From: a virus
Direction: 5' to 3' (one strand)
Virus record (IMG/VR): IMGVR_UViG_3300020442_000009
Coordinates: 61,910-125,909 of that record
DNA length: 64,000 bases
A program made the position numbers and the translations under genes. The notes under the pieces are model-generated. The model did not search any database and was not told the origin of the DNA. It saw only the letters and a program-made list of their open reading frames with translations. Each line of letters opens with the position of its first letter. Positions within the stretch are counted from its first letter, which is position 1. Below are positions 1 through 64,000 of the stretch, piece after piece.

Positions 1-529
1 CGCCGTTCTCGCCAACTATAACATCTCCTCCGTTTCCTAAATTATACTGTTGCATTTCTGAATCTAATTTAATTTTTATTTCTTTTTCTGAAGCATTTCT
101 TTTATTCATACTTAAGCCTTCAAAGAAAACATTTTTGCCAAAACTTCCACCAAAAAATTCAAACTTTTCTGAGTAAAAGTAATTTCCTTTGAATGCCCAG
201 CCGTAATCTTTAATGTGTTCTGGCTTAGGATCTGCACAGTTTGTGACTGATTTTTGTTTTGTTTGATAAGGAATGCGCGATTTTACATCATCCCATTCAC
301 TTAATTCCGGTTTAAGTCTGTATGTTTTACTCGCAACTCCTTCTAGTTCGTCGGCTGAAAAGGAACCTGCTTCTAAATCTATGAACCTGTATCCTCTATC
401 ATATAGGTCTTGAATTTTATCCTGTTCAGCCTTACCACATTCTGCACCTTCTGCTGCAGGAATTTTTTTGGCTTTTTCATCTCCATATTTTTCTAGAGCT
501 TGAGCTAATGATGCATATTGTATGGCCAT
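1..529 (-). CDS. Unrecognised protein, C-terminus cut by window edge
   Basis: The reading frame is open from an ATG at 527-529 to the window edge, giving about 176 visible residues. The N-terminus reads MAIQYASLAQALEKYGDEKA. It is lysine- and glutamate-rich, with no signal peptide or membrane segment. Aromatic and glycine residues (FFGGSFGKN) appear in the second half, followed by a charged stretch. I do not recognise a family. A GTGTATATATA box lies 14 nt before the ATG, the same element found before virion genes elsewhere in the window, so late expression and a virion or assembly role are plausible but inferred. It lies downstream of nrdB on the same strand, with 34 nt between the two genes. 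Confidence 0.75.
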   Translation of the reverse strand, partial: MAIQYASLAQALEKYGDEKAKKIPAAEGAECGKAEQDKIQDLYDRGYRFIDLEAGSFSADELEGVASKTYRLKPELSEWDDVKSRIPYQTKQKSVTNCADPKPEHIKDYGWAFKGNYFYSEKFEFFGGSFGKNVFFEGLSMNKRNASEKEIKIKLDSEMQQYNLGNGGDVIVGENG

Positions 530-543
530 ACATATATATACAC
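530..543 (-). promoter_or_regulatory. Candidate late promoter box (GTGTATATATATGT)
   Basis: Read on the minus strand this is GTGTATATATATGT directly abutting the ATG at 529. The same GTGTA plus alternating A/T block occurs 14 nt before the starts at 14722, 43487 and 13042, and 15-20 nt before several others. The AT block resembles a T4-type late -10 element (TATAAATA), but the assignment is inference. Confidence 0.5.
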
Positions 544-563
544 CAAGACAATCATTTTTCTAT

Positions 564-1577
564 TTAAAAATCGTCTTCCAAAGAGCCACTTTGTTGATAT
601 TCTCTAACTCTTCTTTCGAAAAAATTACCCATGGCCTGAACATCAACAACCTCGCCCAGCCAAGGAAAAGGGTTTTTGTCACTAGGAAAGCGATAGTCTA
701 AACCAATAGATTCTAGTCTTCTGTTACCTATATAATGCATATAGTCAACAAACATTTCTGCATTTAAACCAAGAATCCCTGTAGGTAAGACATCATGAGC
801 ATATGCAATTTCAAGTTCAACTGCTTTTTTAATATGCTCAACAAATTCATCTTGTATTTTTTTAGTCCATATAGATGGATTTTGCTCAATTAAAGTATTA
901 ATTAGGTATGCCCCAAAAGCAATATGTGAACTCTCATCTCTTAAAGTATATTTTATTTGATCAGAAATGCCCTGAAGTTTATTTTGTCTGCCTAATGCAA
1001 GCAGCATTGCAAAGCCGCTAAAGAAAAAAGTTCCTTCACATACAATCCAATAAGTTAAAAAGTTTCTAAGTATCTCTTGCTTACCTTCTTTAGTATGTGG
1101 ATTGAAATCTTGACGACTAATGTCATTAGTGATACCCATTAAAAAATCATCTTTAGCTTTTATGCTTGGAATTGTCTCATAGGCTGTAAAAACCTCATCA
1201 ATATCTAGGTCAAGACTGTCACAAATATAAACTACCGTAAGATTGTGAAGGCTTTCTTCAAAAGCTTGACGCAAAATATACTGACGGCATTCAGCGTCCG
1301 TAATAAATCTGAAAGCCGAAAGCAAAAGGTTATTACCAACCAAAGACTCGCTTCCAGCAAAAAATCCAAGACAGCGTTTGACGAGTAATTTTTCATCTTC
1401 TGTGATTTCATTATTTTTCCATTGTTTAATATCATTCTGCATGCTAATTTCAGTAGGCATCCAGTTATTTGCACAGCTCTTTAGGAATAAATCCCATGCA
1501 TATTTATGTTTGTGAGGAAGTATTCTGTTTACTCCAGCAATATTTTTAGTTAAAAGTTCTCCTGTTTTTTCGCTCAT
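564..1577 (-). CDS. nrdB: Class I ribonucleotide reductase small subunit (NrdB), radical-site Tyr apparently replaced by Val
   Basis: At 337 aa this is the usual size of a class I RNR beta subunit, which carries the dimetal cofactor that starts radical chemistry in NrdA. All six metal ligands can be placed: E77 (GFFAGSES), E108 and H111 (EESLHNLTV), a Glu in CEGTFFFSG, and the Glu and His of RDESSHIAFG. In canonical beta subunits a radical-carrying Tyr sits four residues after the first His. Here that position is V115, with Y117 two residues further on. The first ligand is Glu rather than Asp, as in class Ic. The acidic C-terminus ending DDF is the usual NrdA-docking tail. A sigma70-like promoter lies about 35 nt upstream. 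No group I intron or frameshift is seen. Confidence 0.95.
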   Translation of the reverse strand: MSEKTGELLTKNIAGVNRILPHKHKYAWDLFLKSCANNWMPTEISMQNDIKQWKNNEITEDEKLLVKRCLGFFAGSESLVGNNLLLSAFRFITDAECRQYILRQAFEESLHNLTVVYICDSLDLDIDEVFTAYETIPSIKAKDDFLMGITNDISRQDFNPHTKEGKQEILRNFLTYWIVCEGTFFFSGFAMLLALGRQNKLQGISDQIKYTLRDESSHIAFGAYLINTLIEQNPSIWTKKIQDEFVEHIKKAVELEIAYAHDVLPTGILGLNAEMFVDYMHYIGNRRLESIGLDYRFPSDKNPFPWLGEVVDVQAMGNFFERRVREYQQSGSLEDDF

Positions 1578-1617
1578 TATGTATGGTATATCGTATTATT
1601 ATGTTTTTAGGTTCATA

Positions 1618-1646
1618 ATAATAGCAAAAAAATATTAAAGTGTCAA
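1618..1646 (-). promoter_or_regulatory. Sigma70-like promoter of nrdB
   Basis: On the minus strand TTGACA (1641-1646) is followed after 17 nt by TATTAT (1618-1623). Both match the bacterial housekeeping consensus closely. Predicted initiation near 1611 leaves about 34 nt before the nrdB ATG at 1577, with no clear Shine-Dalgarno sequence. The -35 overlaps the stop region of the upstream small gene. Confidence 0.75.
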
Positions 1647-1900
1647 GTTTTAATTCCGTCAACCGTTAGGGGTCTAAATCCAGCATCGTGATCGTCTCCA
1701 ATGCTTATAATTTCTGCTCCCATTCCAAAATTACTTAACTTTCTATACAATTCTCTGCCTGTATGGTTCATGTAATACAGTTCGGACTCACCAGCAACTA
1801 GAGCTGTTTTAATTTGACCTTTTAAGGTGTTAAGTTTTGTTGCCATCTCATTTTGATTTTGAATGGCATGTATCTGGTTGTTTAATTCTTGAAGAGTCAT
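1643..1900 (-). CDS. Small hypothetical protein (85 aa)
   Basis: I chose the ATG at 1898-1900 (MTLQELNNQIHAIQNQ), not the in-frame GTG 15 nt upstream, because that GTG is part of the GTGTA promoter-like box. The first 40 residues are Gln/Asn/Leu-rich and probably form a helix or coiled coil. The rest (ELYYMNHTGRELYRKLSNFG, then GDDHDAGFRPLTVDG) looks like a small globular domain. There is no signal peptide or membrane segment. I do not recognise it. It is separated from nrdB by the nrdB promoter, so it need not share a function with it. Confidence 0.6.
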   Translation of the reverse strand: MTLQELNNQIHAIQNQNEMATKLNTLKGQIKTALVAGESELYYMNHTGRELYRKLSNFGMGAEIISIGDDHDAGFRPLTVDGIKT

Positions 1901-1915
1901 ATATAATATGTACAC
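1901..1915 (-). promoter_or_regulatory. Candidate late promoter box (GTGTACATATTATAT)
   Basis: Minus-strand GTGTACATATTATAT ends immediately before the ATG at 1900. It matches the GTGTA plus AT-rich pattern seen before many minus-strand virion genes. Confidence 0.45.
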
Positions 1916-1920
1916 TTTTT

Positions 1921-1949
1921 TTGGAAAAAAACAAGCAACCTTTTAATAT
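1921..1949 (+). promoter_or_regulatory. Sigma70-like promoter placed at the start codon
   Basis: TTGGAA (1921-1926), a 17-nt spacer and TAATAT (1944-1949) are followed by only 5 nt before the ATG at 1955. Initiation at the normal distance would fall at the start codon, giving a near-leaderless mRNA. This also argues against the in-frame TTG at 1949 as the start. Confidence 0.6.
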
Positions 1950-1954
1950 TGAAT

Positions 1955-3013
1955 ATGATTAAATCTATTTTAAAAAACAGAGAAATTCAAGATAAAGAAG
2001 CATCGTTAAGCGATTTAGCGGATAAGCTTTTAAGTAATATAGATATGTCTTTGTTTGATAAAGATTTTGTAGAGCAAGAATGGGCTAAGTCAAAGATTAA
2101 AAAAATTGCAGCAAAAATAGATATTAAAAATAATATACCTTACTTTGATGCTCCTTATGGTCATCATCATGGTAGGTATCCAGATTTAAAATATAGCATG
2201 TTGCAAACTTGTAGAAAGTATCAACTGCCTGACTGTAGTTTTTTAGTTTTTTTAAATGATGCATATGCATCTACTTTTCCTGCATTTTCGACTATAAGAA
2301 GGTTAAAGGAAGACATTTTTAATATACCTATTCCCATGGGAAATATGAGAGGAATGGGTGACGGAAATAATACACCATTAATGGGTTGGGATGAGCTTGT
2401 TCAGGGTGAATTGTTGAATACTCATAATCAATATCCTTGGGATAAGAAAATAGATATAGCTGTATTTAGGGGTCAATACATGCATCAAACTTGGAAGCTT
2501 GGGAAATACACAGAAGAGAAAGCTGAAAGTTGGACAGAAGTTAATCGTGGAGTATTGTTTAATGTAGGTTCTAGCAATAAAGATTTATTTGATATTGGTT
2601 TCAATGTTGTTGGAGCTAATCCTTTTGAGGAGGATATTCCGTCTACTGACCTTATACCTTTTGCTGAACAACAAAAATATAAATACATGATATGCATGGG
2701 GACAAATGCAAACTGGGCAGAAAGATTGAGGAATCATTTGTTTACTAATTCTGTATTAATTAAACACGAAGCAGAATGTATGGAATGGTTTTATTATTTA
2801 CTTGAGCCTTATAAACATTATATACCGTACAATTTAATGGTTACAGATCTGGCTGAAAATATTAAATGGGCAAAAGCGAATGATGAAAAATGTAAAGACA
2901 TTGTAAAAAATGCGAACCAATTTGCTCAAGAATATTTAAAAGAAGAAACTATGTTCTTATTTACTAAAATATTAATTACAAAATATAGTGAATCAGTACA
3001 AACAAGTAATTGA
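1955..3013 (+). CDS. GT90 (CAP10/LpsA-type) glycosyltransferase
   Basis: This 352-aa protein has the features of glycosyltransferase family 90, which includes fungal CAP10, animal POGLUT1 and bacterial LpsA. It carries an arginine-glycine motif (IAVFRGQYMHQTW) near the middle. The donor-binding half has YKYMICMGTNANWAERLRNH, then NSVLIKH and LLEPYKHYIPY, and a C-terminal AENIKWAK...NANQFAQEYL helix. All of these follow the order seen in the family. Family members transfer xylose, glucose or galactose; the donor cannot be read here. It is the first gene of a plus-strand glycan operon and overlaps a second, diverged GT90 by 26 nt. It has no membrane segment. Confidence 0.85.
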   Translation: MIKSILKNREIQDKEASLSDLADKLLSNIDMSLFDKDFVEQEWAKSKIKKIAAKIDIKNNIPYFDAPYGHHHGRYPDLKYSMLQTCRKYQLPDCSFLVFLNDAYASTFPAFSTIRRLKEDIFNIPIPMGNMRGMGDGNNTPLMGWDELVQGELLNTHNQYPWDKKIDIAVFRGQYMHQTWKLGKYTEEKAESWTEVNRGVLFNVGSSNKDLFDIGFNVVGANPFEEDIPSTDLIPFAEQQKYKYMICMGTNANWAERLRNHLFTNSVLIKHEAECMEWFYYLLEPYKHYIPYNLMVTDLAENIKWAKANDEKCKDIVKNANQFAQEYLKEETMFLFTKILITKYSESVQTSN

Positions 3014-4028
3014 AAATTTTTTTAAAGATTTTCAGCCTAATAGTATCTCAAGAAATGATTTAGATCAATATTATAATCACCCTAGGGAATGGAAATATTT
3101 ATCTAGAATAAAAATTATTAATAACAAACCCATCTTTCATGCAAATGAAGGTGAGAAAAGAGGTAGGTATGGTCCTGTTGTTGATTTAATTAAAAAAGTT
3201 ACTGAATTATATAATTTTAAAGATACTGAGTTCTTGGTAAACACTGGAGATGGGGTACATTCTGATGTACCTTGTTTTGGTGTTATAAGAACCAATCCAG
3301 AAAAGCCTAAAGGAATAATTCCATTTCCCGTAGGAAATTCTAACGGAATGAAATATGGTTTTGGTACACCGATAGTTAACTGGGATAAATATGTTGATGA
3401 GCATATTGTGCAACTTGGGAAAAAATATGATTTTAAATCTAAAATAAATAAAGTAGCATGGCGAGGGTCTTTTAAAATGATTACTTGGGCAGCTGGACAA
3501 TATTCAAAAAAAAGAATAGAGTCTTGGAGGGATTGCACTCGATCAAAACTTTATTTTATAACTAAAGATCGAGAGGACATTTTTGATGTTGGAATTACTG
3601 GAATATCAGATAAATACCATAGTCCTAATTCACCAGTGCCAGATGAAGCTTACGATTTAATTAAACTAAAAAATAGAATACCTTTTCCAGAAATGCAAAA
3701 ATATGTTGGTATAATGGATGTGGGTAATGTATGCGAGTGGTCAGAAAGAATAAGAAAGCAGCTATATATGAACTCTGTAATGATTATGCAAGAACAGTCT
3801 GCCCAAGAGTTTTTTACACCATTACTAAAACCTTTCATTCACTATGTCCCAACTAAGGGAGATTGGAGTGATCTTGTTCAAATAGGTGAATGGGTTGTTA
3901 ATAGCCCAGAAGAAGTAAAAAAAATTATAGAAAATGCAAATCAATTTGCTTACCAGTACTTATGCGAAAAGTCGATGTACGAATATACTAAAATGGCAAT
4001 CGAAAAATATACCACTTTGCTAAAGTAA
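2988..4028 (+). CDS. Second GT90-family glycosyltransferase (paralogue)
   Basis: The frame opens with GTG at 2988 inside the end of the previous gene, and no earlier ATG is available in this frame. The 346 residues match the upstream GT90 along their length: VAWRGSFKMITWAAGQYSKK replaces the VFRG block, followed by QKYVGIMDVGNVCEWSERIR, NSVMIMQ, LLKPFIHYVP and a closing ENANQFAYQYL. The two are tandem paralogues that have clearly diverged, so they probably use different donors or acceptors. The next gene starts immediately after the stop codon. Confidence 0.85.
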   Translation: MNQYKQVIENFFKDFQPNSISRNDLDQYYNHPREWKYLSRIKIINNKPIFHANEGEKRGRYGPVVDLIKKVTELYNFKDTEFLVNTGDGVHSDVPCFGVIRTNPEKPKGIIPFPVGNSNGMKYGFGTPIVNWDKYVDEHIVQLGKKYDFKSKINKVAWRGSFKMITWAAGQYSKKRIESWRDCTRSKLYFITKDREDIFDVGITGISDKYHSPNSPVPDEAYDLIKLKNRIPFPEMQKYVGIMDVGNVCEWSERIRKQLYMNSVMIMQEQSAQEFFTPLLKPFIHYVPTKGDWSDLVQIGEWVVNSPEEVKKIIENANQFAYQYLCEKSMYEYTKMAIEKYTTLLK

Positions 4029-4976
4029 ATGGAAAAATATGTAATATTAAAAGATATTTTTTATGATGGTGGTAGATTGTTTTGTCCCAACATTAAAAAA
4101 TCAATATCTGTTCCAGTAGCATTTTCAACTACAATCGACATACACCCTCTTTCATATAAGATCGATCCAGTTAAGGTTTATGAGTCTTGTTTTTTACATA
4201 AAAGGCATGTAGTTGGCGGTTATGTTCATATTCTTATGGATGAATGTTGGGGTATGTTTTATGGAATTAAAAAACACAATTTTAATCCAGAATTTATACT
4301 AAGTTTGAACAATGATAATAGGTCATTTAATGGAGAATGGAATCTGTGGTTAAATAAGTTTTTAAAATACGATGTAAAAGAGGAGCCGGCTATTAAATCT
4401 CCAATATTAATTAAAAATGTTTTAACGGGGTGGGCGACTAATAGTATTATATTTAAAGATAATGATTTTAACTATGAATCTTTTCCAAATTCAATTAAAG
4501 ATATTCATAATATAAAGCCCAATGCAAACCCTTCTGAAGTTGTGTTTGATGTAAGATCAAAAACCAGAACTATATTAAATATAGAACAATTAAAAAAAGA
4601 ATTAAGTTTTTTAAATGTAAATTTTGTTAAATTTGATCAAATGTCAATAAAACGCCAAATTCAAACAATGAATAATGCTAAGCTATTTATATCACAGCAT
4701 GGTGCTGGATTGGCTAATTCTATATTTATGAACCAAGGTTGTAAAGTGATGGAATTAATTCAAGAGGATTATCAGAAGTATGATGCATATCAAATGATTT
4801 GCAAAAGGTTTAATCTTAATTATGTTAAACATGTTGAGCCTCAAAAAAATTCAATTAAAAAAATAACCAAACACGAAAAGAGAGATCAGGACTTGATTAT
4901 TAATACCAGACAAATAATAAATGAAATTTTGCGATCCGAAATTTCTAAACAAGATTTGGCTGATAGGTGGGGATAA
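4029..4976 (+). CDS. GT61-family glycosyltransferase
   Basis: The protein is 315 aa. The C-terminal half carries the family 61 (DUF563) signature ISQHGAGLANSIFMNQG followed by KVMELIQ, preceded by helix-loop segments ending in DQMSIKRQIQTMNNAKLF. The N-terminal region has VVGGYVHILMDECWG, corresponding to the Asn/His-containing loop in other members. GT61 enzymes include plant xylosyltransferases and bacterial LPS or capsule enzymes. Its ATG abuts the stop of the upstream GT90, implying coupled translation. A second GT61 lies at 10004-11059. Confidence 0.85.
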   Translation: MEKYVILKDIFYDGGRLFCPNIKKSISVPVAFSTTIDIHPLSYKIDPVKVYESCFLHKRHVVGGYVHILMDECWGMFYGIKKHNFNPEFILSLNNDNRSFNGEWNLWLNKFLKYDVKEEPAIKSPILIKNVLTGWATNSIIFKDNDFNYESFPNSIKDIHNIKPNANPSEVVFDVRSKTRTILNIEQLKKELSFLNVNFVKFDQMSIKRQIQTMNNAKLFISQHGAGLANSIFMNQGCKVMELIQEDYQKYDAYQMICKRFNLNYVKHVEPQKNSIKKITKHEKRDQDLIINTRQIINEILRSEISKQDLADRWG

Positions 4977-5006
4977 ATGAAATTATTAATATAAACAAAA
5001 TAAAAA

Positions 5007-5594
5007 ATGAAATTATTCGATAAAAATTCAAAATTCTTTAAAGAAAAAGGGCAAATAAGAAAACTTTCTTATGTAGCAGAGTATTGCTGTCAAAACTTTG
5101 AAGGCGACTTGATTGAAATAGGTTGCTTGAGGGGAGTTATGACATGCAAGTATGCTGAAGTGGCAAAAAAATATGGAAGAAAAGTTTGGGCGGTAGACCC
5201 TTGGTATGAAGACAACCCAAAATATTGTGCTAATTTGCAAGGATTTTATGATGAATTTATAAAAAATACAGAGGATTATAAAAATCATATAGAAATCATT
5301 AGAGCCAGCTCCTTGGATGTGGATGTAATTAAAAAAATTAAAGGTATCAATCTATGTTTCGCTTCCGTTGATGGTTTGCATACTAAGGAAGCATGCTATT
5401 CAGATATAATGTCGGTATCTCATTGTTCTGGAGTCATTGCTGTAGATGATGTAATAAACTATAAAGGAGAAATTAATTGGGAACAAAAAATGAGAGATGC
5501 TATAAGTGAAGCAATGATTAACCTTAAAGATTATTCAGTAATTTGGCCTACTGCAGAAAATAAAATAGAAAAAAATGCATACCTATATAGATGA
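5007..5594 (+). CDS. SAM-dependent class I methyltransferase (Methyltransf_24-like)
   Basis: At 195 aa it shows a Rossmann methyltransferase core. DLIEIGCLRGVMT is motif I, KVWAVDPWYED ends strand 2 with an acidic ribose-binding residue, and FASVDGLHTKEACYSDI and VIAVDDVI are the Asp-rich strands typical of Methyltransf_24. These enzymes are common in sugar-modification clusters, where they O-methylate sugars. A sugar substrate is inferred from the operon. No Shine-Dalgarno sequence is evident in the 30-nt gap before it. The next gene overlaps it by 4 nt (ATGA). Confidence 0.75.
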   Translation: MKLFDKNSKFFKEKGQIRKLSYVAEYCCQNFEGDLIEIGCLRGVMTCKYAEVAKKYGRKVWAVDPWYEDNPKYCANLQGFYDEFIKNTEDYKNHIEIIRASSLDVDVIKKIKGINLCFASVDGLHTKEACYSDIMSVSHCSGVIAVDDVINYKGEINWEQKMRDAISEAMINLKDYSVIWPTAENKIEKNAYLYR

Positions 5595-6385
5595 AATTAT
5601 TAATTAATTTTTTACCAACAGGACTTGGAGATAGGTTACAATATAACATAAAGAAAATACCTTATCTAAAATCAAAATTTAAACAGCTAGATATTTATGC
5701 AAGCTGGAAAATAAATAATCAATGTTTGGCAAATTTTGAGGACTTATTTAAAAATGTGTATAATATAAATTTTGTTGACGAGCTTTTTAGTGAAGAAGAT
5801 TTACTTAAAAATGAAGAAGAAATTTGTAGTAAATTAAATATAAAACCAATAGATTTGACACACAAAGCGTTACCAAAAGAAAATACCCACAAAGTATTAC
5901 AAATAAAAGATGAAATTTTAAATGAAATTTTAAGTTTGCAAAAAAAATATCAAATTGACAAATCAGTTATTGGTATTCATTTAAGGGTTCCTGAGAATTT
6001 TGATTTTAAAAATCCAGAAAAAATATTGGATAAAGATCCCAGTTATGCTAATTGGAAAGCTAAGCATTTGATGGATAACTTAAGTGTTTTAGAAAAAAAC
6101 TATGATTTTCTAAAAAATAAAAGAGTGCTTGTTTTTTCAGATAGCAAAGAATTAATAGAAGAAATGCTTTTAAAATATGATAATTTTTTTACAATTGATG
6201 AATGTGAAAAGCTTCCCATAGATAATAAAAAGGGAATCAGTCACGTTCGTAGAAGTAAGGAATCTGTAATTGCAGGTTTGAAAGCGGCTGGGCTACTGTC
6301 TTTGTGTAATTATAACAATAAAATCAAACTAAGGTTAACCAGCAATTTTTCAAAAATCCCAACGTGGATTAAAATTGGTAATTAA
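5591..6385 (+). CDS. Putative fucosyltransferase-like GT-B protein
   Basis: This 264-aa protein begins MKLLINFLPTGLGDRLQY, the glycine-rich GLGDRL entry loop seen in NodZ/GT11/GT23-type fucosyltransferases and related proteins. Mid-protein it has VIGIHLRVPE, matching the H-x-R motif that binds the GDP-sugar phosphate in that superfamily, then RVLVFSDSKELIEE, the VxSD strand. A Ser/Arg-rich segment (GISHVRRSKESVIAGLKAAG) matches the end of the nucleotide pocket. Overall similarity is only motif level, so family and donor remain uncertain. A GDP-mannose epimerase-like gene at 19266 fits use of a GDP-sugar. It ends tail-to-tail with the sulfotransferase, overlapping it by 17 nt. Confidence 0.5.
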   Translation: MKLLINFLPTGLGDRLQYNIKKIPYLKSKFKQLDIYASWKINNQCLANFEDLFKNVYNINFVDELFSEEDLLKNEEEICSKLNIKPIDLTHKALPKENTHKVLQIKDEILNEILSLQKKYQIDKSVIGIHLRVPENFDFKNPEKILDKDPSYANWKAKHLMDNLSVLEKNYDFLKNKRVLVFSDSKELIEEMLLKYDNFFTIDECEKLPIDNKKGISHVRRSKESVIAGLKAAGLLSLCNYNNKIKLRLTSNFSKIPTWIKIGN

Positions 6386-7019
6386 AATTTATAATATCTC
6401 GATTATATTTTTCCAGAGTTATTGCTTTGGTTGATTCGTTATAATATTCTCTATAATTAATAGACCGATTGGATTTATTTCTGTGAGGTAGATTGAGTTT
6501 TTCGAGGCCAATTGCTTTACAAACATGGTTGAAACCTGATTGTAAATTTTCATATTTAATAATAAAATCTAAATTGCTGGCTCCATCTTTAACTTCAGTA
6601 AAGCAAGTTTGATCTGCAAGGTGACCATTCTTGATTTCTCGTTTAGGATACCAAGTTTGTGATGTTTCTCTCCAAGTTAATTGGTGATCATTTGGTTGGT
6701 CTCTAACCATATTTACAAAATTTTCAAAAGAAACTTCTTTATTTCCCCAAGGTGTAGATATTTGACCTTTGCCCGTTCCGCTTTGCCAGCTGTATTCAGA
6801 GACCAATCTATCCCAAGGATTTCTAACTACAGTAAATTTGTAATAATTGTTCCAAGTTTCTAAACCAAAACGGTCAATTAGTTGCGAAGATGTGTGATGC
6901 CACAACCCTTCATCCACTAAACCTCTTCCAGAAAAAAGAGTGTCAATACTATTACCTGCAGTTTTAGGTATGTGAATGAAAATAAATTTATGCTTATGGT
7001 TTATCATTGAAAGCTGCAT
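6369..7019 (-). CDS. PAPS-dependent sulfotransferase (Sulfotransfer_2-like)
   Basis: At 216 aa it has the two PAPS-binding signatures. FIFIHIPKTAGNSIDTLF near residue 13 is the 5'-phosphosulfate loop, and FTVVRNPWDRLVSEY near residue 63 is the 3'-phosphate loop. These are characteristic of carbohydrate sulfotransferases of the Sulfotransfer_2/HS2ST/chondroitin type. A later IIKYENLQSGF segment also fits the family. It would add sulfate to a sugar hydroxyl or amine. M5 is an alternative start that would shorten the overlap with the upstream gene. It is the last gene of the 6369-12801 minus operon. Confidence 0.85.
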   Translation of the reverse strand: MQLSMINHKHKFIFIHIPKTAGNSIDTLFSGRGLVDEGLWHHTSSQLIDRFGLETWNNYYKFTVVRNPWDRLVSEYSWQSGTGKGQISTPWGNKEVSFENFVNMVRDQPNDHQLTWRETSQTWYPKREIKNGHLADQTCFTEVKDGASNLDFIIKYENLQSGFNHVCKAIGLEKLNLPHRNKSNRSINYREYYNESTKAITLEKYNRDIINFNYQF

Positions 7020-8025
7020 TTAAAATTGGCCAAACTCGATCATCAATCATGTGGCAATTTTTTGGGTGGTGACAATGCATATCTATGTAATAACCATTTT
7101 TTAATAAATTTAAATCTAAATTTTTATTAGATAGATTTCTAATGCCAGATTCAAGTTCACTCTCAGTTAGATTTAAGGTTAGAAGTTCTTTATGCTGCCT
7201 GCTATCTTCATTCCTTAATTGTTCTTCATAGGGAAATGAATGAGGGAGAATTGTTTTATCGTCAAATCCATATTTTTTTAAAAAATCTTCTTTAAGCTCT
7301 TCATGTAATCGTGCTTTTGGTTGCAATTTTCTGTATTGAGGTGCAATAAATCCAGTAAACTTATCAAAATGATTAAACCAATGATGACTTTCCATACTAG
7401 AGGCATTAAGGGATGGAATATTTTTTTTAATTAAATCAGTAGTATAGTATTCTTCATATGTCCAAACAGAGCCTCCATGTGCGGGTTGAGTATTAAGTGA
7501 TTCCCAGTCTGTTTTTGTTAATTCTTGAGCTCCCGCTAATTGAGCAAAAGAATGTTCTACTAAACTTCTTTGTAATTCTAAAATGGCAGAAAATGTTTTG
7601 CCTTTGGCTACATGATAATGTCCAGTAAGTCTGCGAGGAAGCCTGTTAGAGCATAGGTGTACATAGTAATCGTCTGGAATTTCTGATATATTTTTAATGA
7701 AATGATTTTTTTGCAAGGGCAATAAGTCTATATCTCCAACAAGCCATGTTGTTTCTGGTTCATTTTGAGTATAGTACCATTTATTAAAAATTAATTGACG
7801 CATATTGAAAGATCTTAAATCACCGAAAATAGAACTTGTTGGAGGTTCTTCGTATTTACATTCGATAATTTGACCATATTCTTCACTTAAATTATGCTTT
7901 TTTTTAGAACCGTACAACAATAAAACTGGATCAATATTTAAAAAGGTTTTCCATACCTTGGATTGCACATTCCACCAGCAGGAATATTCTTCGGAACTAC
8001 TAAAAATAACTTTATCAATTTTCAT
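6994..8025 (-). CDS. Putative GT-A-fold glycosyltransferase with DxD
   Basis: The protein is 343 aa. After an N-terminal strand/helix region (KIDKVIFSSSEEYSCWWNV) comes TTWLVGDIDLLPLQ, an Asp-x-Asp placed as in nucleotide-sugar transferases. HLCSNRLPRRLTGHYHVAKG and a His/Trp-rich acceptor region (ESHHWFNHFDKFTGF) follow. The C-terminus ends with a separate His-rich block (YIDMHCHHPKNCHMIDD). I do not recognise a named family, so glycosyltransferase is inferred from the DxD strand and the operon. It overlaps both neighbours by 26 and 11 nt. Confidence 0.5.
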   Translation of the reverse strand: MKIDKVIFSSSEEYSCWWNVQSKVWKTFLNIDPVLLLYGSKKKHNLSEEYGQIIECKYEEPPTSSIFGDLRSFNMRQLIFNKWYYTQNEPETTWLVGDIDLLPLQKNHFIKNISEIPDDYYVHLCSNRLPRRLTGHYHVAKGKTFSAILELQRSLVEHSFAQLAGAQELTKTDWESLNTQPAHGGSVWTYEEYYTTDLIKKNIPSLNASSMESHHWFNHFDKFTGFIAPQYRKLQPKARLHEELKEDFLKKYGFDDKTILPHSFPYEEQLRNEDSRQHKELLTLNLTESELESGIRNLSNKNLDLNLLKNGYYIDMHCHHPKNCHMIDDRVWPILNAAFNDKP

Positions 8026-8464
8026 TAATTAATGATACGAAATCTGAGCAAACTGCATGAACTTTAGGGAGGTGTTTCAAAAGAAGCAAGTCATTTTTGC
8101 TTAAAAGGGGAATGACTGAGTTGTTATCACAGATATTTAAATCGTGGCACCATATATTTTTTTCATTTCTAATTGCTGTGCAAATTTCAGAACTATGATA
8201 GAAAGTTTTTAGAGGTGTGTTTGTCAGGAAAGACAATGATTGATAATCTTTACAGTGAATCCATAAATTTTCAGCTCTGTCCAGTAACCATGACTTTTCT
8301 ACTTTATATTGAGCTACATCATGACCTAAAAAAAGACTTCCATTAATTAATCTAACATCAATCTCTGCATCATAATTAATAAGAGCTTGATCTATATAAT
8401 CAGCGGTATTTTCTAACTCTTTGTTAGGTCCAGAAATGTTTCCTCTGTGAGCAATCAATCTCAT
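8015..8464 (-). CDS. GDPD-like phosphodiesterase-fold protein
   Basis: I chose the ATG at 8462-8464, which forms an ATGA overlap with the upstream stop, over an ORF start 18 nt earlier. The 149-aa protein opens MRLIAHRGNISGP...ENT, then ALINYDAEIDVRLINGSLFLGHD. These correspond to the catalytic His-Arg, Glu-Asn and Glu-x-Asp positions of glycerophosphodiester phosphodiesterases (TIM barrel). It is shorter than typical GDPD (about 240 aa) and lacks the later strands, so it is a compact variant. Such proteins occur next to nucleotidyltransferases in polysaccharide loci, as here; the exact substrate is unknown. Confidence 0.65.
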   Translation of the reverse strand: MRLIAHRGNISGPNKELENTADYIDQALINYDAEIDVRLINGSLFLGHDVAQYKVEKSWLLDRAENLWIHCKDYQSLSFLTNTPLKTFYHSSEICTAIRNEKNIWCHDLNICDNNSVIPLLSKNDLLLLKHLPKVHAVCSDFVSLINEN

Positions 8465-9270
8465 TTGAACCAATTTTGCCAAAAAATATAATCTTCAACA
8501 TCTTCAGGTATACCAAAAGATACATAAGGACATTCATATAGTTTGACTTTTAAGCCGTCTGCGATCATCTCTTGGTAAAGTTGTGTAACGTAATATTCTC
8601 CGTTTACAGTTTTATTTTGACTCATTAAGGAATTTGAATAATCTTTGAATATTTTTCCAGTTTTAAAATAGTAAGATCCATTTGAACCTCCACAGTTAGA
8701 GAGATCTGGTTTAGAAAAATACGATTTGCTTAAACCTAGTAAATCAAAATTTTGATTTAAGTCTAAAAATATGTTTTCAAAATTATATTTTTCTATAACT
8801 TCTTGACAGTTAAATTCTCCGTCATGCCTTACGAAGCAATAATATTTATTATTTCTCCAATGAGGATTGTGGAGATTATGAGATGTTAGTCCACCGTCTA
8901 CATCGCTAAATGTACTCAGCATATTGGTTATATTGAGTTTCTGGGGAGCATCAATATAGGTAATTAACAAATCTTCATCATCTAGCAAATTGTCGTGTAT
9001 ATTAGTGAGACTATAAAGCGGTCCTAATTGGTTTGATTCTATGCCGATTGCTTTGCCGTTTGAGTGTTTTTTGATTTCTTTTTCTAAATCAGTGCTTTCT
9101 AGGTCTTCGTTGCGGCATAAAAATATTGTTTCATAATCATGAAAGTCGGGAATTAAATCAATAAAAACCTCTATTGAGGTTTTTCCATTTATGTTTAACA
9201 GTGATTTGTGCGGATATCCTTTTGCAGTAAATCGTTTACTGTTTCCTGATAGGGTTATTACATGTTTCAT
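8461..9270 (-). CDS. Sugar-phosphate nucleotidyltransferase-like protein
   Basis: The 269-aa protein starts MKHVITLSGNSKRFTAKGYP HKSLLNING. This is the glycine/arginine nucleotide loop and the downstream Lys of NTP-transferases, in the shape G-N-S-x-R-F rather than the classical G-x-G-T-R. DEDLLITYIDAPQ supplies the metal-binding Asp region, and GGSNGSYYFKTGK and VSFGIPEDVEDYIFWQNW resemble the product-binding and C-terminal parts. It would activate a phosphorylated building block as a nucleoside diphosphate derivative. It is coupled by ATGA overlaps to the GDPD-like gene downstream and a GT-like gene upstream. Confidence 0.7.
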   Translation of the reverse strand: MKHVITLSGNSKRFTAKGYPHKSLLNINGKTSIEVFIDLIPDFHDYETIFLCRNEDLESTDLEKEIKKHSNGKAIGIESNQLGPLYSLTNIHDNLLDDEDLLITYIDAPQKLNITNMLSTFSDVDGGLTSHNLHNPHWRNNKYYCFVRHDGEFNCQEVIEKYNFENIFLDLNQNFDLLGLSKSYFSKPDLSNCGGSNGSYYFKTGKIFKDYSNSLMSQNKTVNGEYYVTQLYQEMIADGLKVKLYECPYVSFGIPEDVEDYIFWQNWFK

Positions 9271-10007
9271 GGGTTAAAATTATTTATAAATGCTTGTACG
9301 TTTTTGTTTTTATTTGTATCTGGGTGACCTGTAAAAATATTGCAATTTCTTTTTTTGCAAAGCAAAGAGAGAATACTTTGGTCTTCTCTATGAGACCTGT
9401 GTTCTTTAAATTTTGAATAAATTTCTGTAGATCCTCCACATATATTTTGTTTGATGCAGCAATTATGTAACCACTCTTTAACAAAACTTATATTCTGTTC
9501 ATTATTTTTTAGAAAAAACCAAGTTGCTTGAACTTGTTCGCTGTCAAAATACTTTTCGTGGTTGCAGTCCATTGTTACAAATAAATCTCTTTTTGTCCAT
9601 AATCGCTCAGCTCCCCACCTAGTTTCATGAAAAAGATTGCCTTGTTTTTTTACATAATCAACCAATACAGAAATATTTGTCTTTGAAAAATCATTATGAT
9701 TACAATCATAATAAAAAATAATATCATCTGGGTCAGATTGTTGTAGTGCATCAAGAACTATAAAAGGTTTCCATAACCACATGCCTGCTCCTCTTGGCAT
9801 TTTTAGAATTTCTTTATTCCTTCCATAAAAATTATTTTTTTTTAAAGATTCTTTATTGTAAGTTATTACTTCATCTATTCCGCAGTTATTTTTTGGGATA
9901 TTGTTTTTTCTTCTTTCAGCGACATTTGCGAAATGAAGCTGTCTTGGTTGATTATCCAAGTCTTCCGGGTTCGGGTTGTCAAAGTATTGAACTAATTTTA
10001 CTTTCAT
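9267..10007 (-). CDS. Glycosyltransferase-like protein with GxGxWLWKP motif
   Basis: At 246 aa, the N-terminus KVKLVQYFDN begins a Rossmann-like half. The hallmark block is MPRGAGMWLWKPFIVLDAL followed by DDIIFYYDCNHND, where the acidic YxD strand would hold the metal and nucleotide sugar. A trailing EHRSHREDQSILSLLCKKRN segment resembles the acceptor/His region of GT-A enzymes of the galactosyltransferase (GMA12/MNN10-like) type. The family name is uncertain. It shares ATGA overlaps with both neighbours. Confidence 0.55.
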   Translation of the reverse strand: MKVKLVQYFDNPNPEDLDNQPRQLHFANVAERRKNNIPKNNCGIDEVITYNKESLKKNNFYGRNKEILKMPRGAGMWLWKPFIVLDALQQSDPDDIIFYYDCNHNDFSKTNISVLVDYVKKQGNLFHETRWGAERLWTKRDLFVTMDCNHEKYFDSEQVQATWFFLKNNEQNISFVKEWLHNCCIKQNICGGSTEIYSKFKEHRSHREDQSILSLLCKKRNCNIFTGHPDTNKNKNVQAFINNFNP

Positions 10008-11059
10008 AATAATTTTTTAAATTCTTCTAAATTAATTTTTATATTTTGATTCTTTCCTTTTTCTTTTCCTAGATTATCCCCCTCCCCTATAATATAATAG
10101 TAATCAAGGTCTAATATGTTACACATATTCCAATATAATGCTAAGAAATAGCTTGGATTGAATAGTTCAATCAATTTAGTATTAGGTTGGCAAAAAACTA
10201 AATTAGTAAGACCAGCCCCATGAGCCGAAACTATTTCTTTAGATGAATTAAATAAAGTTGCCTGTTCGTAAACGGAATAATCTTCTAGATATACTTTCTC
10301 ATAACCTTCTTGAGATAGAGCCCTCCATAATTCGTCTTCGTTTTCTATACATCTACCTGTCTCTGATCTACGTGAAATAAAAATTTTCTTTTCTTGTTTT
10401 TCATTTTCTTTTAAAAAATTATCACATAAAAAATCTATACTCCAAGGTGTTAGATGTATGTGTCGATTTGGCTTGCATGGAATTATTAGGCTATCAAATG
10501 TGTATGTAGTATTTTTATCTGTTTCAATTATTTTATGTACAGGAATATCCAATATTGAAAGAGTTTGATCTACAAAATTACCTCTATTTTCTGGCAATAT
10601 AATCTTATTGATTTCACTCCAATCTATTCCATACTCTTGTAGTAGTTTTATTCTTGGTAATACATGGCACATCCAATGGAAATAATTTGAGCCAGAATCT
10701 ATCGAAAGTAATGCAGATTTTGAATCAACATGTTCGTTTTTTTCTGAAGAAAAATCTGGAAAGTCGTACTTTGTGGAAACATCTTCAAAGATATAATCAT
10801 TATGAGCTATAGAAACTGAACCTACTTGGTTAAAGCAATGCACTTTGACATCATTAGCTTTTGCCACATAATACGGTTTGAGATTTTGCTCTCTGATATT
10901 AGAAATGTAGTTAACTATATCTGGATGTATTTCTATGCTTGGAGTCTTTGGGACTTTTTTAAACAAAACATTGTTTTCATTTTCAAAAAAATAATCTATA
11001 GACCAGTTTTTAGGTGAAAAACCTTTGATATATTTTTCTATAGACTGTATTTTTTTCAT
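10004..11059 (-). CDS. GT61-family glycosyltransferase
   Basis: At 351 aa it shows the complete family 61 layout: an N-terminal LLSIDSGSNYFHWMCHVLPR (the NYFHW loop), a central KIILPENRGNFVDQTL, then KIFISRRSETGR for the arginine-rich donor site, and IVSAHGAGLTNLVFCQPN with KLIELFNP at the end. It is more canonical than the GT61 at 4029. These enzymes usually transfer pentoses or GlcNAc in surface glycans; the donor here is not determinable. It is translationally coupled by ATGA to the genes on both sides. Confidence 0.88.
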   Translation of the reverse strand: MKKIQSIEKYIKGFSPKNWSIDYFFENENNVLFKKVPKTPSIEIHPDIVNYISNIREQNLKPYYVAKANDVKVHCFNQVGSVSIAHNDYIFEDVSTKYDFPDFSSEKNEHVDSKSALLSIDSGSNYFHWMCHVLPRIKLLQEYGIDWSEINKIILPENRGNFVDQTLSILDIPVHKIIETDKNTTYTFDSLIIPCKPNRHIHLTPWSIDFLCDNFLKENEKQEKKIFISRRSETGRCIENEDELWRALSQEGYEKVYLEDYSVYEQATLFNSSKEIVSAHGAGLTNLVFCQPNTKLIELFNPSYFLALYWNMCNILDLDYYYIIGEGDNLGKEKGKNQNIKINLEEFKKLL

Positions 11060-12801
11060 GGCTGCTGAAGAGATTTTTCGTCAAGGCTTTTTAGAATTTT
11101 TTGAAGAAAACCTTTTGGTGCTTCACTTTTTTCTAAATAAAGTTTTGATTCTATTGGATCTTTTCCATAAACACCTTCTAGTCTATGTGGGTGATCCCAT
11201 AATACAGAGTCTTCGAGAACATTAACTGCATGCCAAGGGCTTTCTTGGAAAACTTGGTATGGAGTAAAATGCTTTAACCTGCTTAAAACATCATGGTTTA
11301 CGATATCATCTTCACATTTATAACCAGTTCTTTCTGTACCATAAATTGAATACCAAAAAGGCACTCTAGCAAAAAATCTTTCCCTAAGTTTTCCAGAACA
11401 AATATCTATTTTTTTATTTTTAAATTTTAATTCTTTCTTTATGTAATGTTTAAGGCATAGCTCTGGATTCCAAACATGAGATTTTCTATAATTATTCCAT
11501 GTTAAAAGTTTTTTATTATTATGGGTTTCGTTGTACCATTTTTTTGTAAAGTAATTGTAAATATTCATTCTTTCTAGCATATGATCAGAATTTCCCATAC
11601 AAAATCTATCATATAGACCTTGTAGGTGATTGTCGTGTGCTGGAAAGTAGATAAACTTATTGTCTAAATTTAGAATGTTGTCAAGTGAATTAAAAAAATG
11701 TAAATCAGGTCTACTCCAAATAACCCAATCATAGCGTACTCCATTTTTCTTTTCTAGCTTTTCTACCATCTGGGAGCAGCTTTTCATGGATAACCACTGA
11801 TATAAATTACCTATTGCTCCATGTCTTTGTATTGACATGTTGACCGTCATTTCTTTATACTCTTCTTCTATCTCTGGATCTTTTTCAAACTTAGTATAAA
11901 AATTATCACAAAAAGGCTCAATAGTCTTTAAGGTATTTACATTGGATCTGGTTTTTGATTGAGTAGGAAAATGACCTATGAAGTCTGGCTTGCATGGTAG
12001 AGTTTTTAATACTCTGCTTATTATTGAGTAGCTAGCAACATCAAAATCTCTTAATAACGAAGAAGTACAAAAAGCTATTTTAGGTATAGAATTTTTATTT
12101 TTTGGTAATTTTAGATTAGAAATTGTAGTTCTTTTCCAAGGAGAATTTCTTTGAACAACAATAGATTTTACATACTCTAGCTGCTCAAGTTTATTATTTA
12201 AACCTTCCGTCCAGTTTGAGTGGTGAATCATAATTTCTTCTGGTACGAATATCTCGTTTAACTCTTCGTAGTTTGCTCCGGGATTCCAGATTCTATCATG
12301 TGATAACTTTAAGACACTTAGGTGGTTTTCATACCACTTTTCAGATAACAATTTTTGCATCTGATATTGCTCGCCACCTCCCGGTTCGTGCATTATTTTT
12401 TTAAGACGCTTTGATACTATGTCAAAAAAGTTATGTGTCTTTAAAGAACACCTGCAAACGAAAAAACCAGAACAAATTGGTCCTCCTTTTTTGTTTTGTT
12501 GAAAAGCTATATCATGGTCTCCCAGAGCTGATGAAAGGAATTTTTTACAGTTGCGTAAAAATTGTATATCTACATCTGCACAAACAATAATGTCTCCCAT
12601 GTTATCTTCTACAGCTTTTTTCCAATGTAAAACTTTATTGTATTGAGTTTCTCTCCAGCCATCTTTTGCATACTCAGAAGACTTGGATATTTGTTCGGGG
12701 TATTCATATGGAATCACCTCAAATTCTTGCGAAGCCGTGGGCTTAAACCAGTTTTTGTAAAAAACTGCATGAGAAGGGGTGTAGAAACAATATAATTTCA
12801 C
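11056..12801 (-). CDS. Two-domain glycosyltransferase (DxD domain plus second GT-like domain)
   Basis: The frame starts with GTG at 12799-12801 (KLYCFYTPSHAVFYK). Residues 1-200 look like a nucleotide-diphospho-sugar transferase: KVLHWKKAVED, GDIIVCADVDIQFL with a D-x-D, GPICSGFFVCRC, GGGEQYQMQ and MIHHSNW. Residues 240-560 form a second unit beginning KIAFCTSSLLRDFDV and containing YDWVIWSRPDLHFF, an Asp-bearing strand of unknown-family GT-like proteins. At 581 aa it is about twice the length of single-domain neighbours, so it is probably a fusion acting twice on one glycan. It is the first gene of the 12801-6369 minus operon. A weak promoter-like TATTAT lies just upstream. Confidence 0.65.
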   Translation of the reverse strand: MKLYCFYTPSHAVFYKNWFKPTASQEFEVIPYEYPEQISKSSEYAKDGWRETQYNKVLHWKKAVEDNMGDIIVCADVDIQFLRNCKKFLSSALGDHDIAFQQNKKGGPICSGFFVCRCSLKTHNFFDIVSKRLKKIMHEPGGGEQYQMQKLLSEKWYENHLSVLKLSHDRIWNPGANYEELNEIFVPEEIMIHHSNWTEGLNNKLEQLEYVKSIVVQRNSPWKRTTISNLKLPKNKNSIPKIAFCTSSLLRDFDVASYSIISRVLKTLPCKPDFIGHFPTQSKTRSNVNTLKTIEPFCDNFYTKFEKDPEIEEEYKEMTVNMSIQRHGAIGNLYQWLSMKSCSQMVEKLEKKNGVRYDWVIWSRPDLHFFNSLDNILNLDNKFIYFPAHDNHLQGLYDRFCMGNSDHMLERMNIYNYFTKKWYNETHNNKKLLTWNNYRKSHVWNPELCLKHYIKKELKFKNKKIDICSGKLRERFFARVPFWYSIYGTERTGYKCEDDIVNHDVLSRLKHFTPYQVFQESPWHAVNVLEDSVLWDHPHRLEGVYGKDPIESKLYLEKSEAPKGFLQKILKSLDEKSLQQP

Positions 12802-12840
12802 TATATAATACTATAATAAAGAGACTTATTTTCCAGATAA

Positions 12841-12857
12841 GTGTAATAATATTTGAT
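12841..12857 (+). promoter_or_regulatory. Candidate late promoter box on plus strand
   Basis: GTGTAATAATATTTGAT sits directly before the ATG at 12858. It differs by one base from the box before the virion gene starting at 55571 (GTGTAATAATAATTGAT, minus strand), including the spacing to ATG. That near-identity makes chance unlikely. Confidence 0.6.
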
Positions 12858-13040
12858 ATGGCGTCTATAATTTATCCAGCAGCACATTTTTTAGTAAAAA
12901 ACATTTATGCAGCAGTTGCTTTTTCTGTATCTAGACAGCTGTTTAAAGTGCTACACAGTTTGTTTAAAGCTGGTGCTGGATTATTAAAGATAGGCAAGGT
13001 TTATGTTTTAGGAACTCCTTCTTCGGAGTGTATATATTGA
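12858..13040 (+). CDS. Small ORF (60 aa), probable late gene
   Basis: The product begins MASIIYPAAHFLVKNIYAAV. It is hydrophobic and Ala-rich, with basic residues in the middle (SRQLFK), and ends TPSSECIY. It could be a small membrane-associated or amphipathic peptide. On length alone it would be dismissed. The start codon directly follows a near-copy of the GTGTA box of a virion gene, and the ORF lies in the only long gap in the window. No homologue is recognised. It is divergent from the glycosyltransferase at 12801 and would be transcribed against the surrounding minus genes. Confidence 0.5.
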   Translation: MASIIYPAAHFLVKNIYAAVAFSVSRQLFKVLHSLFKAGAGLLKIGKVYVLGTPSSECIY

Positions 13041-13041
13041 T
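13028..13041 (+). promoter_or_regulatory. Candidate late promoter box on plus strand
   Basis: GTGTATATATTGAT ends immediately before an ATG at 13042, the same 14-nt geometry as the boxes before 529, 14722 and 43487. It overlaps the end of the 60-aa ORF. The ATG at 13042 opens only 20 codons; a longer ORF starts at 13065. Confidence 0.45.
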
Positions 13042-13064
13042 ATGGAAAACAAGGTTAAAGGGTT

Positions 13065-13241
13065 ATGGTTATTGCTATTGAAAGTTACGTATCTCATAAC
13101 TTAAGTATATTAATAAGATCCTGTATTATAGCCAATTCTATTGTTCGGGGCATATTCAGGTTGTGTTTTACAGCTAAAGGTCCCTTTACTATAAGAGGAA
13201 GCACTCAAGCTTTGGAAAAAAACTATCCCTCTATATATTAG
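13065..13241 (+). CDS. Small ORF (58 aa), possible gene
   Basis: ATG at 13065 opens 58 codons to TAG at 13239-13241 (MVIAIESYVSHNLSILIRSC...). The product is mildly hydrophobic with scattered basic residues and no recognisable domain. AAAGGG just before the ATG could act as a ribosome binding site, and a GTGTA box lies 24 nt further up. A 20-codon ORF from 13042 overlaps its start in another frame. Its last bases overlap the 3' end of the convergent gene at 13238. Existence is plausible but not firm. Confidence 0.35.
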   Translation: MVIAIESYVSHNLSILIRSCIIANSIVRGIFRLCFTAKGPFTIRGSTQALEKNYPSIY

Positions 13242-14236
13242 AACCCTTTTTCAAAGTTTTTTTGTCTAGCTTTAATTTCTTGTTTTTTTAAGGATTTGTC
13301 AATAAATTTGTTTAGTCTTCCAAGCCAATGAGTTTCGTCTTCATTAATTTCATTGAAATAATTTTTAATTAATTTTTCTAAATTTTTATTTTTTATATTA
13401 ATAAGTTTGTTTTCATAATATATATCTAATTTTGGATTGTATTCTTCGTCTTTTAGTATTTGATATCTAGATATGTATTTTTTATTTTTTGTTTGTCCGT
13501 GGGCTAAAGATTTAATTTGGCTATATAGGCATGAAACTTTTGATTGTATAACACTAGACCACTTTTCGGCCCAATCAAAATAATCCATTAGGTAACTATT
13601 AAGTTCTAGTTTTCCCAGTGGATGTTGTGTCATTAATTCAAAGAGGCTTTTATTGTTGCTTAAGGATGCTAGCCAAATAAGGCTATCTGCGCCACCTATT
13701 ATTGATTTGTCGTAAAGTTGGCATTGTTTTAAGCATGATGCTGTAGATGCCCAAGCATAGCCTGTATGGTAAAATCTGTTAATTGGTAGAATATTCCCAG
13801 AATCTTGCCAGTATCTGGCGCAACCGGGATGAAAGGTTTCATGGCCGTCAATATGTTGCTTAATTGATCTAGAAAAGAGCTGGCATAGATTGTAGTTTTG
13901 GAGTTGATATAATGCTTCCTCAACCCAAAAGCTATCTTGAAAAATTATATCTGCATCAAGCCATGCTATGTATTCATAACCTTCTTCTATTAATTGATTG
14001 ATGCCTAGGTTTAATAAATTTTCTTTATGCCAAAGTTTTGCATTGGAATGATACTTTATTGAATTAACTTCTTTTGGTAAAGTATAAATAGAATCATCAG
14101 AAACTAATTCTATTGTTAGAACTTTATCTATATATGAAGATACATGGCTATAATAATTTATAAAATTATCTAATTTAGTTTTGTAGTTGCCATGATTAAA
14201 ATAACAGCAAACTACAGCTAGATCTTTATTCTTCAA
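13238..14236 (-). CDS. GT-A glycosyltransferase with WLDADIIF motif
   Basis: At 332 aa, the N-terminal DLAVVCCYFNHGNYK strand, LWHKENLLNLGINQL and GYEYIAWLDADIIFQDSFW give the nucleotide-binding and D-x-D elements of a GT2-like fold. Central TGYAWAS and IIGGADSLIWLAS match the acceptor-side strands and helix. The last 100 residues (from LYSQIKSLAHGQTKNKKYIS) form a charged helical extension not needed for the fold. Predicted to add a sugar to a surface or phage glycan. Two small genes lie just upstream, with gaps of 1-2 nt. Confidence 0.7.
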   Translation of the reverse strand: MKNKDLAVVCCYFNHGNYKTKLDNFINYYSHVSSYIDKVLTIELVSDDSIYTLPKEVNSIKYHSNAKLWHKENLLNLGINQLIEEGYEYIAWLDADIIFQDSFWVEEALYQLQNYNLCQLFSRSIKQHIDGHETFHPGCARYWQDSGNILPINRFYHTGYAWASTASCLKQCQLYDKSIIGGADSLIWLASLSNNKSLFELMTQHPLGKLELNSYLMDYFDWAEKWSSVIQSKVSCLYSQIKSLAHGQTKNKKYISRYQILKDEEYNPKLDIYYENKLINIKNKNLEKLIKNYFNEINEDETHWLGRLNKFIDKSLKKQEIKARQKNFEKGF

Positions 14237-14238
14237 AA

Positions 14239-14481
14239 CTACTTATTGTTAAATTTATTATACCAATAAGTTCCGTTTTTTCTAAGAGAATCGTTAGAAT
14301 CTCTTATGTATTCTAATATTTCATTTGCTAATGATATTTTTTTGTGAATAAACTCTTCAGTAGTTTCGTCTTTAACTTCTTCAAGAATTGACTGTAGAAA
14401 ATCTATATACGGGCAAGTTATGTTTGGTATTTCAGGAGCATTGTCCTTGATTTTTTGCCAGTTGTTAGGTCTTCTTGACAT
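14239..14481 (-). CDS. Small hypothetical protein (80 aa)
   Basis: This is a charged, mainly helical protein starting MSRRPNNWQKIKDNAPEIPN with an acidic middle (LEEVKDETTEEF) and an aromatic/basic end (TYWYNKFNNK). No domain is recognised. It sits between the 79-aa membrane protein and the glycosyltransferase with almost no spacing, so the three are probably co-transcribed from the box at 14723. Confidence 0.6.
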   Translation of the reverse strand: MSRRPNNWQKIKDNAPEIPNITCPYIDFLQSILEEVKDETTEEFIHKKISLANEILEYIRDSNDSLRKNGTYWYNKFNNK

Positions 14482-14482
14482 T

Positions 14483-14722
14483 TTATTTTCTGCTTTGTAC
14501 TAAGTCGTATAGTTTTATAACATCTTGACGTCTGTCTTCCAACCCTTTTTCAATTTGATGCCATCTTTGGGAATCAATAGCTTCATTTTGTGCAAGTTTA
14601 ATATTAATTTTATTAATTAAGTCTTCCATTTCTTCTAATCGTTTATTTTCTCTTTTTAAAAAATAACCAATGATTGAGATACATGCCCCAATCCCGATAA
14701 ATAAATATTCATTAATCTCCAT
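14483..14722 (-). CDS. Small single-pass membrane protein with coiled coil
   Basis: The 79-aa product has one N-terminal transmembrane segment (about residues 6-22, YLFIGIGACISIIGYFL). A highly charged helix follows, RENKRLEEMEDLINKIN onward, likely a cytoplasmic coiled coil. The layout resembles small phage lysis-accessory or membrane-anchor proteins, but no family is recognised. Its ATG directly follows a GTGTATATATAAGT box, and a strong terminator insulates it from hsp20 upstream. Confidence 0.65.
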   Translation of the reverse strand: MEINEYLFIGIGACISIIGYFLKRENKRLEEMEDLINKINIKLAQNEAIDSQRWHQIEKGLEDRRQDVIKLYDLVQSRK

Positions 14723-14736
14723 ACTTATATATACAC
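14723..14736 (-). promoter_or_regulatory. Candidate late promoter box (GTGTATATATAAGT)
   Basis: Minus-strand GTGTATATATAAGT abuts the ATG at 14722. It starts immediately after the T-run of the hsp20 terminator, so transcription is stopped and restarted within about 15 nt. Confidence 0.55.
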
Positions 14737-14776
14737 AAAAAAGGGAGAGAGCCCGATCAAATGAAGGCTCTCTCCC
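14737..14776 (-). terminator. Rho-independent terminator after hsp20
   Basis: On the minus strand GGGAGAGAGCC (14766-14776), a 12-nt loop and GGCTCTCTCCC (14743-14753) form a perfect 11-bp GC-rich stem followed at once by six T (14737-14742). This is the clearest intrinsic terminator in the window. It ends the hsp20 transcript 24 nt past the stop codon. Confidence 0.92.
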
Positions 14777-14799
14777 TGTGGGTGGGCGGGTTCGAAATA

Positions 14800-15258
14800 T
14801 TACAAAATTTTAATTTTTTGTGGTTTTTCTGGCTCTAGTTTATTAATTTTTACATTTAATAACCCATTCTCAAATTCAGCTTTAATTCCTTTTAAATCAA
14901 GTTTACCATTTAATTTAAAAGACCTTTTGAAAGAAGATCTCTTAAGTTCTCTTCTGATATACTTAATTTCATTTGTGTCAATATTTTGCCTGTTACCTAT
15001 AATAGAAAGGACGTCTCCGTCCAAATCAACAGAAACATCATCTTTAGATAGGCCCGGTATTTCTGCCTCAATAGTAATGCAATCAGGGTTATCTAGAACA
15101 TCAACTTTCGGGTAACTATTGTTACCAAAAAATTGAACACCAAATTCCTGACCAAATTCAGGGAATGCCTTTTGAATTACATTATCAAAGAAAGAATCAA
15201 AAGGTGTTAAAAATTCTTCTCTGCTTACTGGTACTGTTTTTAGACTTAACTGTGTCAT
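14800..15258 (-). CDS. hsp20: Small heat shock protein Hsp20
   Basis: The 152-aa protein has the alpha-crystallin domain at about residues 48-140: YPKVDVLDNPDCITIEAEIP at the start, GLSKDDVSVDLDGDVLSI, then ELKRSSFKRSFKL and KAEFENGLLNVKINK, the classic A-x-x-x-n-G-v-L strand. The C-terminal IKI supplies the I-x-I anchor that docks on neighbouring dimers. It is an ATP-independent holdase; phage copies are thought to protect newly made virion proteins. It has a strong Shine-Dalgarno (AAGGAG, 15264-15269), its own promoter-like sequence and its own terminator, so it is a separate unit. Confidence 0.95.
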   Translation of the reverse strand: MTQLSLKTVPVSREEFLTPFDSFFDNVIQKAFPEFGQEFGVQFFGNNSYPKVDVLDNPDCITIEAEIPGLSKDDVSVDLDGDVLSIIGNRQNIDTNEIKYIRRELKRSSFKRSFKLNGKLDLKGIKAEFENGLLNVKINKLEPEKPQKIKIL

Positions 15259-15283
15259 GTTTACTCCTTGGTTAGATGTTAAT

Positions 15284-15324
15284 GAGACCTTTCGGCTCTC
15301 AGAAGACCTCTTTTGAGTATCTTC
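15284..15324 (-). promoter_or_regulatory. Tandem hairpins in the hsp20 mRNA leader
   Basis: On the minus strand 15302-15324 folds as GAAGA..CTC-AAAA-GAG.TCTTC, and 15284-15300 folds as GAGA.CC with a GAAA loop. They lie between the predicted start of transcription near 15324 and the Shine-Dalgarno at 15264. The first stem would begin at or next to the 5' end of the RNA. Confidence 0.5.
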
Positions 15325-15330
15325 ACCTAT

Positions 15331-15358
15331 ATTATAGAATAAACTGCGCCAGATTCTA
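15331..15358 (-). promoter_or_regulatory. Possible sigma70-like promoter of hsp20
   Basis: On the minus strand TATAAT (15331-15336) is preceded after 16 nt by TAGAAT (15353-15358). The -10 is perfect; the -35 is weak. Part lies just upstream of the neighbouring gene's stop codon. Confidence 0.45.
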
Positions 15359-15363
15359 GAAAA

Positions 15364-16260
15364 TTATTCTTTAGAGTCTTTTTTGTCTTCCTTATCTTTT
15401 CCGCCATCTTTCCCTTCTTTATTCATTTTTTGCAAGATAGCTTTTTGGATAGGAGCTGGAAGCTTTTTTTGAGCTGGGGTTAGTCCCGCACCAGAGTATT
15501 TCATCATGGCAGCCATTTTTTTGTACTGCATGGCACAAGTTTTGGCTGTCATTTTGGTATCCATACCTTTGGTGTTAACTAATGCTTTGTCGTCCATGGC
15601 ACAAACTGCCATAAACTTTTTATATACAGCATCGTTTTTCATATAAGCTTCACTAGTTTCTGCTTTACTCATTTCTTTTTCTTCTTTCATAGATTTAGAT
15701 TCCTTTTTCTTTTTTGGGCCTTGAGCTTTTTTCCAAGATTTTGGATCTGGCCTGTCTTTGTCGCCCGGTTTTGCAGGTTTATAGTTTTTACCTTCTCTTT
15801 TTTTCTTTTCTCTGATGTTATGCCAAAGACCTTTTCTTTCAGCTTCAGACAGTTCTTGTCTTTCTCCTTCGGATTCGTCTAAGTACCAAAGCAACTCTTC
15901 TTCTCCTTCATCTCCAGACCCTTGGACTTTTGTACTTGAACGCCACTGTTTGCATGACCAATAACGAGCTTTTGTTTTTGGTCCGGGATTAGCACAGTTA
16001 TGCCTAGCCCTAAAACTTTTTCTTCTTGCAGGATCGTCGCGTTTAATCTCCATATTGGGGTCTCCAAAATTAACTTTTACAACATTTCCCTTTTCATTTT
16101 TTACATAAACGGAAAACTTTTTAGGACCTTTGGAGGTTCTAAATGGCTTGTTAAGTTTTTTACCTGTCTTCTTTTCTTCAGCCCAAGCTTCGTGAGAAAC
16201 ATCTTCTTCAGATCCAAAAGACTCGTTGATTTGATTAGTGAGATCGATATTTACTTCCAT
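15364..16260 (-). CDS. DUF6321-like phage protein with charged tail
   Basis: At 298 aa, residues about 44-108 form a conserved small domain seen in many T4-like marine phages: GPKKFSVYVKNEKGNVVKV, NFGDPNMEIKRDDPARRKSF, RARHNC, PGPKTKARYWSC and KQWRS. The two Cys and the His suggest a possible metal site. The rest is highly charged (KAQGPKKKKESKSMKEEKEM and a Lys/Asp-rich C-terminus) around a small helical section with AMDDKALVNTKG. I infer a capsid-maturation or nucleic-acid-associated role. It has a GTGTA box, consistent with late expression. Confidence 0.65.
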   Translation of the reverse strand: MEVNIDLTNQINESFGSEEDVSHEAWAEEKKTGKKLNKPFRTSKGPKKFSVYVKNEKGNVVKVNFGDPNMEIKRDDPARRKSFRARHNCANPGPKTKARYWSCKQWRSSTKVQGSGDEGEEELLWYLDESEGERQELSEAERKGLWHNIREKKKREGKNYKPAKPGDKDRPDPKSWKKAQGPKKKKESKSMKEEKEMSKAETSEAYMKNDAVYKKFMAVCAMDDKALVNTKGMDTKMTAKTCAMQYKKMAAMMKYSGAGLTPAQKKLPAPIQKAILQKMNKEGKDGGKDKEDKKDSKE

Positions 16261-16277
16261 AACATATTATGTTACAC
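16261..16277 (-). promoter_or_regulatory. Candidate late promoter box (GTGTAACATATTATGTT)
   Basis: The 17-nt minus-strand box GTGTAACATATTATGTT ends directly before the ATG at 16260. It overlaps the last codons of the Nudix gene upstream. Confidence 0.45.
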
Positions 16278-16688
16278 ATTTTTTGTATAAATTTCTACGC
16301 ATTCTATTATTTTTTGATCTATTTTTTCTGTAAAAGTGTTTAAGGAATTTATTAAGTACCATCCAGACTCAGTATGTTCTTCATTTAACTTTGGTAAAAG
16401 AAGTTCGTCTACCTCTAAAATATGAAAATGAAACCTATTTCCATTTTCTACAAAAGATTTAATAAAAACAAGGTCTTCTGGGTTACATTTTATCTGAGCT
16501 TCTTCTTCTAGCTCCCTAGAGGCACATACTTTGGGTGTCTCTCCATCTTCTATGCGTCCACCAAAAATTGACCAATAACCTCCATAAGGTATGGGTTTTC
16601 CCTCCCACTCTTCAGCTCTTTTTGCTAGCAGTATATTGCCATTGAAAATAATTGCTACACCAGAAGACTCTCTATTGACAAGACTCAC
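16272..16688 (-). CDS. Nudix hydrolase
   Basis: The 138-aa protein has a Nudix box, GGRIEDGETPKVCASRELEE followed by EAQI. It matches G-x5-E-x7-R-E-x-x-E-E except that the usual Gly after the last Glu pair is Gln. The preceding VAIIFNGNILLAKRAEEWEG strand pair and the PYGGYWSIF lead-in are typical. It hydrolyses nucleoside diphosphate-linked compounds; next to nrdA, nucleotide-pool cleaning is the natural guess, with NDP-sugars an alternative in this genome. The GTG start lies inside the end of nrdA (17-nt overlap), so the two are coupled. Confidence 0.88.
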   Translation of the reverse strand: MSLVNRESSGVAIIFNGNILLAKRAEEWEGKPIPYGGYWSIFGGRIEDGETPKVCASRELEEEAQIKCNPEDLVFIKSFVENGNRFHFHILEVDELLLPKLNEEHTESGWYLINSLNTFTEKIDQKIIECVEIYTKNV

Positions 16689-19128
16689 AAATTTCTCCGT
16701 TTTTCATAGCCTCAATACTGCATGCACTTGGTTCCTCTGTGCTTTTTGTTTCAGATTGACCAGCTTTTTCAACCTTGCTTGCAGCCCTATTTCTTAAATA
16801 ATATGTTGTCTTGAGACCATGTTCCCAACAGCTCATATAAATATCATTTAAATACTTTAAAGATGTTCCACTATTATAAAGATTAAAACTAATAGATTGA
16901 TCCATCCATTTTTGTCTGCCAGCATTGCTTTCAATTAATTTTAGCATATCCCTATCAAATGCAGTCTTATATTTACTTTTGATATGTTCTGGTATGTCTC
17001 CATTTAACATAGAAAGATCTCCGTCAACATTTTTTACTAAAGAGGAAATTTCTGAAGTCCACAATCCTAGCTCTTTCATGTCATTTACAAAATGCTCATT
17101 CATGATATAAGAATTTCCGGATTTATTTTCATAAACAAACAGAACTGAAAAGTTAGGCTCAATACTTTGTTCGCAGCCATTTATATATCCAATAGTAGCT
17201 GTAGGTGCAATTGCCATAACATTAGAATTTCTCATGCCAAACTCTGCAACATTCTGGCGAACTTTACCCCAATCTTCAAGACTTTGGCCTTGGCCTGTTT
17301 TTGGATCTTTTTGTTTTCCCCTGTAAGTCATTAGATTATTATAAGAATCTATTGGAAAAATATTTTCACTCCATAATGAGCCTTCATAAGTTTTATACTT
17401 ACCCCTTTCGCTTGCTAATATAGAACTTGCATATATTGCATGCATGGAATAAAATTCAAAAAGTTTATCACTAAATTCAACTGCCTCGTCACTATCAATA
17501 TGTATATCTAATTTATGTAATACATCATGTAAAGCCATCATTCCCAATCCTACAGGTCTATTTTTAAGATTAGAATTTTCTGCTTCTTTTGTAGGATAAA
17601 AATTTAAATCAATTACATTATCAAGCATTCTAACTGCTATATGTATAGTTTCTTCTAGTTTTTTATAATTGATTGTATATCTTGATTTGCCGTGAGTCTG
17701 TTTTTCCTCTAAGTGATTAAGCAAATTAACAGACCCAAGATTGCAAACAGCAGTTTCTCCATGTTCTACTTTTTCTCCCTGACTATACTTTGATGCTTTT
17801 GTATGTAAGGTAATTTCTGTGCAAAGATTTGAACTATGTACTATTCCTTCTTGTTGATTTGTATATCTAATATTACAAGGGTCTTTAAAAGTATTCCAAG
17901 GATGCGATGTTTCAAATAAAACTTTCAGCATTTTTTTCCAAAGATCTTTAGCTGGAGTTGTTCTATAATTTTTAATTAATCCTTCTTCTGCTTTATTGCA
18001 CAATTCATTATATTTTTTATCAAACTCTGCCCCAAAACAATCATGTAGATCAGCTTCATTTGGATCAAAGAAATACCAGACATCTTCATTTTGTACCCTC
18101 CTCATAAATTCATCAGGAATCCAAGATGCAGTATTCATATCATGACAGCGAAGTCTGTCATCCCCAGTATTTCTTCTTAAATTAAGAAAATCTTCAAAGT
18201 CTAAATGCCAAGGCTCTAAATATGCACAGCCAGCTCCCGGCCTCTTGCCTCCTTGATTTACTGCAATTAATAGATCATTATATATTTTTAGCCAAGGGAC
18301 GAGACCACTAGAAATACCATTAGTGCCTTGAATATGAGAACCTGTAGATCTAAATGGAGTTACATCTAATCCAAGTCCACCTGCAAATTTAGATTTTCTA
18401 GCCTCTTGCCAAGCTCCATCAAAAATACCGTCAATGCTATCATCAAAGGTATTTAGATAGCAGGAACTTAATTGAGAATGAACTGTCCCGCTATTAAATA
18501 AAGTTGGAGTAGAAGGAGTATACCTAAACTCACTCATTAGATTATAAAATTCTATGGCTTTTTTGTTTTTATTTTTTTCATTAATAGCTAGCCCCATTGC
18601 AACTCTCATCCAGAAAGATTGAGGGGCTTCCATAATTTTATCATCCTGCCTAATGAAATATCTATCATGTAAAGTTTGTATCCCAAGATATTTAAAAGAT
18701 TTATCTCTTCTTATTTTAATTGCATCAGCTAAACGCTTAAGATCAAAGTCTAAAAGTTTAGGATTAAGCCTTTCTAATTTAACTAACTTTTTAATATTTT
18801 GTATAAAACTTTTTCTATATTGAAGGCTAAATGCATCAGAGTCTACTCCCTCTCGAAAGACCTCTTTATAGATACAATTAGTAAGCAGACTTGCTGCGGC
18901 ATAGCTATAGTTAGGTTCTTTCTCTATTTTTTCTCTTGCCGAAAGCACTAAGGCTTTATCAATTTCTGTTGTAGGAATCTTATCATAAAGTTGTAATTGA
19001 GCATCTAGAACAATTTCGCTTGCAGATACATCCTCTACTCCTTCACAAGCTCTTTGGGCTCTCGCATTTATCTTATCAACAATAAAGTCTACTAGTCTTC
19101 CGTTTCTTTTCTTAACTTTGATATCCAT
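16672..19128 (-). CDS. nrdA: Class I ribonucleotide reductase large subunit (NrdA)
   Basis: At 818 aa it is the catalytic alpha subunit reducing NDPs to dNDPs. An ATP cone occupies residues 1-90 (KVKKRNGRLVDF...KINARAQRACEG), so activity is probably dATP-regulated. Active-site residues are in place: C223 (SSCYLNTF) and C462 (VCNLGSVNLL) as the redox pair, N434, C436 and E438 (NLCTEI) for substrate and thiyl radical, and the C-terminal C814/C817 (ICESCQ) that re-reduces the site. The phosphate loop (APTATIGYINGCEQSIEPN) is also present. It has its own promoter. nrdB lies 15 kb away with its own promoter, so the subunits are not co-transcribed. Confidence 0.98.
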   Translation of the reverse strand: MDIKVKKRNGRLVDFIVDKINARAQRACEGVEDVSASEIVLDAQLQLYDKIPTTEIDKALVLSAREKIEKEPNYSYAAASLLTNCIYKEVFREGVDSDAFSLQYRKSFIQNIKKLVKLERLNPKLLDFDLKRLADAIKIRRDKSFKYLGIQTLHDRYFIRQDDKIMEAPQSFWMRVAMGLAINEKNKNKKAIEFYNLMSEFRYTPSTPTLFNSGTVHSQLSSCYLNTFDDSIDGIFDGAWQEARKSKFAGGLGLDVTPFRSTGSHIQGTNGISSGLVPWLKIYNDLLIAVNQGGKRPGAGCAYLEPWHLDFEDFLNLRRNTGDDRLRCHDMNTASWIPDEFMRRVQNEDVWYFFDPNEADLHDCFGAEFDKKYNELCNKAEEGLIKNYRTTPAKDLWKKMLKVLFETSHPWNTFKDPCNIRYTNQQEGIVHSSNLCTEITLHTKASKYSQGEKVEHGETAVCNLGSVNLLNHLEEKQTHGKSRYTINYKKLEETIHIAVRMLDNVIDLNFYPTKEAENSNLKNRPVGLGMMALHDVLHKLDIHIDSDEAVEFSDKLFEFYSMHAIYASSILASERGKYKTYEGSLWSENIFPIDSYNNLMTYRGKQKDPKTGQGQSLEDWGKVRQNVAEFGMRNSNVMAIAPTATIGYINGCEQSIEPNFSVLFVYENKSGNSYIMNEHFVNDMKELGLWTSEISSLVKNVDGDLSMLNGDIPEHIKSKYKTAFDRDMLKLIESNAGRQKWMDQSISFNLYNSGTSLKYLNDIYMSCWEHGLKTTYYLRNRAASKVEKAGQSETKSTEEPSACSIEAMKNGEICESCQ

Positions 19129-19147
19129 ATTGAAAAATTACACTGTG

Positions 19148-19175
19148 ATTATAAGGGGATTTTAAAAAAAATCAA
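19148..19175 (-). promoter_or_regulatory. Sigma70-like promoter of nrdA
   Basis: On the minus strand TTGATT (19170-19175), 16 nt and TATAAT (19148-19153) precede the nrdA ATG at 19128. The predicted RNA would have only about 13-15 leader bases. A GTGTA box (19129-19143) also lies between the -10 and the ATG, so both promoter styles may overlap here. Confidence 0.6.
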
Positions 19176-19230
19176 TATTTGATTAAGAATATATCTTAAC
19201 ATAAAAAAGAGTGTACGTCGATAAAAAAAA

Positions 19231-19258
19231 TTGAATTTTTTATTAACACTAATATTAT
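19231..19258 (+). promoter_or_regulatory. Sigma70-like promoter placed at the start codon
   Basis: TTGAAT (19231-19236), a 16-nt spacer and TATTAT (19253-19258) are followed by 7 nt and then ATG at 19266. The predicted transcription start coincides with the first codon. Confidence 0.65.
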
Positions 19259-19265
19259 AACTTAT

Positions 19266-20246
19266 ATGAAAATACTTATTGCAGGAGCTGGCGGTTTTAT
19301 AGCAGGACATTTAACGAGAGCATTAGCAGCTGAAGAAGAGCATCAAATTACTGCTGTTGATATTAAAAAGAAAGAAAATTGGTTTCAAGTTAGTAAATCT
19401 GAAAAGGTGGATAGTATTGGTAAGATAGATTTAAAAGATAGGCATCTTGTTAAGAAGTTGTTATCTGAAAATAGATATGATAGAATTTATAATTTAGCAT
19501 GTAACATGGGGGGTATGGGCTTTATACAAAATAACCATGTAGATTGCTTAGAGAGTGTTTATATACAAACTAATTTTATTACGGTTATGAGAGAAATGGA
19601 TAACCCTCCTTCCATTTTTTACAGCTCTTCTGCCTGTGCTTATCCAGAGCATATACAGCAAGAAGTAAGTTCTCCAGCCATTAAGGAAAGTGATGCATAT
19701 CCTGCAGCACCTCAAGATGGTTACGGTTGGGAAAAATTATTTAGTGAAATCATTACACAACATGCAGCTAAAGATCACTCTTTGGATACAAGAATAGCTA
19801 GATTTCATAATTGCTATGGGCCATTTGGTACTTGGCAGGGAGGTAGAGAGAAAGCTCCAGCGGCATTGTGTAGGAAGGTTATTGAAGCTCAACAAAGTAA
19901 AAATCTTAAAATTGATGTTTGGGGAGACGGAGAGCAAACTAGATCTTTTATGTATGTTGATGATTGTATAGAGGGAATGGATAGATTGTGGGATAGTGAT
20001 TATTCAGATCCAGTTAATTTAGGTAGCTCAGAGTTAGTTAGTATTAATCAAATGATTGATATGATAGAAGACATAGCTGGCGTGAAAGTTGAAAGAAATT
20101 ATCAACTAGATAAACCTCAGGGTGTTAGAGGTAGAAATAGTGATAACTCCCTAATTAAAAAAATAACTAGTGGTTGGGAGCCTTCAATTAAATTATTTAA
20201 TGGATTAGAAAAAACTTATTCTTGGATCTGGGATCAAATCATTTAA
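19266..20246 (+). CDS. GDP-mannose 3,5-epimerase-like SDR enzyme
   Basis: This 326-aa extended short-chain dehydrogenase has an N-terminal NAD loop GAGGFIAGHL. It matches the GDP-mannose 3,5-epimerase subgroup closely: LACNMGGMGFIQNNH, SSSACAYPE, the catalytic YGWEK with PAAPQDG before it, RFHNCYGPFGTWQGGREKAP and WGDGEQTRSFMYVDDCIEG. That enzyme makes GDP-L-galactose or GDP-L-gulose from GDP-mannose. The substrate assignment rests on the MGGMGFI and GTWQGGREKAP blocks. It stands alone on the plus strand with its own near-leaderless promoter. The product could feed GT90 or fucosyltransferase-like enzymes. It ends tail-to-tail with the next gene (4-nt overlap). Confidence 0.85.
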   Translation: MKILIAGAGGFIAGHLTRALAAEEEHQITAVDIKKKENWFQVSKSEKVDSIGKIDLKDRHLVKKLLSENRYDRIYNLACNMGGMGFIQNNHVDCLESVYIQTNFITVMREMDNPPSIFYSSSACAYPEHIQQEVSSPAIKESDAYPAAPQDGYGWEKLFSEIITQHAAKDHSLDTRIARFHNCYGPFGTWQGGREKAPAALCRKVIEAQQSKNLKIDVWGDGEQTRSFMYVDDCIEGMDRLWDSDYSDPVNLGSSELVSINQMIDMIEDIAGVKVERNYQLDKPQGVRGRNSDNSLIKKITSGWEPSIKLFNGLEKTYSWIWDQII

Positions 20247-21043
20247 TAATTTTTTTTAAAAGGTAGCATTTTGCTATTATTAACTGGGTTGTGATGGGCT
20301 GGACAACCCCATTTGTTTTGAAAAAAACCATGAGCCATAGCTTCTTTTCTTGAACTTTCATGGCTTTCTTCTGGAGTTTTTCTCGTTGCAGCTCCAGCAA
20401 AATGATAAAAGTTGCAAGCATATGTTCTCTCCATTTTTAAACCCCAATATTCACACTTAAGAAAGAAATCCCAATCAACTACATGTGGAGATGGATAAAG
20501 CTCATCCCAGCCACCTAAAGCTAAATAGTCATATTTGTTTATTGCAAAGGGCAGGGTAGAGCCCTCTTCTGTTGTTTCATTTTTTCTTAACAAAACTTCT
20601 TCTTTTTGAAAATTAGAGATATCAAATGTGTTGGGATTTTTGCCAAAATCTTTTATTATAAATTGAGGAAACATTGATGGGTTAGGCTCAATTTGGTTTG
20701 GAGTTAATACTGATTTTGGTTTTAAGTTTTCGGCAATAATTGTATCCCAATTTGACGGGAAAATATTATCATCATTGACCACTAAAATAGTGTCATTGCT
20801 TGAGTTATAAACACCTAGATTTGTAGCTACAGATAAACCTTGGTTAGTTGGTAGATTTAAAACTTTTATATTATCTTCCAGTGCTTTATATTTTTCAATA
20901 ACGGTTTTATTTAAATCATAAAATCCATCAACCACTATAACTACCTCGAAATTCTTCCTTGAGGAGGGTTCCATGAATATAGATTTAAGACATACGTCTA
21001 AATAATCTGGCTCTTTGTATGTTGGTATAATTACTGATATCAT
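20243..21043 (-). CDS. GT2-family glycosyltransferase
   Basis: At 266 aa it begins MISVIIPTYKEPDYLDVCLK, the standard GT2 nucleotide-binding strand. EVVIVVDGFYD and the ILVVNDDNIFPSNWD D-x-D strand follow, then LGGWDELYPSPHVVDWDFFL (acceptor side; the ED-like pair is VVDWD). Its C-terminus is His/Asn-rich. Donor unknown. It is the last gene of the 31190-20243 operon. Confidence 0.85.
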   Translation of the reverse strand: MISVIIPTYKEPDYLDVCLKSIFMEPSSRKNFEVVIVVDGFYDLNKTVIEKYKALEDNIKVLNLPTNQGLSVATNLGVYNSSNDTILVVNDDNIFPSNWDTIIAENLKPKSVLTPNQIEPNPSMFPQFIIKDFGKNPNTFDISNFQKEEVLLRKNETTEEGSTLPFAINKYDYLALGGWDELYPSPHVVDWDFFLKCEYWGLKMERTYACNFYHFAGAATRKTPEESHESSRKEAMAHGFFQNKWGCPAHHNPVNNSKMLPFKKNY

Positions 21044-21044
21044 A

Positions 21045-21743
21045 TTAAAATAATCTGGCTGTTACTTTGTCCCACTCTATTAGTGGGGTTAAAAATTTTG
21101 TTTCTCCATGTGTGGATAGTCCGGGAATCGATGATACTAGTTTTCTTCCTTTTTCATTTAAGTTGAGAAACATTTTAAAGTCGTCTGGGTGAGTGGACGA
21201 TGTCCACTTTCTTAAAATTTCTTCATCTTTCTTTAATGTTTTTACTTTTGCTGCAAAAGTCATTGTTGTTGAGTTAGTTATTTTCCAATGGCTGTATTTA
21301 CCACAATAAACTCTAGTATCTTCAGCACCTCCTTTGCAAAATGGGTTTCCCCCAAACATGGGCTCCCAGTATTTATCAGGGTGATCATAAAGCGTTACAT
21401 AGTCTCCGAAGCCTAGTCCCTCTGGTATGGCAAATGGAGATAATTCTAAATGTAAATAGTCATTTTCTAAAAAATATACAATATCTTCATCATCAAAAGT
21501 TAATGCTTTATCTAAAGCTAGATTAAAAGTTCCTGCTCCATGACCAACTGAAACATCTTCTATATTAGACTGAAAGCCTAAAATCATACGTTTAGTATCG
21601 CTTGAAATATTATCAGCAATTACAGTCCAGTCACAGTCTCTATAGAAGACATCTGTTGCATTTTTGAGACACTCTTTATTGTTTACATAAGGTGGTTTTT
21701 CTTTTTCGTAACCAGAGTCTGATATTCTATATAAAATTTTCAT
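21045..21743 (-). CDS. GT-A-like glycosyltransferase
   Basis: The 232-aa protein starts KILYRISDSGYEKEKPPYVN with a Cys-bearing loop. VSVGHGAGTFNLALDKAL is followed by DIVYFLENDYLH, where the E-x-D replaces D-x-D, then YDHPDKYW and a C-terminal GETKFLTPLIEW. This order occurs in GT2-like proteins of marine phage and bacterial polysaccharide loci. The family call is moderate. It overlaps the gene upstream by 4 nt and is 1 nt from the one downstream. Confidence 0.6.
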   Translation of the reverse strand: MKILYRISDSGYEKEKPPYVNNKECLKNATDVFYRDCDWTVIADNISSDTKRMILGFQSNIEDVSVGHGAGTFNLALDKALTFDDEDIVYFLENDYLHLELSPFAIPEGLGFGDYVTLYDHPDKYWEPMFGGNPFCKGGAEDTRVYCGKYSHWKITNSTTMTFAAKVKTLKKDEEILRKWTSSTHPDDFKMFLNLNEKGRKLVSSIPGLSTHGETKFLTPLIEWDKVTARLF

Positions 21744-22396
21744 AAGTCTTTATCTTTTCTGTTGCCCAGATGAGGCACATGTTGTATACCTGTCAGTTTT
21801 TTATTGATATATACTTTGTGTTTTATTATATTCCATAATGCATGACTAACCCTGAAGTCTCCTGAGCCCCAAGGTTCAAATTGTGCATCTTTTATGTATT
21901 TAGAATGAAACATAAAACCTATCATACTTATGTTGGCTGGAATTGGGGGAGATGTTTCTAGGTTTGGGCTGCCTTGTCTAGGAATAGTAAACCCCGGAAA
22001 TTCCACATCCCAAAAAAGTAAAGTATCATCATTTTTTATGTGACTAACTATTTCTGAAAGAGACTCGTTTGAAATGAAATGATCGTCATCGTCTAGAAAC
22101 ATTATCCAACCCTCTTCAACCAAATCATACATATCATTTAAATAAGAGTTCCACCAAGCAGGACTGTCAGAGCCTCCGTACCAAAAACTTTTATGTTGCT
22201 CGTGTCTGTATTTTAAAGGATCTATGTATAAAAAGCTTTCTCTATGTTTTTCAATATATGTGCTTGCAGAGTGTTCGTCTGTACCTATTATATGTTTAAT
22301 ATTTTCGTAAGTTTGAGAGTCAACACTTTTGCAGCAATCCCTAAAATAGTTTGGCCTATTTGATGTTCTCGTTAAAATGTTTACTTTTTCCGACAT
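21740..22396 (-). CDS. GT2-family glycosyltransferase
   Basis: At 218 aa, VNILTRTSNRPNYFRDCCKS is a GT2 entry strand of the TRTxNRP type. WNSYLNDMYDLVEEGWIMFL is followed by DDDDHF, a strong metal-binding motif, and ending strands carry ANISMIGFMFHSKYI. It lacks a long C-terminal domain. It overlaps the NeuB-like gene by 16 nt, suggesting it handles the sugar made by the adjacent enzymes, but that is inference. Confidence 0.8.
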   Translation of the reverse strand: MSEKVNILTRTSNRPNYFRDCCKSVDSQTYENIKHIIGTDEHSASTYIEKHRESFLYIDPLKYRHEQHKSFWYGGSDSPAWWNSYLNDMYDLVEEGWIMFLDDDDHFISNESLSEIVSHIKNDDTLLFWDVEFPGFTIPRQGSPNLETSPPIPANISMIGFMFHSKYIKDAQFEPWGSGDFRVSHALWNIIKHKVYINKKLTGIQHVPHLGNRKDKDL

Positions 22397-23112
22397 ACTT
22401 TATAAACTTTTTGTAAATTTTTGCCAATCAAGCAAAGCTGTTTTAATTCTTCTGGGGTAATACTACATTTATGATCGGACCCCTCCATTGTTTTGGAAAG
22501 GGTAAAGTGTCTTTCTACAAAACTAGCGCCTCTAGCTATAGCCAAAAGAGACATTTCAATTCCATGTGTATGATCAGATATTCCGTAATATTCAGAGTTT
22601 ACATAGTCTGTTGGTTGATCTGCATAATCCTTGTACTGAGATGGATAAAGGGATTTGCAAAATAAATATTTCACATTACTATAATCACCCATAATATCTT
22701 TGGCTTTTTCTAAAGATTCCATGCCTAGTGCAACATAGGTTGGCTTGCCTAGTTTGCAGATAGTTTTGCAAAAATCTGGAGTTTTTTTGACAGACCTAGA
22801 TGCAATCTTATAAATCTTGCAATCATGTTTTTCTGTCCACTCTAGTCTGGTTTCGTCAAACACACTAAAAAATGGCTCTATAGATTCTTCGTGACACCAA
22901 TCTAAAACTCTTTTAAATTGATCATAATTAAACTGGCATCTTTGTCCTTCTGCTATTAAGTGTGGTTCATCTGCAAAAAGGATTTTAGGTTCATATAGTT
23001 GAAATTTTACTAAGTCTGCCCCATTGATGGAGGCTTGTCTAATTAACTCATGACACAAGTCCATGTCACCATTGTGGTTAATTCCTATTTCTGCTGCTAT
23101 GGTTAGGTTCAT
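22381..23112 (-). CDS. NeuB-like nonulosonic acid synthase, without SAF domain
   Basis: At 243 aa it keeps the NeuB TIM barrel: IAAEIGINHNGDMDLCHELI, ADLVKFQLYEP, EPFFSVFDETRLEW, KIASRS and GISDHTHGIEMSLLAIARGA with VERHFTL. These carry the residues that bind phosphoenolpyruvate and metal. Typical NeuB is about 340 aa because of a C-terminal antifreeze-like SAF domain that closes the neighbouring active site; that domain is missing here. The reaction would condense PEP with a hexosamine such as ManNAc to a sialic-acid-like sugar. The NeuA-like gene follows upstream with a 4-nt overlap. Confidence 0.85.
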   Translation of the reverse strand: MNLTIAAEIGINHNGDMDLCHELIRQASINGADLVKFQLYEPKILFADEPHLIAEGQRCQFNYDQFKRVLDWCHEESIEPFFSVFDETRLEWTEKHDCKIYKIASRSVKKTPDFCKTICKLGKPTYVALGMESLEKAKDIMGDYSNVKYLFCKSLYPSQYKDYADQPTDYVNSEYYGISDHTHGIEMSLLAIARGASFVERHFTLSKTMEGSDHKCSITPEELKQLCLIGKNLQKVYKVCRKK

Positions 23113-23654
23113 AATAGTTTTGATACTTCTATTATATCATTTTTTGTATGAATGTCTAGCCAATTTGTTATAACAAAACCGTTATAGCTTATTTTACCTT
23201 TATGAGAACTTACAAAATTTCTGTAAACATGAACTGCTCCATTGTGAATTAGATCTTCTCCAGTAGTATGCACTTGCCATAATTTATTATCAATAAGTTT
23301 ATCTATGCATTCGTCTATTATTGAGCTTGTAATTTGTGGGGAATTTGCTTGCAATAAAACTATAATGTCATCATCTTTAGCCTTAATGGATTGTGAAAAG
23401 TGATCAACTACTGGTTGAGTCCACACATTATCTCCAGCTAGTTCGGGTGGACGGTTAATAATATTGAAACCAGTGCATGCATCTTTAATTTTTTGATCTT
23501 CGGTAGATATATAAAGATTATTTTTATTAATGTATTTTGATTTTAAAGCAGCATCTATCGTCCAATGAATTAAAGGTTTGCCTTTTAGGGGATAAATATT
23601 TTTACCTTTTAGTCTTTTAGAGCCACCCCTAGCTGGTATTAAGCAGTGAATCAT
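23109..23654 (-). CDS. NeuA-like CMP-sugar synthetase (cytidylyltransferase), short form
   Basis: The 181-aa protein opens CLIPARGGSKRLKGKNIYPL, the diagnostic CTP loop of CMP-sialic acid/CMP-Kdo synthetases. KPLIHWTIDAA, LYISTEDQKI and IIVLLQANSPQITS follow; the usual L-x-P-T-S-P is altered to LQANSP. Full-length NeuA is about 220 aa or more, so the dimerisation part is reduced. It would activate the NeuB product as CMP-sugar, and it overlaps the NeuB-like gene by ATGA. Confidence 0.85.
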   Translation of the reverse strand: MIHCLIPARGGSKRLKGKNIYPLKGKPLIHWTIDAALKSKYINKNNLYISTEDQKIKDACTGFNIINRPPELAGDNVWTQPVVDHFSQSIKAKDDDIIVLLQANSPQITSSIIDECIDKLIDNKLWQVHTTGEDLIHNGAVHVYRNFVSSHKGKISYNGFVITNWLDIHTKNDIIEVSKLL

Positions 23655-24664
23655 ATATCAGAAAAATCTTTTATTTGTTTTGGCCCGTCTGATATTTTAG
23701 TTTTAAATAATTTAGATTGCAATTTATCTTCATAGAAATCTGCAACCGGCAAATATTTGTCTAATAAGATTTGTCGATTTGGTGTGTGCCAGTTATATTT
23801 GTGTTTTTCTAAAAACCTTTCATGAGGATTAAGTCCTGATCTTTTGTTTCTTATAAAAAGATTGTCTGTATTATGTTTTATTCCGCTTTTTAATCCATGA
23901 TCAGTGCTTGCCATTAAATGAGGGAAAGTGATATTAAAAATATTTTTAGATAAAAATTGATGAGCTATGTCATCAGCCCAAAGATCTTGTTTCATGATTG
24001 GGTCTGGGATGATATGATCTCTATACAGTTTCCTGTTAAAAAAACAAAAGTTCCAGTTGGGGACTTCAACCACAAAATGATCTACTTCGTAATAAGAGTT
24101 TGGTAATTGCCTGTACCAATTTCCGTATGGGTGTGCTTGTATATCTTCTGGGAATATACCTCTTCCTAAATGTGTTCCAGTTTTTGATCTTTGTATTTTA
24201 TTTTTACTTCTTGCTAGTTCTTTTGCTCTTGAATAAGAGACAGTTGACCAAACGTATGTTGATCCACTAAACATTCCCACTTTTTCTTTTAACCAATTAT
24301 TGTTTTTGTTGATTGTGTCGTTTACTTGATCCCAGAAATCTTCTTCTAGGAAAACACAATCATGTTGAATATACAAAATCCAGTCAACATCTATATTATT
24401 TTCTTTTAAATAATTGTCAGCAAGCTCTATTGATTGTTGGTGTGAATGTAGTTTTAAGCTTGAATGTATGTAGTTTATATTTAAATCTTTGCATATTTTT
24501 TCTCCATATTCCATGGCAGAAGGTTCTGAATCAACGTCAACATTTAATACAACTAAATCATCAAAGCTGGGTACATTAAACTTATATATTAAATCTTTTA
24601 GTAAGTTATGATAACATCCTGTAGATTTTGTGGAAAATAAAATACAAAATTTTTTGTTATTCAT
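23651..24664 (-). CDS. Glycosyltransferase-like protein with QHD metal motif
   Basis: The protein is 337 aa. KFCILFSTKSTGCYHNLLKD begins a Rossmann-like domain; VDWILYIQHDCVFLEEDFW gives the acidic (H-D) strand. MFSGSTYVWSTVSY and NWNFCFFNRKLYRDHIIPDP follow, with KQDLWADDIAHQF as a possible acceptor helix. It resembles GT-A transferases of unassigned family. Position between NeuA-like and methyltransferase genes points to work on the same glycan. Confidence 0.5.
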   Translation of the reverse strand: MNNKKFCILFSTKSTGCYHNLLKDLIYKFNVPSFDDLVVLNVDVDSEPSAMEYGEKICKDLNINYIHSSLKLHSHQQSIELADNYLKENNIDVDWILYIQHDCVFLEEDFWDQVNDTINKNNNWLKEKVGMFSGSTYVWSTVSYSRAKELARSKNKIQRSKTGTHLGRGIFPEDIQAHPYGNWYRQLPNSYYEVDHFVVEVPNWNFCFFNRKLYRDHIIPDPIMKQDLWADDIAHQFLSKNIFNITFPHLMASTDHGLKSGIKHNTDNLFIRNKRSGLNPHERFLEKHKYNWHTPNRQILLDKYLPVADFYEDKLQSKLFKTKISDGPKQIKDFSDI

Positions 24665-24665
24665 T

Positions 24666-25241
24666 TTAAAATAATTTTATTGCATCTATTAGGGTTATGT
24701 TTGTATCTACATCTAGTTCACTATGCCTTTTTATATCCTGCATTGTGTAGCTTCTAGTTATAACTTCGTAACCTAGATCTAAAAATTCTTGAGAATCCCA
24801 TCCAGATCTGTGTGTTTGGTATTCATCTCCGCCGTGGCCCCATATGTCAATATCTTGTGGTATAAAACCTTCTGGAGTTTCTATGATGCAAGCTTTTTTC
24901 GCTATTTTCTCACAATCTTTGATTAGCTTTAGTGCATCTTCTTTTGTTAGATGTTCTACTACATCTAAAGCCATAACGATATCAAAAGAATTTTCTAGGA
25001 AAAGGTTTGAAATGTTTTTTACATTTTCGCAGACAGGAATAAACGGAACTTTGCTTTCTATTTTTTCTAAATAAGGTTTGTAAACATCTATCCCTACCCT
25101 TATGTCGCAATCAAGATATTGAGACTTGAGGGATAGGCCGCATGCCACATCTAATACTGACACAATTTTGCCTTTTGGGTATAAGCCTTTCTCGTTAAAT
25201 ATATTATATATAGTATTTTTTTTCCAATCTTCTTTAGGCAT
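24666..25241 (-). CDS. SAM-dependent methyltransferase
   Basis: At 191 aa, VSVLDVACGLSLKSQYLDCD is motif I, RVGIDVYKPYLEK the ribose-binding acidic strand, and FDIVMALDVVEHLTKEDAL motif II/post-II. All fit Methyltransf_11/23-type enzymes. Ahead of motif I is only a short helix. The substrate is presumably a sugar of this operon. It overlaps the WecB-like gene by 8 nt. Confidence 0.82.
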   Translation of the reverse strand: MPKEDWKKNTIYNIFNEKGLYPKGKIVSVLDVACGLSLKSQYLDCDIRVGIDVYKPYLEKIESKVPFIPVCENVKNISNLFLENSFDIVMALDVVEHLTKEDALKLIKDCEKIAKKACIIETPEGFIPQDIDIWGHGGDEYQTHRSGWDSQEFLDLGYEVITRSYTMQDIKRHSELDVDTNITLIDAIKLF

Positions 25242-26316
25242 AATATTTTTCCTTAATAATTTTAGTTATTCTTGAGCTTGATAATCCATCCCAATATTTT
25301 ATTTTACTAGTTTTATTATAATCAAGTTTATTTATATGATTTCTAATATTTTTAGGATCGGAGCCAATTAAATGATTTGTTCCATCTGAAATTGTTATAG
25401 GTCTTTCTGTGTTATCTCTTAAGGTTAAGCAAGGTATGTTAAAAAACGAGGACTCTTCTTGGACTCCGCCAGAATCTGTAATAATAAATTTAGAATTTTT
25501 TTGTAGATTCATAAAATCTAAATAACCTAATGAATCTACGAATAATAAAGAATTGTTTTTAGGGTTATATAGTTCGCAATTCTCTAGTAGTTTTTTTGTT
25601 CTTGGATGCACAGGAAAAATGCAGTCTATTGATTTAGATAAAGAGTATAATTCTTTTATTATTGCATTTAAATTCTTTTTATTGTCAACATTTGAAGGTC
25701 TGTGTAGTGTAATTAGGCTATAATTTTTTGTAGTTAAATTTAAATCTTTTAAAATTGTAGATTGGCAGATCTTTTTAGAAAAAGAAACTAAAGAATCAAT
25801 CATTGTGTTACCAACAAAGTAGCATTTTTTAGAATTAACACTTTCTTTTTTTAGATTGTTTAGAGCATCTTTGCATGTTAAGAACAGAATGTCTGAGATT
25901 GAATCAACTAGAGTTCTATTAATTTCCTCTGGCATGCTTCTGTCAAAACTTCTGAGCCCGGATTCTACATGTGCTATTTTTATGCCCATTTTGTTTGCAC
26001 ATATAGCAGCAGCTAAAGAGCTAGTTACATCTCCATATACAAAAACTAAATCAGGTTTTTCTTTACTAAAATATTTTTCACAACCAACTATGATTTCTGA
26101 TATTTGTTGACACTGAGACTTGTGACCAATGTTTAGGTTTAAATTTGGTTGGGGCATTTCTAGATCTTCAAAGAAAACTTTTGACATATTTTTATCAAAA
26201 TGTTGACCTGTATGTAAAACTAAATTTAAAAAACCTGCATCAGATAAATTTTTAACTACGGGAAATGCTTTTATGAAGTTTGGTCTCGCCCCAATGATGT
26301 GAATGATTTTAAACAT
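25234..26316 (-). CDS. wecB: UDP-GlcNAc 2-epimerase (WecB-type)
   Basis: The 360-aa protein is a full-length GT-B-fold epimerase. IHIIGARPNFIKAFPVVKN, LVLHTGQHFDKNMS, LVFVYGDVTSSLAAA, KIAHVESGLRSFDRSMPEEI, NRTLVD and TDSGGVQEESSFFNIPCLTL are the classical blocks. The pattern is that of the non-hydrolysing type, giving UDP-ManNAc, rather than NeuC, but this call cannot be made firmly by eye. It supplies either ManNAc for the NeuB-like enzyme or UDP-ManNAc for the dehydrogenase at 28819. Confidence 0.92.
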   Translation of the reverse strand: MFKIIHIIGARPNFIKAFPVVKNLSDAGFLNLVLHTGQHFDKNMSKVFFEDLEMPQPNLNLNIGHKSQCQQISEIIVGCEKYFSKEKPDLVFVYGDVTSSLAAAICANKMGIKIAHVESGLRSFDRSMPEEINRTLVDSISDILFLTCKDALNNLKKESVNSKKCYFVGNTMIDSLVSFSKKICQSTILKDLNLTTKNYSLITLHRPSNVDNKKNLNAIIKELYSLSKSIDCIFPVHPRTKKLLENCELYNPKNNSLLFVDSLGYLDFMNLQKNSKFIITDSGGVQEESSFFNIPCLTLRDNTERPITISDGTNHLIGSDPKNIRNHINKLDYNKTSKIKYWDGLSSSRITKIIKEKYYA

Positions 26317-27256
26317 TATAGTAGGATTTCATCCAATCAATTGTCTTCTGTACTCCACTGTCTAAATCAATAGTATTTTGATGGTCTAAGTCTCTAATGG
26401 CTTTATCCACATTAACAAATTTATGTTTTGTTGTTAAGATTTCAGATTCTTCAATGTATTCAACTAATTTAGGATTTGCATTAGTATGTTTTAAAACTAA
26501 CTTAGCTAGTTCTTCTATCGTATGAGTTGTGTTGCTAGCTATATTATAGGATTCACCAGAAATAAAATTATTGGAAATGTTAGCTAGTGTTGTAGCTGTA
26601 TCGTATATGTAGGTACTTGTTCTGCTATGTCCCTTATATACTTTAATTGGTTTGGAGTGTAACAAATTGTAGCAAAAAACACAATTAACACTCCTAAATG
26701 GGTGAAACCATTCTCCGTCTCCATAAGTATTAAATATACGCACAAAAACACTTTCTGTATCATGCATAATTTGAGAGTTTTTTATTTGCATTTCATTAAC
26801 TCTTTTACTCATTGCATAATCATTCATTTGATGAATTGAAACTTTATCAATTACATCTTCATACATAATATCGCTATAGTCTCCATAAACTTCCGATGAA
26901 GAGATATGCACTAGTTTGAAATTTTTTTGTTCTTGTAGTCGAATAATGTTTTTTAAGCCTATCGCATTACTTTTCCAGACTTGTTCGTAGAAGTGTTCTC
27001 CGTTCCACCTACCAAATTCTGCGGCGCAATTATATACTAAATCTGGATTAACATAGTTTATAACTGTTTCGATCTGCCTATATTCACTGATATCGCATCT
27101 AAAGAAATCATCATTGGCGACAGAGCCTAAACCATGACCGTAATTTTTATCAGAATGAATTTTGTCTATTCCGAAAACTGAGTGACCTCTGCTTTTTAAT
27201 ATTTCTGAGAGTTTGCTACCTACAACTCCAAGTGATCCTGTTACTAATATTTTCAT
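26309..27256 (-). CDS. NAD-dependent sugar epimerase/dehydratase (extended SDR)
   Basis: At 315 aa, the NAD loop is VTGSLGVVGSKLSEIL and acid-type cofactor recognition is FGIDKIHSD. LVYNCAAEFGRWNGEHFYEQ begins the substrate side. The SSSEVYGD and YAMSKRVNE blocks carry the catalytic Ser and Tyr-x3-Lys. HSRTSTYIYDTATTL is the usual V-x-D region. It is most like UDP-sugar 4-epimerases or decarboxylases, but the exact reaction is unclear. Confidence 0.85.
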   Translation of the reverse strand: MKILVTGSLGVVGSKLSEILKSRGHSVFGIDKIHSDKNYGHGLGSVANDDFFRCDISEYRQIETVINYVNPDLVYNCAAEFGRWNGEHFYEQVWKSNAIGLKNIIRLQEQKNFKLVHISSSEVYGDYSDIMYEDVIDKVSIHQMNDYAMSKRVNEMQIKNSQIMHDTESVFVRIFNTYGDGEWFHPFRSVNCVFCYNLLHSKPIKVYKGHSRTSTYIYDTATTLANISNNFISGESYNIASNTTHTIEELAKLVLKHTNANPKLVEYIEESEILTTKHKFVNVDKAIRDLDHQNTIDLDSGVQKTIDWMKSYYNV

Positions 27257-27885
27257 TATTGTGTGCCGTTTATTTCAGCGGTATCAAAACCTCCGCTAGT
27301 TAAAGATTTTTCGTGTTTTAAATATTTATAAAGAGGTAGGTTTAAATATTCAACATCAAAATGTTTGTCAAACCTATCTCGAAGCTCAACTTCTTCGCCA
27401 ACTCTTTGGGTTGAGTATCCGCCAACAAACTCCAAGCAATCTAGCCTGAATAATATTCCGCATGCTATTGGGTGTTGTTTTGCATTTTTTCTAGCAATAA
27501 TTTCTTCATTAAAATTGACTTCAATGTAATCACAAGCAATTGCATGAGACTTATTATAATGAGCATGACTGTAAAGGAATAATAAAAAGTTTTCATTAAT
27601 GTAGTCATCTGCATCAACTCTTACGACATATGGAGATCTGCACTCAGATAAGCCCCTATTACAGCTATGACCTAAACCTAAGTTTTCTTCATTAAAAATT
27701 ACTCTAATATTTTCTTTATTGTTCCAATAATTTAATTGAGAACAACTATTATCACTACTCTTGTCGTCAATTATTATAATCTCATACTCATCTTTTTTGA
27801 AGTTTTGATCTAAGCAGGATCTTATACAACGATTGATGTATCTAGCGTAGTTGTAATTAGTGATTAATATTGAAACTTTTTTCAT
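27256..27885 (-). CDS. GT2-family glycosyltransferase
   Basis: At 209 aa, KVSILITNYNYARYINRCIR, EIIIIDDKSSDNS and NLGLGHSCNRGL are all textbook GT2 elements, followed by YVVRVDADDYINENF as the D-x-D strand. The C-terminal part is short, ending in KYLKHEKSLTSGG, which fits a basic UDP- or GDP-sugar transferase. It overlaps the upstream gene by 29 nt and shares a single base with the downstream start. Confidence 0.92.
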   Translation of the reverse strand: MKKVSILITNYNYARYINRCIRSCLDQNFKKDEYEIIIIDDKSSDNSCSQLNYWNNKENIRVIFNEENLGLGHSCNRGLSECRSPYVVRVDADDYINENFLLFLYSHAHYNKSHAIACDYIEVNFNEEIIARKNAKQHPIACGILFRLDCLEFVGGYSTQRVGEEVELRDRFDKHFDVEYLNLPLYKYLKHEKSLTSGGFDTAEINGTQ

Positions 27886-28822
27886 TTAATATATAGTCAA
27901 TTATATTATCTGTTCCGTTAGGTGTGAGATTATCGTTGAGGAAAATATTACTATCTTCTTTATTAGGATTCTCGCTGGAAGAGTATGGTAAGATGTGACT
28001 TTTGTGTTGATTAAAATAATTTAATGTATAATTACAGTGAGAGTCTGAATAAAGTGCATATGTTTTGCAGCCCATAACTTTAGCTATAGTAATTAAGCTA
28101 GAAGGGAACCAGAAGTATGCATGGCTTATACTGTTAAATAAATCGTAAAAATTATCAGATGAAAAATCTTTATCTATTGATTCTAAGTTTCCTAGCTTCA
28201 TTGGACCTAGAACCTTTCCTTTAAACTTTACATGGTCATGTTTATCGCAAATAGTTTTTAATTTTTCCTCTATGCTAACAGACCAAGGTTTTGTTCCTTC
28301 TGCTTTGGTTCCAAAAATTACAGCACTGTTGGTTTTATTTGATTTAATTTCTCTACTAGCAAAATAATGGTCAATTCTTGGGCTACCAAGTGCCGGAACA
28401 GTTTCTGGTTTACAGCCAAATTTAATCATTAAATCTTTGCCCACATTACCCCAAGTTGGGTGAGAGATTGATCCCTGTAGGTTACCTCTGTAATGGCCAA
28501 CTCCATAGTAAAGCATGGGTGAGCCATGCTCTGTTGTAATGACGGGGATACCTTTTGATGAAAATTCTTTTGATAAATTTAATCCAGTACCCCACCAACA
28601 TTGATTTAATATTACTAATTTTGGTTGAGGTAAATCCCCTTTTCTTATCTTACTTAAGTTGTGTAGTCCTTGATGTCTCTTTGCCTCTTCTGATATACCG
28701 GGTCCTTGGTGGCTAAATTCAGCATCAAGATAGCAATTAATATTTTTTTCTTTTAGTTTAAGATATAGTGGATATAAATTCTCGAAAGAATAAATGTATG
28801 GATCTGAAAATAAATATATCAT
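27857..28822 (-). CDS. Putative CDP-glycerol glycerophosphotransferase-like GT-B protein
   Basis: At 321 aa, the N-terminal half starts IYLFSDPYIYSFENLYPLYL, with KLVILNQCWWGTGLNL and VITTEHGSPMLYYGVGHYRG. The HG and the following GSPRIDHYF resemble the TagF/CDP-glycerol transferase pattern (HG then G-x-P-R-x-D). Later YDLFNSISHAYFWFPSSLI is the donor-side Ser motif region. Similarity is at motif level only. Alternatively it is an unassigned GT-B transferase. Confidence 0.45.
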   Translation of the reverse strand: MIYLFSDPYIYSFENLYPLYLKLKEKNINCYLDAEFSHQGPGISEEAKRHQGLHNLSKIRKGDLPQPKLVILNQCWWGTGLNLSKEFSSKGIPVITTEHGSPMLYYGVGHYRGNLQGSISHPTWGNVGKDLMIKFGCKPETVPALGSPRIDHYFASREIKSNKTNSAVIFGTKAEGTKPWSVSIEEKLKTICDKHDHVKFKGKVLGPMKLGNLESIDKDFSSDNFYDLFNSISHAYFWFPSSLITIAKVMGCKTYALYSDSHCNYTLNYFNQHKSHILPYSSSENPNKEDSNIFLNDNLTPNGTDNIIDYILNEKSFNINH

Positions 28823-29727
28823 GTATGGTCATGCCCGCATCCAGTTGTATCAAATCCAGATTCTTTTGTAAAGAAATCTTTTTTAGATACAGCTGAACTA
28901 AAATTTTCCCAATCTTTTTCAGGTCTAACTTTTAAGTTTAAATTCCAAGCGGACTTAAGTATTTCTGCGTCGACTCCAACACTATTCATTTTTACTATTA
29001 ATGAGTTGATATCTTTGGGGAAGCATGTGCCTCCGAAGCCGGGTTTTCCATCATGGCCCGGAACTTGATAATGGCTTACTCCAATGCGGCCATCAGATAA
29101 AGTTCCTTCAATAATTTTATCCCAATTTAAATCAAGTTTATCGCAGAGCAATTTGATTTGATTAAAATAACTAATTTTTACAGCAAAAAAACAATTAGCT
29201 GCATATTTTACAGTTTCTGATTCATCAGAGGACATTAATATGCAGGCAACTCCGGGGAACCTTTCTTTGTAAAGATCTACTAAAAAACTTGGTCTGCCGT
29301 CTAGGTTGGTAAACTTTGATGAATGGCCTACTATATTTCTAGATGGTGTTATAAAGTCTAATTTGGCTGTCCTAGCTGTTAAAAATTCAGGTGAATGTAC
29401 AATATTAAGTTCTGGATATTTTTCTTGAATTTTATTTGTAGTTCCAATTTCTACTGTAGATTTTATTACTAGTAAACTCTGCGTTTGTAGCTTAGATGCT
29501 TGAGTGAAAACATCTTCTATAATAGAAAGATCACATTTGCCTCCTTCGTTGATTAACATTGGTGTCGGAACACAAATGAAAACTATGTCTTGCTGTAAGA
29601 CGTGTTCAATTAAGTCTATTGACTTTGATTCATCTTTGTCGTAAATTTTAACATCCGTATAGTGTTTAAACCCTTCGGCTATTGCTGAGCCAACAAATCC
29701 ATTACCTATTATGCCTACGGTTTTCAT
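28819..29727 (-). CDS. UDP-sugar dehydrogenase (Ugd/WecC-like), lacking C-terminal domain
   Basis: At 302 aa it has the NAD loop VGIIGNGFVGSAIAEGF, VFICVPTPM, the VIKSTVEIGTT strand and VHSPEFL, YAANCFFAVKISYFNQ, and the catalytic-Cys motif GFGGTCFPKDINSL. It stops soon after the central helix. Standard enzymes are about 390-450 aa and have a third, UDP-binding domain, so this is a short form common in phages and some archaea. It oxidises UDP-glucose, or UDP-ManNAc if it works with the WecB-type gene. Confidence 0.85.
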   Translation of the reverse strand: MKTVGIIGNGFVGSAIAEGFKHYTDVKIYDKDESKSIDLIEHVLQQDIVFICVPTPMLINEGGKCDLSIIEDVFTQASKLQTQSLLVIKSTVEIGTTNKIQEKYPELNIVHSPEFLTARTAKLDFITPSRNIVGHSSKFTNLDGRPSFLVDLYKERFPGVACILMSSDESETVKYAANCFFAVKISYFNQIKLLCDKLDLNWDKIIEGTLSDGRIGVSHYQVPGHDGKPGFGGTCFPKDINSLIVKMNSVGVDAEILKSAWNLNLKVRPEKDWENFSSAVSKKDFFTKESGFDTTGCGHDHT

Positions 29728-30344
29728 TGTATTTCTTCGTAGAGTTTATTTTGTTTTATTTGTTTTTTAAGTGTTTTCTCGTGAGTTAGTGCATACTCAG
29801 GAGTAGCTGGTAGTTGAGTTCCAGTATTTGCACCAATAATGCTTTCGTGGACTGGGTTTATCCACTTGATGTTGAAGTTGTTTTTAAAAATTCTGTACTG
29901 ATAGTCTGGCCAATTAATCCAACCCTGAGAATTTAAATTCCAGTTCCATTTTTCTACATGCTCATAATCTATGTCTTCTACAGTATTAATTCTTGGTACT
30001 AAAAATAATTCTATATCTAAATTAGATTCTATAATTTTATGTAAATTTTTAACAGTCTCTAGCGAAGGTACTTCATCTGCATCTATTTGAAATATATAAT
30101 CTCCACCACATAGCGATTTAAGGTTGTTTTTAAAAGATGCGAAATCATTATTTAAATTAAATTCATTTTTAGTTAAATTAAATTTTTCTATTACTTTTGT
30201 TACTTTTTTAGTATGATTTTCTTTATCTACTTGTACAACTATTTCATCTTGCTTTCTTTTATGTTCGCTTAGGAAGGTTAGGAGTTTATCTAATTCCTCG
30301 TGTTCGTTGCAGGCTGTGACAGCAAAAGAGATTTTGAAATTCAT
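29724..30344 (-). CDS. GT2-family glycosyltransferase
   Basis: At 206 aa, ISFAVTACNEHEELDKLLTF is the TxxNE-type GT2 entry. DEIVVQVDKENHTKK is followed by GGDYIFQIDADEVPSLE with D-x-D-E. WINWPDYQYRIFKNN and KWINPVHESIIG belong to the acceptor side, a pattern of the dolichyl-phosphate/LPS inner-core (beta-glucosyltransferase, WaaE-like) type. The protein is complete. Start and stop overlap its downstream neighbour by 4 nt. Confidence 0.88.
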   Translation of the reverse strand: MNFKISFAVTACNEHEELDKLLTFLSEHKRKQDEIVVQVDKENHTKKVTKVIEKFNLTKNEFNLNNDFASFKNNLKSLCGGDYIFQIDADEVPSLETVKNLHKIIESNLDIELFLVPRINTVEDIDYEHVEKWNWNLNSQGWINWPDYQYRIFKNNFNIKWINPVHESIIGANTGTQLPATPEYALTHEKTLKKQIKQNKLYEEIQ

Positions 30345-30350
30345 AATTAA

Positions 30351-31190
30351 CTATACTAAATTAAAGTTTCCTGTTTTCCATAGAAATCTATTCCAAGGAT
30401 TTGATAAAAGTTTTTTTTGTTTTTCTACAACTAAATTCTCATAATCCCATTGTGATTGATTTACTGTAACCGATGGTTGGATGCTTGGTATTAAGAATAT
30501 TTTTCCATATTTTACAAGTGAGTCACATAACGAAAAATGTTCAGACTCCCCCTTTGAGTTCCACTTACAATTAAAAAGATGTTTGGATTTTAAAAATGCG
30601 AATCCACCAAACGCTCTAGAAACTTCTATTGGTTGTTGTGATTCAAATTTTTCCCTATCTTCTTCTTCGTAAAACGGATTATCACTCCAAGTCATACAGT
30701 TAATTCCGTTTGTGTCAAATAATATTGAGCTATCGTAGTAGGAAGTGTCGCAACCACTACCCATTTTGCAGGGAACATTCTGCCTTATATTTGGAGTAAG
30801 CATTGAGAAATCTAGATCTTTGAATTTTAAAAAATCATTTACTATCTCAGGGTAAAAAACTACATCACTATCGAGTATAATTGAAAAATCTGAGTCTGAA
30901 TTTGAACCTAAGTCTAACATCTTGTTTCTGATGTTGGACATATGTATCATTCTTTCTGTATGTAATGTAGATCCAAACTTCTCAGCATTGAGCATTTCAG
31001 ATTGTATTTTAATTTTTCTACCCTTAGACCATTGATTTAAAATTTCTACAGTTTTATCTTTTGAATCGTTTTCATAAAAAAAATATTCAAACTCAGATTT
31101 AGTACATTTCTCAACTGAATCCAGCATGGATAGTGTGTCTTTTATTGTTTTTTCTGAATCCCTAAATAAACTAAATATGGATATTTTCAT
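30351..31190 (-). CDS. GT-A glycosyltransferase with LDSDVVF motif
   Basis: The 279-aa protein starts MKISIFSLFRDSEKTIKDTL and has EYFFYENDSKDKTVEILNQW, then SDFSIILDSDVVFYPEI, a D-x-D within a long strand. SRAFGGFAFLKSKHLF and SEHFSLCDSLVKYG are the acceptor-side elements. It resembles capsular alpha-mannosyltransferases (GT69-like) in the ENDSxD and DSDV parts, but that is tentative. It is the first gene of the 13-gene minus operon. A candidate promoter lies upstream in the divergent intergenic region. Confidence 0.7.
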   Translation of the reverse strand: MKISIFSLFRDSEKTIKDTLSMLDSVEKCTKSEFEYFFYENDSKDKTVEILNQWSKGRKIKIQSEMLNAEKFGSTLHTERMIHMSNIRNKMLDLGSNSDSDFSIILDSDVVFYPEIVNDFLKFKDLDFSMLTPNIRQNVPCKMGSGCDTSYYDSSILFDTNGINCMTWSDNPFYEEEDREKFESQQPIEVSRAFGGFAFLKSKHLFNCKWNSKGESEHFSLCDSLVKYGKIFLIPSIQPSVTVNQSQWDYENLVVEKQKKLLSNPWNRFLWKTGNFNLV

Positions 31191-31326
31191 TTTTTTCTTG
31201 ATTTTTTTTTAACTAATGTTATAATAATATTTCAATTGACTATATATAGACAAATTATAATTAAATTATATAAATATATAACCAATATAAAATACGAAGT
31301 ATTTTGTTTTCACAATAAAAACATTC
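31191..31326. promoter_or_regulatory. Divergent AT-rich intergenic region
   Basis: This stretch separates the minus glycan operon (start 31190) from the plus early operon. On the minus strand there is a candidate TTGTCT, 18 nt, TATTAT promoter. On the plus strand AAAATAC-GAA-GTATTTT (31289-31305) makes a small AT-rich hairpin followed by GTTTT. I see no ORF here. The clear plus-strand promoter follows at 31327. Confidence 0.4.
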
Positions 31327-31355
31327 TTGACATTTAAACCGAAATGTGGCATAAT
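31327..31355 (+). promoter_or_regulatory. Near-consensus sigma70 promoter at the start codon
   Basis: TTGACA (31327-31332), exactly 17 nt, and CATAAT (31350-31355) are followed by 6 nt and ATG at 31362. It is one of the strongest promoters in the window and fires the early operon. The predicted start site is the A of the ATG or within a base or two, so the RNA would be leaderless. Confidence 0.85.
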
Positions 31356-31361
31356 GGACGG

Positions 31362-31676
31362 ATGAATAAAAAATCGCAAATTAAAAATTTCAAAGTTTCT
31401 TGCTCTGGTTGGGAGATAGATGTTGATTCAGACTCTTTTGAGTCTGCAGCCTTATCTGGTTTAATCATTGCTTTTAAAAAATTTAATTCTAATTTACTAC
31501 TTTCAACTACAATAATGGTATCAGATGTAAAATTTTCAACAAAAAATCTAATAGATAGTTCCGAGTTTTTCTCTACTGAAAAAATGCTTAGAAAACTAGG
31601 TCTTGATTACCTGTCTGAAGGTTTATCTATTATATCAAGGGCTAAACTAGAAAAGGAGCTTTCAGTTGCATCTTAA
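31362..31676 (+). CDS. Hypothetical protein, first gene of early operon (104 aa)
   Basis: I start it at ATG 31362 because an in-frame ATG at 31344 would lie inside the promoter, upstream of its -10. The product begins MNKKSQIKNFKVSCSGWEID and continues with a strand/helix pattern (FESAALSGLIIAFKKFNSN, LLLSTTIMVSDV). It has no recognised domain, signal or membrane segment. As the first-transcribed gene it may be an early regulator or host-takeover protein; that is a guess. The dUTPase gene starts 11 nt before its end. Confidence 0.75.
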   Translation: MNKKSQIKNFKVSCSGWEIDVDSDSFESAALSGLIIAFKKFNSNLLLSTTIMVSDVKFSTKNLIDSSEFFSTEKMLRKLGLDYLSEGLSIISRAKLEKELSVAS

Positions 31677-32193
31677 AGTTTTAGATAATCAAGGCATTAT
31701 TCATCAGCCAGCTAATGGCTCTGATGACGTTGGTTACGATATAGTTGCTCAGGATTACCCTGAAATAGTTGGTAATATATATCAAGGACCTTATTATTCT
31801 TTTATATCTCACTTAGTTTACAAAACTGAAATATATTTAGAACCTGATAGTGATTACTACATGCTTCTTTATCCTAGATCTAGCATAATTAAAACAAATT
31901 TAGTTTTAGCAAATTCTGTAGGAGTAATTGATCCCGGATACAGGGGAGAAATTAAGGTATGCTTTAAATATATATCCCAACCTGAAGATCAAAAAATAGT
32001 AGAAGGTAAAACTGTAGCAGGGGTGAAGGCAAAAGGCATAGTTACATCTATAAATCCACAAAGAATATATCACGAAGGAGATAAGATAGCTCAATTAGTA
32101 CCTACTAAAATAAACCCTTTAACAATAAAAAAAGTAAATCAACTTTCGGAAACTAAAAGGTCTGATGGAGGATTTGGTAGCACTGGAAAATAA
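31666..32193 (+). CDS. dut: dUTPase (trimeric type)
   Basis: At 175 aa, TTG is the start codon, with AGGAG positioned 8 nt upstream inside the previous gene. The five dUTPase motifs are recognisable: DDVGYDIVA (1), YPRSSIIKT (2), GVIDPGYRGEIKV (3), GDKIAQLV (4) and RSDGGFGSTG (5). The last is the flexible lid that closes over the substrate. It is a little longer than bacterial Dut (about 150 aa) because of an insert near residues 30-50 (YPEIVGNIYQGPYYSF). It cuts dUTP to dUMP, keeping uracil out of DNA and feeding dTMP synthesis. Confidence 0.95.
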   Translation: MHLKVLDNQGIIHQPANGSDDVGYDIVAQDYPEIVGNIYQGPYYSFISHLVYKTEIYLEPDSDYYMLLYPRSSIIKTNLVLANSVGVIDPGYRGEIKVCFKYISQPEDQKIVEGKTVAGVKAKGIVTSINPQRIYHEGDKIAQLVPTKINPLTIKKVNQLSETKRSDGGFGSTGK

Positions 32194-32798
32194 TGGAATA
32201 CTCAAAATTAACAGATGAAGAATTAGTAAAAAATATTCAGCAATCTATAAATGCTCAAGATTCTCTCAGAGAACTAGTCAATAGACACTCAGGGATATAT
32301 CTAGATATGATTAATGGATATGTATCTACATTCAATAATAAATCAACTAAAGATGAAATGATAAAAGAAAAAGAATATCAAATATATTCTTCTGCACTTA
32401 AATTTAATCCAGACAAAGGAGCTAAGTTTAGTACATACCTAGGAAATGAAACTAAGTGGAAATGTTTAAATATGTATAATAAAAACAAAAGACATCCATC
32501 TGTTCCTATTCAAGAAGAATTGATAGATTTTTTTAATTATAAATTCATAGAAGAACATCAAGCTGGCTCTCCGGCAGAGTTTAAAAATGAAATTTTTGTA
32601 AATATAATGAAGCAAGCAAACAGTCACCCCGACTCAAGAGTTGGTAAGATTTTTAATCTTAGATATGTCGAGGGTAAAGATAATGGTGTCATGCCTTGGA
32701 AAAATGTAAGCTCTAAATTAAAATTAAGTATTCAAGGATGTATCAATATACATAACTCAGCAATAAAACAATTTAAACAATCATTTAATAAAGAATAA
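32193..32798 (+). CDS. Sigma-70-family-like factor (possibly gp55-type late sigma)
   Basis: At 201 aa, LTDEELVKNIQQS and RELVNRHSGIYLDMINGYVS are followed by IYSSALKFNPDKGAKFSTYL, GNETKWKCLNMYNKNKRH. This is region 2 of sigma factors, with the F-x-P-x-K-G-x-K-F-S-T-Y signature. A short helical C-terminus, KIFNLRYVEG...PWKNVSSKLKLS...INIHNSAIKQFK, looks like a region-4-type helix-turn-helix. Length and lack of region 1 match T4 gp55. It would direct host RNA polymerase to late promoters, possibly the GTGTA boxes. Its ATG overlaps the dUTPase stop. Confidence 0.8.
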   Translation: MEYSKLTDEELVKNIQQSINAQDSLRELVNRHSGIYLDMINGYVSTFNNKSTKDEMIKEKEYQIYSSALKFNPDKGAKFSTYLGNETKWKCLNMYNKNKRHPSVPIQEELIDFFNYKFIEEHQAGSPAEFKNEIFVNIMKQANSHPDSRVGKIFNLRYVEGKDNGVMPWKNVSSKLKLSIQGCINIHNSAIKQFKQSFNKE

Positions 32799-32805
32799 AT
32801 AAATT

Positions 32806-33222
32806 ATGAATAAGTATATAGCATTAGGAAATCTTACAAAAGATCCAGAAACTAAAGAAGTTGGTGAATATAAAGTCACTACATTTGGCCTTGCGGTCAA
32901 TGATATTGTTTACAAGAATAAGGAGAAGCAACAGCTTGTTACTTATATTGATATTGAAACTTGGGGGAAACAGGCAGAAAATTGTGCCAAATACCTTGCA
33001 AAAGGCAAAAAGGTTTTGATTGAAGGTAAGTTAAGGTTGAATAGTTGGGAGAAAAATGGAGAAAAAAGAAGTAAAGTTTATTGCATTGGTGATAAGGTTA
33101 CTTTCTTAAACCAAGAACAGGGCTCTGATTCTCCAAAGTCTGCACCAAAAAAAGTAGAGTCACCAAAAGAAAATGTTGAAAATTCTGAAGATGATGATAT
33201 CATTGATGATATACCATTTTAA
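32806..33222 (+). CDS. ssb: Single-stranded DNA-binding protein (bacterial SSB type)
   Basis: At 138 aa, the OB fold runs from MNKYIALGNLTKDPETKEVG through VTTFGLAVND, IDIETWGKQAENCAKYLAKG and KVLIEGKLRLNSWEKNGEKR. The linker is short (SDSPKSAPKKVESPKENVEN) and the tail is SEDDDIIDDIPF, the acidic tip that recruits partner proteins in bacterial SSBs. This replaces the gp32 type used by T4, so replication here is organised differently in that respect. It probably coats ssDNA during phage replication and recombination. Confidence 0.95.
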   Translation: MNKYIALGNLTKDPETKEVGEYKVTTFGLAVNDIVYKNKEKQQLVTYIDIETWGKQAENCAKYLAKGKKVLIEGKLRLNSWEKNGEKRSKVYCIGDKVTFLNQEQGSDSPKSAPKKVESPKENVENSEDDDIIDDIPF

Positions 33223-33224
33223 TT

Positions 33225-34310
33225 ATGCAAGATATTGTTTTCAAAGGTCCACTAAATTCTCTAAGTTTCGGTAATGTCACCTATAATTTCCTAAGGGAAA
33301 TGTATAGGAAGCAAATGAATGTAGCAATATTCCCTATAGGGGATGACATAAAGCTAGATGCATTTGATAAAATTGATGAAAACTTTAAGAAGTGGATGGT
33401 GGAAAGAGTTCAAAATAGATTTCACCTAGTTAAAAAAGATATACCTACACTAACCATGTGGCATTTAAATGGATCTGAGCAAAGAATTACCCCAGATCAA
33501 TATCTTTATACTTTCTATGAAACGAATGAACCAACTCTAGTTGAAAAATCCATCTGCGATCTTCAAAACAAAACTATTTTTAGCACAAATCATGCATCTG
33601 ATGCATTTAAAAAAGCTGGCTGCAATAACACTACCTCAATTCCAATTGGTTTTGATGAAGATTTTGAGCAAACAGGCAAAACATATCTTCCAAACAAAAT
33701 CCACTTTGGTCTCATGGGTAAATTTGAGAAGAGAAAAAATACCGCAAACATTATAAAAGCTTGGATCAAGAAATACGGTAATGATTATAATTATCAATTA
33801 TCTTGCTGCATTACTAATCCTTTCTTCAAGCCCGAACAGATGAATCAAGTTATATCTCAAATTTTTGAGGGTAAAACTTACGGTAATGTAAATTTCATTC
33901 CATATTTAAAAACTAATTCAGAAGTCAATGAATTTATGAATGCGGTTGACATAGACCTTACTGGTTTAAGTGGAGCAGAGGGGTGGAACTTGCCAGCATT
34001 TAATGCAACCTGTTTGGGCAAATGGAGTATTGTTATGAATCACACTTCCCATAAAGAGTGGGCAACTAAAGATAACTGTATATTAATTGAGCCTGACAGA
34101 CCTGAACCTATATACGATGGAGTCTTTTTTCATCAAGGGCAAGCATTTAATCAAGGTAGTATGTATATTATTTCTGAAGAAAAAATGATAGATGCATTTG
34201 AAAAGGCTGAAAAAATGTCAGGAAAACCTAATAAAAAAGGTGTAAATTTAATTAAGAAATTTAATTATAAAAACTCATTAAACAAAATATTGGAAACTAT
34301 CTATGAATAA
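33225..34310 (+). CDS. GT-B (GT4-like) glycosyltransferase in the replication block
   Basis: At 361 aa it is GT-B in layout. VFKGPLNSLSFGNVTYNFLR begins the N-terminal Rossmann domain. LYTFYETNEPTLVEKSICD, IFSTNHASDAFKKAG and IPIGFD link to the C-terminal donor domain HFGLMGKFEKRKNTANIIKA, ending with LSGAEGWNLPAFNATCLG, the E-x-x-x-x-P-x-x-x-A donor motif of GT4. It lies between ssb and small unknown genes rather than in the glycan operons. Possible substrates are DNA, protein or virion glycan; nothing in the sequence decides. Confidence 0.85.
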   Translation: MQDIVFKGPLNSLSFGNVTYNFLREMYRKQMNVAIFPIGDDIKLDAFDKIDENFKKWMVERVQNRFHLVKKDIPTLTMWHLNGSEQRITPDQYLYTFYETNEPTLVEKSICDLQNKTIFSTNHASDAFKKAGCNNTTSIPIGFDEDFEQTGKTYLPNKIHFGLMGKFEKRKNTANIIKAWIKKYGNDYNYQLSCCITNPFFKPEQMNQVISQIFEGKTYGNVNFIPYLKTNSEVNEFMNAVDIDLTGLSGAEGWNLPAFNATCLGKWSIVMNHTSHKEWATKDNCILIEPDRPEPIYDGVFFHQGQAFNQGSMYIISEEKMIDAFEKAEKMSGKPNKKGVNLIKKFNYKNSLNKILETIYE

Positions 34311-34560
34311 TTATCATGTAAGAATGGAAGAAGGAAAAGCATTCCTTTGTTGTGGAAAAGCTGGCTGCCCTAGTGTATCTAAGGATGATGAGGGACTCGT
34401 TGTTATTACCGATGACTACGGTAGCACTGTAAAGATGAAAGAAGAAGAAGCAGAGTTAATTCATCATGCATTAGCTCATGTAAATGATAATCTTGAGGGT
34501 GAAACATCCTGTGAACCGAGACCAGAAAAATTTGGAATCGAACCAGCTAGCACAGAATAA
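34303..34560 (+). CDS. Small CC-x-x-x-G-C-P protein (85 aa)
   Basis: MNNYHVRMEEGKAFLCCGKA GCPSV carries a double Cys and a nearby Cys-Pro, followed by GLVVITDDYGSTVKMKEEEA and a short helix. The Cys triplet may bind a metal or form a disulfide. The following gene encodes a shorter relative with the same CC...CP motif and a VIKDDYG strand, so these are tandem paralogues. No known family is recognised. It overlaps the GT gene by 8 nt. Confidence 0.7.
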   Translation: MNNYHVRMEEGKAFLCCGKAGCPSVSKDDEGLVVITDDYGSTVKMKEEEAELIHHALAHVNDNLEGETSCEPRPEKFGIEPASTE

Positions 34561-34750
34561 TCAGAGTCAAGAATTATCTGTAGTCGGTAGGGCTTGGTGT
34601 TGTAATCCACCAACAAATCCTTGCTGTCCAGAAATGAATTTACTTTCTGATGATACTATTGTAATTAAAGACGATTATGGAGACTCTATAAAACTAGATA
34701 GGGATTCCATAAAAGATGTTATTAGCAAGGTTTCCAAAATATTACAATGA
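34484..34750 (+). CDS. Paralogue of the CC-GCP small protein (88 aa)
   Basis: The ATG at 34484 is inside the previous gene (77-nt overlap); a TTG at 34532 is an alternative. The conserved part is RAWCCNPPTNPCCPEM, then DDTIVIKDDYGDSIKLDRDS. It aligns with the preceding protein's FLCCGKAGCPSV and GLVVITDDYGSTVKM. The N-terminal 30 residues show no similarity and may be untranslated. A Cys-rich motif with four Cys suggests a metal or disulfide site. Function unknown. Confidence 0.6.
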   Translation: MIILRVKHPVNRDQKNLESNQLAQNNQSQELSVVGRAWCCNPPTNPCCPEMNLLSDDTIVIKDDYGDSIKLDRDSIKDVISKVSKILQ

Positions 34751-35052
34751 ACCTACTGGCCTGTATAGGCTTAGTATGGATAGTAAAAGATAGCTACATA
34801 CTCCAAAAGCCAAGAAATTACTTAAAGTCTAAAGCAAACTGGCTAAAAAAACTTTTATCATGTTCAATGTGTCTAGGTTTTTGGGTTGGTGTTCTACTTT
34901 CTCTTTTTCAGTTTCATGTCTTAAGAGATGATAGTAATATATATTACTATCCATTAGCCTCCTCTGCATTTTGTTTTTTTACTGATGTATTAATGGACAT
35001 GATGCAAGAAGTTTGGGTTAAACTTAAAACAGAAAGAGAAAAAAGTGAATAA
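34747..35052 (+). CDS. Membrane protein with CSMCLGFWVG motif (DUF1360-like)
   Basis: The 101-aa protein has three hydrophobic stretches, near residues 1-14, 43-60 and 70-87. Between the first two lies a Lys-rich loop ending SCSMCLGFWVGVLLSL. The C-x-x-C-x-G-F-W motif is that of DUF1360-like small membrane proteins found in phages and bacteria, whose function is unknown. The C-terminus is charged and cytoplasmic. It is packed with a 4-nt overlap upstream and an 8-nt overlap downstream. Confidence 0.65.
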   Translation: MNLLACIGLVWIVKDSYILQKPRNYLKSKANWLKKLLSCSMCLGFWVGVLLSLFQFHVLRDDSNIYYYPLASSAFCFFTDVLMDMMQEVWVKLKTEREKSE

Positions 35053-35701
35053 TTACATTGTAGATTTTTCAGATAAAATAGAAATAGATCGCATAAACTC
35101 AATGGGCTTTGGTCCCATGTCAGAAAAACTTGAAAAAAGATCTAAAGATAACTCTACCCTACTTTCGGTAGATGAAATAAAAGAGATTCCTTTCCCAGAA
35201 AATGCAAGTGAAGAAGTTTTCTCAGAGCTGAATACAATCAGGTTAGTTCAATCAACAGTACCAAGCTGGCACAAAGGAGACTATAAAGAAAAAATAGATA
35301 AAAACTTCTTATCTATATATACAGATTATTTAGACGAGGTTAATTTAGATTACAATATAGAATACATAGATGATGTATTAAAAGACATAAACCCTTTGAT
35401 TTTAAAAATTAAAAAGAAATACAACAGACCTAGACCAGCTCAATTAGCAGAATTTCACGGAATAGATTTAATACTAGACCCTACTTCTACAGCAAAAACA
35501 CCAGCGTATCCCAGTGGCCATTCATTTCAAGCTAAAGTTATAGAAATCATACTAACAAAAGAACACCCGTCTCATAAAAATATATTCAAACAAATTACAG
35601 ATAGGGTTAGTTTGGCTAGAATATTAAGAGGTCTTCACTTTCCTAGCGATATAGAGTTTTCTTATCACATCGTTAATACTTATTTAAGTAAAAAAATTTA
35701 A
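35045..35701 (+). CDS. PAP2-type phosphatase without membrane helices
   Basis: At 218 aa with a GTG start, the catalytic part has the three PAP2 blocks: KKKYNRPRP (K-x6-R-P), PAYPSGHSF (P-S-G-H) and ARILRGLHFPSD (R-x5-H-x3-D, with Ala-Arg replacing the common Ser-Arg). The Arg, His and Asp of the vanadium-chloroperoxidase/phosphatase fold are all there. No transmembrane helix is visible, unlike lipid PAP2 enzymes, so it is probably soluble and acts on a small phosphate ester or nucleotide. Such genes are found in many large phages. Confidence 0.82.
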   Translation: MNNYIVDFSDKIEIDRINSMGFGPMSEKLEKRSKDNSTLLSVDEIKEIPFPENASEEVFSELNTIRLVQSTVPSWHKGDYKEKIDKNFLSIYTDYLDEVNLDYNIEYIDDVLKDINPLILKIKKKYNRPRPAQLAEFHGIDLILDPTSTAKTPAYPSGHSFQAKVIEIILTKEHPSHKNIFKQITDRVSLARILRGLHFPSDIEFSYHIVNTYLSKKI

Positions 35702-35741
35702 TTTTTTATAGAAAAATTAGTTTCTAAAAGTATCATTTGGT

Positions 35742-36167
35742 ATGAATCTATCAATTGATAAACGTTACAGCTCATTGTCATTAGGTATTCTTTTACATCT
35801 CATACATAACAATGAGGATTTTAAAAATAAGTGGATAGAAAAGTATCCAAATACAAAACAGTACGCAGAGAATTTTTTCAAAGATGAAAACTGTGGCTGC
35901 AGACCTAGAATTATTCAGCAATATAAAGCCGACAGGTTTGATGCTGACATCTTTATTGTTAATTACATTAACGAAAATGAAGGTGTCATAGACTGGAATG
36001 AAATGGAGTCAAAAGCTGAAAGAGATATCTCTGGTCATGTTTTTTCAATACCTGCAACAGAATCTCACTATCAAGATTTTTTATCTTCCTTGCATCAAAA
36101 AAATGCTACATATGAACATTTTACTAGTTTAGTTTTAAAAGATAAAATAATTTTAACTTTTTTCTAA
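35742..36167 (+). CDS. Hypothetical protein with NCGCRPRI motif (141 aa)
   Basis: The N-terminal helix-rich half is MNLSIDKRYSSLSLGILLHL...WIEKYPNTKQYAENFF. It is followed by DENCGCRPRIIQQYKADRFD, a Cys-x-Cys region with basic residues, and an acidic section (NEGVIDWNEMESKAERD). The C-terminus has strand-like DKIILTFF. I do not recognise a family. The 40 nt before it hold a small AT hairpin (35702-35720) and no clear promoter. It abuts the next gene by one base. Confidence 0.65.
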   Translation: MNLSIDKRYSSLSLGILLHLIHNNEDFKNKWIEKYPNTKQYAENFFKDENCGCRPRIIQQYKADRFDADIFIVNYINENEGVIDWNEMESKAERDISGHVFSIPATESHYQDFLSSLHQKNATYEHFTSLVLKDKIILTFF

Positions 36168-36550
36168 TGCCCCTTTATCCTTTTAGTCATCCTGATACAG
36201 GAGAAATAAAAGATGTTTTCTTTCATATGAAAGACGAAAAAAAATATATAGATGATTCTGGTGTGGAGTGGGTTAGGGAGTTTCACTCACCTCAATTAAA
36301 CACTCAAGGATCAATAGACCCTTGGAGCAATGCTGACTTTGTTAATAAAACCAACAAAAAGGGAACTGTTGGAGAATTACTTGACAGAAGCGCAGACCTA
36401 TCAAGGCAAAGAGCTGAACAAAATGGAGGAGTAGATCCAATTAAACAGAAATACTACGAGAACTATTCCAAAACAAGAAAAGGTTCTAAGCATCCAGATC
36501 AAATGCCAAAAACTTTTGAGGATAAAAATATAAAAATAGAATTAGATTAA
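36167..36550 (+). CDS. FmdB-like fold without zinc cysteines, hypothetical (127 aa)
   Basis: The first 50 residues (MPLYPFSHPDTGEIKDVFFH, MKDEKKYIDDSGVEWVREFH) follow the outline of FmdB/putative regulatory zinc-ribbon proteins but have lost the Cys residues. The C-terminal half is charged and disordered-looking (GTVGELLDRSADLSRQRAEQ, YYENYSKTRKGSKHPDQMPK). Phage relatives exist in T4-like marine genomes as I recall them. Role unknown. Its one-base overlaps with neighbours indicate tight coupling. Confidence 0.6.
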   Translation: MPLYPFSHPDTGEIKDVFFHMKDEKKYIDDSGVEWVREFHSPQLNTQGSIDPWSNADFVNKTNKKGTVGELLDRSADLSRQRAEQNGGVDPIKQKYYENYSKTRKGSKHPDQMPKTFEDKNIKIELD

Positions 36551-37098
36551 TGAGTCTACAAATATATAAACCAAATAAAAACAATTCTGGATTTGCTTTC
36601 AGTTTTTACATGGGCGAAGATAGAAAAACTAAAATGCCTATATTGTTTCTTAATGCAATAGCCCAGCACTCTTGGGATTCATCTAAAAGACTAGGCTCTT
36701 TTTCAGGCAATAAAGATAATCCAGATAAAAATCTAAGTATAAAGTTTAATGAATTTGAGGTCGGGTCTATTATGAGCGCCATAAGGAATAGGTTTGAATG
36801 GAGCACTTACCATTCTTTTGAGGATAATAAAACTCAAATTAGATTATCACCTTGGGATAAGGAAATTAAAGTTAGCAAAATTAATCAAAAAACTAAAGAA
36901 GCGTACGAAGAAACTCAAAAAATTCCTGCATTTGGCTTAGTTGTTACAAGAAACGGCAACCAAACTTTTAGGATAGCACTGGAGCCCGGAGAAGCTGAGT
37001 CTCTAAAAGAATTGTGTCGTTTTATCTTGGCAACTAAAAACGAAAAGGCTTGGCTAGTAAGTCAAAAATTAAGATCTTCTCAAAACAATGAATTTTAA
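36550..37098 (+). CDS. Hypothetical early protein (182 aa)
   Basis: The protein reads MSLQIYKPNKNNSGFAFSFY, then GSFSGNKDNPDKNLSIKFNE FEVGSI, and near the C-terminus FGLVVTRNGNQTFRIALEPG EAESL. The alternating strand-rich pattern with a long basic/aromatic surface would suit a nucleic-acid binder (ssDNA- or RNA-binding), but no recognised motif supports that strongly. It has no membrane segment. It sits between the FmdB-like protein and a large glycosyltransferase, overlapping both by one base. Confidence 0.55.
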   Translation: MSLQIYKPNKNNSGFAFSFYMGEDRKTKMPILFLNAIAQHSWDSSKRLGSFSGNKDNPDKNLSIKFNEFEVGSIMSAIRNRFEWSTYHSFEDNKTQIRLSPWDKEIKVSKINQKTKEAYEETQKIPAFGLVVTRNGNQTFRIALEPGEAESLKELCRFILATKNEKAWLVSQKLRSSQNNEF

Positions 37099-39023
37099 TG
37101 GCTAAGAAAAAAAAGAAAAAAGTTTTAATTCATAGTAATCATTGCCGAGCTAAAACTGGCTTTGGCAAACATATGAAGCACTTAATTACATACCTTTACA
37201 ATACAGGTAAATATGATTTAGTTGAGTTTGCGAATGGTAGACCTTGGAATGATGCACAACTTTCTAGAATGCCTTGGAAAGCCATCGGTTCTTTACCTAT
37301 TGAACCTCATGTAGTTCAGCAAATTAATGCAGATCCAAATAAAGCTAGAGCTGCTGGCTATGGCCAAATGAAAATAGATGATGCAATAAAACAAGAAAAG
37401 CCTGACATATATTTAGGTATAGAAGATGTATGGGGCATGGACGGTTTCTGGAAAAAGACTTGGTGGAAAAAAATAAACTCAATAATGTGGACACCAATTG
37501 ACAGTCTGCCTTTATTGGACAAGCATACAGAATCTGCCTCAAACACATCTAATTATATTGTACAAGCTTCTTTTGCAAAAAAAGCCCTAAACGATCAAGG
37601 GCTTAATAATGTTCACTTGTTTCCAGTTCCCTTAGATCCTAAAAATTTCAATAGATTAAAAGATGATAAAAGAGAAGCTTTAAGGAAGGCTCACGGAATC
37701 CCTGTTAATGATTACATTATTGGTTTTGTGTTCAGAAACCAATTAAGAAAAAGCGTCCCAAATATGCTTGAAGGATTTAAAATATTTAAAGATAAAAATC
37801 CACACATTCAAGCTAGACTGCTTTTTCACACTCATTGGTCCGAAGGTTGGGATATACCTAGGTTACTTAAAGAGAAAGGGATTGATCCCTCCTTAGTTTT
37901 AACTACATATTATTGTGATAATTGTAAGAATTATCAAATAAAAGCATTCACTGGTCAAGATTTAGATTGCCCCTTTTGTGGTTCAAAAAAATCTCAACAA
38001 ACTGCCCAAATAACAAGAGGGGTGAATGAAAAGCAATTAAATGAGATCTATAATTTAATGGATGTATATTGTCACCCTTTTACCAGCGGCGGTCAAGAGA
38101 TACCAATCCAAGAAGCTAAACTTAATGAAATAATAACTTTAGTTACTGACTATTCTTGTGGAGAAGATTATTCTTCAGAGGAAAGTGGAGGTCTACCCTT
38201 AAAATGGACTGAATACAGAGAGCCCGGAACTCAATTCATAAAAGCATCGACAGACTCTGAACATATTGCCGAACAGCTATCTAAAGTCTATGAAATGCCA
38301 GAAAAAGAGAAAGCTGAAATGGGTAAAAAAGCTAGAGATTTTACTATAGATTTTTGCTCTATTGACTCAGTATGCTCTCAATTTGAAGAACTGATTGATA
38401 AAATGGAGCCAACATCTTGGGATTTTGATTTTTCATATGTTCAGAAAAACCCAAGTTACAACCCCCCTGAGATACAAGATGACAGAGAGTGGATAATAGA
38501 TTTGTACAAAAATATACTAAAGTCTGAAGATGTAGAAAAAGAAGACTCGCAAGGCATTGATCACTGGATCAGAAGACTACAGACGGACTTAAATAGGCAG
38601 CAGGTTATTGATTATTTTAGAAAGGTTGCACAGAAAGATAACCTTGAGAATAATAAAATTCCATTTGAAGATATCTTAGATAAAGATGATGATGGAAAAA
38701 GAATACTATTTGTTCTCCCTGAGAACGAAAATGATATCTTTTTATCTACATCATTATTGAAATCAATAAAAGATAATAATCCGGACTGTAATATATATTA
38801 TGCCACAAAGCCTGAGTATTTTGAAATACTTTACGGTAATGAAAATATTCACAAAATGATTAACTATGATCCTATCATGGAGAACATTCCTTGGTCAACA
38901 GGGCAAGGCTCCCATAAAGGTTATTTTAAATTTGTAGTAACTCCTCACACCAATACTCATAAGTTTAATAATTTTTCTCACTCAGATGCAAACCCATTAA
39001 TGTTTGAAGTATGCACAAATTAG
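37098..39023 (+). CDS. Multidomain glycosyltransferase: GT4 with zinc ribbon, DUF4214-like, GT9-like
   Basis: At 641 aa, residues 1-440 are a GT4 enzyme: KKVLIHSNHCRAKTGFGKHM, then IIGFVFRNQLRKSVPNMLEG and VYCHPFTSGGQEIPIQEAKL as the donor motif. An insert near residue 270 reads YYCDNCKN...LDCPFCGSKK, a two-CxxC zinc ribbon. Residues 460-515 (EWIIDLYKNILKSEDV...HWIRRLQTDLNRQQVIDYFR) match the DUF4214 domain. The C-terminal 100 residues (KRILFVLPENENDIFLSTSL LKSIKD...) match the N-terminal half of GT9 heptosyltransferases. It is probably a processive or two-step enzyme; the acceptor is unknown. Confidence 0.85.
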   Translation: MAKKKKKKVLIHSNHCRAKTGFGKHMKHLITYLYNTGKYDLVEFANGRPWNDAQLSRMPWKAIGSLPIEPHVVQQINADPNKARAAGYGQMKIDDAIKQEKPDIYLGIEDVWGMDGFWKKTWWKKINSIMWTPIDSLPLLDKHTESASNTSNYIVQASFAKKALNDQGLNNVHLFPVPLDPKNFNRLKDDKREALRKAHGIPVNDYIIGFVFRNQLRKSVPNMLEGFKIFKDKNPHIQARLLFHTHWSEGWDIPRLLKEKGIDPSLVLTTYYCDNCKNYQIKAFTGQDLDCPFCGSKKSQQTAQITRGVNEKQLNEIYNLMDVYCHPFTSGGQEIPIQEAKLNEIITLVTDYSCGEDYSSEESGGLPLKWTEYREPGTQFIKASTDSEHIAEQLSKVYEMPEKEKAEMGKKARDFTIDFCSIDSVCSQFEELIDKMEPTSWDFDFSYVQKNPSYNPPEIQDDREWIIDLYKNILKSEDVEKEDSQGIDHWIRRLQTDLNRQQVIDYFRKVAQKDNLENNKIPFEDILDKDDDGKRILFVLPENENDIFLSTSLLKSIKDNNPDCNIYYATKPEYFEILYGNENIHKMINYDPIMENIPWSTGQGSHKGYFKFVVTPHTNTHKFNNFSHSDANPLMFEVCTN

Positions 39024-40159
39024 AAAGTTTCTCCCTATCAGCTAATGCAAAAATTGGAAAACCCTCAATAGAAGAGTTTTTCTTTCCTATACTTGAAGAT
39101 AAGTTTATATGTGTTAGCACATACTCAGATGAAGGCGCAAAATCTTATGATTATTTTGATGATGTAATTTTTCACATAAAACCTTTTCTAGATAAAAATG
39201 GAATCAGTATACTACAAGTAGGTAAACCAAAAGACAGAAATTTATTTTATTGTAAACCATATTTAAATACAAATAGATTACATAGTTCTTATATTATTAA
39301 TAAAAGTTTATTATATTTTGGTAATTATAATTTGTATACAAATATTGCATCTTATAAAAATAAGAAAATTGTTTGCCCTATTAATATCGAATACTCTAAT
39401 TCTATATTTCCTTATTGGAGCAATGAAGATAATTGCAAATTTATTCAGTCAAACCCAGACAATATAAAACCATCTCTATCAGTTGAAGAAGTTAATAAAA
39501 CAATTAATGAAGTAAAGCCTGAAGTTATAGCTTGTCAGATATTAGATTTTCTAAATATAAAACATGACTTAAACAAGTTGGAAACAATTCATATTGGAAA
39601 ACATTATGCAAATCAGCTAACAGAAGTTGTTCCGTTTTCCGGTTTTGACCCCAATACTCAGATAGGAGAAGATATAGTTTTGAGGTTAGATAAATCAACA
39701 AATATAGAATCTCTTCCATCAATTGCTCACAAAAGAAAATTAAGTGTTGTTATTAGAGACAATATTGACATTAATGTATTAAAGATGATATCTCAATCAA
39801 TATCTAGAATTACATACTTTGTTACAAATAAAACAAAACTTGATGAAATCACAAGTCTATCATCAATAGGAAAGCCCTTAGCTCTTGTATCAGAAGATAA
39901 AAAAAATATAAATAAAATTAGATTAAAATTTATAGATTATGATATAGGTTTAATTAATAAATTAAATAAGTCGGATTGTGGAATTAAAAAAGTTACAAAA
40001 GACATGCAATTCCTTAGTCGAAAGAACATTGTTTCAAACAGTCAAATATATAATTCTTATTTATCTGAGTCAAAATCTCAAAACACTACAAAAGTAGAAG
40101 ACAACCCTTTGCTCTGGGAAGACTCACATCACATAAGAATCTTTAAAAATAAAGCTTGA
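39011..40159 (+). CDS. GT9-like glycosyltransferase half, partner of the multidomain enzyme
   Basis: The ATG at 39011 is in the 3' end of the large GT gene (13-nt overlap). The 382-aa protein begins with KLESFSLSANAKIGKPSIEE, followed by DKFICVSTYSDEGAKSYDYF, HIKPFLDKNGISILQVGKPK. This is the order of the second domain of GT9-like proteins, in which an I-x-x-G-x-x-K-D loop holds the nucleotide sugar. Together with the GT9 N-half at the end of the previous gene it could rebuild a split transferase; that is inference. The C-terminus is Ser/Thr- and Asn-rich. It precedes a strong promoter. Confidence 0.5.
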   Translation: MHKLESFSLSANAKIGKPSIEEFFFPILEDKFICVSTYSDEGAKSYDYFDDVIFHIKPFLDKNGISILQVGKPKDRNLFYCKPYLNTNRLHSSYIINKSLLYFGNYNLYTNIASYKNKKIVCPINIEYSNSIFPYWSNEDNCKFIQSNPDNIKPSLSVEEVNKTINEVKPEVIACQILDFLNIKHDLNKLETIHIGKHYANQLTEVVPFSGFDPNTQIGEDIVLRLDKSTNIESLPSIAHKRKLSVVIRDNIDINVLKMISQSISRITYFVTNKTKLDEITSLSSIGKPLALVSEDKKNINKIRLKFIDYDIGLINKLNKSDCGIKKVTKDMQFLSRKNIVSNSQIYNSYLSESKSQNTTKVEDNPLLWEDSHHIRIFKNKA

Positions 40160-40184
40160 CATTTTATTTTAGTTTTGGTATTAT
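40156..40184 (+). promoter_or_regulatory. Near-consensus sigma70 promoter at the start codon
   Basis: TTGACA (40156-40161), 17 nt and TATTAT (40179-40184) are followed by 6 nt and ATG at 40191. Spacing and geometry are identical to 31327-31362. Confidence 0.85.
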
Positions 40185-40190
40185 ATAGGC

Positions 40191-40964
40191 ATGCCAAGAA
40201 AAAAACAAACAGAAGAAACTAGTTCCGTAGATAATTCAATAGGCCCAAATCTTTTCCAAAGAGACGAAAATGGATTATTGAAAAATATTCAATATGATTT
40301 CAATGAAGATGGGTCAGTTAATTGGAGATCTATGATTAGAGAAGAGTATTTGTTTCCAAATAAGTCTTGGTTTGAATTGAGAAAAAAAGATGTGCCTAGA
40401 AGTATTGATGGATTAAAAGATCACCAGCTTCTAATTAAACTTGGGGGTATTAAAGAACTTGCTAGACTTAGGGGTTTTACTGCCGTTCATTTCTATACAG
40501 AAAAATGTGAAGCAGATCATGTTGCTGTTACTTGCACTATTGATTTTATTAAAAATTACGAGACAGGAGAGAGTGTATCTTTTCAGGATATGGCAAATGC
40601 TACAGTAGAAAATACAAGTAGTTTTGCAAAAAAGTTTTTAGAGACTATTGCCTGTAACAGAGCATTTGTAAGATGTGTCAGAAATTTCCTTAATGTTCAT
40701 ATTGTAGGAGATGATGAAATTGACAAGTCTGACACTAAGCAAGCTAGTTCTGCTCCTGCTTCTATGTCTCCAATTAGTTTTCTTAAGGGTGTACTTCAAG
40801 ACAAGTATGGAGCTAAAGAATATGAAGAGTTTCTTGATATTATTAGACCTATACACAAAGAAGGTAAATTAGAAAAAATATCTGTAGATACTATTAAAAG
40901 TTGGAAAAGTTTTGATGATATATCTGCAAAGGATGCAAGAATTTTATTAGGTGTATTAAAGTAG
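40191..40964 (+). CDS. Possible single-strand annealing/recombination protein
   Basis: The protein is 257 aa. The N-terminus is Lys/Glu-rich (MPRKKQTEETSSVDN), followed by IQYDFNEDGSVNWRSMIREE, KLGGIKELARLRGF and DHVAVTCTIDFIKNYETGES. A helical segment, MANATVENTSSFAKKFLETI ACNRAFVRCVRNFLN, has the R-A-x-x-R-x-x-R layout of Rad52/Sak-type or DUF1071-like phage annealing proteins, without the rest of the family being clear. C-terminal KISVDTIKSWKSFDD and a final helix are charged. It has its own strong promoter, as expected of an abundant recombination protein. It overlaps the convergent virion gene at its end by 9 nt. Confidence 0.4.
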   Translation: MPRKKQTEETSSVDNSIGPNLFQRDENGLLKNIQYDFNEDGSVNWRSMIREEYLFPNKSWFELRKKDVPRSIDGLKDHQLLIKLGGIKELARLRGFTAVHFYTEKCEADHVAVTCTIDFIKNYETGESVSFQDMANATVENTSSFAKKFLETIACNRAFVRCVRNFLNVHIVGDDEIDKSDTKQASSAPASMSPISFLKGVLQDKYGAKEYEEFLDIIRPIHKEGKLEKISVDTIKSWKSFDDISAKDARILLGVLK

Positions 40965-43487
40965 CCTATCAAAGTCTCCATCTTTTTGGCCGGGACCTTC
41001 TACAAAAGTTATTCCAACCCCTTTATTTGCATTTAATTCGTCAAACCTAATAGCCTTACCTTCATCACCATCATTAGGGTCTTCTATTATTGGAGGTTGT
41101 CTTACTATCATAAGATCTTTAGTGTTTCTTTGAATACAGTTGCACCCTCTTAGCTGCTCATCTAAACCATTCCATTCTTTGGCAAAATTTCTCTTCATCA
41201 CTCTGCCCCAAGCTCCCGCATCAGGGGTATGTTTTTTATCCCAAAAAATGCCCTTGTCTTTATCGCCTTTCTCAAACCACTCATCACTTTTAAATGGAGC
41301 CTTGTCTCCAAAAATATCATATTTAGTTATTACATTTGCACCCCAAACAAAAGTTCCTATTTGAAAAGAAAAATAAACAGATAAATTTGTATTAGCAAAA
41401 TCCTTATTATTTAAACCTGCACGAGAATTAAGTTTATATGTTTTTGTAAATTTCGTTCCGCCTCCCTGAGCATTACTCCAGCCTCCTAAAGTTGGAGAAC
41501 CTACAGGCCCTTCTCTTCCAAAATATTTATTATCCTTGTGAGAAACCTCAGATATAGGAAAATGAAATTTTGGAGCACTTACATCGCCATCAAAAGAAGC
41601 TGGTAGTTCAGCAACTAATTGAATCTCTGTTCCTTCTCCATAATCCCAGCACCAATAATCAGACTCTGGATTAAAATCAGCTTGATGAGGAGGTTTACTT
41701 TTTATTGTTATTCTTACATTTGGGCATAAGCTTCTAAAACTCATGTACATAGCTCTCTGAGTCCAAGGTATAATGTTCGCTCCAAGACCCACCATAGGGC
41801 TAATTTTTAAACTATTAGTTTCGTTGGTATCATTGTTCGTGGCAGGGTGAAGACCATTTGCATCATTTTGAATTTCAATTTCCACAGGTTGCGCCGGAGC
41901 GGGTGGAGCTAAATATTTATATTTATCTAAATTTTCATTTCTAGTCACAGTTCCATATGCATACAGAGAACTTCCATCTATACTACCATAGTCTATTTCT
42001 ATGGTAGCAGGTAGATAGTTTGTTGGAGCTTTAGAATGTATTTTTATACTGTTCTTTTTTGGTGAAGCAAAAACAAATGAGCTATCATCATTTTGACTTG
42101 CTCCTATTGGCCCCGTGTTTTCTTTTGCTGCTCCAGCAACTCTTAATTTTTCTGGATCAACAGGCAAGAATGGTTGTTCTAAAACTTTAACTTTAGGTCT
42201 TCTGCCATAATCTCCAAAAAAAGCTCCATCTGTTAGAGTTTTTGGTAAAGGAACTTCAACCTCTTGTCCTACAAAAGCACTGCTTGGACCAACTTTTCCA
42301 TCACCAAAATGCACTGATCTTGGGATATCTATACCAATTTTACCATCATATTTTTTTGTATTTCTGGAGCATTGAATAAAAGTAGTTCCTGCTGTATATA
42401 AATCTGGCGCATTTTCTTCGTTTTGACCTTTTGTTTTTGCAATTGATTCAGCTTTTACACTTGTATTAGAGGCGGCAGTTTTAGCGTTTTCGTTATCGCA
42501 GTCACAGATAGAAAAATCACTTCCTACATTTCTGCTTATATAATATCTTTCCATAAGAGAGATATCTTGACCCACTGGTAAAAAGTTTGTTCTAAATTCT
42601 AATATACCCTTTGCATCATCTGCACTAAACGGCATTTCATATCTATTTGGATTGCCCTCCCAAGTAAAACTATCAGTTTGATTTCCAAATTGAGCACTGT
42701 GTTGCGGGCCGTTGATTGGTTTCATTTTATTCCAATCATAGCAATGACTAGCCATTACATTCATAACCCAATATCTAATACAAGAAGCTTGATCCATCAC
42801 CGAAAAATAAGTTGCTCCAACTTTGTTTGCAGAAAACTCAAAAGTATGAGATCCTTCTCCATATTTTCTTTCAAATATCATTTTTTTTCCAGCAGCTATT
42901 TGACCGGGGACTTCATCTTTTAACCAAGGAACAAAAAAACCATCTGTAGGGTTAGCTGATTCAGTTAACCTTCTATTCACGATTGGTCTTGTGGCTCCAC
43001 CTAAATTTTTATTAGATGCATTAACAGTTCTAGTCATTCCAAATCCACCAAAAAACTGAACTTTTATTTTATTACCAACAGGAACATCAAAACCTTGCAC
43101 ATTAGGTGGAAGAGGACCCAAAACAACAGGTCCGGTACAATTTCCTAAAGTCATACCCCTAAATGTAGTTTTAGAAATAGGTAAACCAAAGCCTCCTATT
43201 TGAGTGATAGTCAGAGGAGATACAATATTCTCCAAAACACACGGATCTAGACATCTTAAAGATATTCTTAAGTCTCCAATTAATTCGCCACAAGAGTCTA
43301 TTTGTGTGTGATCAGCCTGTATCCATATATATTTTAAACCATTGCCTCTCCAGTATGTATTTTCTACAAAATCTACACCACCAATTGTGTTCTTCTTAGG
43401 AACATAACTCCAACTGTGTATATAATGATATTGATTAGGCCCACAGCATCTATCATTAGCTTTATATATTAAAAATTTCTTGGCCAT
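40956..43487 (-). CDS. Large virion-associated protein of unknown fold (843 aa)
   Basis: It starts MAKKFLIYKANDRCCGPNQY HYIHSW. Strands rich in Asn, Gly and aromatic residues dominate, with no membrane segment or obvious enzyme motif. VGNKIKVQFFGGFGMTRTVN and YGEGSHTFEFSANKVG are typical of beta-rich phage fibre or baseplate proteins. It lacks the Pro/Thr linker of its neighbours but has a poly-Pro patch (APPAPAQPVEI). It is the last gene of the virion block on this strand and has its own GTGTA box. I cannot name a homologue. Confidence 0.7.
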   Translation of the reverse strand: MAKKFLIYKANDRCCGPNQYHYIHSWSYVPKKNTIGGVDFVENTYWRGNGLKYIWIQADHTQIDSCGELIGDLRISLRCLDPCVLENIVSPLTITQIGGFGLPISKTTFRGMTLGNCTGPVVLGPLPPNVQGFDVPVGNKIKVQFFGGFGMTRTVNASNKNLGGATRPIVNRRLTESANPTDGFFVPWLKDEVPGQIAAGKKMIFERKYGEGSHTFEFSANKVGATYFSVMDQASCIRYWVMNVMASHCYDWNKMKPINGPQHSAQFGNQTDSFTWEGNPNRYEMPFSADDAKGILEFRTNFLPVGQDISLMERYYISRNVGSDFSICDCDNENAKTAASNTSVKAESIAKTKGQNEENAPDLYTAGTTFIQCSRNTKKYDGKIGIDIPRSVHFGDGKVGPSSAFVGQEVEVPLPKTLTDGAFFGDYGRRPKVKVLEQPFLPVDPEKLRVAGAAKENTGPIGASQNDDSSFVFASPKKNSIKIHSKAPTNYLPATIEIDYGSIDGSSLYAYGTVTRNENLDKYKYLAPPAPAQPVEIEIQNDANGLHPATNNDTNETNSLKISPMVGLGANIIPWTQRAMYMSFRSLCPNVRITIKSKPPHQADFNPESDYWCWDYGEGTEIQLVAELPASFDGDVSAPKFHFPISEVSHKDNKYFGREGPVGSPTLGGWSNAQGGGTKFTKTYKLNSRAGLNNKDFANTNLSVYFSFQIGTFVWGANVITKYDIFGDKAPFKSDEWFEKGDKDKGIFWDKKHTPDAGAWGRVMKRNFAKEWNGLDEQLRGCNCIQRNTKDLMIVRQPPIIEDPNDGDEGKAIRFDELNANKGVGITFVEGPGQKDGDFDRLL

Positions 43488-43501
43488 AATATTATATACA
43501 C
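43488..43501 (-). promoter_or_regulatory. Candidate late promoter box (GTGTATATAATATT)
   Basis: Minus-strand GTGTATATAATATT lies immediately before the ATG at 43487 and just after the upstream gene's stop codon region. It has the same 14-nt geometry as the boxes at 530 and 14723. Confidence 0.6.
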
Positions 43502-43502
43502 A

Positions 43503-46331
43503 TTAACAATCAGGGCCTGTTGGATAATCGTATCCCGGAAACGGTATTGCATCTCCATCACTTGTTGTTTGTTCAAAAAAGTTAAATTCACAAACAAGTG
43601 GCTCTGTAGGAGTTCTAGTCACAGAAGGTGTTGGAGTTGGGGTTGGAGTATTACTTGGACTAGTTGTTGGGGTTGGAGTTGGAGTTGAGGTTGGAGTTGG
43701 AGTAGATGTAGAGGTTGGAGTTGGAGTTGGAGTTATTGTTGGTGTAGGTGTTTGACTAATAGAAATAGTGCAAGTTGCAGTTGGAGTCAAACTCATCGTA
43801 GGACTCGGAGTTACAGTTATTGTTGGAGTCGGGGTTTGAGTTGGGGGAGGAGTTACTGAGGGGGTAGGGGTTATACTAGGAGTTGGAGTCCTAGATGAAT
43901 CTGGACTAGTTGTTGGGGTTGGGGTTCTTGAGTGTGATGGGGTTATTGATATTGTAGGCGTAGGAGTTTGAGTGGGTGTAGGCGTAGGAGTAGATGTAGG
44001 TGTAGGAGTTTGAGTAGATGTAGGTGTTACTGTAGATGTTGGAGTAACTGTAGGTGTTGGTGTCCTAGAAGGTGGCGGACTTGGTGTTGCAGTAGGAGTT
44101 GTACTATTTGATGGAGTCGGCTGGGGACTTGGAGTATTTGATGGAGAGGGCTCTGGTTTACATATTTTATTATCACAAAAACCATCTAAGTCATTCCATC
44201 TGTTTGGTAAATATTGATACGGTAGAACAATCTCTCCATTGGGCCTTTCAACCCTTTCAAATGTATAACAACCATCTACTATTTCATAATCTTTTTTCTC
44301 CGTAGACTTTTTATATACATATTGAACTAAATTTCCGCTGATTACATTCCAAGGCGAAGCTAGGTGAGCCGGAGGCTGCTTATATTTATACTTTTGCCTC
44401 TCTGTCTCATATATAGTAAAAGCCTCCCCGGTGGATAAGCCACTTAAATAATATGTATAATTTTTATATTCTATTGGGAAAAAGTCTTGGTCTTTCTCGC
44501 TAACCACAGATCCCTCACCCAAATGAGATAAGTTAAATAAACCAGTTAGAGAATAATCATAAAAAGGATGATATTCTACATAAAAAACAACTCTACCATC
44601 ATCAACATAATATTCTGGATTACATCTCGTAACTTTCCATACGGGAGGTTCAATTATTTTCCTGTCTGAATACTCTCTTGGTTCTCCCCCTAGCATTAAT
44701 TTACCATCAACCATTAAGCTATCTTTTACATCTTTATATTTAGTATCTTGTAAGTCTATTCCGTATTGAAACTTTACATAATCAAATTTCTGAGTTAATG
44801 CTGCATGAAACAGATCACATGCTTCTTTTGAGTTCCAATTAATTGTAGCAGGAACAATCCCTTCGGGTATCACAACTGGCTCATTTGGGGGCTGACTAAA
44901 AGGATTTCTTGCAGGTGCATTGTCGGATATAAAAAAACATAAATCTATAAACTGGTTTCTAAATCCGGGAATTAGTGTTTTTTCTGTATTGGCTTGAAAA
45001 TATTCTAAATCTACCCTACTAAAATGCATAGCATTTCCGTCAGTATCAACCGCCACAGCCATATCAGAGCTACCCCTAGATGCTGCTACATATGAAGAGT
45101 TGTATTTTGCTATAGCTAATTGCTTAATAACATCATACTGACTAGGCACGACTAGGTCAACCACTAAATTTTGCTTTTCTAGAATTTCATAAAAACTTTG
45201 AACTCTAAAAAGTTTATCAAAATTATCAGTTCCACCCTTAAATCTTACTTTTGCAAGACCATCATTTATTGGATCTAAAACTTTACCATGATTAATTGGG
45301 TCTTCTTGTAGCATGTCCCAAAAAGTTAAACCAGTTTTTCCCTTATATGAAAACCCTCCCAAGTAACTCTGCAAATAACTTAATGCTAAAGAAAATTGCC
45401 ATCCCGACTCAGGTGACCTTATATCATTTTTTATAAAATCGTCCTCAATGATTGGGAAGAAATTTCTAGTTTGAGTATTTTTAAAAAACTCATTGTCTAA
45501 AAATTTAAAATCCCTTATTTTCCCTTCGTGTTGATGACCTTCTTCATATATATCAAACACACAACAATTCAACATTATATTTATTATTACCTCACCATTG
45601 TATCTTATATTAGGTTTCGTACTGTTTTTCAGCTTTAATGCTCCGGGTAAAGGCTGAACACCTCCAACCGGGTGGCTTACAGCTCTACCAAAAGGTAGGT
45701 ATCCTGCTTGAGGCAAGCTTACTTGATAAACTTTATGAAAATTACTTTCTAATGAATTAACTGGATAAATTTCTATTTCATTCTTTCCCTCATTTTTGTA
45801 GAATTTTGATAAAAATTTAATATCTCTACTTTGTTTAACAAAAATTTCTTTTGTTAGCCTATTAGCTAATTTAGATATAACCTCAAAAGCTGCTTTTTGA
45901 TTTGCATAAGGAAAATCACTAAAAGCTTTTGTGCTTCCATCCTCCATGTGAATATGACTATGCATATTCCAATCTAATGTTGACTCAAAAGGGTAATATA
46001 ATTCTTTTCCTTGAGCATACAAGTTTTTCAAATTAAAAGTAGAAAATACTTGGCCTGCTTTTTTTGTAGGATCAGCTCCGTCAGCTTCACTAAACCCAAC
46101 TTTTGCCGCATGTGCTTGAGCTGCTTGGTATTCTAACCACAACGGCACTGAAGCAGAAAAAACTGAAGCATCAGTTTGAGATATATCTCCATCTTTATTA
46201 AAATCCCAAACATTAGGATCAAAGATATCTTGAGAACCGCCAGCGCTTTCCTTGTCATAAAAAACAACAGGCTCAGGGCCTTCTATATCGGGCTTTACAA
46301 ATTTTATTTGCAATCTTTTCTTTTCTGCCAT
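43503..46331 (-). CDS. Virion protein with dockerin-like loop and Pro/Thr repeat linker
   Basis: I start it at ATG 46331, one base after the upstream stop (MAEKKRLQIKF), giving 942 aa. An early loop, DPNVWDFNKDGDISQTDASV, has the D-x-N-x-D-G-x-I spacing of EF-hand/dockerin calcium sites. Residues 60-700 are beta-rich with Tyr/Asp (YYVDDGRVVFYVEYHPFYDY). Then comes an almost pure Thr/Pro/Ser linker (44160 down to 43600). The protein ends in a short Cys-containing tail (EFNFFEQTTSDGDAIPFPG). This layout suits a tail fibre, with the linker presenting a terminal group. Confidence 0.75.
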   Translation of the reverse strand: MAEKKRLQIKFVKPDIEGPEPVVFYDKESAGGSQDIFDPNVWDFNKDGDISQTDASVFSASVPLWLEYQAAQAHAAKVGFSEADGADPTKKAGQVFSTFNLKNLYAQGKELYYPFESTLDWNMHSHIHMEDGSTKAFSDFPYANQKAAFEVISKLANRLTKEIFVKQSRDIKFLSKFYKNEGKNEIEIYPVNSLESNFHKVYQVSLPQAGYLPFGRAVSHPVGGVQPLPGALKLKNSTKPNIRYNGEVIINIMLNCCVFDIYEEGHQHEGKIRDFKFLDNEFFKNTQTRNFFPIIEDDFIKNDIRSPESGWQFSLALSYLQSYLGGFSYKGKTGLTFWDMLQEDPINHGKVLDPINDGLAKVRFKGGTDNFDKLFRVQSFYEILEKQNLVVDLVVPSQYDVIKQLAIAKYNSSYVAASRGSSDMAVAVDTDGNAMHFSRVDLEYFQANTEKTLIPGFRNQFIDLCFFISDNAPARNPFSQPPNEPVVIPEGIVPATINWNSKEACDLFHAALTQKFDYVKFQYGIDLQDTKYKDVKDSLMVDGKLMLGGEPREYSDRKIIEPPVWKVTRCNPEYYVDDGRVVFYVEYHPFYDYSLTGLFNLSHLGEGSVVSEKDQDFFPIEYKNYTYYLSGLSTGEAFTIYETERQKYKYKQPPAHLASPWNVISGNLVQYVYKKSTEKKDYEIVDGCYTFERVERPNGEIVLPYQYLPNRWNDLDGFCDNKICKPEPSPSNTPSPQPTPSNSTTPTATPSPPPSRTPTPTVTPTSTVTPTSTQTPTPTSTPTPTPTQTPTPTISITPSHSRTPTPTTSPDSSRTPTPSITPTPSVTPPPTQTPTPTITVTPSPTMSLTPTATCTISISQTPTPTITPTPTPTSTSTPTPTSTPTPTPTTSPSNTPTPTPTPSVTRTPTEPLVCEFNFFEQTTSDGDAIPFPGYDYPTGPDC
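43600..44160 (-). repeat. Thr/Pro-rich tandem linker (coding)
   Basis: About 185 codons of degenerate TPT/TPS-type repeats in the 942-aa protein, on minus-strand units such as ACTCCAACTCCAACT. Units vary in length with no strict period. On the plus strand this yields spurious long ORFs rich in Gly and Val. Confidence 0.85.
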
Positions 46332-46332
46332 A

Positions 46333-49300
46333 TTAAAAAGTCTCCATTCCAAAATCTTTAAAAGGAAAATAATTCAAACTGCTTCTCATATCTGCTTTAA
46401 ATAAATTATTTAAATATATTTTTTCATCATGCATGCTTGCAAGGCTAGTATTATTTCCACCTTTTGCATTCCATTCACTATGACTAAGAAAAACTTTTTC
46501 ATAATCATCTTCTGCTATCACAACATTATTCTCAGCTCCATGATGAAGATAAGGGTCTCTAGTTGCTTGACCATAAACTTTCACAAAAGGAATTTCAGGT
46601 GATCTTAATTTTGAGTTAATACTTTTTGATGTATCATGTTCAAATCCATCTCTGTCTACAAAAGGATTAAAACTATTTGCATAACCTTCAAACATTTTTG
46701 GCTGATAATCATTAAATTTTATTAATTTTCCATCTGTTTTTGTTGTATATAACATTCTCCACCTAACTCCAATTAAAAGATCTATAGGTTTTTTAAGTTC
46801 TGAATCTATTTCATTCCATAAATCTATTGGTATTTGACTATATGAATTTGTACTTTCTGCTGAATTTTGATATCCTTGAAAGTTTCCATCAGAATCATAC
46901 GTGTTCATATAGTTAGGGTCTGAATATGGATCTGAATATGTGTCATAATTATTATAAGAATAACTATCTGTATAATCTATTGGCATTGACGGATTTCCCA
47001 TCCAATCCATACTAGAATCATAATTAGAAGTAGAAGAATCTTGATAGCTTTCATTTTGAGCATTTCCAAGACGAGTTGGGCTAAATCGATCCTTGAAAAG
47101 CCAATGTATATCAGCAAAAGGAGTGGCATAATAATTTCCATTAGAATTTATTGTACTTCTAAAATCTAAAGGAGTCCCTAAACTAGCTCCTTGATTTTGA
47201 AATTTATTTAAATTAAACATATGAATGTTTGTAAATAAAGTTAAAAGAGGTATTGTTACTATTACAGGCTCTCTATAGATTATATTACCATCTTCACTTA
47301 GATAAACTTTAGGAGAAGAATCTAAATTTTCATAAGGGTTTACTGGAACTCCCCTGTAGAGATTTCTAACGGAAAAATTTCTTTGCATCTCACCATCATA
47401 CGAATTACCATTCATATAATTTTCTATAATTGAGTCTGAATTACCCCCATCAGCACTGCTCCTTTTAACATAACTATTGCTTACTAAATAATCAAACTCT
47501 TCTTGACTTGCTACTCTAGCAAAAGGAATATTAAGACCATCATAGTCTTTGAGGCCGGTATCCCTAGGTGATTTATATCTTATATATGATTCTTTGTGAT
47601 AATTATAGGAGCATAAGTAAAACATTACCTGCCTCATGTTCGCTATTATACTATTAGCACCTACATCATTAGGAACATAAGGCAGAACTCTGTCTTGGCT
47701 TGCTCCATATATTTGAAATTTATTTGAGTTGCTATTCATCCACTCTGTTAAATCCGAAGCAGCACTACTACTAATCCACAAGCTTGAGGCGGTGCCATTC
47801 CAATAAGTATTCCACGTTTGTAAAGCCTTTTCTAATTTAACTTCCTGTTCGTAAAATGCATTGTATACAGCAGAACCCACACCTTGTTTTTTAATCGCAT
47901 CTAAAACTAGGCTAGTTGACCCTTTGTCTTCAAAGAAATAAGACCTGCCTTTTTTTCTCATCTCTCCCTTAACCCTATAGTACTTAGATAAAATTGATCC
48001 GTTAATTTGATCGTTTTGAGTAATCTCTGAATTAGTTAATGATGCGGGTATTGATTTTAATTCATATTTTTCATTATTGTCAAATTCTATAGTTCCATAG
48101 TCGTACTTTATGCCGTCATCAACATTATACTCTTCATAAATAGGGGCATAATTTTTACCCCAAGAACCATCCTCCCAACTTATCATTTGATAATGTTCAT
48201 TATTTTTTTCAAAATCTTCACTATGAGCGAAATCTTCAAGAGATGGATTATATTTGTTTTGCAAACTTGAAACTTTTTCTCTCAATGATGTATTAATTGA
48301 GTTTTGTATAGATACGTAATTTTTAAAGATTTGACTTTCAGTTTGTTCTTCTGTAGGTATTCCAGCTATCAATGTAACCGTAAAATATTGAGACCTTCTC
48401 ATTGCCTCGTCTTTAAAGATAAAATTATACCAAGGAGTATATATATGATCATCCTCCAAATAATAAGGCGAATCAGGGTTAGCACTTATAGGAATTAATA
48501 TCTCGATAGTCTCTTCTTCTTTCTTGCTAAAAAAGTAATTATAAGAATTTTGATTGTCTTTTAATTTAAAATTGTTTTTATCTTGATTTAATTCTGCATG
48601 TCTTAAAACTTGAAGATTTACTAAATTATTATAAACTGTATCATTTTCATCTATTTGGTGTCCCGCACAAGAATTTATCCAATGTGCATACTTTCCAGAA
48701 TCATCATTACTAAAAGAGTAACCTAAGCCCTCTATGTTTTCTACATAACCCTTTCCGTTCGTGAAAGAATTTAATGCGTTTTTACATATTCTAATTCTAA
48801 TTAAAGGCTCCTGCAGTATTCTCCATAAATAAGGAATTTTAATTTTCCACCTAGTGAAATCTGATTCTCCCGCAGTTTCACTAGTCAAAGTAAACTCATT
48901 TTGAGGTTTTGCTTTTCTTAAAGGGTCTAAAGTTTGCTGAGAAAAGTTTGTATTAAAAATAGGATTATCTTCAACATTTGAAAAATTTAAATCTGATCCA
49001 TTATCAAAGAAAAATTTCTTTTTATATTTTGTTGAACCATCATATGTGCCATCCATCATGAAATTTAAAACATCATTCCTTAGTTGATATTCATAAATTA
49101 ATCCATCATCAATTTCATATTGAACAAGCAGCTTAAATTCTTCTTCTTGTTGTTTTCTTTTTACATTATCCCAATAACGAAGCGGTAAAAGTTTAAACAA
49201 CCCTTTTAAAGAAAGGCTTATATCACCAGTAGCACTTAAAAGATCAATTTTCTTTAAAGTATTTAATACAATGCCTTTGTTTACTTGATACAAAGATACA

Positions 49301-52300
49301 ACTAGTTTTTCTTCCCCAGCACCAGCCCAAGCCCCCACGCTGTACTCCATATCTAAAGTAATATCATCTGATTTAAAATTAATAACTGGAGATAAGAACA
49401 TAGTATTAAAACCAATAGAGGCCTTAATTTCCTTTTCTCCATAAACCAACTCTTCAAAAGCTCCAGATGTTTCGTCATCTTCATATCCAGAAGCTTGATA
49501 TATTTTTGTTGGATTATAAAAATCAATAGGTTCAATCTTGACATCAACACCCACAGGAATGGTTCTTCCGTCGCCCCCTCTTGATCTAGGACTATTATAT
49601 CCAGATTTTAGTGCTCCAATTTTAGTATTTCCTTGACCTAAAAATTCTGCCGACAACAATTCTTTTATTCTCGGTGTGTTGTTTACAAAATCAACTAATT
49701 CTGCAGTAGTAACTTGAGCACCCCAGATGTTTTCTGCACTTGCTATTATTATTTCAAGATTATCAACAGGCTGCCCATCTTCTATTGAGTCAGACCTAAG
49801 TCCAATAAAACAATTCTCCCCCGGACCGGAAGTACTTGGATAAGTAGAATAAAGTCTTTGCCATCCATTCCACTGTGCATGCGAACTAGAAGTTGCAGGG
49901 ATGTGATAAGCTACATATCTGGAATCTAATTTTACATATTCCCCTTTAGTTAATTCTATTTCACCCACAGCAACATCAGAAAGAGTTTTTTCAGAAAGGC
50001 CATTTTGATCAGGCCCAAGAGACAATCTTTTTGTAACAGTTGCACCATTTACCTCTTTTGTTTTATATGCAGTTCCTGTAGGAATTATAAAAATTTTAGC
50101 TCCTGCAACATGGCTTCCAAACTTTTCATATATAGAGGTAGTAAAAGTAATACTGGTATTTTCAGCTCTTCCGATTGTACCTATTTTCTCTTGTAACCTA
50201 GTAGCATTAGTTCCCCAAATTTCAAAACCGATATCATCAGCTATATATTTTTTATAAGTACCATTTTTTGTTTTTAATCCATTGTAAAACCAATTAGTTG
50301 TGACTCCATTTCTTGTTTCTGGAGTAGTTGGGGCCATTTGATGTATTTCATTTGTAAATTCAATAACATCACCCTGTCTTATTTTTATTTTTTTACTATG
50401 ATGTAAATTTTTAACTATCGGTTCGTTATCTATTGTATACCCCATTATTCGAGGGCGAGTCATGAGTCTTACATGTTTTCCCTTAATTGGATATTCAGGT
50501 AAACTTACATCAAAATTAGCGCTTCCCGCAACTACATTAAACATAGCTCCATCACCCGGCGGCGTAGCATAGCTTAAATTAAAATAGCTTCCCGCGTGTG
50601 CTTCAATATAATATTCACCAATATTACTAAGGGTAATACTTTGCTTCCAATTTCCTTGACCCGATCTCCAATTATTCATATTGCCATATCCGGGTATTGT
50701 GGCTACGGTTTGATAGTCGCCACTGAGCCCTAAGTATACAACATAATAAGTTCTAGTGCGATGACCATTTGTAATTGTAACAACACTGTTTTGAGCAACC
50801 TCTTTACCAAGGTTCGGCTGGCCATATACTTTTAACTTTTGTGAAGTAAAATTTATTCCACCTTTCCAACTACGTTGGATATTTAAATCAATGTTCTCGC
50901 CAAACCTTCTGTTGCCATATGGAGTATAATTGTAAAATATGAATTGACTCCAATTCACCGCTTTAAATTTTGATTTAAGACCCAATTTAGATAAAGCATT
51001 ACTATCTGAATAAAGTCCATAAGTTTTTGCATGCCAAGGGTTCTCTGCAAAGGCTCCAATAACTATTGGGTTTTGATATAAAGGATGGCCAGAAGTTTTG
51101 TGCTCTAAAGTAAGGTGCTTACTATTAATATCAAATTTTACAAGATAGTCATAATATGCCTTTATGTTGGAAGATTGATTATCCAGAAAATCCCAAAAAT
51201 AAACATCATTTTGTTTTGGTATTATTTGGTACTCAAAACCTTTATCTCCTCCATAGCCAGACTTTAAGGCAAAAACATAAAAAAGGGAATGCTCGAACCA
51301 ATAAGTTGAGCCTACTGGATGCCCTGCTCGATTAGCCCAAGGTCTGTTTGCATAAAATAATTGGTTACTATAAGATTCATTTATAATATGTTGGACTACA
51401 TCTGCTTCATGGTATCCCTGCAACGGAGTGTAACCCACTTCACTTAAAAAACTAGTTATTTCAGATGAGCTATTATTATATGGATCATCCGGGAGCATTG
51501 ACCCAGCTCTATAATTCTTAGTGCTTCTAAATCTTAACAGGTCAGCAAGATTATGATACAAAGACTGTGGTTCTAGCGGGTCAAAGTTAAAGTCACTAGA
51601 GTCTCCTCTGAATCCCTCAAGAATACTATCAAGTGGATCTTTTGCAGGACTGATTGAAAAACTTTTTTGTCCGAATTTTTCAGTAAACACAGAAGACTTA
51701 TTTGACTCCATATTCAAAAGAGCGAAATACCCAGCTCTATCATCAACATCTTGATCCATGTTAAATTCTTTAAATGTAATATTATAAGTCTCACTTTCAA
51801 GCTTTATGTTCTTCGAAAGAGGTGGCCAATAGTTTGGGTTTACTATATAACTTTTATTCCCTTGATCAAATGGCGCTTTAGCTGGAGCATATTTAAAAAT
51901 TAAATCATTATCATTACTAGTAAACGGTCCGTACGTATCAATAGTTGACTGAAACTTAAATACATTAGGTGTATACAGAGAGTTCCAGCCTACCCTTGGG
52001 AGATCATCTCTTGCTATATGTAAATTGATTTTTTTCTTAGGGTCAGCAATAAATCTCACAACTTCTTTATTTCCATTTACTTGATCTGTAAAAGTAATAT
52101 CTACTGATTTTTTTGAGGGCGGAGCAGGTTTATTGCTTTTAGCCAAACTGTAATAAAACTTTGAAGAAGAAGGGTCTCCAGCAGTCCTGAAAACCACAAG
52201 TCTACCCATTAATGAATATAGCTTTATTGGATTTTTTGTTGTATATCCATACAATATAGCGGGATTTTTTTTGTTATAAAGCTGCCATTGTTTAGCACTA

Positions 52301-53604
52301 GGTGACCACTTAAAAAAGTAATCACCTGAATCCATATTATATATATCTCCAGTAAAAGCTTTTGTGTATGATCCTATAAAATCTATTGGAGCACTTTTTA
52401 GTGGATTTTTTCTTATAAGAATATAATCATGTAATGGAAATTGATGATAAGTAGTAATGGTTGGCGTTACCGTTGGAGTTGGGGAATTAGTGGGAGTCTG
52501 TGTTGGTGGAGGAGTAGCCCCCGGACTCCTAGAAACAGATACTGTTGGAGTAATAGAAGGGGTTACTGAAATAGATGTAGAAATAGACGGTGTAACACTT
52601 GGACTAACACTACTGCTAGGAGTCGTGCTTGGTGTTGCTAAAGGAGTTTTACTTATGGAGGGAGTAACACTTGGGGTTGGCGATTGAGAGGTGGTTATGC
52701 TTGGTGTCGGGGTTGGAGTTACAAGAGTGAACCCTCCACCGCCCTGCTTAATTGGAATTGTAAGATCTAGGGTTTGTTGTGTAGTTACATAACCTCCCAC
52801 ACAACAAGTTGAATCGTCATTATCAAATGCCCCAACATATGCATTTCTGTAATCGTACAAAGAAAAGTTTTCACCAAAAATTTGTTTTCCTTCTTGTTCT
52901 ATTTCGTATACAGAAAAAACAGTTTTTTCATTACTTGGAAACAATAATTCTATATTTGTTTCATTTTGATTAAGATATTCATCTCTTGCATCCCCAGTAC
53001 TAATAACAAGTTTTAGAGTTGGATCTATATAATTTGTATCACCCGCTCCAGCAGGATTATTAGATGCTTTTACTCCAATAGTTCTTCTATCTGGGTAATC
53101 TGCAAAATTACCATCATCGTCTCTTAATTCAATTTGTAGACCTGTAGGCTTGTAATTAAATAATTTAATTGCTGCTGGATTACTTGGCCCCAAAAACAAA
53201 CCAGTGTTATAAAATCTATCCATGAAGTTTACCTGAGTAAATTTTCCCTCAGAGTCTAACATTTCTATGGGTAGCTCTACACTTGTTGCCGCTCCCATGC
53301 CAGAACTGGATAAGAACATCTCATGATCATTATTATTCCCTTTGAAAAATAGATAAATATTTGCAGACTCATCCATAGCGAGAACCCAATGCATTAAGAC
53401 GTAATTACTATTTGCTGCATTCTGGGAATCATCATTAATAAACACATAAGGCAAAAAGTCAGAACCTAGCCAACTTGGTTTAAAATATAAGTTATATAAA
53501 CCTAATGGACTTTCTGGAAGCAAAGACTTATTATTTCCATCACCTGAAGGAGTGAAGAGTTTCTCTGCTTCTAACAGAAAAATTTGGTTTTCTTTTAGCT
53601 TCAT
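46333..53604 (-). CDS. Giant virion protein (2423 aa) with Pro/Thr linker near N-terminus
   Basis: The window's largest gene opens MKLKENQIFLLEAEKLFTPS. The N-terminal region ends at about residue 290 in KQGGGGFTLV. A Thr/Pro/Ser linker (52455-52730) follows, and then some 2000 residues of beta-rich sequence with many Tyr, Asn and Asp. Large Asn/Ser stretches near the C-terminus (DSYSYNNYDTYSDPYSDPNY) look like flexible or calcium-binding repeats. No enzyme signature was found. Its size and place in the virion block suggest a long tail fibre, baseplate wedge or adhesin. The start overlaps the upstream stop as TAATG. Confidence 0.7.
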   Translation of the reverse strand: MKLKENQIFLLEAEKLFTPSGDGNNKSLLPESPLGLYNLYFKPSWLGSDFLPYVFINDDSQNAANSNYVLMHWVLAMDESANIYLFFKGNNNDHEMFLSSSGMGAATSVELPIEMLDSEGKFTQVNFMDRFYNTGLFLGPSNPAAIKLFNYKPTGLQIELRDDDGNFADYPDRRTIGVKASNNPAGAGDTNYIDPTLKLVISTGDARDEYLNQNETNIELLFPSNEKTVFSVYEIEQEGKQIFGENFSLYDYRNAYVGAFDNDDSTCCVGGYVTTQQTLDLTIPIKQGGGGFTLVTPTPTPSITTSQSPTPSVTPSISKTPLATPSTTPSSSVSPSVTPSISTSISVTPSITPTVSVSRSPGATPPPTQTPTNSPTPTVTPTITTYHQFPLHDYILIRKNPLKSAPIDFIGSYTKAFTGDIYNMDSGDYFFKWSPSAKQWQLYNKKNPAILYGYTTKNPIKLYSLMGRLVVFRTAGDPSSSKFYYSLAKSNKPAPPSKKSVDITFTDQVNGNKEVVRFIADPKKKINLHIARDDLPRVGWNSLYTPNVFKFQSTIDTYGPFTSNDNDLIFKYAPAKAPFDQGNKSYIVNPNYWPPLSKNIKLESETYNITFKEFNMDQDVDDRAGYFALLNMESNKSSVFTEKFGQKSFSISPAKDPLDSILEGFRGDSSDFNFDPLEPQSLYHNLADLLRFRSTKNYRAGSMLPDDPYNNSSSEITSFLSEVGYTPLQGYHEADVVQHIINESYSNQLFYANRPWANRAGHPVGSTYWFEHSLFYVFALKSGYGGDKGFEYQIIPKQNDVYFWDFLDNQSSNIKAYYDYLVKFDINSKHLTLEHKTSGHPLYQNPIVIGAFAENPWHAKTYGLYSDSNALSKLGLKSKFKAVNWSQFIFYNYTPYGNRRFGENIDLNIQRSWKGGINFTSQKLKVYGQPNLGKEVAQNSVVTITNGHRTRTYYVVYLGLSGDYQTVATIPGYGNMNNWRSGQGNWKQSITLSNIGEYYIEAHAGSYFNLSYATPPGDGAMFNVVAGSANFDVSLPEYPIKGKHVRLMTRPRIMGYTIDNEPIVKNLHHSKKIKIRQGDVIEFTNEIHQMAPTTPETRNGVTTNWFYNGLKTKNGTYKKYIADDIGFEIWGTNATRLQEKIGTIGRAENTSITFTTSIYEKFGSHVAGAKIFIIPTGTAYKTKEVNGATVTKRLSLGPDQNGLSEKTLSDVAVGEIELTKGEYVKLDSRYVAYHIPATSSSHAQWNGWQRLYSTYPSTSGPGENCFIGLRSDSIEDGQPVDNLEIIIASAENIWGAQVTTAELVDFVNNTPRIKELLSAEFLGQGNTKIGALKSGYNSPRSRGGDGRTIPVGVDVKIEPIDFYNPTKIYQASGYEDDETSGAFEELVYGEKEIKASIGFNTMFLSPVINFKSDDITLDMEYSVGAWAGAGEEKLVVSLYQVNKGIVLNTLKKIDLLSATGDISLSLKGLFKLLPLRYWDNVKRKQQEEEFKLLVQYEIDDGLIYEYQLRNDVLNFMMDGTYDGSTKYKKKFFFDNGSDLNFSNVEDNPIFNTNFSQQTLDPLRKAKPQNEFTLTSETAGESDFTRWKIKIPYLWRILQEPLIRIRICKNALNSFTNGKGYVENIEGLGYSFSNDDSGKYAHWINSCAGHQIDENDTVYNNLVNLQVLRHAELNQDKNNFKLKDNQNSYNYFFSKKEEETIEILIPISANPDSPYYLEDDHIYTPWYNFIFKDEAMRRSQYFTVTLIAGIPTEEQTESQIFKNYVSIQNSINTSLREKVSSLQNKYNPSLEDFAHSEDFEKNNEHYQMISWEDGSWGKNYAPIYEEYNVDDGIKYDYGTIEFDNNEKYELKSIPASLTNSEITQNDQINGSILSKYYRVKGEMRKKGRSYFFEDKGSTSLVLDAIKKQGVGSAVYNAFYEQEVKLEKALQTWNTYWNGTASSLWISSSAASDLTEWMNSNSNKFQIYGASQDRVLPYVPNDVGANSIIANMRQVMFYLCSYNYHKESYIRYKSPRDTGLKDYDGLNIPFARVASQEEFDYLVSNSYVKRSSADGGNSDSIIENYMNGNSYDGEMQRNFSVRNLYRGVPVNPYENLDSSPKVYLSEDGNIIYREPVIVTIPLLTLFTNIHMFNLNKFQNQGASLGTPLDFRSTINSNGNYYATPFADIHWLFKDRFSPTRLGNAQNESYQDSSTSNYDSSMDWMGNPSMPIDYTDSYSYNNYDTYSDPYSDPNYMNTYDSDGNFQGYQNSAESTNSYSQIPIDLWNEIDSELKKPIDLLIGVRWRMLYTTKTDGKLIKFNDYQPKMFEGYANSFNPFVDRDGFEHDTSKSINSKLRSPEIPFVKVYGQATRDPYLHHGAENNVVIAEDDYEKVFLSHSEWNAKGGNNTSLASMHDEKIYLNNLFKADMRSSLNYFPFKDFGMETF
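52455..52730 (-). repeat. Thr/Pro/Ser-rich linker (coding)
   Basis: About 92 codons of TPTPS/VTPS repeats within the 2423-aa protein, joining a 290-residue N-terminal part to the large C-terminal body. It has no perfect long tandem duplication, unlike those in the genes at 55611 and 59442. Confidence 0.85.
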
Positions 53605-55571
53605 TATGTATCAAAAGGAATTTGAAATGTTATTGCTAATAATTGCTGAGCCTGAACAACTCCGGGGTCATCCGCTTGAGCATCAGCTAGTCCGGGTATA
53701 ACACTTGGATTATGCAAGGCATTTCCTGAGTCAATAAACAAATGACGTTCTTTTATTCTAGAATACTCCACTATTGTATCATCAAGTGTGAGTGGTTGAT
53801 GGTGATCCATGTCTAATAAAGGAGGCGATGGACTACCTCCCACATATCCATCAGCAGATACATAATACAAATCATAATTACCAGCACCATACCTAAATCC
53901 TGTAGCAAAAGGAACAAACCTAACTTGCTCAATTCCATTGTCATGTAGAGAAGAAGTTTGATACCACATATTGTAAGCTTCTTGACTACTAAACTCTAAA
54001 AAAGCAGTTCCATTTAAAAGCGAAGCTCCTTGGCTAACAAAGTGACCAGATTTATAATTCCACATTCTGATGGGATTATCAATATTAATCGGAAGGCTAT
54101 TGGTGATTTGTTTTCTATATTCTGTAATTAAATCTTCAGAAGGCAGGTCGTCAATCCTTCCAGCCCATCCACTAATTCCTGATAACTGACTGTCATTTCC
54201 ACTCGGATATATTTGAAAAACATAAACTCCACTACTAAATTCAGTTATGCCATTTGGATTTGAAGAGTCAAAAAGCTCTGAAAAATCAGTGCCATTTCCA
54301 GTAACATTACCAGTAAACATCATTGGCCTGTAAGTACCAACTCTGTATATTCCATCCATAAATTCAGAAGTTTGAAAGCATCCACTCTTACCTTCAACCC
54401 CATAGGTAGATTTAAAACTTTGCACATTAGTATCTGCACAATGAGGAGTTCTATTATAATTCAAACCATAGATACCTACATTGGCTGAAAATTCTTCAGA
54501 ACCAGATCCATCGGCATTTGCATCTAAACTATAAAAATCACTATTTTCATATGGAGGATAATAATCAAAGGCATAATCGTGAAGAGCTTTCCTGCCTTGA
54601 AATTTTGCATTGTTTTGAGCAAAGTAATGACCATGTCCTGTTACTGAATACAACTGAACATATGGATCTGAAGAGTTGCCTGTTAATAAATCTAAATTTA
54701 CTAGCTCTAAATCTTCTGGTTGAAATTTAATTGCAGGTTCATTAATATCATCAACAGACTTATCTGGCAAAAAGTATTTTTGAAAAGATAATCCTGTCCC
54801 AAATTCATATCTCACTATTTGTCCGGGGGTTCTTGGCACTCCTGTGCAATTCAAGTAAACCCAACTAGCTTCTCTTGATCCCCCAACTTCCATATATTTT
54901 GGAAAACTTTCTGAAACTTGACCCCTCAGTCTAAAATTAACATCATACTGACTGCAGGGCGTTTCACATAAAGATTTAAACTTAATTGTTTTTAGTGTGT
55001 TTTGATAAGATATAGCATTATCGTGCTGAGTAATATAATCCCAAGCTGGAACCTGACCCATTTCTCCCTGAGCTAAAGCATTAGACAGGTCTCTTCTCTC
55101 ATATATATCTTGACCTGATGCATAATTGAAATGAGCTATATAGGAAGAATCTGAATCAAAAGATGCATATATTCCTGACTGTAAATCTATTTTTCTATCA
55201 TAACATCTTATTGAAACAGGTTTGAAATTTATATTTGAATCTCCATCATTTAAAAATCCTGACTCAATAGCGATTTCTTGCCACCCAACACTGCTTGTTT
55301 GTATTTTAAAGCTTTTTTCTGCAAAAGAAAAGCTGTCAGCAGAAACATCATGCCTAATCCCACCCATGATAAACTCTATTGTTTTAGGGCAATTACAAGT
55401 ATTACAATCAAGGCAGCTGTCAAATCCTGTAACAAAATTCGTTATTTGTTTTCCCGCACTAACTACACCAGTATCAACCCTTCTATAACAATAGCCACTT
55501 ATTCTTATAAAATCATCATCGCCAGCCAACCCAGTTGGAATATATACGGCGTTTGGAAAATTATCAGACAT
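53604..55571 (-). CDS. Virion protein (655 aa) with Cys-rich N-terminus
   Basis: The protein reads MSDNFPNAVYIPTGLAGDDD, then GFDSCLDCNTCNCPKTIEFI, a C-x2-C-x2-C-x-C cluster that could bind metal or cross-link. The rest is beta-rich with many Tyr, Ser and Asn: GHGHYFAQNNAKFQGRKALH, and NSDFYSLDANADGSGSEEFS, a possible calcium loop. There are no membrane segments. The C-terminus has PFATGFRYGAGNYDLYYVSA. I do not recognise a family. It has its own GTGTA box, so it heads a late transcript. Confidence 0.7.
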   Translation of the reverse strand: MSDNFPNAVYIPTGLAGDDDFIRISGYCYRRVDTGVVSAGKQITNFVTGFDSCLDCNTCNCPKTIEFIMGGIRHDVSADSFSFAEKSFKIQTSSVGWQEIAIESGFLNDGDSNINFKPVSIRCYDRKIDLQSGIYASFDSDSSYIAHFNYASGQDIYERRDLSNALAQGEMGQVPAWDYITQHDNAISYQNTLKTIKFKSLCETPCSQYDVNFRLRGQVSESFPKYMEVGGSREASWVYLNCTGVPRTPGQIVRYEFGTGLSFQKYFLPDKSVDDINEPAIKFQPEDLELVNLDLLTGNSSDPYVQLYSVTGHGHYFAQNNAKFQGRKALHDYAFDYYPPYENSDFYSLDANADGSGSEEFSANVGIYGLNYNRTPHCADTNVQSFKSTYGVEGKSGCFQTSEFMDGIYRVGTYRPMMFTGNVTGNGTDFSELFDSSNPNGITEFSSGVYVFQIYPSGNDSQLSGISGWAGRIDDLPSEDLITEYRKQITNSLPINIDNPIRMWNYKSGHFVSQGASLLNGTAFLEFSSQEAYNMWYQTSSLHDNGIEQVRFVPFATGFRYGAGNYDLYYVSADGYVGGSPSPPLLDMDHHQPLTLDDTIVEYSRIKERHLFIDSGNALHNPSVIPGLADAQADDPGVVQAQQLLAITFQIPFDT

Positions 55572-55588
55572 ATCAATTATTATTACAC
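55572..55588 (-). promoter_or_regulatory. Candidate late promoter box (GTGTAATAATAATTGAT)
   Basis: The minus-strand 17-nt box GTGTAATAATAATTGAT abuts the ATG at 55571. It has a one-base-different twin before the small plus-strand ORF at 12858. Confidence 0.65.
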
Positions 55589-55610
55589 TTTATTTATTAT
55601 AAAACCATTT

Positions 55611-57221
55611 TTAAAAAATACCAGTTTGAGTATATGTAAATGCTCCTCCAGTATAGGCTAATCCAGTAGAAGAGTAATTTGGACCCCAAGCGGCAGACGG
55701 TATCATTTGACTAAGTTGATTGCCCTTGCCTCCACCGAAATCTGAACATAGCTCATATTTATCAAATAATTCTTGCGGGCCTTCTAGATCAGTAATTAAA
55801 ACTTGATAAGGATTTTTGTATAAAATTCTAGATTTAACACAATTAAATGTATCTAAATCATATAATTCTACATTGAAAAATTCCGAAGGCTCCTCAATCG
55901 CATTGTATATTGTGCCTATATCTATAATTTTTTCGTTTTCTCCTACTGCAAAATTTAAGACTCCATGAGTTCCTGTATAATCAACCCCAGAAACCGCAGT
56001 AGATGGAGTATCAAAAGTTCTGTATTTAACGGAAAATGCTCCGGTGTAATGACTATTATGGCAACACGGCTCTCTATAAACTCTTACTCCAGTAGTTTGA
56101 CCTTCTACAACATAAGTAGAGTAGTATTGAAATCTAATGTTTAAGTATTTTTCTGCACAGGTTGGAGTTGGAGTAAGAGTGACAGTCGGAGTTGTTGTTT
56201 TTGTTGGAGTAATTGTAGCTGTTGGGGTAGCTGTTGCTACAGGTGTTTGAGTTGCCGTTGGAGTAATAGTAGAGGTTGGTGTAACCGTTGGTGTTGGAGT
56301 TACTGATATTGTAGGTGTAGAGGTTATTGATATAGTCGGTGTTGGGGTTACTGATATGGTAGCAGTAGGAGTTACTGATATAGTAGCTGTAGGAGTAACC
56401 GATATGGTAGATGTAGGAGTAACTGATATGGTAGCCGTAGGAGTAACAGATATGGTTGGTGTTGGAGTTACCGATATAGTAGCTGTTGGAGTTACTGATA
56501 TAGTTGGCGTTGGAGTGATCGATATTGTGGGTGTGGGAGTAACTGATATGGTAGCTGTAGGAGTAACCGATATTGTGGGTGTCGGGGTGATCGATATAGT
56601 TGGCGTTGGAGTGATCGATATTGTGGGTGTGGGAGTAACTGATATGGTAGCTGTAGGAGTAACCGATATTGTGGGTGTCGGGGTGATCGATATAGTTGGT
56701 GTTGGAGTGATCGATATTGTGGGTGTGGGAGTAGCCGTAGGAGTAATGGTTGAGGTTGGAGTAGGCGTTGTTGTCTCAGTAGGAGTTTGAGTGGGTGTCC
56801 TTGTTGGAGTTCGTGTTAAGGTTGGAGTAGTGGTTTGAGTTGGAGTTACAGAAGGAGTGGGAGTAACCGTCCTTGTTGGAGTCACACTTGCTACTATGTT
56901 TTTAACCAAACCGCATTTAGATTGTCTTTTTGATTCTAAATTTTCTATCAGTATTGCTGCATCATAAGATCCAAAAGCCGCATATTGATGCATATGGTCT
57001 AGCGAATATCCAGAGCCTGCAGTCCACTTTAATACACCGCTACGCTCATATGTTCCATCACCCCAGTCAATATGGTATTGTAAATTTTTAGGTATTCTAT
57101 CTTTATCACTTACATCAATATTGAAATAAGAAAGACCATAGGAATATAGATCTGGAAATTTCTCGCAACAACCAGTTTCGATTGGGCTTGGAGTTGGTTT
57201 TGGTGGACCTATATAAACCAT
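55611..57221 (-). CDS. PKD-like, Thr/Pro linker, Calx-beta virion protein
   Basis: At 536 aa, residues 1-105 contain a PKD-type domain, with YHIDWGDGTYERSGVLKWTA as the W-G-D-G-T turn and HMHQYAAFGSYDAAILIENL as the H-x-Y...G-x-Y strand. Residues 112-355 are a Thr/Pro linker built from ISVTPT/ISITPT units. Residues 358-500 are a Calx-beta domain: RFQYYSTYVVEGQTTGVRVY, SGVDYTGTHGVLNFAVGENE KIIDI, and EPSEFFNVELYDLD. Both domain types bind ligands or calcium on cell surfaces, so this is a good receptor-binding or adhesion candidate. A second linker-plus-Calx-beta protein lies directly upstream. Confidence 0.85.
   Translation of the reverse strand: MVYIGPPKPTPSPIETGCCEKFPDLYSYGLSYFNIDVSDKDRIPKNLQYHIDWGDGTYERSGVLKWTAGSGYSLDHMHQYAAFGSYDAAILIENLESKRQSKCGLVKNIVASVTPTRTVTPTPSVTPTQTTTPTLTRTPTRTPTQTPTETTTPTPTSTITPTATPTPTISITPTPTISITPTPTISVTPTATISVTPTPTISITPTPTISITPTPTISVTPTATISVTPTPTISITPTPTISVTPTATISVTPTPTISVTPTATISVTPTSTISVTPTATISVTPTATISVTPTPTISITSTPTISVTPTPTVTPTSTITPTATQTPVATATPTATITPTKTTTPTVTLTPTPTCAEKYLNIRFQYYSTYVVEGQTTGVRVYREPCCHNSHYTGAFSVKYRTFDTPSTAVSGVDYTGTHGVLNFAVGENEKIIDIGTIYNAIEEPSEFFNVELYDLDTFNCVKSRILYKNPYQVLITDLEGPQELFDKYELCSDFGGGKGNQLSQMIPSAAWGPNYSSTGLAYTGGAFTYTQTGIF
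56155..56890 (-). repeat. Thr/Pro repeat linker of the PKD/Calx-beta protein
   Basis: About 245 codons of (I/V)(S/T)(V/I)TPT-type hexad repeats. It includes the near-perfect 96-bp tandem duplication at 56517-56708. Confidence 0.9.
56517..56708 (-). repeat. 96-bp tandem duplication, two copies
   Basis: Copies 56517-56612 and 56613-56708 differ at a single position (C versus T near the end), and a third partial copy starts at 56709. The unit is 32 codons, so length changes keep the frame. Near-identity among otherwise diverged repeats implies a recent expansion. Confidence 0.92.
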
Positions 57222-57228
57222 ATCTTTT

Positions 57229-59382
57229 TTAGCTAGGTTCTACAATAAACACAGCATACGGGTTTGATCCTGTTATGAAAGAATTAACTCCTGCATATGC
57301 CGACCTTGGGTTACTTAATTTTATAAAGAAGAACTCATCATTCTCTAAAGGAGTAGTGTCTGGTGTTAAAGGTATTCCTGTAACTGTTATAGTTTTTTCA
57401 TTTTCGCCAGCAGCAAAGTAGAAGGTTCCACTACCAGACAAGTAGTCTCCATCATCATCTGTTCCGTTAGTTATGACACCAGTTACAGCACTATTTGATG
57501 CATTTTGAGTGTTCCAGTCCACAGAGAAAGGACATCCCACAAAATCAGGCTCACAATGACCAGTTTCTCGTAAGACTTTAATATTTGCAGTTCCCCCTTC
57601 AATTAAATATGTAGATGCATATTGAAATCTAACTGGAGCGTCTCCAGCACATACAGATGTAGTTGGAGTAATTGAAGGAGTTATAGAAATAGTGGGAGTA
57701 ACTGATGCTGCCGGAGTCTTGCTAGGTGTTGGAGTAACAGAAATAGTAGGTGTTGTTGTAACTGAAATCGTTGGTGTCACAGATGGACTAATTTGCCTAC
57801 TTGGCGTGGTAGTAACGGATATTGTTGGAGTTACACTGTTAGATATTGTTGGAGTAACGGTAGGAGTTGTAGTAGGAGTAGGACTTTGTGTTACAGATAT
57901 TGTTGGAGTTTGGGTAGCTGTTGGTGTTGGTGTTTGAGTGACAGAAATAGTTGGTGTTACCGATGGAGTTACTGAAGGTGTTACGGATATAGTAGGAGTA
58001 TTTGTGGGAGTAATTGATATTGTTGAAGTAGGAGTAGGAGTGGGAGTGCTTGATGGAATGGCTTTGCCCGGAGGTGGGGGCAATACAGGCTTCCACCAGC
58101 CCGGATCACCGGGATCAAACCCCCCAGTTGGAACCGGCTCAGAAGAATTACATCCAGAACCTGTACATGGGGGATCATTGGAACCCGGCGCATCTCCAGA
58201 TTCTAAACAACCTCCACTGATCAAAAAACCGTTTTCCTTAGTTACTGTAAAATCAAAATCAATTTTAGTTGTTGACATTGAATGCAAAGGAAAAGTGTTT
58301 GACCTAGATTTTAATACAGCATTATCAATTACATACCTAATTAAAGGCATTTTAGTTGGAGCATCGCAAAAACTTGAACTATGAGGGCAGTTATTATTGC
58401 ATGTAATATGAATTTCGTAAGGTTTATCTTTTTTTAATATTGTATTTAAATTTCCAATTTCTAAATCTTTATCAAGGATATCTAAAGACAGATTTCCCAT
58501 TACTGGTAAATTTAATTTTCTATCATACGGATACATAGAACCAAATCCATATAAATTTCGTCTTGATAAATCTAAATTAATATTAAAGCCTTGAGCATTC
58601 GCATTGTTACCGCTTATTTTTTGCCCGCCTATATTAGTTTCAGTTATTTTTAAATCTATATTATTAGGTAATATCGCAGGAACTGTATATTCATTTGCTG
58701 AATCATGCTTTGTAAACCCGTAATGAAAAACATCTTTCTTTTTTCCATCAAATAAATGAATCGCTGGAATATAGTTTTTATTTGCCCCACCAGCACTACT
58801 AGTACCTGAATAAGTGTCAATTTGCACATTAGATGCGGCATAAGACATATCAACTTTTACTGGTGAATTTAGTGAAGCATTTACGGAATATCTTGTTGCA
58901 AAACAATTTCCTATAGAAAGAACATTATGCCCTATGAAGTCATTGTCTTTTTGTAAAGATAAAGCTTGCTGTCCAGCATCAGACCTCAAAACCAAAAAAA
59001 AGTTTTTATCCCCATGATGCCTTGTTATAAAGCTCCTGATTGGCTCTCCACCAGAAGGCACTACGTTAAAATTTAACAAGTATTCATTAAATCCACATGT
59101 TGGTAGATATGAAAAATTAAAATTAACAGGTACTGGCTCTATGTTTACATCTATATTTGAACCGGGAGCAGGAGAATCGCTAATGACATTAATTCTTCTT
59201 GTTAATAAATCTTCGCCACCAATTTGTCTTATTTCTTCTCTGTTTATCCCAAAGTCATAACCAATAGATTGAACTTTTGTCAAATGCCTTAGAAAGTCTT
59301 TCTCCCCATCGTGATGCGGCGAAAAAGCTGGAGCGGGACCAACAAACAATGCTACATATTCAGACCTTATAAAATTCCTCAT
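57229..59382 (-). CDS. Tube-like protein fused to Thr/Pro linker and Calx-beta domain
   Basis: At 717 aa, residues 1-400 follow the plan of the two proteins at 59839 and 61484: LTKVQSIGYDFGINREEIRQ IG, NFNFSYLP..GFNEYLLNF, VLSIGNCFATRYSVNASLNS and NLPVMGNLSLDI. After a Cys/Gly/Pro hinge (SGCNSSEPVPTGGFDPGDPG) comes a Thr/Pro linker (57655-58060). A C-terminal Calx-beta domain follows (RFQYASTYLIEGGTANIKVL, SGTFYFAAGENEKTITV). A structural subunit has thus acquired a surface-displayed Ig-like-fold domain. It has a GTGTA box 20 nt before its ATG. Confidence 0.82.
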   Translation of the reverse strand: MRNFIRSEYVALFVGPAPAFSPHHDGEKDFLRHLTKVQSIGYDFGINREEIRQIGGEDLLTRRINVISDSPAPGSNIDVNIEPVPVNFNFSYLPTCGFNEYLLNFNVVPSGGEPIRSFITRHHGDKNFFLVLRSDAGQQALSLQKDNDFIGHNVLSIGNCFATRYSVNASLNSPVKVDMSYAASNVQIDTYSGTSSAGGANKNYIPAIHLFDGKKKDVFHYGFTKHDSANEYTVPAILPNNIDLKITETNIGGQKISGNNANAQGFNINLDLSRRNLYGFGSMYPYDRKLNLPVMGNLSLDILDKDLEIGNLNTILKKDKPYEIHITCNNNCPHSSSFCDAPTKMPLIRYVIDNAVLKSRSNTFPLHSMSTTKIDFDFTVTKENGFLISGGCLESGDAPGSNDPPCTGSGCNSSEPVPTGGFDPGDPGWWKPVLPPPPGKAIPSSTPTPTPTSTISITPTNTPTISVTPSVTPSVTPTISVTQTPTPTATQTPTISVTQSPTPTTTPTVTPTISNSVTPTISVTTTPSRQISPSVTPTISVTTTPTISVTPTPSKTPAASVTPTISITPSITPTTSVCAGDAPVRFQYASTYLIEGGTANIKVLRETGHCEPDFVGCPFSVDWNTQNASNSAVTGVITNGTDDDGDYLSGSGTFYFAAGENEKTITVTGIPLTPDTTPLENDEFFFIKLSNPRSAYAGVNSFITGSNPYAVFIVEPS
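57655..58060 (-). repeat. Thr/Pro repeat linker (coding)
   Basis: About 135 codons of ISVTPT/PTISVT units with several Ser-rich variants. It joins the tube-like body to the Calx-beta domain in the gene starting at 59382. Confidence 0.85.
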
Positions 59383-59402
59383 ACCTTATATAGGTATTAC
59401 AC
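59383..59402 (-). promoter_or_regulatory. Candidate late promoter box
   Basis: Minus-strand GTGTAATACCTATATAAGGT lies directly before the ATG at 59382. The AT block CTATATAAG is the core, with the GTGTA 20 nt from the start. Confidence 0.5.
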
Positions 59403-59441
59403 TTCTACAGGAATTATTTCAAATAAAATAATTTAATTATT

Positions 59442-59837
59442 TTAAACTGAAGTTGTTGGTGTGGGTGTTGGCGTTGGCGAAACAGATATCGTAGGTGTTA
59501 CCGAAGGTGGAGGGGGAGTATTGGTTGGCGAAACAGATATCGTAGGTGTTACCGAAGGTGGAGGGGGAGTATTGGTTGAAGTTACGGATATCGTTGGGGT
59601 AACTGATATTGTAGGTGTCACCGACACACTTATTGTTGGAGTTATTGTTGGAGTTACGGATATCGTTGGAGTAACTGATATCGTTGGGGTTGGAGTTGGG
59701 GTAATCCAAGTTCTATGTTCACCAATTGCTGTGTGCCTATACATTTCATTACTGAACCCACCCCTTAAAGAAGGAGCATTATATCGCCCAGTAGTACCTT
59801 CGTTACCGTACCTTATAAAATATTCAAAATTACTCAC
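59442..59837 (-). CDS. C-terminal extension module with Thr/Pro tail (131 aa)
   Basis: GTG at 59835-59837 follows one base after the TAA of the 527-aa tube-like gene. The first 45 residues (SNFEYFIRYGNEGTTGRYNA) match the C-terminus of the 571-aa relative, which reads GEYFAPYGKNGTTGWYSATG. The rest is a Thr/Pro tail ending PTPTTSV, with a perfect 51-bp duplication. It therefore looks like the missing tail of the 527-aa protein, made either by reinitiation (GGAAG precedes the GTG) or by a +1 ribosomal frameshift. The +1 frame is open from just after a TAG 12 nt before the GTG. Confidence 0.75.
   Translation of the reverse strand: MSNFEYFIRYGNEGTTGRYNAPSLRGGFSNEMYRHTAIGEHRTWITPTPTPTISVTPTISVTPTITPTISVSVTPTISVTPTISVTSTNTPPPPSVTPTISVSPTNTPPPPSVTPTISVSPTPTPTPTTSV
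59476..59577 (-). repeat. 51-bp perfect tandem duplication
   Basis: 59476-59526 and 59527-59577 are identical. The unit is 17 codons (TNTPPPPSVTPTISVSP on the minus strand), so copy number can change without frame loss. Confidence 0.92.
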
Positions 59838-59838
59838 C

Positions 59839-61422
59839 TTAACTTCCGTCTAATTTACCAAACCTTGGGCTAATTGAAGGAGGCTCTTTATATTTACCAT
59901 CCTCTCCCTTAACATTAGCAAAACCAGAAAAGAAAATACCTTTATCATCTTCTTCTGGTCCAGTGATTTGGGTTACAAAAGTAAGATCAACTGATTTATT
60001 TTCTCCTATTGCCGAAGTAAATCCTTCAGATTCAAGATAAGCACCTTTAAAATCAATAGTAATTCCATCTGGCTGATTGTTAGGTGTGCATCTTATGCAC
60101 ATAGGATTTTGCATCCTTATTTTTAAATCAACCATATTTCCACAATAAATTTCATCAGCTAAATTGCCTGCTTTTATATCTGACACTAAAGCATTAACAG
60201 TTAATGTTGCGGTTACTGGGTATTCAATTTCTTTTGCAAAAGCATAAGTGTTACCCATTCTATTAAGAGATTCTCTTGCTAATGGAGCACTGAGAGTAAA
60301 ACTTTGTATGTGAGCACTACCCCTGTCATCTGACCCTTCAGAATAATCTCTTGTATCCCCTGATATTTGTTTTGATATTAAAGCTCTCCCATTTAAATCT
60401 AAATGTATGTCTCCAGCCTTTAGGCATGGAACACCAAAACCTGATTCAGAAGGTGGCAAAACAAAACATGTATCACAAATCTGAGTGCCGTCCTGAGGGT
60501 TGATTGCAGGAATTTCCCTAAAATCAGTTCCACCCACATCACTTTTTATATTTAAACCTTCCATTGTTACAGAAACTGTTGGCATTCCGCCAACACTAGC
60601 TTCAATAGAATAGTCCGTTATGAATGCATTTCCTATTGAGATAACAGATTTCCTGTCTTCGGCAACCATAGTATCTCCCTTAACAGCATCTCTACCTTCA
60701 GGAACAGTTAATATAAACATATTGTGGCCAAATTCATTTTGCTCTTTGACCATGATGCCAGATAAATGCTCTTTTTGTCCGTGAGTTACAAAGCCTAATA
60801 GTCTTTCGTTTTCACCATCCGTAATATAATAAGAAAAATCTAAATTAACAACTGGAGATTCATTTACAATCGCATCTATTCTACCAAGTTGACCAAATTG
60901 ATTTACATCTGTCCTGTTTACAGTAAAGCTATAATTTGCAGATTGTATTCTTTTAAGTTGCTCTATGGCTGTTCCCCAGCTTCCAGAAGTCGAAGTTAGG
61001 TCTTCGTTTTGAATGTATTTTAACCCACCACCAGAAACACCGCTCTTCATTCCAACGTCACTAAGAACTGCATGCTTGGCTAAAGTTACTTCATTTCCTG
61101 CACTATCTACACCCGTGCATTTATACATTCTATTTTTGTAATCAATAACTTCTGTTTTTCCGGGATTATCTCCAGTTCCAACACAGGCATCAAATACAAA
61201 AGTTTGTCCACCGTCTCCGCTTCCTGAAATCCAACACTCTGATCTATACTGCTCTCGCCCTAAGGGTGCATTTGGATAATTTGCTTTATCAATTAATCCT
61301 GCATTTGATGCAGGCATATAATATATATGCTTTCCCGTAGCATCTGGAGAAATGAACAACGCTTCACTTTGATAGATTACTCTATTTCTGTTTGAAAGTT
61401 TAGTTGTTCTTTTTTTACTCAT
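59839..61422 (-). CDS. Tube-like virion protein (527 aa), paralogue of 61484
   Basis: The N-terminus (SNRNRVIYQSEALFISPDAT GKHIYYMP) and almost every later block match the 571-aa protein upstream: QLKRIQSANYSFTVNRTDVN QFG, NLDFSYYITDGENERLLGF, FILTVPEGRDAVKGD, FITDYSIEASVGGMP, SAHIQSFTLSAPL and FKGAYLESEGFTSAIGENKS. It stops at KLDGS, about 50 residues before its relative. The missing tail is found in the adjoining 131-aa ORF. The DV-N-QFGQL strand and repeated beta units suggest a tail-tube or sheath-type structural protein, but I cannot prove it. Confidence 0.8.
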   Translation of the reverse strand: MSKKRTTKLSNRNRVIYQSEALFISPDATGKHIYYMPASNAGLIDKANYPNAPLGREQYRSECWISGSGDGGQTFVFDACVGTGDNPGKTEVIDYKNRMYKCTGVDSAGNEVTLAKHAVLSDVGMKSGVSGGGLKYIQNEDLTSTSGSWGTAIEQLKRIQSANYSFTVNRTDVNQFGQLGRIDAIVNESPVVNLDFSYYITDGENERLLGFVTHGQKEHLSGIMVKEQNEFGHNMFILTVPEGRDAVKGDTMVAEDRKSVISIGNAFITDYSIEASVGGMPTVSVTMEGLNIKSDVGGTDFREIPAINPQDGTQICDTCFVLPPSESGFGVPCLKAGDIHLDLNGRALISKQISGDTRDYSEGSDDRGSAHIQSFTLSAPLARESLNRMGNTYAFAKEIEYPVTATLTVNALVSDIKAGNLADEIYCGNMVDLKIRMQNPMCIRCTPNNQPDGITIDFKGAYLESEGFTSAIGENKSVDLTFVTQITGPEEDDKGIFFSGFANVKGEDGKYKEPPSISPRFGKLDGS

Positions 61423-61432
61423 TTTTAGATAA

Positions 61433-61462
61433 GCTACTCAAACCGAATTTAGTTTGAGTAGC
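61433..61462. other. Perfect 11-bp hairpin between the two paralogues
   Basis: GCTACTCAAAC (61433-61443), 8-nt loop and GTTTGAGTAGC (61452-61462) form an uninterrupted stem 21 nt downstream of the stop of the 571-aa gene. On the minus strand, the coding direction, the hairpin is followed by TTATCTAAAA and then the next ATG, not by a T-run. It is therefore a partial terminator, processing or stability site rather than a clean intrinsic terminator. On the plus strand AATTTTTATT follows. Confidence 0.7.
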
Positions 61463-61483
61463 AATTTTTATTATTAAATGTTA

Positions 61484-63199
61484 TTAGGAATAAGCTCCTG
61501 AAGGAACTGAAACGGAAGGATTATTATCCCAAGATCCTCTGGCCTTGTATTTGTCCGACCCGAATCCAGTTGCACTGTACCAGCCAGTTGTTCCGTTCTT
61601 TCCATAAGGAGCAAAATATTCTCCAGTAGCTCTTTTTGTCTTATTCCAGAAACCTGTGAATGCAGCCTTATCATAATTGACGATACTGGGTGACATTTTT
61701 GTCAGTCCATCTGCTCCTGAAACATTTTCAAAACCAGATAAGAAAACACCCACTCCTGCTTGCTCAGGACCACCAATTTGGGTACTGAATGTCAAGTCAA
61801 CAGTTTTATTATCTCCAATTGCAGAACTGAAACTTTCTGAGTCTAGAACAGCTTTTTTGAAATCAATTAAAATTCCATCAGCATTATCATTTGGATCACA
61901 AACAACACAAGCTGGATTCTGAATCCTGATTTGCATGTCATATTGACCTCCGCAAATTAAGTTTACAAGATTTCCAGATTTAAGGTCTGCTACAAGAGCG
62001 TTAACACTCAAGGTTGCTGTAACAGGGAAATCTACTTCTTTTGCAAAAGAATATGTATTTCCAAGTCTTTGAAGTGCAGCCCTACCAAGAGGAGTACTAA
62101 GAGTGAAACTCTGAATGTGAGCACTACCAGCATCTTCAGAACCATAACCGGGAGTTCTTCCAGAAATTTGTTTTGATATGAGAGCTGAATCAGCTAAATC
62201 AATGGTAATATCTCCGGGCTTAAGAACACTAACACCATATCCAGTGTCAGCAGGAGGAAGAATAAAGCATTTTTCACAGATTTGAGTTCCGTCTTGAGGG
62301 TCAATAGCTGGAATTTGTTTAAACTCTGTTCCAATATCACTCTTAATGTTCATGCCTTCAACAGTAACAGAAGCTGTTGGGAAAGCTCCCACACTTGCTT
62401 CCATCGAGTAATCGGTTACATAACCATTTCCTAGTGAAATAGATGTTTTATTAGTTTCATCTACAAGCTGATCACCTTTAATAGCATCTCTACCTTCAGG
62501 TACAGTTAAAATAAAGTAATTGTTTCCGTACTCATTTTGCTCACGAGTCATTAATCCAGAGAGATTTTGGAATTTACCGTCACTTACAAAACCTAAAAGT
62601 CTTTCATTTTCACCGTCAGTTAAATAGTAGGAAAAGTCTAAACTTACTGTAGGAGCTTCGAGAACAACTGCGTCAATTCTTGAAAGTTGACCAAATTGAT
62701 TGATATCTTGCCTATTAATAGTAAAACTGTAGTTGGCATTTTGAACTCTTTTTAATTGCTCAATAGCGGAACCCCACTCTCCGTCATAATCAACACCGGA
62801 AGTTCTTGTAGTTCCTCTTACCCCATTGGAAAGCTTAGCAAGTGCTGATTTACTACCAGAAATACCACTTACCATTCCATCGTCGGCAAGAACTGCATGG
62901 CGGTTTACTGCGTTACCAGTTCCTAGTCCGTCACCAGTACAATTGTACATTTTATATTTGTAATCAAAAGAAGTCGTAACTCCTGTACCTGCACAAGCAT
63001 CAAAAATTATGTCAGCTGCTCCTGTGGTCAGACCAGTAATGTAGCAGTCAGACTGATACTCAGCTGAACTTCTTGTTCCTGTAACAAGCCCTGCATTAAG
63101 CGGCGGCATGTAGTAAATGTGCTTTCCTGTAGCGTCTGGTGAAATGAACAACGCCTCACTTTGGTAGATAACTCTGTTTCTTGGTGGTAATTTAGCCAT
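61484..63199 (-). CDS. Tube-like virion protein (571 aa), fullest of three related copies
   Basis: The N-terminus is MAKLPPRNRVIYQSEALFIS. Shared blocks with the 527-aa gene: QLKRVQNANYSFTINRQDIN QFGQL, LDFSYYLTDGENERLLGFVS, FILTVPEGRDAIKGDQ, YVTDYSMEASVGAFP, DGTQICEKCFILPP, SAHIQSFTLSTPLGRAALQR and FKKAVLDSESFSSAIGDN. The last 50 residues (FTGFWNKTKRATGEYFAPYG) carry a module found separately as the 131-aa ORF. No signal peptide or enzyme motif. It is likely a major structural (tail-tube- or sheath-like) subunit. The leader is unusual: a GTGTA box lies 33 nt rather than 14-20 nt before the ATG. Confidence 0.8.
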   Translation of the reverse strand: MAKLPPRNRVIYQSEALFISPDATGKHIYYMPPLNAGLVTGTRSSAEYQSDCYITGLTTGAADIIFDACAGTGVTTSFDYKYKMYNCTGDGLGTGNAVNRHAVLADDGMVSGISGSKSALAKLSNGVRGTTRTSGVDYDGEWGSAIEQLKRVQNANYSFTINRQDINQFGQLSRIDAVVLEAPTVSLDFSYYLTDGENERLLGFVSDGKFQNLSGLMTREQNEYGNNYFILTVPEGRDAIKGDQLVDETNKTSISLGNGYVTDYSMEASVGAFPTASVTVEGMNIKSDIGTEFKQIPAIDPQDGTQICEKCFILPPADTGYGVSVLKPGDITIDLADSALISKQISGRTPGYGSEDAGSAHIQSFTLSTPLGRAALQRLGNTYSFAKEVDFPVTATLSVNALVADLKSGNLVNLICGGQYDMQIRIQNPACVVCDPNDNADGILIDFKKAVLDSESFSSAIGDNKTVDLTFSTQIGGPEQAGVGVFLSGFENVSGADGLTKMSPSIVNYDKAAFTGFWNKTKRATGEYFAPYGKNGTTGWYSATGFGSDKYKARGSWDNNPSVSVPSGAYS

Positions 63200-63232
63200 G
63201 ATATAAAAAATATGTTATAATGTTAAATACAC
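63200..63232 (-). promoter_or_regulatory. Possible late promoter/leader of the 571-aa gene
   Basis: A minus-strand GTGTA (63228-63232) is followed by TTTAACATTATAACATATTTTTTATATC and then the ATG at 63199. TATAAC within it is a -10-like element. The distance is larger than in other GTGTA boxes. Confidence 0.35.
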
Positions 63233-63272
63233 GCTTTAATTCGTGATGTGAAAAAAGTTTTTATTTTTATTC

Positions 63273-64000
63273 CTAGAACAGCCATCTTACTGTAAACTCT
63301 AGGGTACTTCCTTTTGTTAAGTTTAGCTCGCTATATGAGAAGCATCCATCCTGAGCTACTTGAACTTTAATTTTTGGAGGATTGGACGAATCGTATGCAC
63401 ACTTGGCACATGCTGCATCACTACTGTCAACCGCATGGAAAGTTGACAATCCATTATCAAGAGTATCTTCTGTAAATGTGTCAGGTATAAGATTGTCCGA
63501 GCTATTACCGGGGAAGTTTAATGAAGATTCGCAAAAATCTTCCGCACCATCCACACCATCCATATTCGATGCTTCAACGATTTCAAAACCTGTTGCTTGA
63601 GTTCCTTGTCTTGTCCAACCTCCAATACCAGAGAATGATGCTCCATTAAGAGTTACTCCACTATATATAATACTTGTACCAAAGTTACTTCCTCCTGCTG
63701 GAATAGCCCATGTAAATGTTTCAGTAAAGTCTGATTGGCTTGCTGCAGTGGAAGTGCTCGGCGTTGGACTTGGAGTTACCGAAAGCGAAACACTTGGACT
63801 CACCGAAATGCTTGGAGTAACACTAAGAGAAGTACTTGGAGTTACTGAAATGGTTGGTGTTGCTGTTGGGCTGTTCGGTGGAGTATTAGATACGGAAATA
63901 CTTGGAGTAACCGAAATTGTTGAACTTGGAGTTACTGAAATGGTTGGTGTTGCTGTTGGGCTGTTCGGTGGAGTATTAGATACGGAAATACTTGGAGTAA
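63273..64000 (-). CDS. Thr/Pro-linker virion protein, N-terminus beyond window
   Basis: The frame is open from the stop at 63273 to the right edge, so the true start lies outside; an apparent GTG start at 63803 is internal to the repeat. The visible 242 residues begin inside a VTPSISVSNTPPNSPTATPT-type linker with a 90-bp duplication. The protein ends in a 150-residue domain (FTETFTWAIPAGGSNFGTSI, IYSGVTLNGASFSGIGGWTR, EASNMDGVDGAEDFCESSLN) with a DSSDAACAKCAYDSS Cys region. I do not recognise that domain. It probably sits on a fibre or tail like its neighbours. Confidence 0.75.
   Translation of the reverse strand, partial: TPSISVSNTPPNSPTATPTISVTPSSTISVTPSISVSNTPPNSPTATPTISVTPSTSLSVTPSISVSPSVSLSVTPSPTPSTSTAASQSDFTETFTWAIPAGGSNFGTSIIYSGVTLNGASFSGIGGWTRQGTQATGFEIVEASNMDGVDGAEDFCESSLNFPGNSSDNLIPDTFTEDTLDNGLSTFHAVDSSDAACAKCAYDSSNPPKIKVQVAQDGCFSYSELNLTKGSTLEFTVRWLF
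63834..64000 (-). repeat. 90-bp tandem repeat, truncated by window end
   Basis: A 77-nt block at 63834-63910 is repeated without any mismatch at 63924-64000, period 90 nt (30 codons). The second copy runs off the window, so copy number is unknown. Confidence 0.9.

Follow-up and report, generated by a model that had tools for sequence, protein, structure and literature searches.

The 131-residue open reading frame that begins one nucleotide beyond the stop codon of a predicted 527-residue tail-tube protein is likely to be a structural gene in its own right, consisting of a module cut from the duplicated tube gene, a GTG start codon of its own and a Thr/Pro stalk, with a product that probably docks onto the virion. 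It lies in the last 64 kb, referred to here as the window, of a 125,909-base contig from an uncultured virus; this region encodes several Thr/Pro-rich proteins and two large minus-strand proteins of 571 and 527 aa, which are 64% identical to one another. The 131-aa product is most likely a separate protein, not the result of ribosomal slippage, because copies of the same unit elsewhere in the contig have start codons of their own.

The junction between the two reading frames

As read from the sequence, the gene for the 527-aa protein (window positions 59839-61422, minus strand) ends GAC GGA AGT TAA, its stop codon occupying 59841-59839. Between the TAA and the GTG (59837-59835) that opens the 131-aa ORF in the +1 frame lies a single base, G (59838), and the whole TAA-G-GTG junction spans 59835-59841 on the minus strand. 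The 131-aa ORF (59442-59837, minus strand) reads (V/M)SNFEYFIRYGNEGTTGRY, then continues as Thr/Pro repeats up to its end; its N-terminal EYFxRYGxEGTTG module (about 59837-59703) is recognised through similarity to the N-termini of the 310- and 291-aa proteins described below. Upstream, this frame is closed by a TAG at 59852-59850. The initial annotation correctly placed this codon 12 nt before the GTG, but the two ORFs that it described as overlapping are 1 nt apart, and only the open frames share sequence, namely the four codons between the TAG and the GTG that run across the 527-aa stop. The interval it gave for the whole feature, 59820-61422, was also too short, ending 18 nt into the 131-aa ORF when the tail reaches 59442. 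Inspection of the sequence reveals no homopolymer at the junction.

One-nucleotide gaps separate 8 of 141 same-strand neighbouring pairs and 4-base overlaps join 29, while GTG is the start codon of 15 of the 158 predicted genes, all these counts being based on mechanical gene calls. Shine-Dalgarno motifs are not enriched in the genome (12.7%, compared with 9.5% in the control), and because no use of them can be detected, they give no measure of how strongly the GTG would initiate; a start of the 131-aa gene driven by such a motif is neither supported nor refuted. Across the whole contig, upstream regions are A/T-rich and seldom carry G or C at -6, which together with the absent Shine-Dalgarno enrichment points to a host that initiates translation without this motif. 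The Bacteroidota initiate translation in this manner. On the plus strand, long antisense ORFs with VGVTDIVGV repeats run over the Thr/Pro genes, at 59461-59853 and elsewhere; these are likely to be by-products of the DNA repeats encoding Thr/Pro, not genes.

Tail-tube proteins and their C-terminal module

Searches of sequence libraries with the 527-aa protein produced nothing firm, and there were zero matches in the phage collection; similarly, no cultured relatives emerged when the 527-aa and 131-aa proteins, the L046 tube protein and the 310-aa head domain were searched by tblastn. When IMG/VR was scanned with three aligned tube-family members from the same contig, 47 loci were found, and a second scan for the family yielded 80, the uncultured relatives closest to the 527-aa protein being represented by loci L021/L022, L074/L078 and L075. 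As an AF2 model built from 3 sequences only had a pLDDT of 28, a deeper alignment of 37 family sequences was used instead, giving a pTM of 0.68. The best matches of this model in the PDB, as found with Foldseek, are the tail tubes of SH-Ab15497, T5 and P74-26 (E about 1e-10 to 1e-9), and the top matches are either tail tubes or tail-tip tube-like proteins. The alignments cover 350-400 columns of duplicated-domain chains of the T5 pb6 and P74-26 type, with TM-scores (target) of 0.47-0.64 for the model with its domains not separated. From these fold matches, and from the tape-measure-like protein encoded close to the tube gene in L021, the 527-aa protein is therefore predicted to be a tail-tube protein.

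The 571-aa protein (61484-63199, minus strand) is probably the major copy of the tube, as judged from its identity to the 527-aa protein, from module shuffles and from the tree, and it retains the C-terminal module, EYFAPYGKNGTTGWY... (about 61487-61621). The initial annotation had this protein ending in the module; the motif is indeed present, but lies near the end and not at it, with 30 further residues following. In the tree, the pairing of the two copies is weak (82/78), and both join the tube of L021 (97/99). Another member of the tube family (443 aa, 36% identical) is encoded far from the tail cluster at contig positions 37682-39013 (L019), beside a gene for a Clp-like ATPase.

The module of the 131-aa ORF scores 67 against the tail of the 571-aa protein, for which the maximum in 5000 shuffles is 54, and 75 against the tail of the L021 tube, with a shuffle maximum of 50. 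These scores agree with the sequence itself in upholding the observation that the 527-aa gene lacks the module and that the next ORF starts with it in the +1 frame; no significant remnant of the module was found at the C-terminal end of the 527-aa protein. Chance similarity of the EYF, RYG and GTTG motifs is excluded by the shuffles, the paralogs and the relatives.

In relatives at 55-59% identity to the 527-aa protein, the module is found in frame at the C-terminus of a single tube protein, as ...GDGALKFFRYGAEGTTGYYNGSHLSGWNSEVRLHTKKH in L021/L022, ...GDGLKYFRYGHLGTSGYYSGKESEGWNSEVAKHTKHF in L074/L078 and ...GDGLKYYKYGHLGTTGVGY... in L075. The search for intact fusions among relatives, suggested in the initial annotation, hence finds tube and module in one frame at all of these loci, and together with the fusion in the 571-aa paralog it bears out the view that the module here has been separated from the tube. 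The split between the two is not conserved. Because the module is C-terminal on the tube in both the sampled close relatives and the paralog, its loss from the 527-aa protein would most simply be a lineage-specific split. Gene order is kept in L021 and L078, comprising a Thr/Pro protein, the tube with its module, and a tube-like protein with Thr/Pro and Calx-beta-like parts; a second tube copy is absent from the corresponding place in both. No free-standing module genes were found in the L021, L022, L074, L075 and L078 records, a weak absence because these records may be fragments.

The 64-nt intergenic stretch that follows the 571-aa gene folds at -17.8 kcal/mol (z = -7.4), forming the predicted hairpin GCTACTCAAACT-loop-GGTTTGAGTAGC (61433-61462, minus strand). 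Hairpins occur at the equivalent place after the tube genes of the relatives, with z = -3.3 to -5.5 (L021 9609-9682; L074 7618-7703; L075 7612-7690). As a hairpin trails the tube gene of the relatives and the 571-aa gene here, this distribution suggests that the latter is the main copy and that the 527- and 131-aa pair is an added cassette. The element is possibly a terminator, or else an mRNA-stabilising structure, that sets the expression of the downstream cassette.

Free-standing module genes and Thr/Pro neighbours

Two other genes in the same contig, encoding proteins of 310 aa (contig 20143-21075) and 291 aa (21079-21954), carry the module at the N-terminus, followed by a Thr/Pro stalk and a head domain. 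Both have an ATG directly before the module (MSFQYFQRYGDEGTTGRFNAP...WITPTPTPTIS). The module of the 131-aa protein is 63-64% identical to these N-termini, with which it has WITPTPTPTIS in common, and about 40% identical to the tube tails. Its first residues, (V/M)SNFEYF, align with the MSFQYF of the 310- and 291-aa proteins, such that the start codon is found at the homologous position; this is unlikely to have come about by chance, because start-like codons make up just 2.8% of internal codons, equivalent to a probability of about 3% at a given position. Between the 131- and 310-aa modules, 11, 11 and 25 codon changes fall at positions 1, 2 and 3 respectively, as expected of a translated frame. 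The 291-aa gene likewise begins after a one-base gap, its junction with an unrelated 85-aa ORF upstream being TAA-A-ATG. Only the module and stalk are shared with these paralogs, the 131-aa protein being without their C-terminal head domain. Searches of Pfam and PHROGs, and by tblastn, with the heads of the 310- and 291-aa proteins gave only phrog_15511, matched via the Thr/Pro stretch, and no homologues of the 310-aa head occur in the L021/L022 records. A 59-aa ORF at contig positions 15781-15960 (L013 1483-1662) consists largely of the module (SEYFKRYGGQGTRGR...HTAKND), with no Thr/Pro stalk.

Module searches of viral contigs with patterns A3 and A4 recovered zero relatives, because the tube tails deviate from the pattern, while those with A7 and A9 did find relatives; a scan of the genome collection with pattern A6 gave no module matches.

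The neighbouring 717-aa protein (57229-59382, minus strand) was found from library matches and synteny to be a single in-frame fusion, in which a tube-like domain is followed by a Thr/Pro stalk and then by a weak match to Calx-beta; L021 and L078 have syntenic homologues (757 and 739 aa, respectively). Since tube-like and Thr/Pro parts are already joined in frame in this gene, slippage, which the initial annotation had invoked to extend a tube subunit with Thr/Pro, is superfluous for that purpose. Thr/Pro stalk proteins with Calx-beta-like domains at the end are encoded in the window at both 57229-59382 and 55611-57221, on the minus strand; in L021 the stalks are Thr/Gln/Pro-rich, and thus the linker drifts in composition without loss of the end domains. 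Also near the tube genes of the relatives (L021 529-2386 and L078 3-1806, both minus strand) are paired genes of 281/282 and 319/335 aa, separated by a 1-nt gap and with a GTG start. The pair in L021 adjoins the tape-measure-like gene and has the junction TGA-T-GTG; these are possibly a tail assembly chaperone pair.

Origin, expression and role of the separated module

The sequence of events that would account for this arrangement is the severing, in this lineage, of a module of about 35 aa (YFxRYGxEGTTG...) from the duplicated 527-aa tube gene, after which the module would start at its own GTG and bear the Thr/Pro stalk. Translation of the 131-aa protein probably begins either by reinitiation, once ribosomes have terminated at the 527-aa stop, or by direct initiation. 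Reinitiation at the GTG had been put forward in the initial annotation and is a live mechanism, having been documented at close gene junctions in bacteria and archaea, one of the pairs tested having its genes a single base apart (PMC6728339).

That the relatives' fusion is in one frame makes a one-base assembly error a serious rival. If an indel was introduced in assembly or sequencing, or a frameshift mutation happened recently, tube, module and Thr/Pro would form one ORF in the true or parental gene, which is consistent with the single frame kept by the close relatives sampled and by the 571-aa paralog, and with a shift of just one base separating frames that share four open codons. Such an error is nevertheless unlikely, as the junction lacks a homopolymer, the start codon is found where the free-standing paralogs have ATG, and the module unit also forms separate genes in other parts of the contig. 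A near-identical copy of the TAA-G-GTG junction was not found among other viral contigs, a set from which such close records may have been withheld, the split being known from one metagenome contig. Alternatively, the 131-aa gene could derive from the copying of a dispersed gene for module and Thr/Pro, with the module of the 527-aa protein lost separately. The greater similarity of the 131-aa module to the 310- and 291-aa proteins than to the tube tails, and the common WITPTPTPTIS, fit such an origin, but the gene sits at the place of the tube module, 1 nt past the stop, and no significant remnant of one is seen where the 527-aa protein ends. This scenario is highly improbable, and in any case would entail the same expression of a separate protein as the severing of the tube module.

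Programmed +1 frameshifting near the 527-aa stop, the other mechanism in the initial annotation, would give a minor fraction of tube subunits carrying the module and Thr/Pro stalk, in the manner of gp17.1* of SPP1, a known case of +1 slippage at the stop of a tail-tube gene (PMC6316719). The upstream protein here is likewise a predicted tail tube, and the extension is in the +1 frame, open for four codons across the stop. However, the codons GGA AGU UAA G contain no slippery site resembling CCC-U-AA and no rare sense codon (AGT and GGA are used 17 and 24 times per 1000 codons, against 4.6 for CCC), and re-pairing on GAA or GUU would be poor by base-pairing rules. These properties, along with a split that is not conserved in relatives, make slippage very unlikely, and the existence of paralogs with their own starts makes it unnecessary. 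The case is a warning against reading a programmed frameshift into a stop codon closely followed by a start where phage genes are tightly packed.

Under the preferred reading, in which the 131-aa ORF is a separate gene, docking to the virion best explains why the 35-aa piece is found at the C-terminus of tubes and at the N-terminus of stalked proteins. The piece would dock the 131-, 310- and 291-aa proteins onto the virion, most likely at the tail tube, because the module belongs to the tube protein in relatives. A more specific proposal, which is speculative and rather doubtful, is that the free module proteins of 131, 291 and 310 aa act in trans to fill the vacant place on the 527-aa subunits, where they would hang their Thr/Pro stalks and heads from the tail; if true, this would represent a cut-out-and-plug-in decoration of a phage tail. 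C-terminal extensions of tail tubes are usually fused domains, sometimes attached through a programmed frameshift. In this one genome, a short module is the fused C-terminus of some proteins and the free N-terminal anchor of others, and this suggests that tails may be decorated by way of a portable docking piece, an idea that is directly testable.

One of the closest known parallels is gp17.1/gp17.1* of SPP1, also a tail-tube gene with a +1-frame extension at its stop. There, ribosomes pause at the rare CCC and shift to CCU within CCCUAA (PMC6316719), whereas here there is no slip site of the CCCUAA type, and the extension has both its own start codon and free-standing paralogs. The extension also differs in kind, being a 35-aa module and Thr/Pro stalk as opposed to an FN3 domain (PMC6316719, PMC7666168). 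Tail-tube proteins can carry C-terminal extensions (PMC8718954), and those of T5 (pb6) and P74-26 have a fold in common with the 527-aa protein according to Foldseek; the C-terminal piece in the phage studied here, however, is a short module and not an Ig domain, and is encoded by a separate gene for one of the two tube copies. The single-ORF tubes of L021/L022, L074/L078 and L075 have this same module, and the gene order is alike in L021 and L078, but the module that is fused in frame in those relatives has a separate gene here next to the 527-aa copy.
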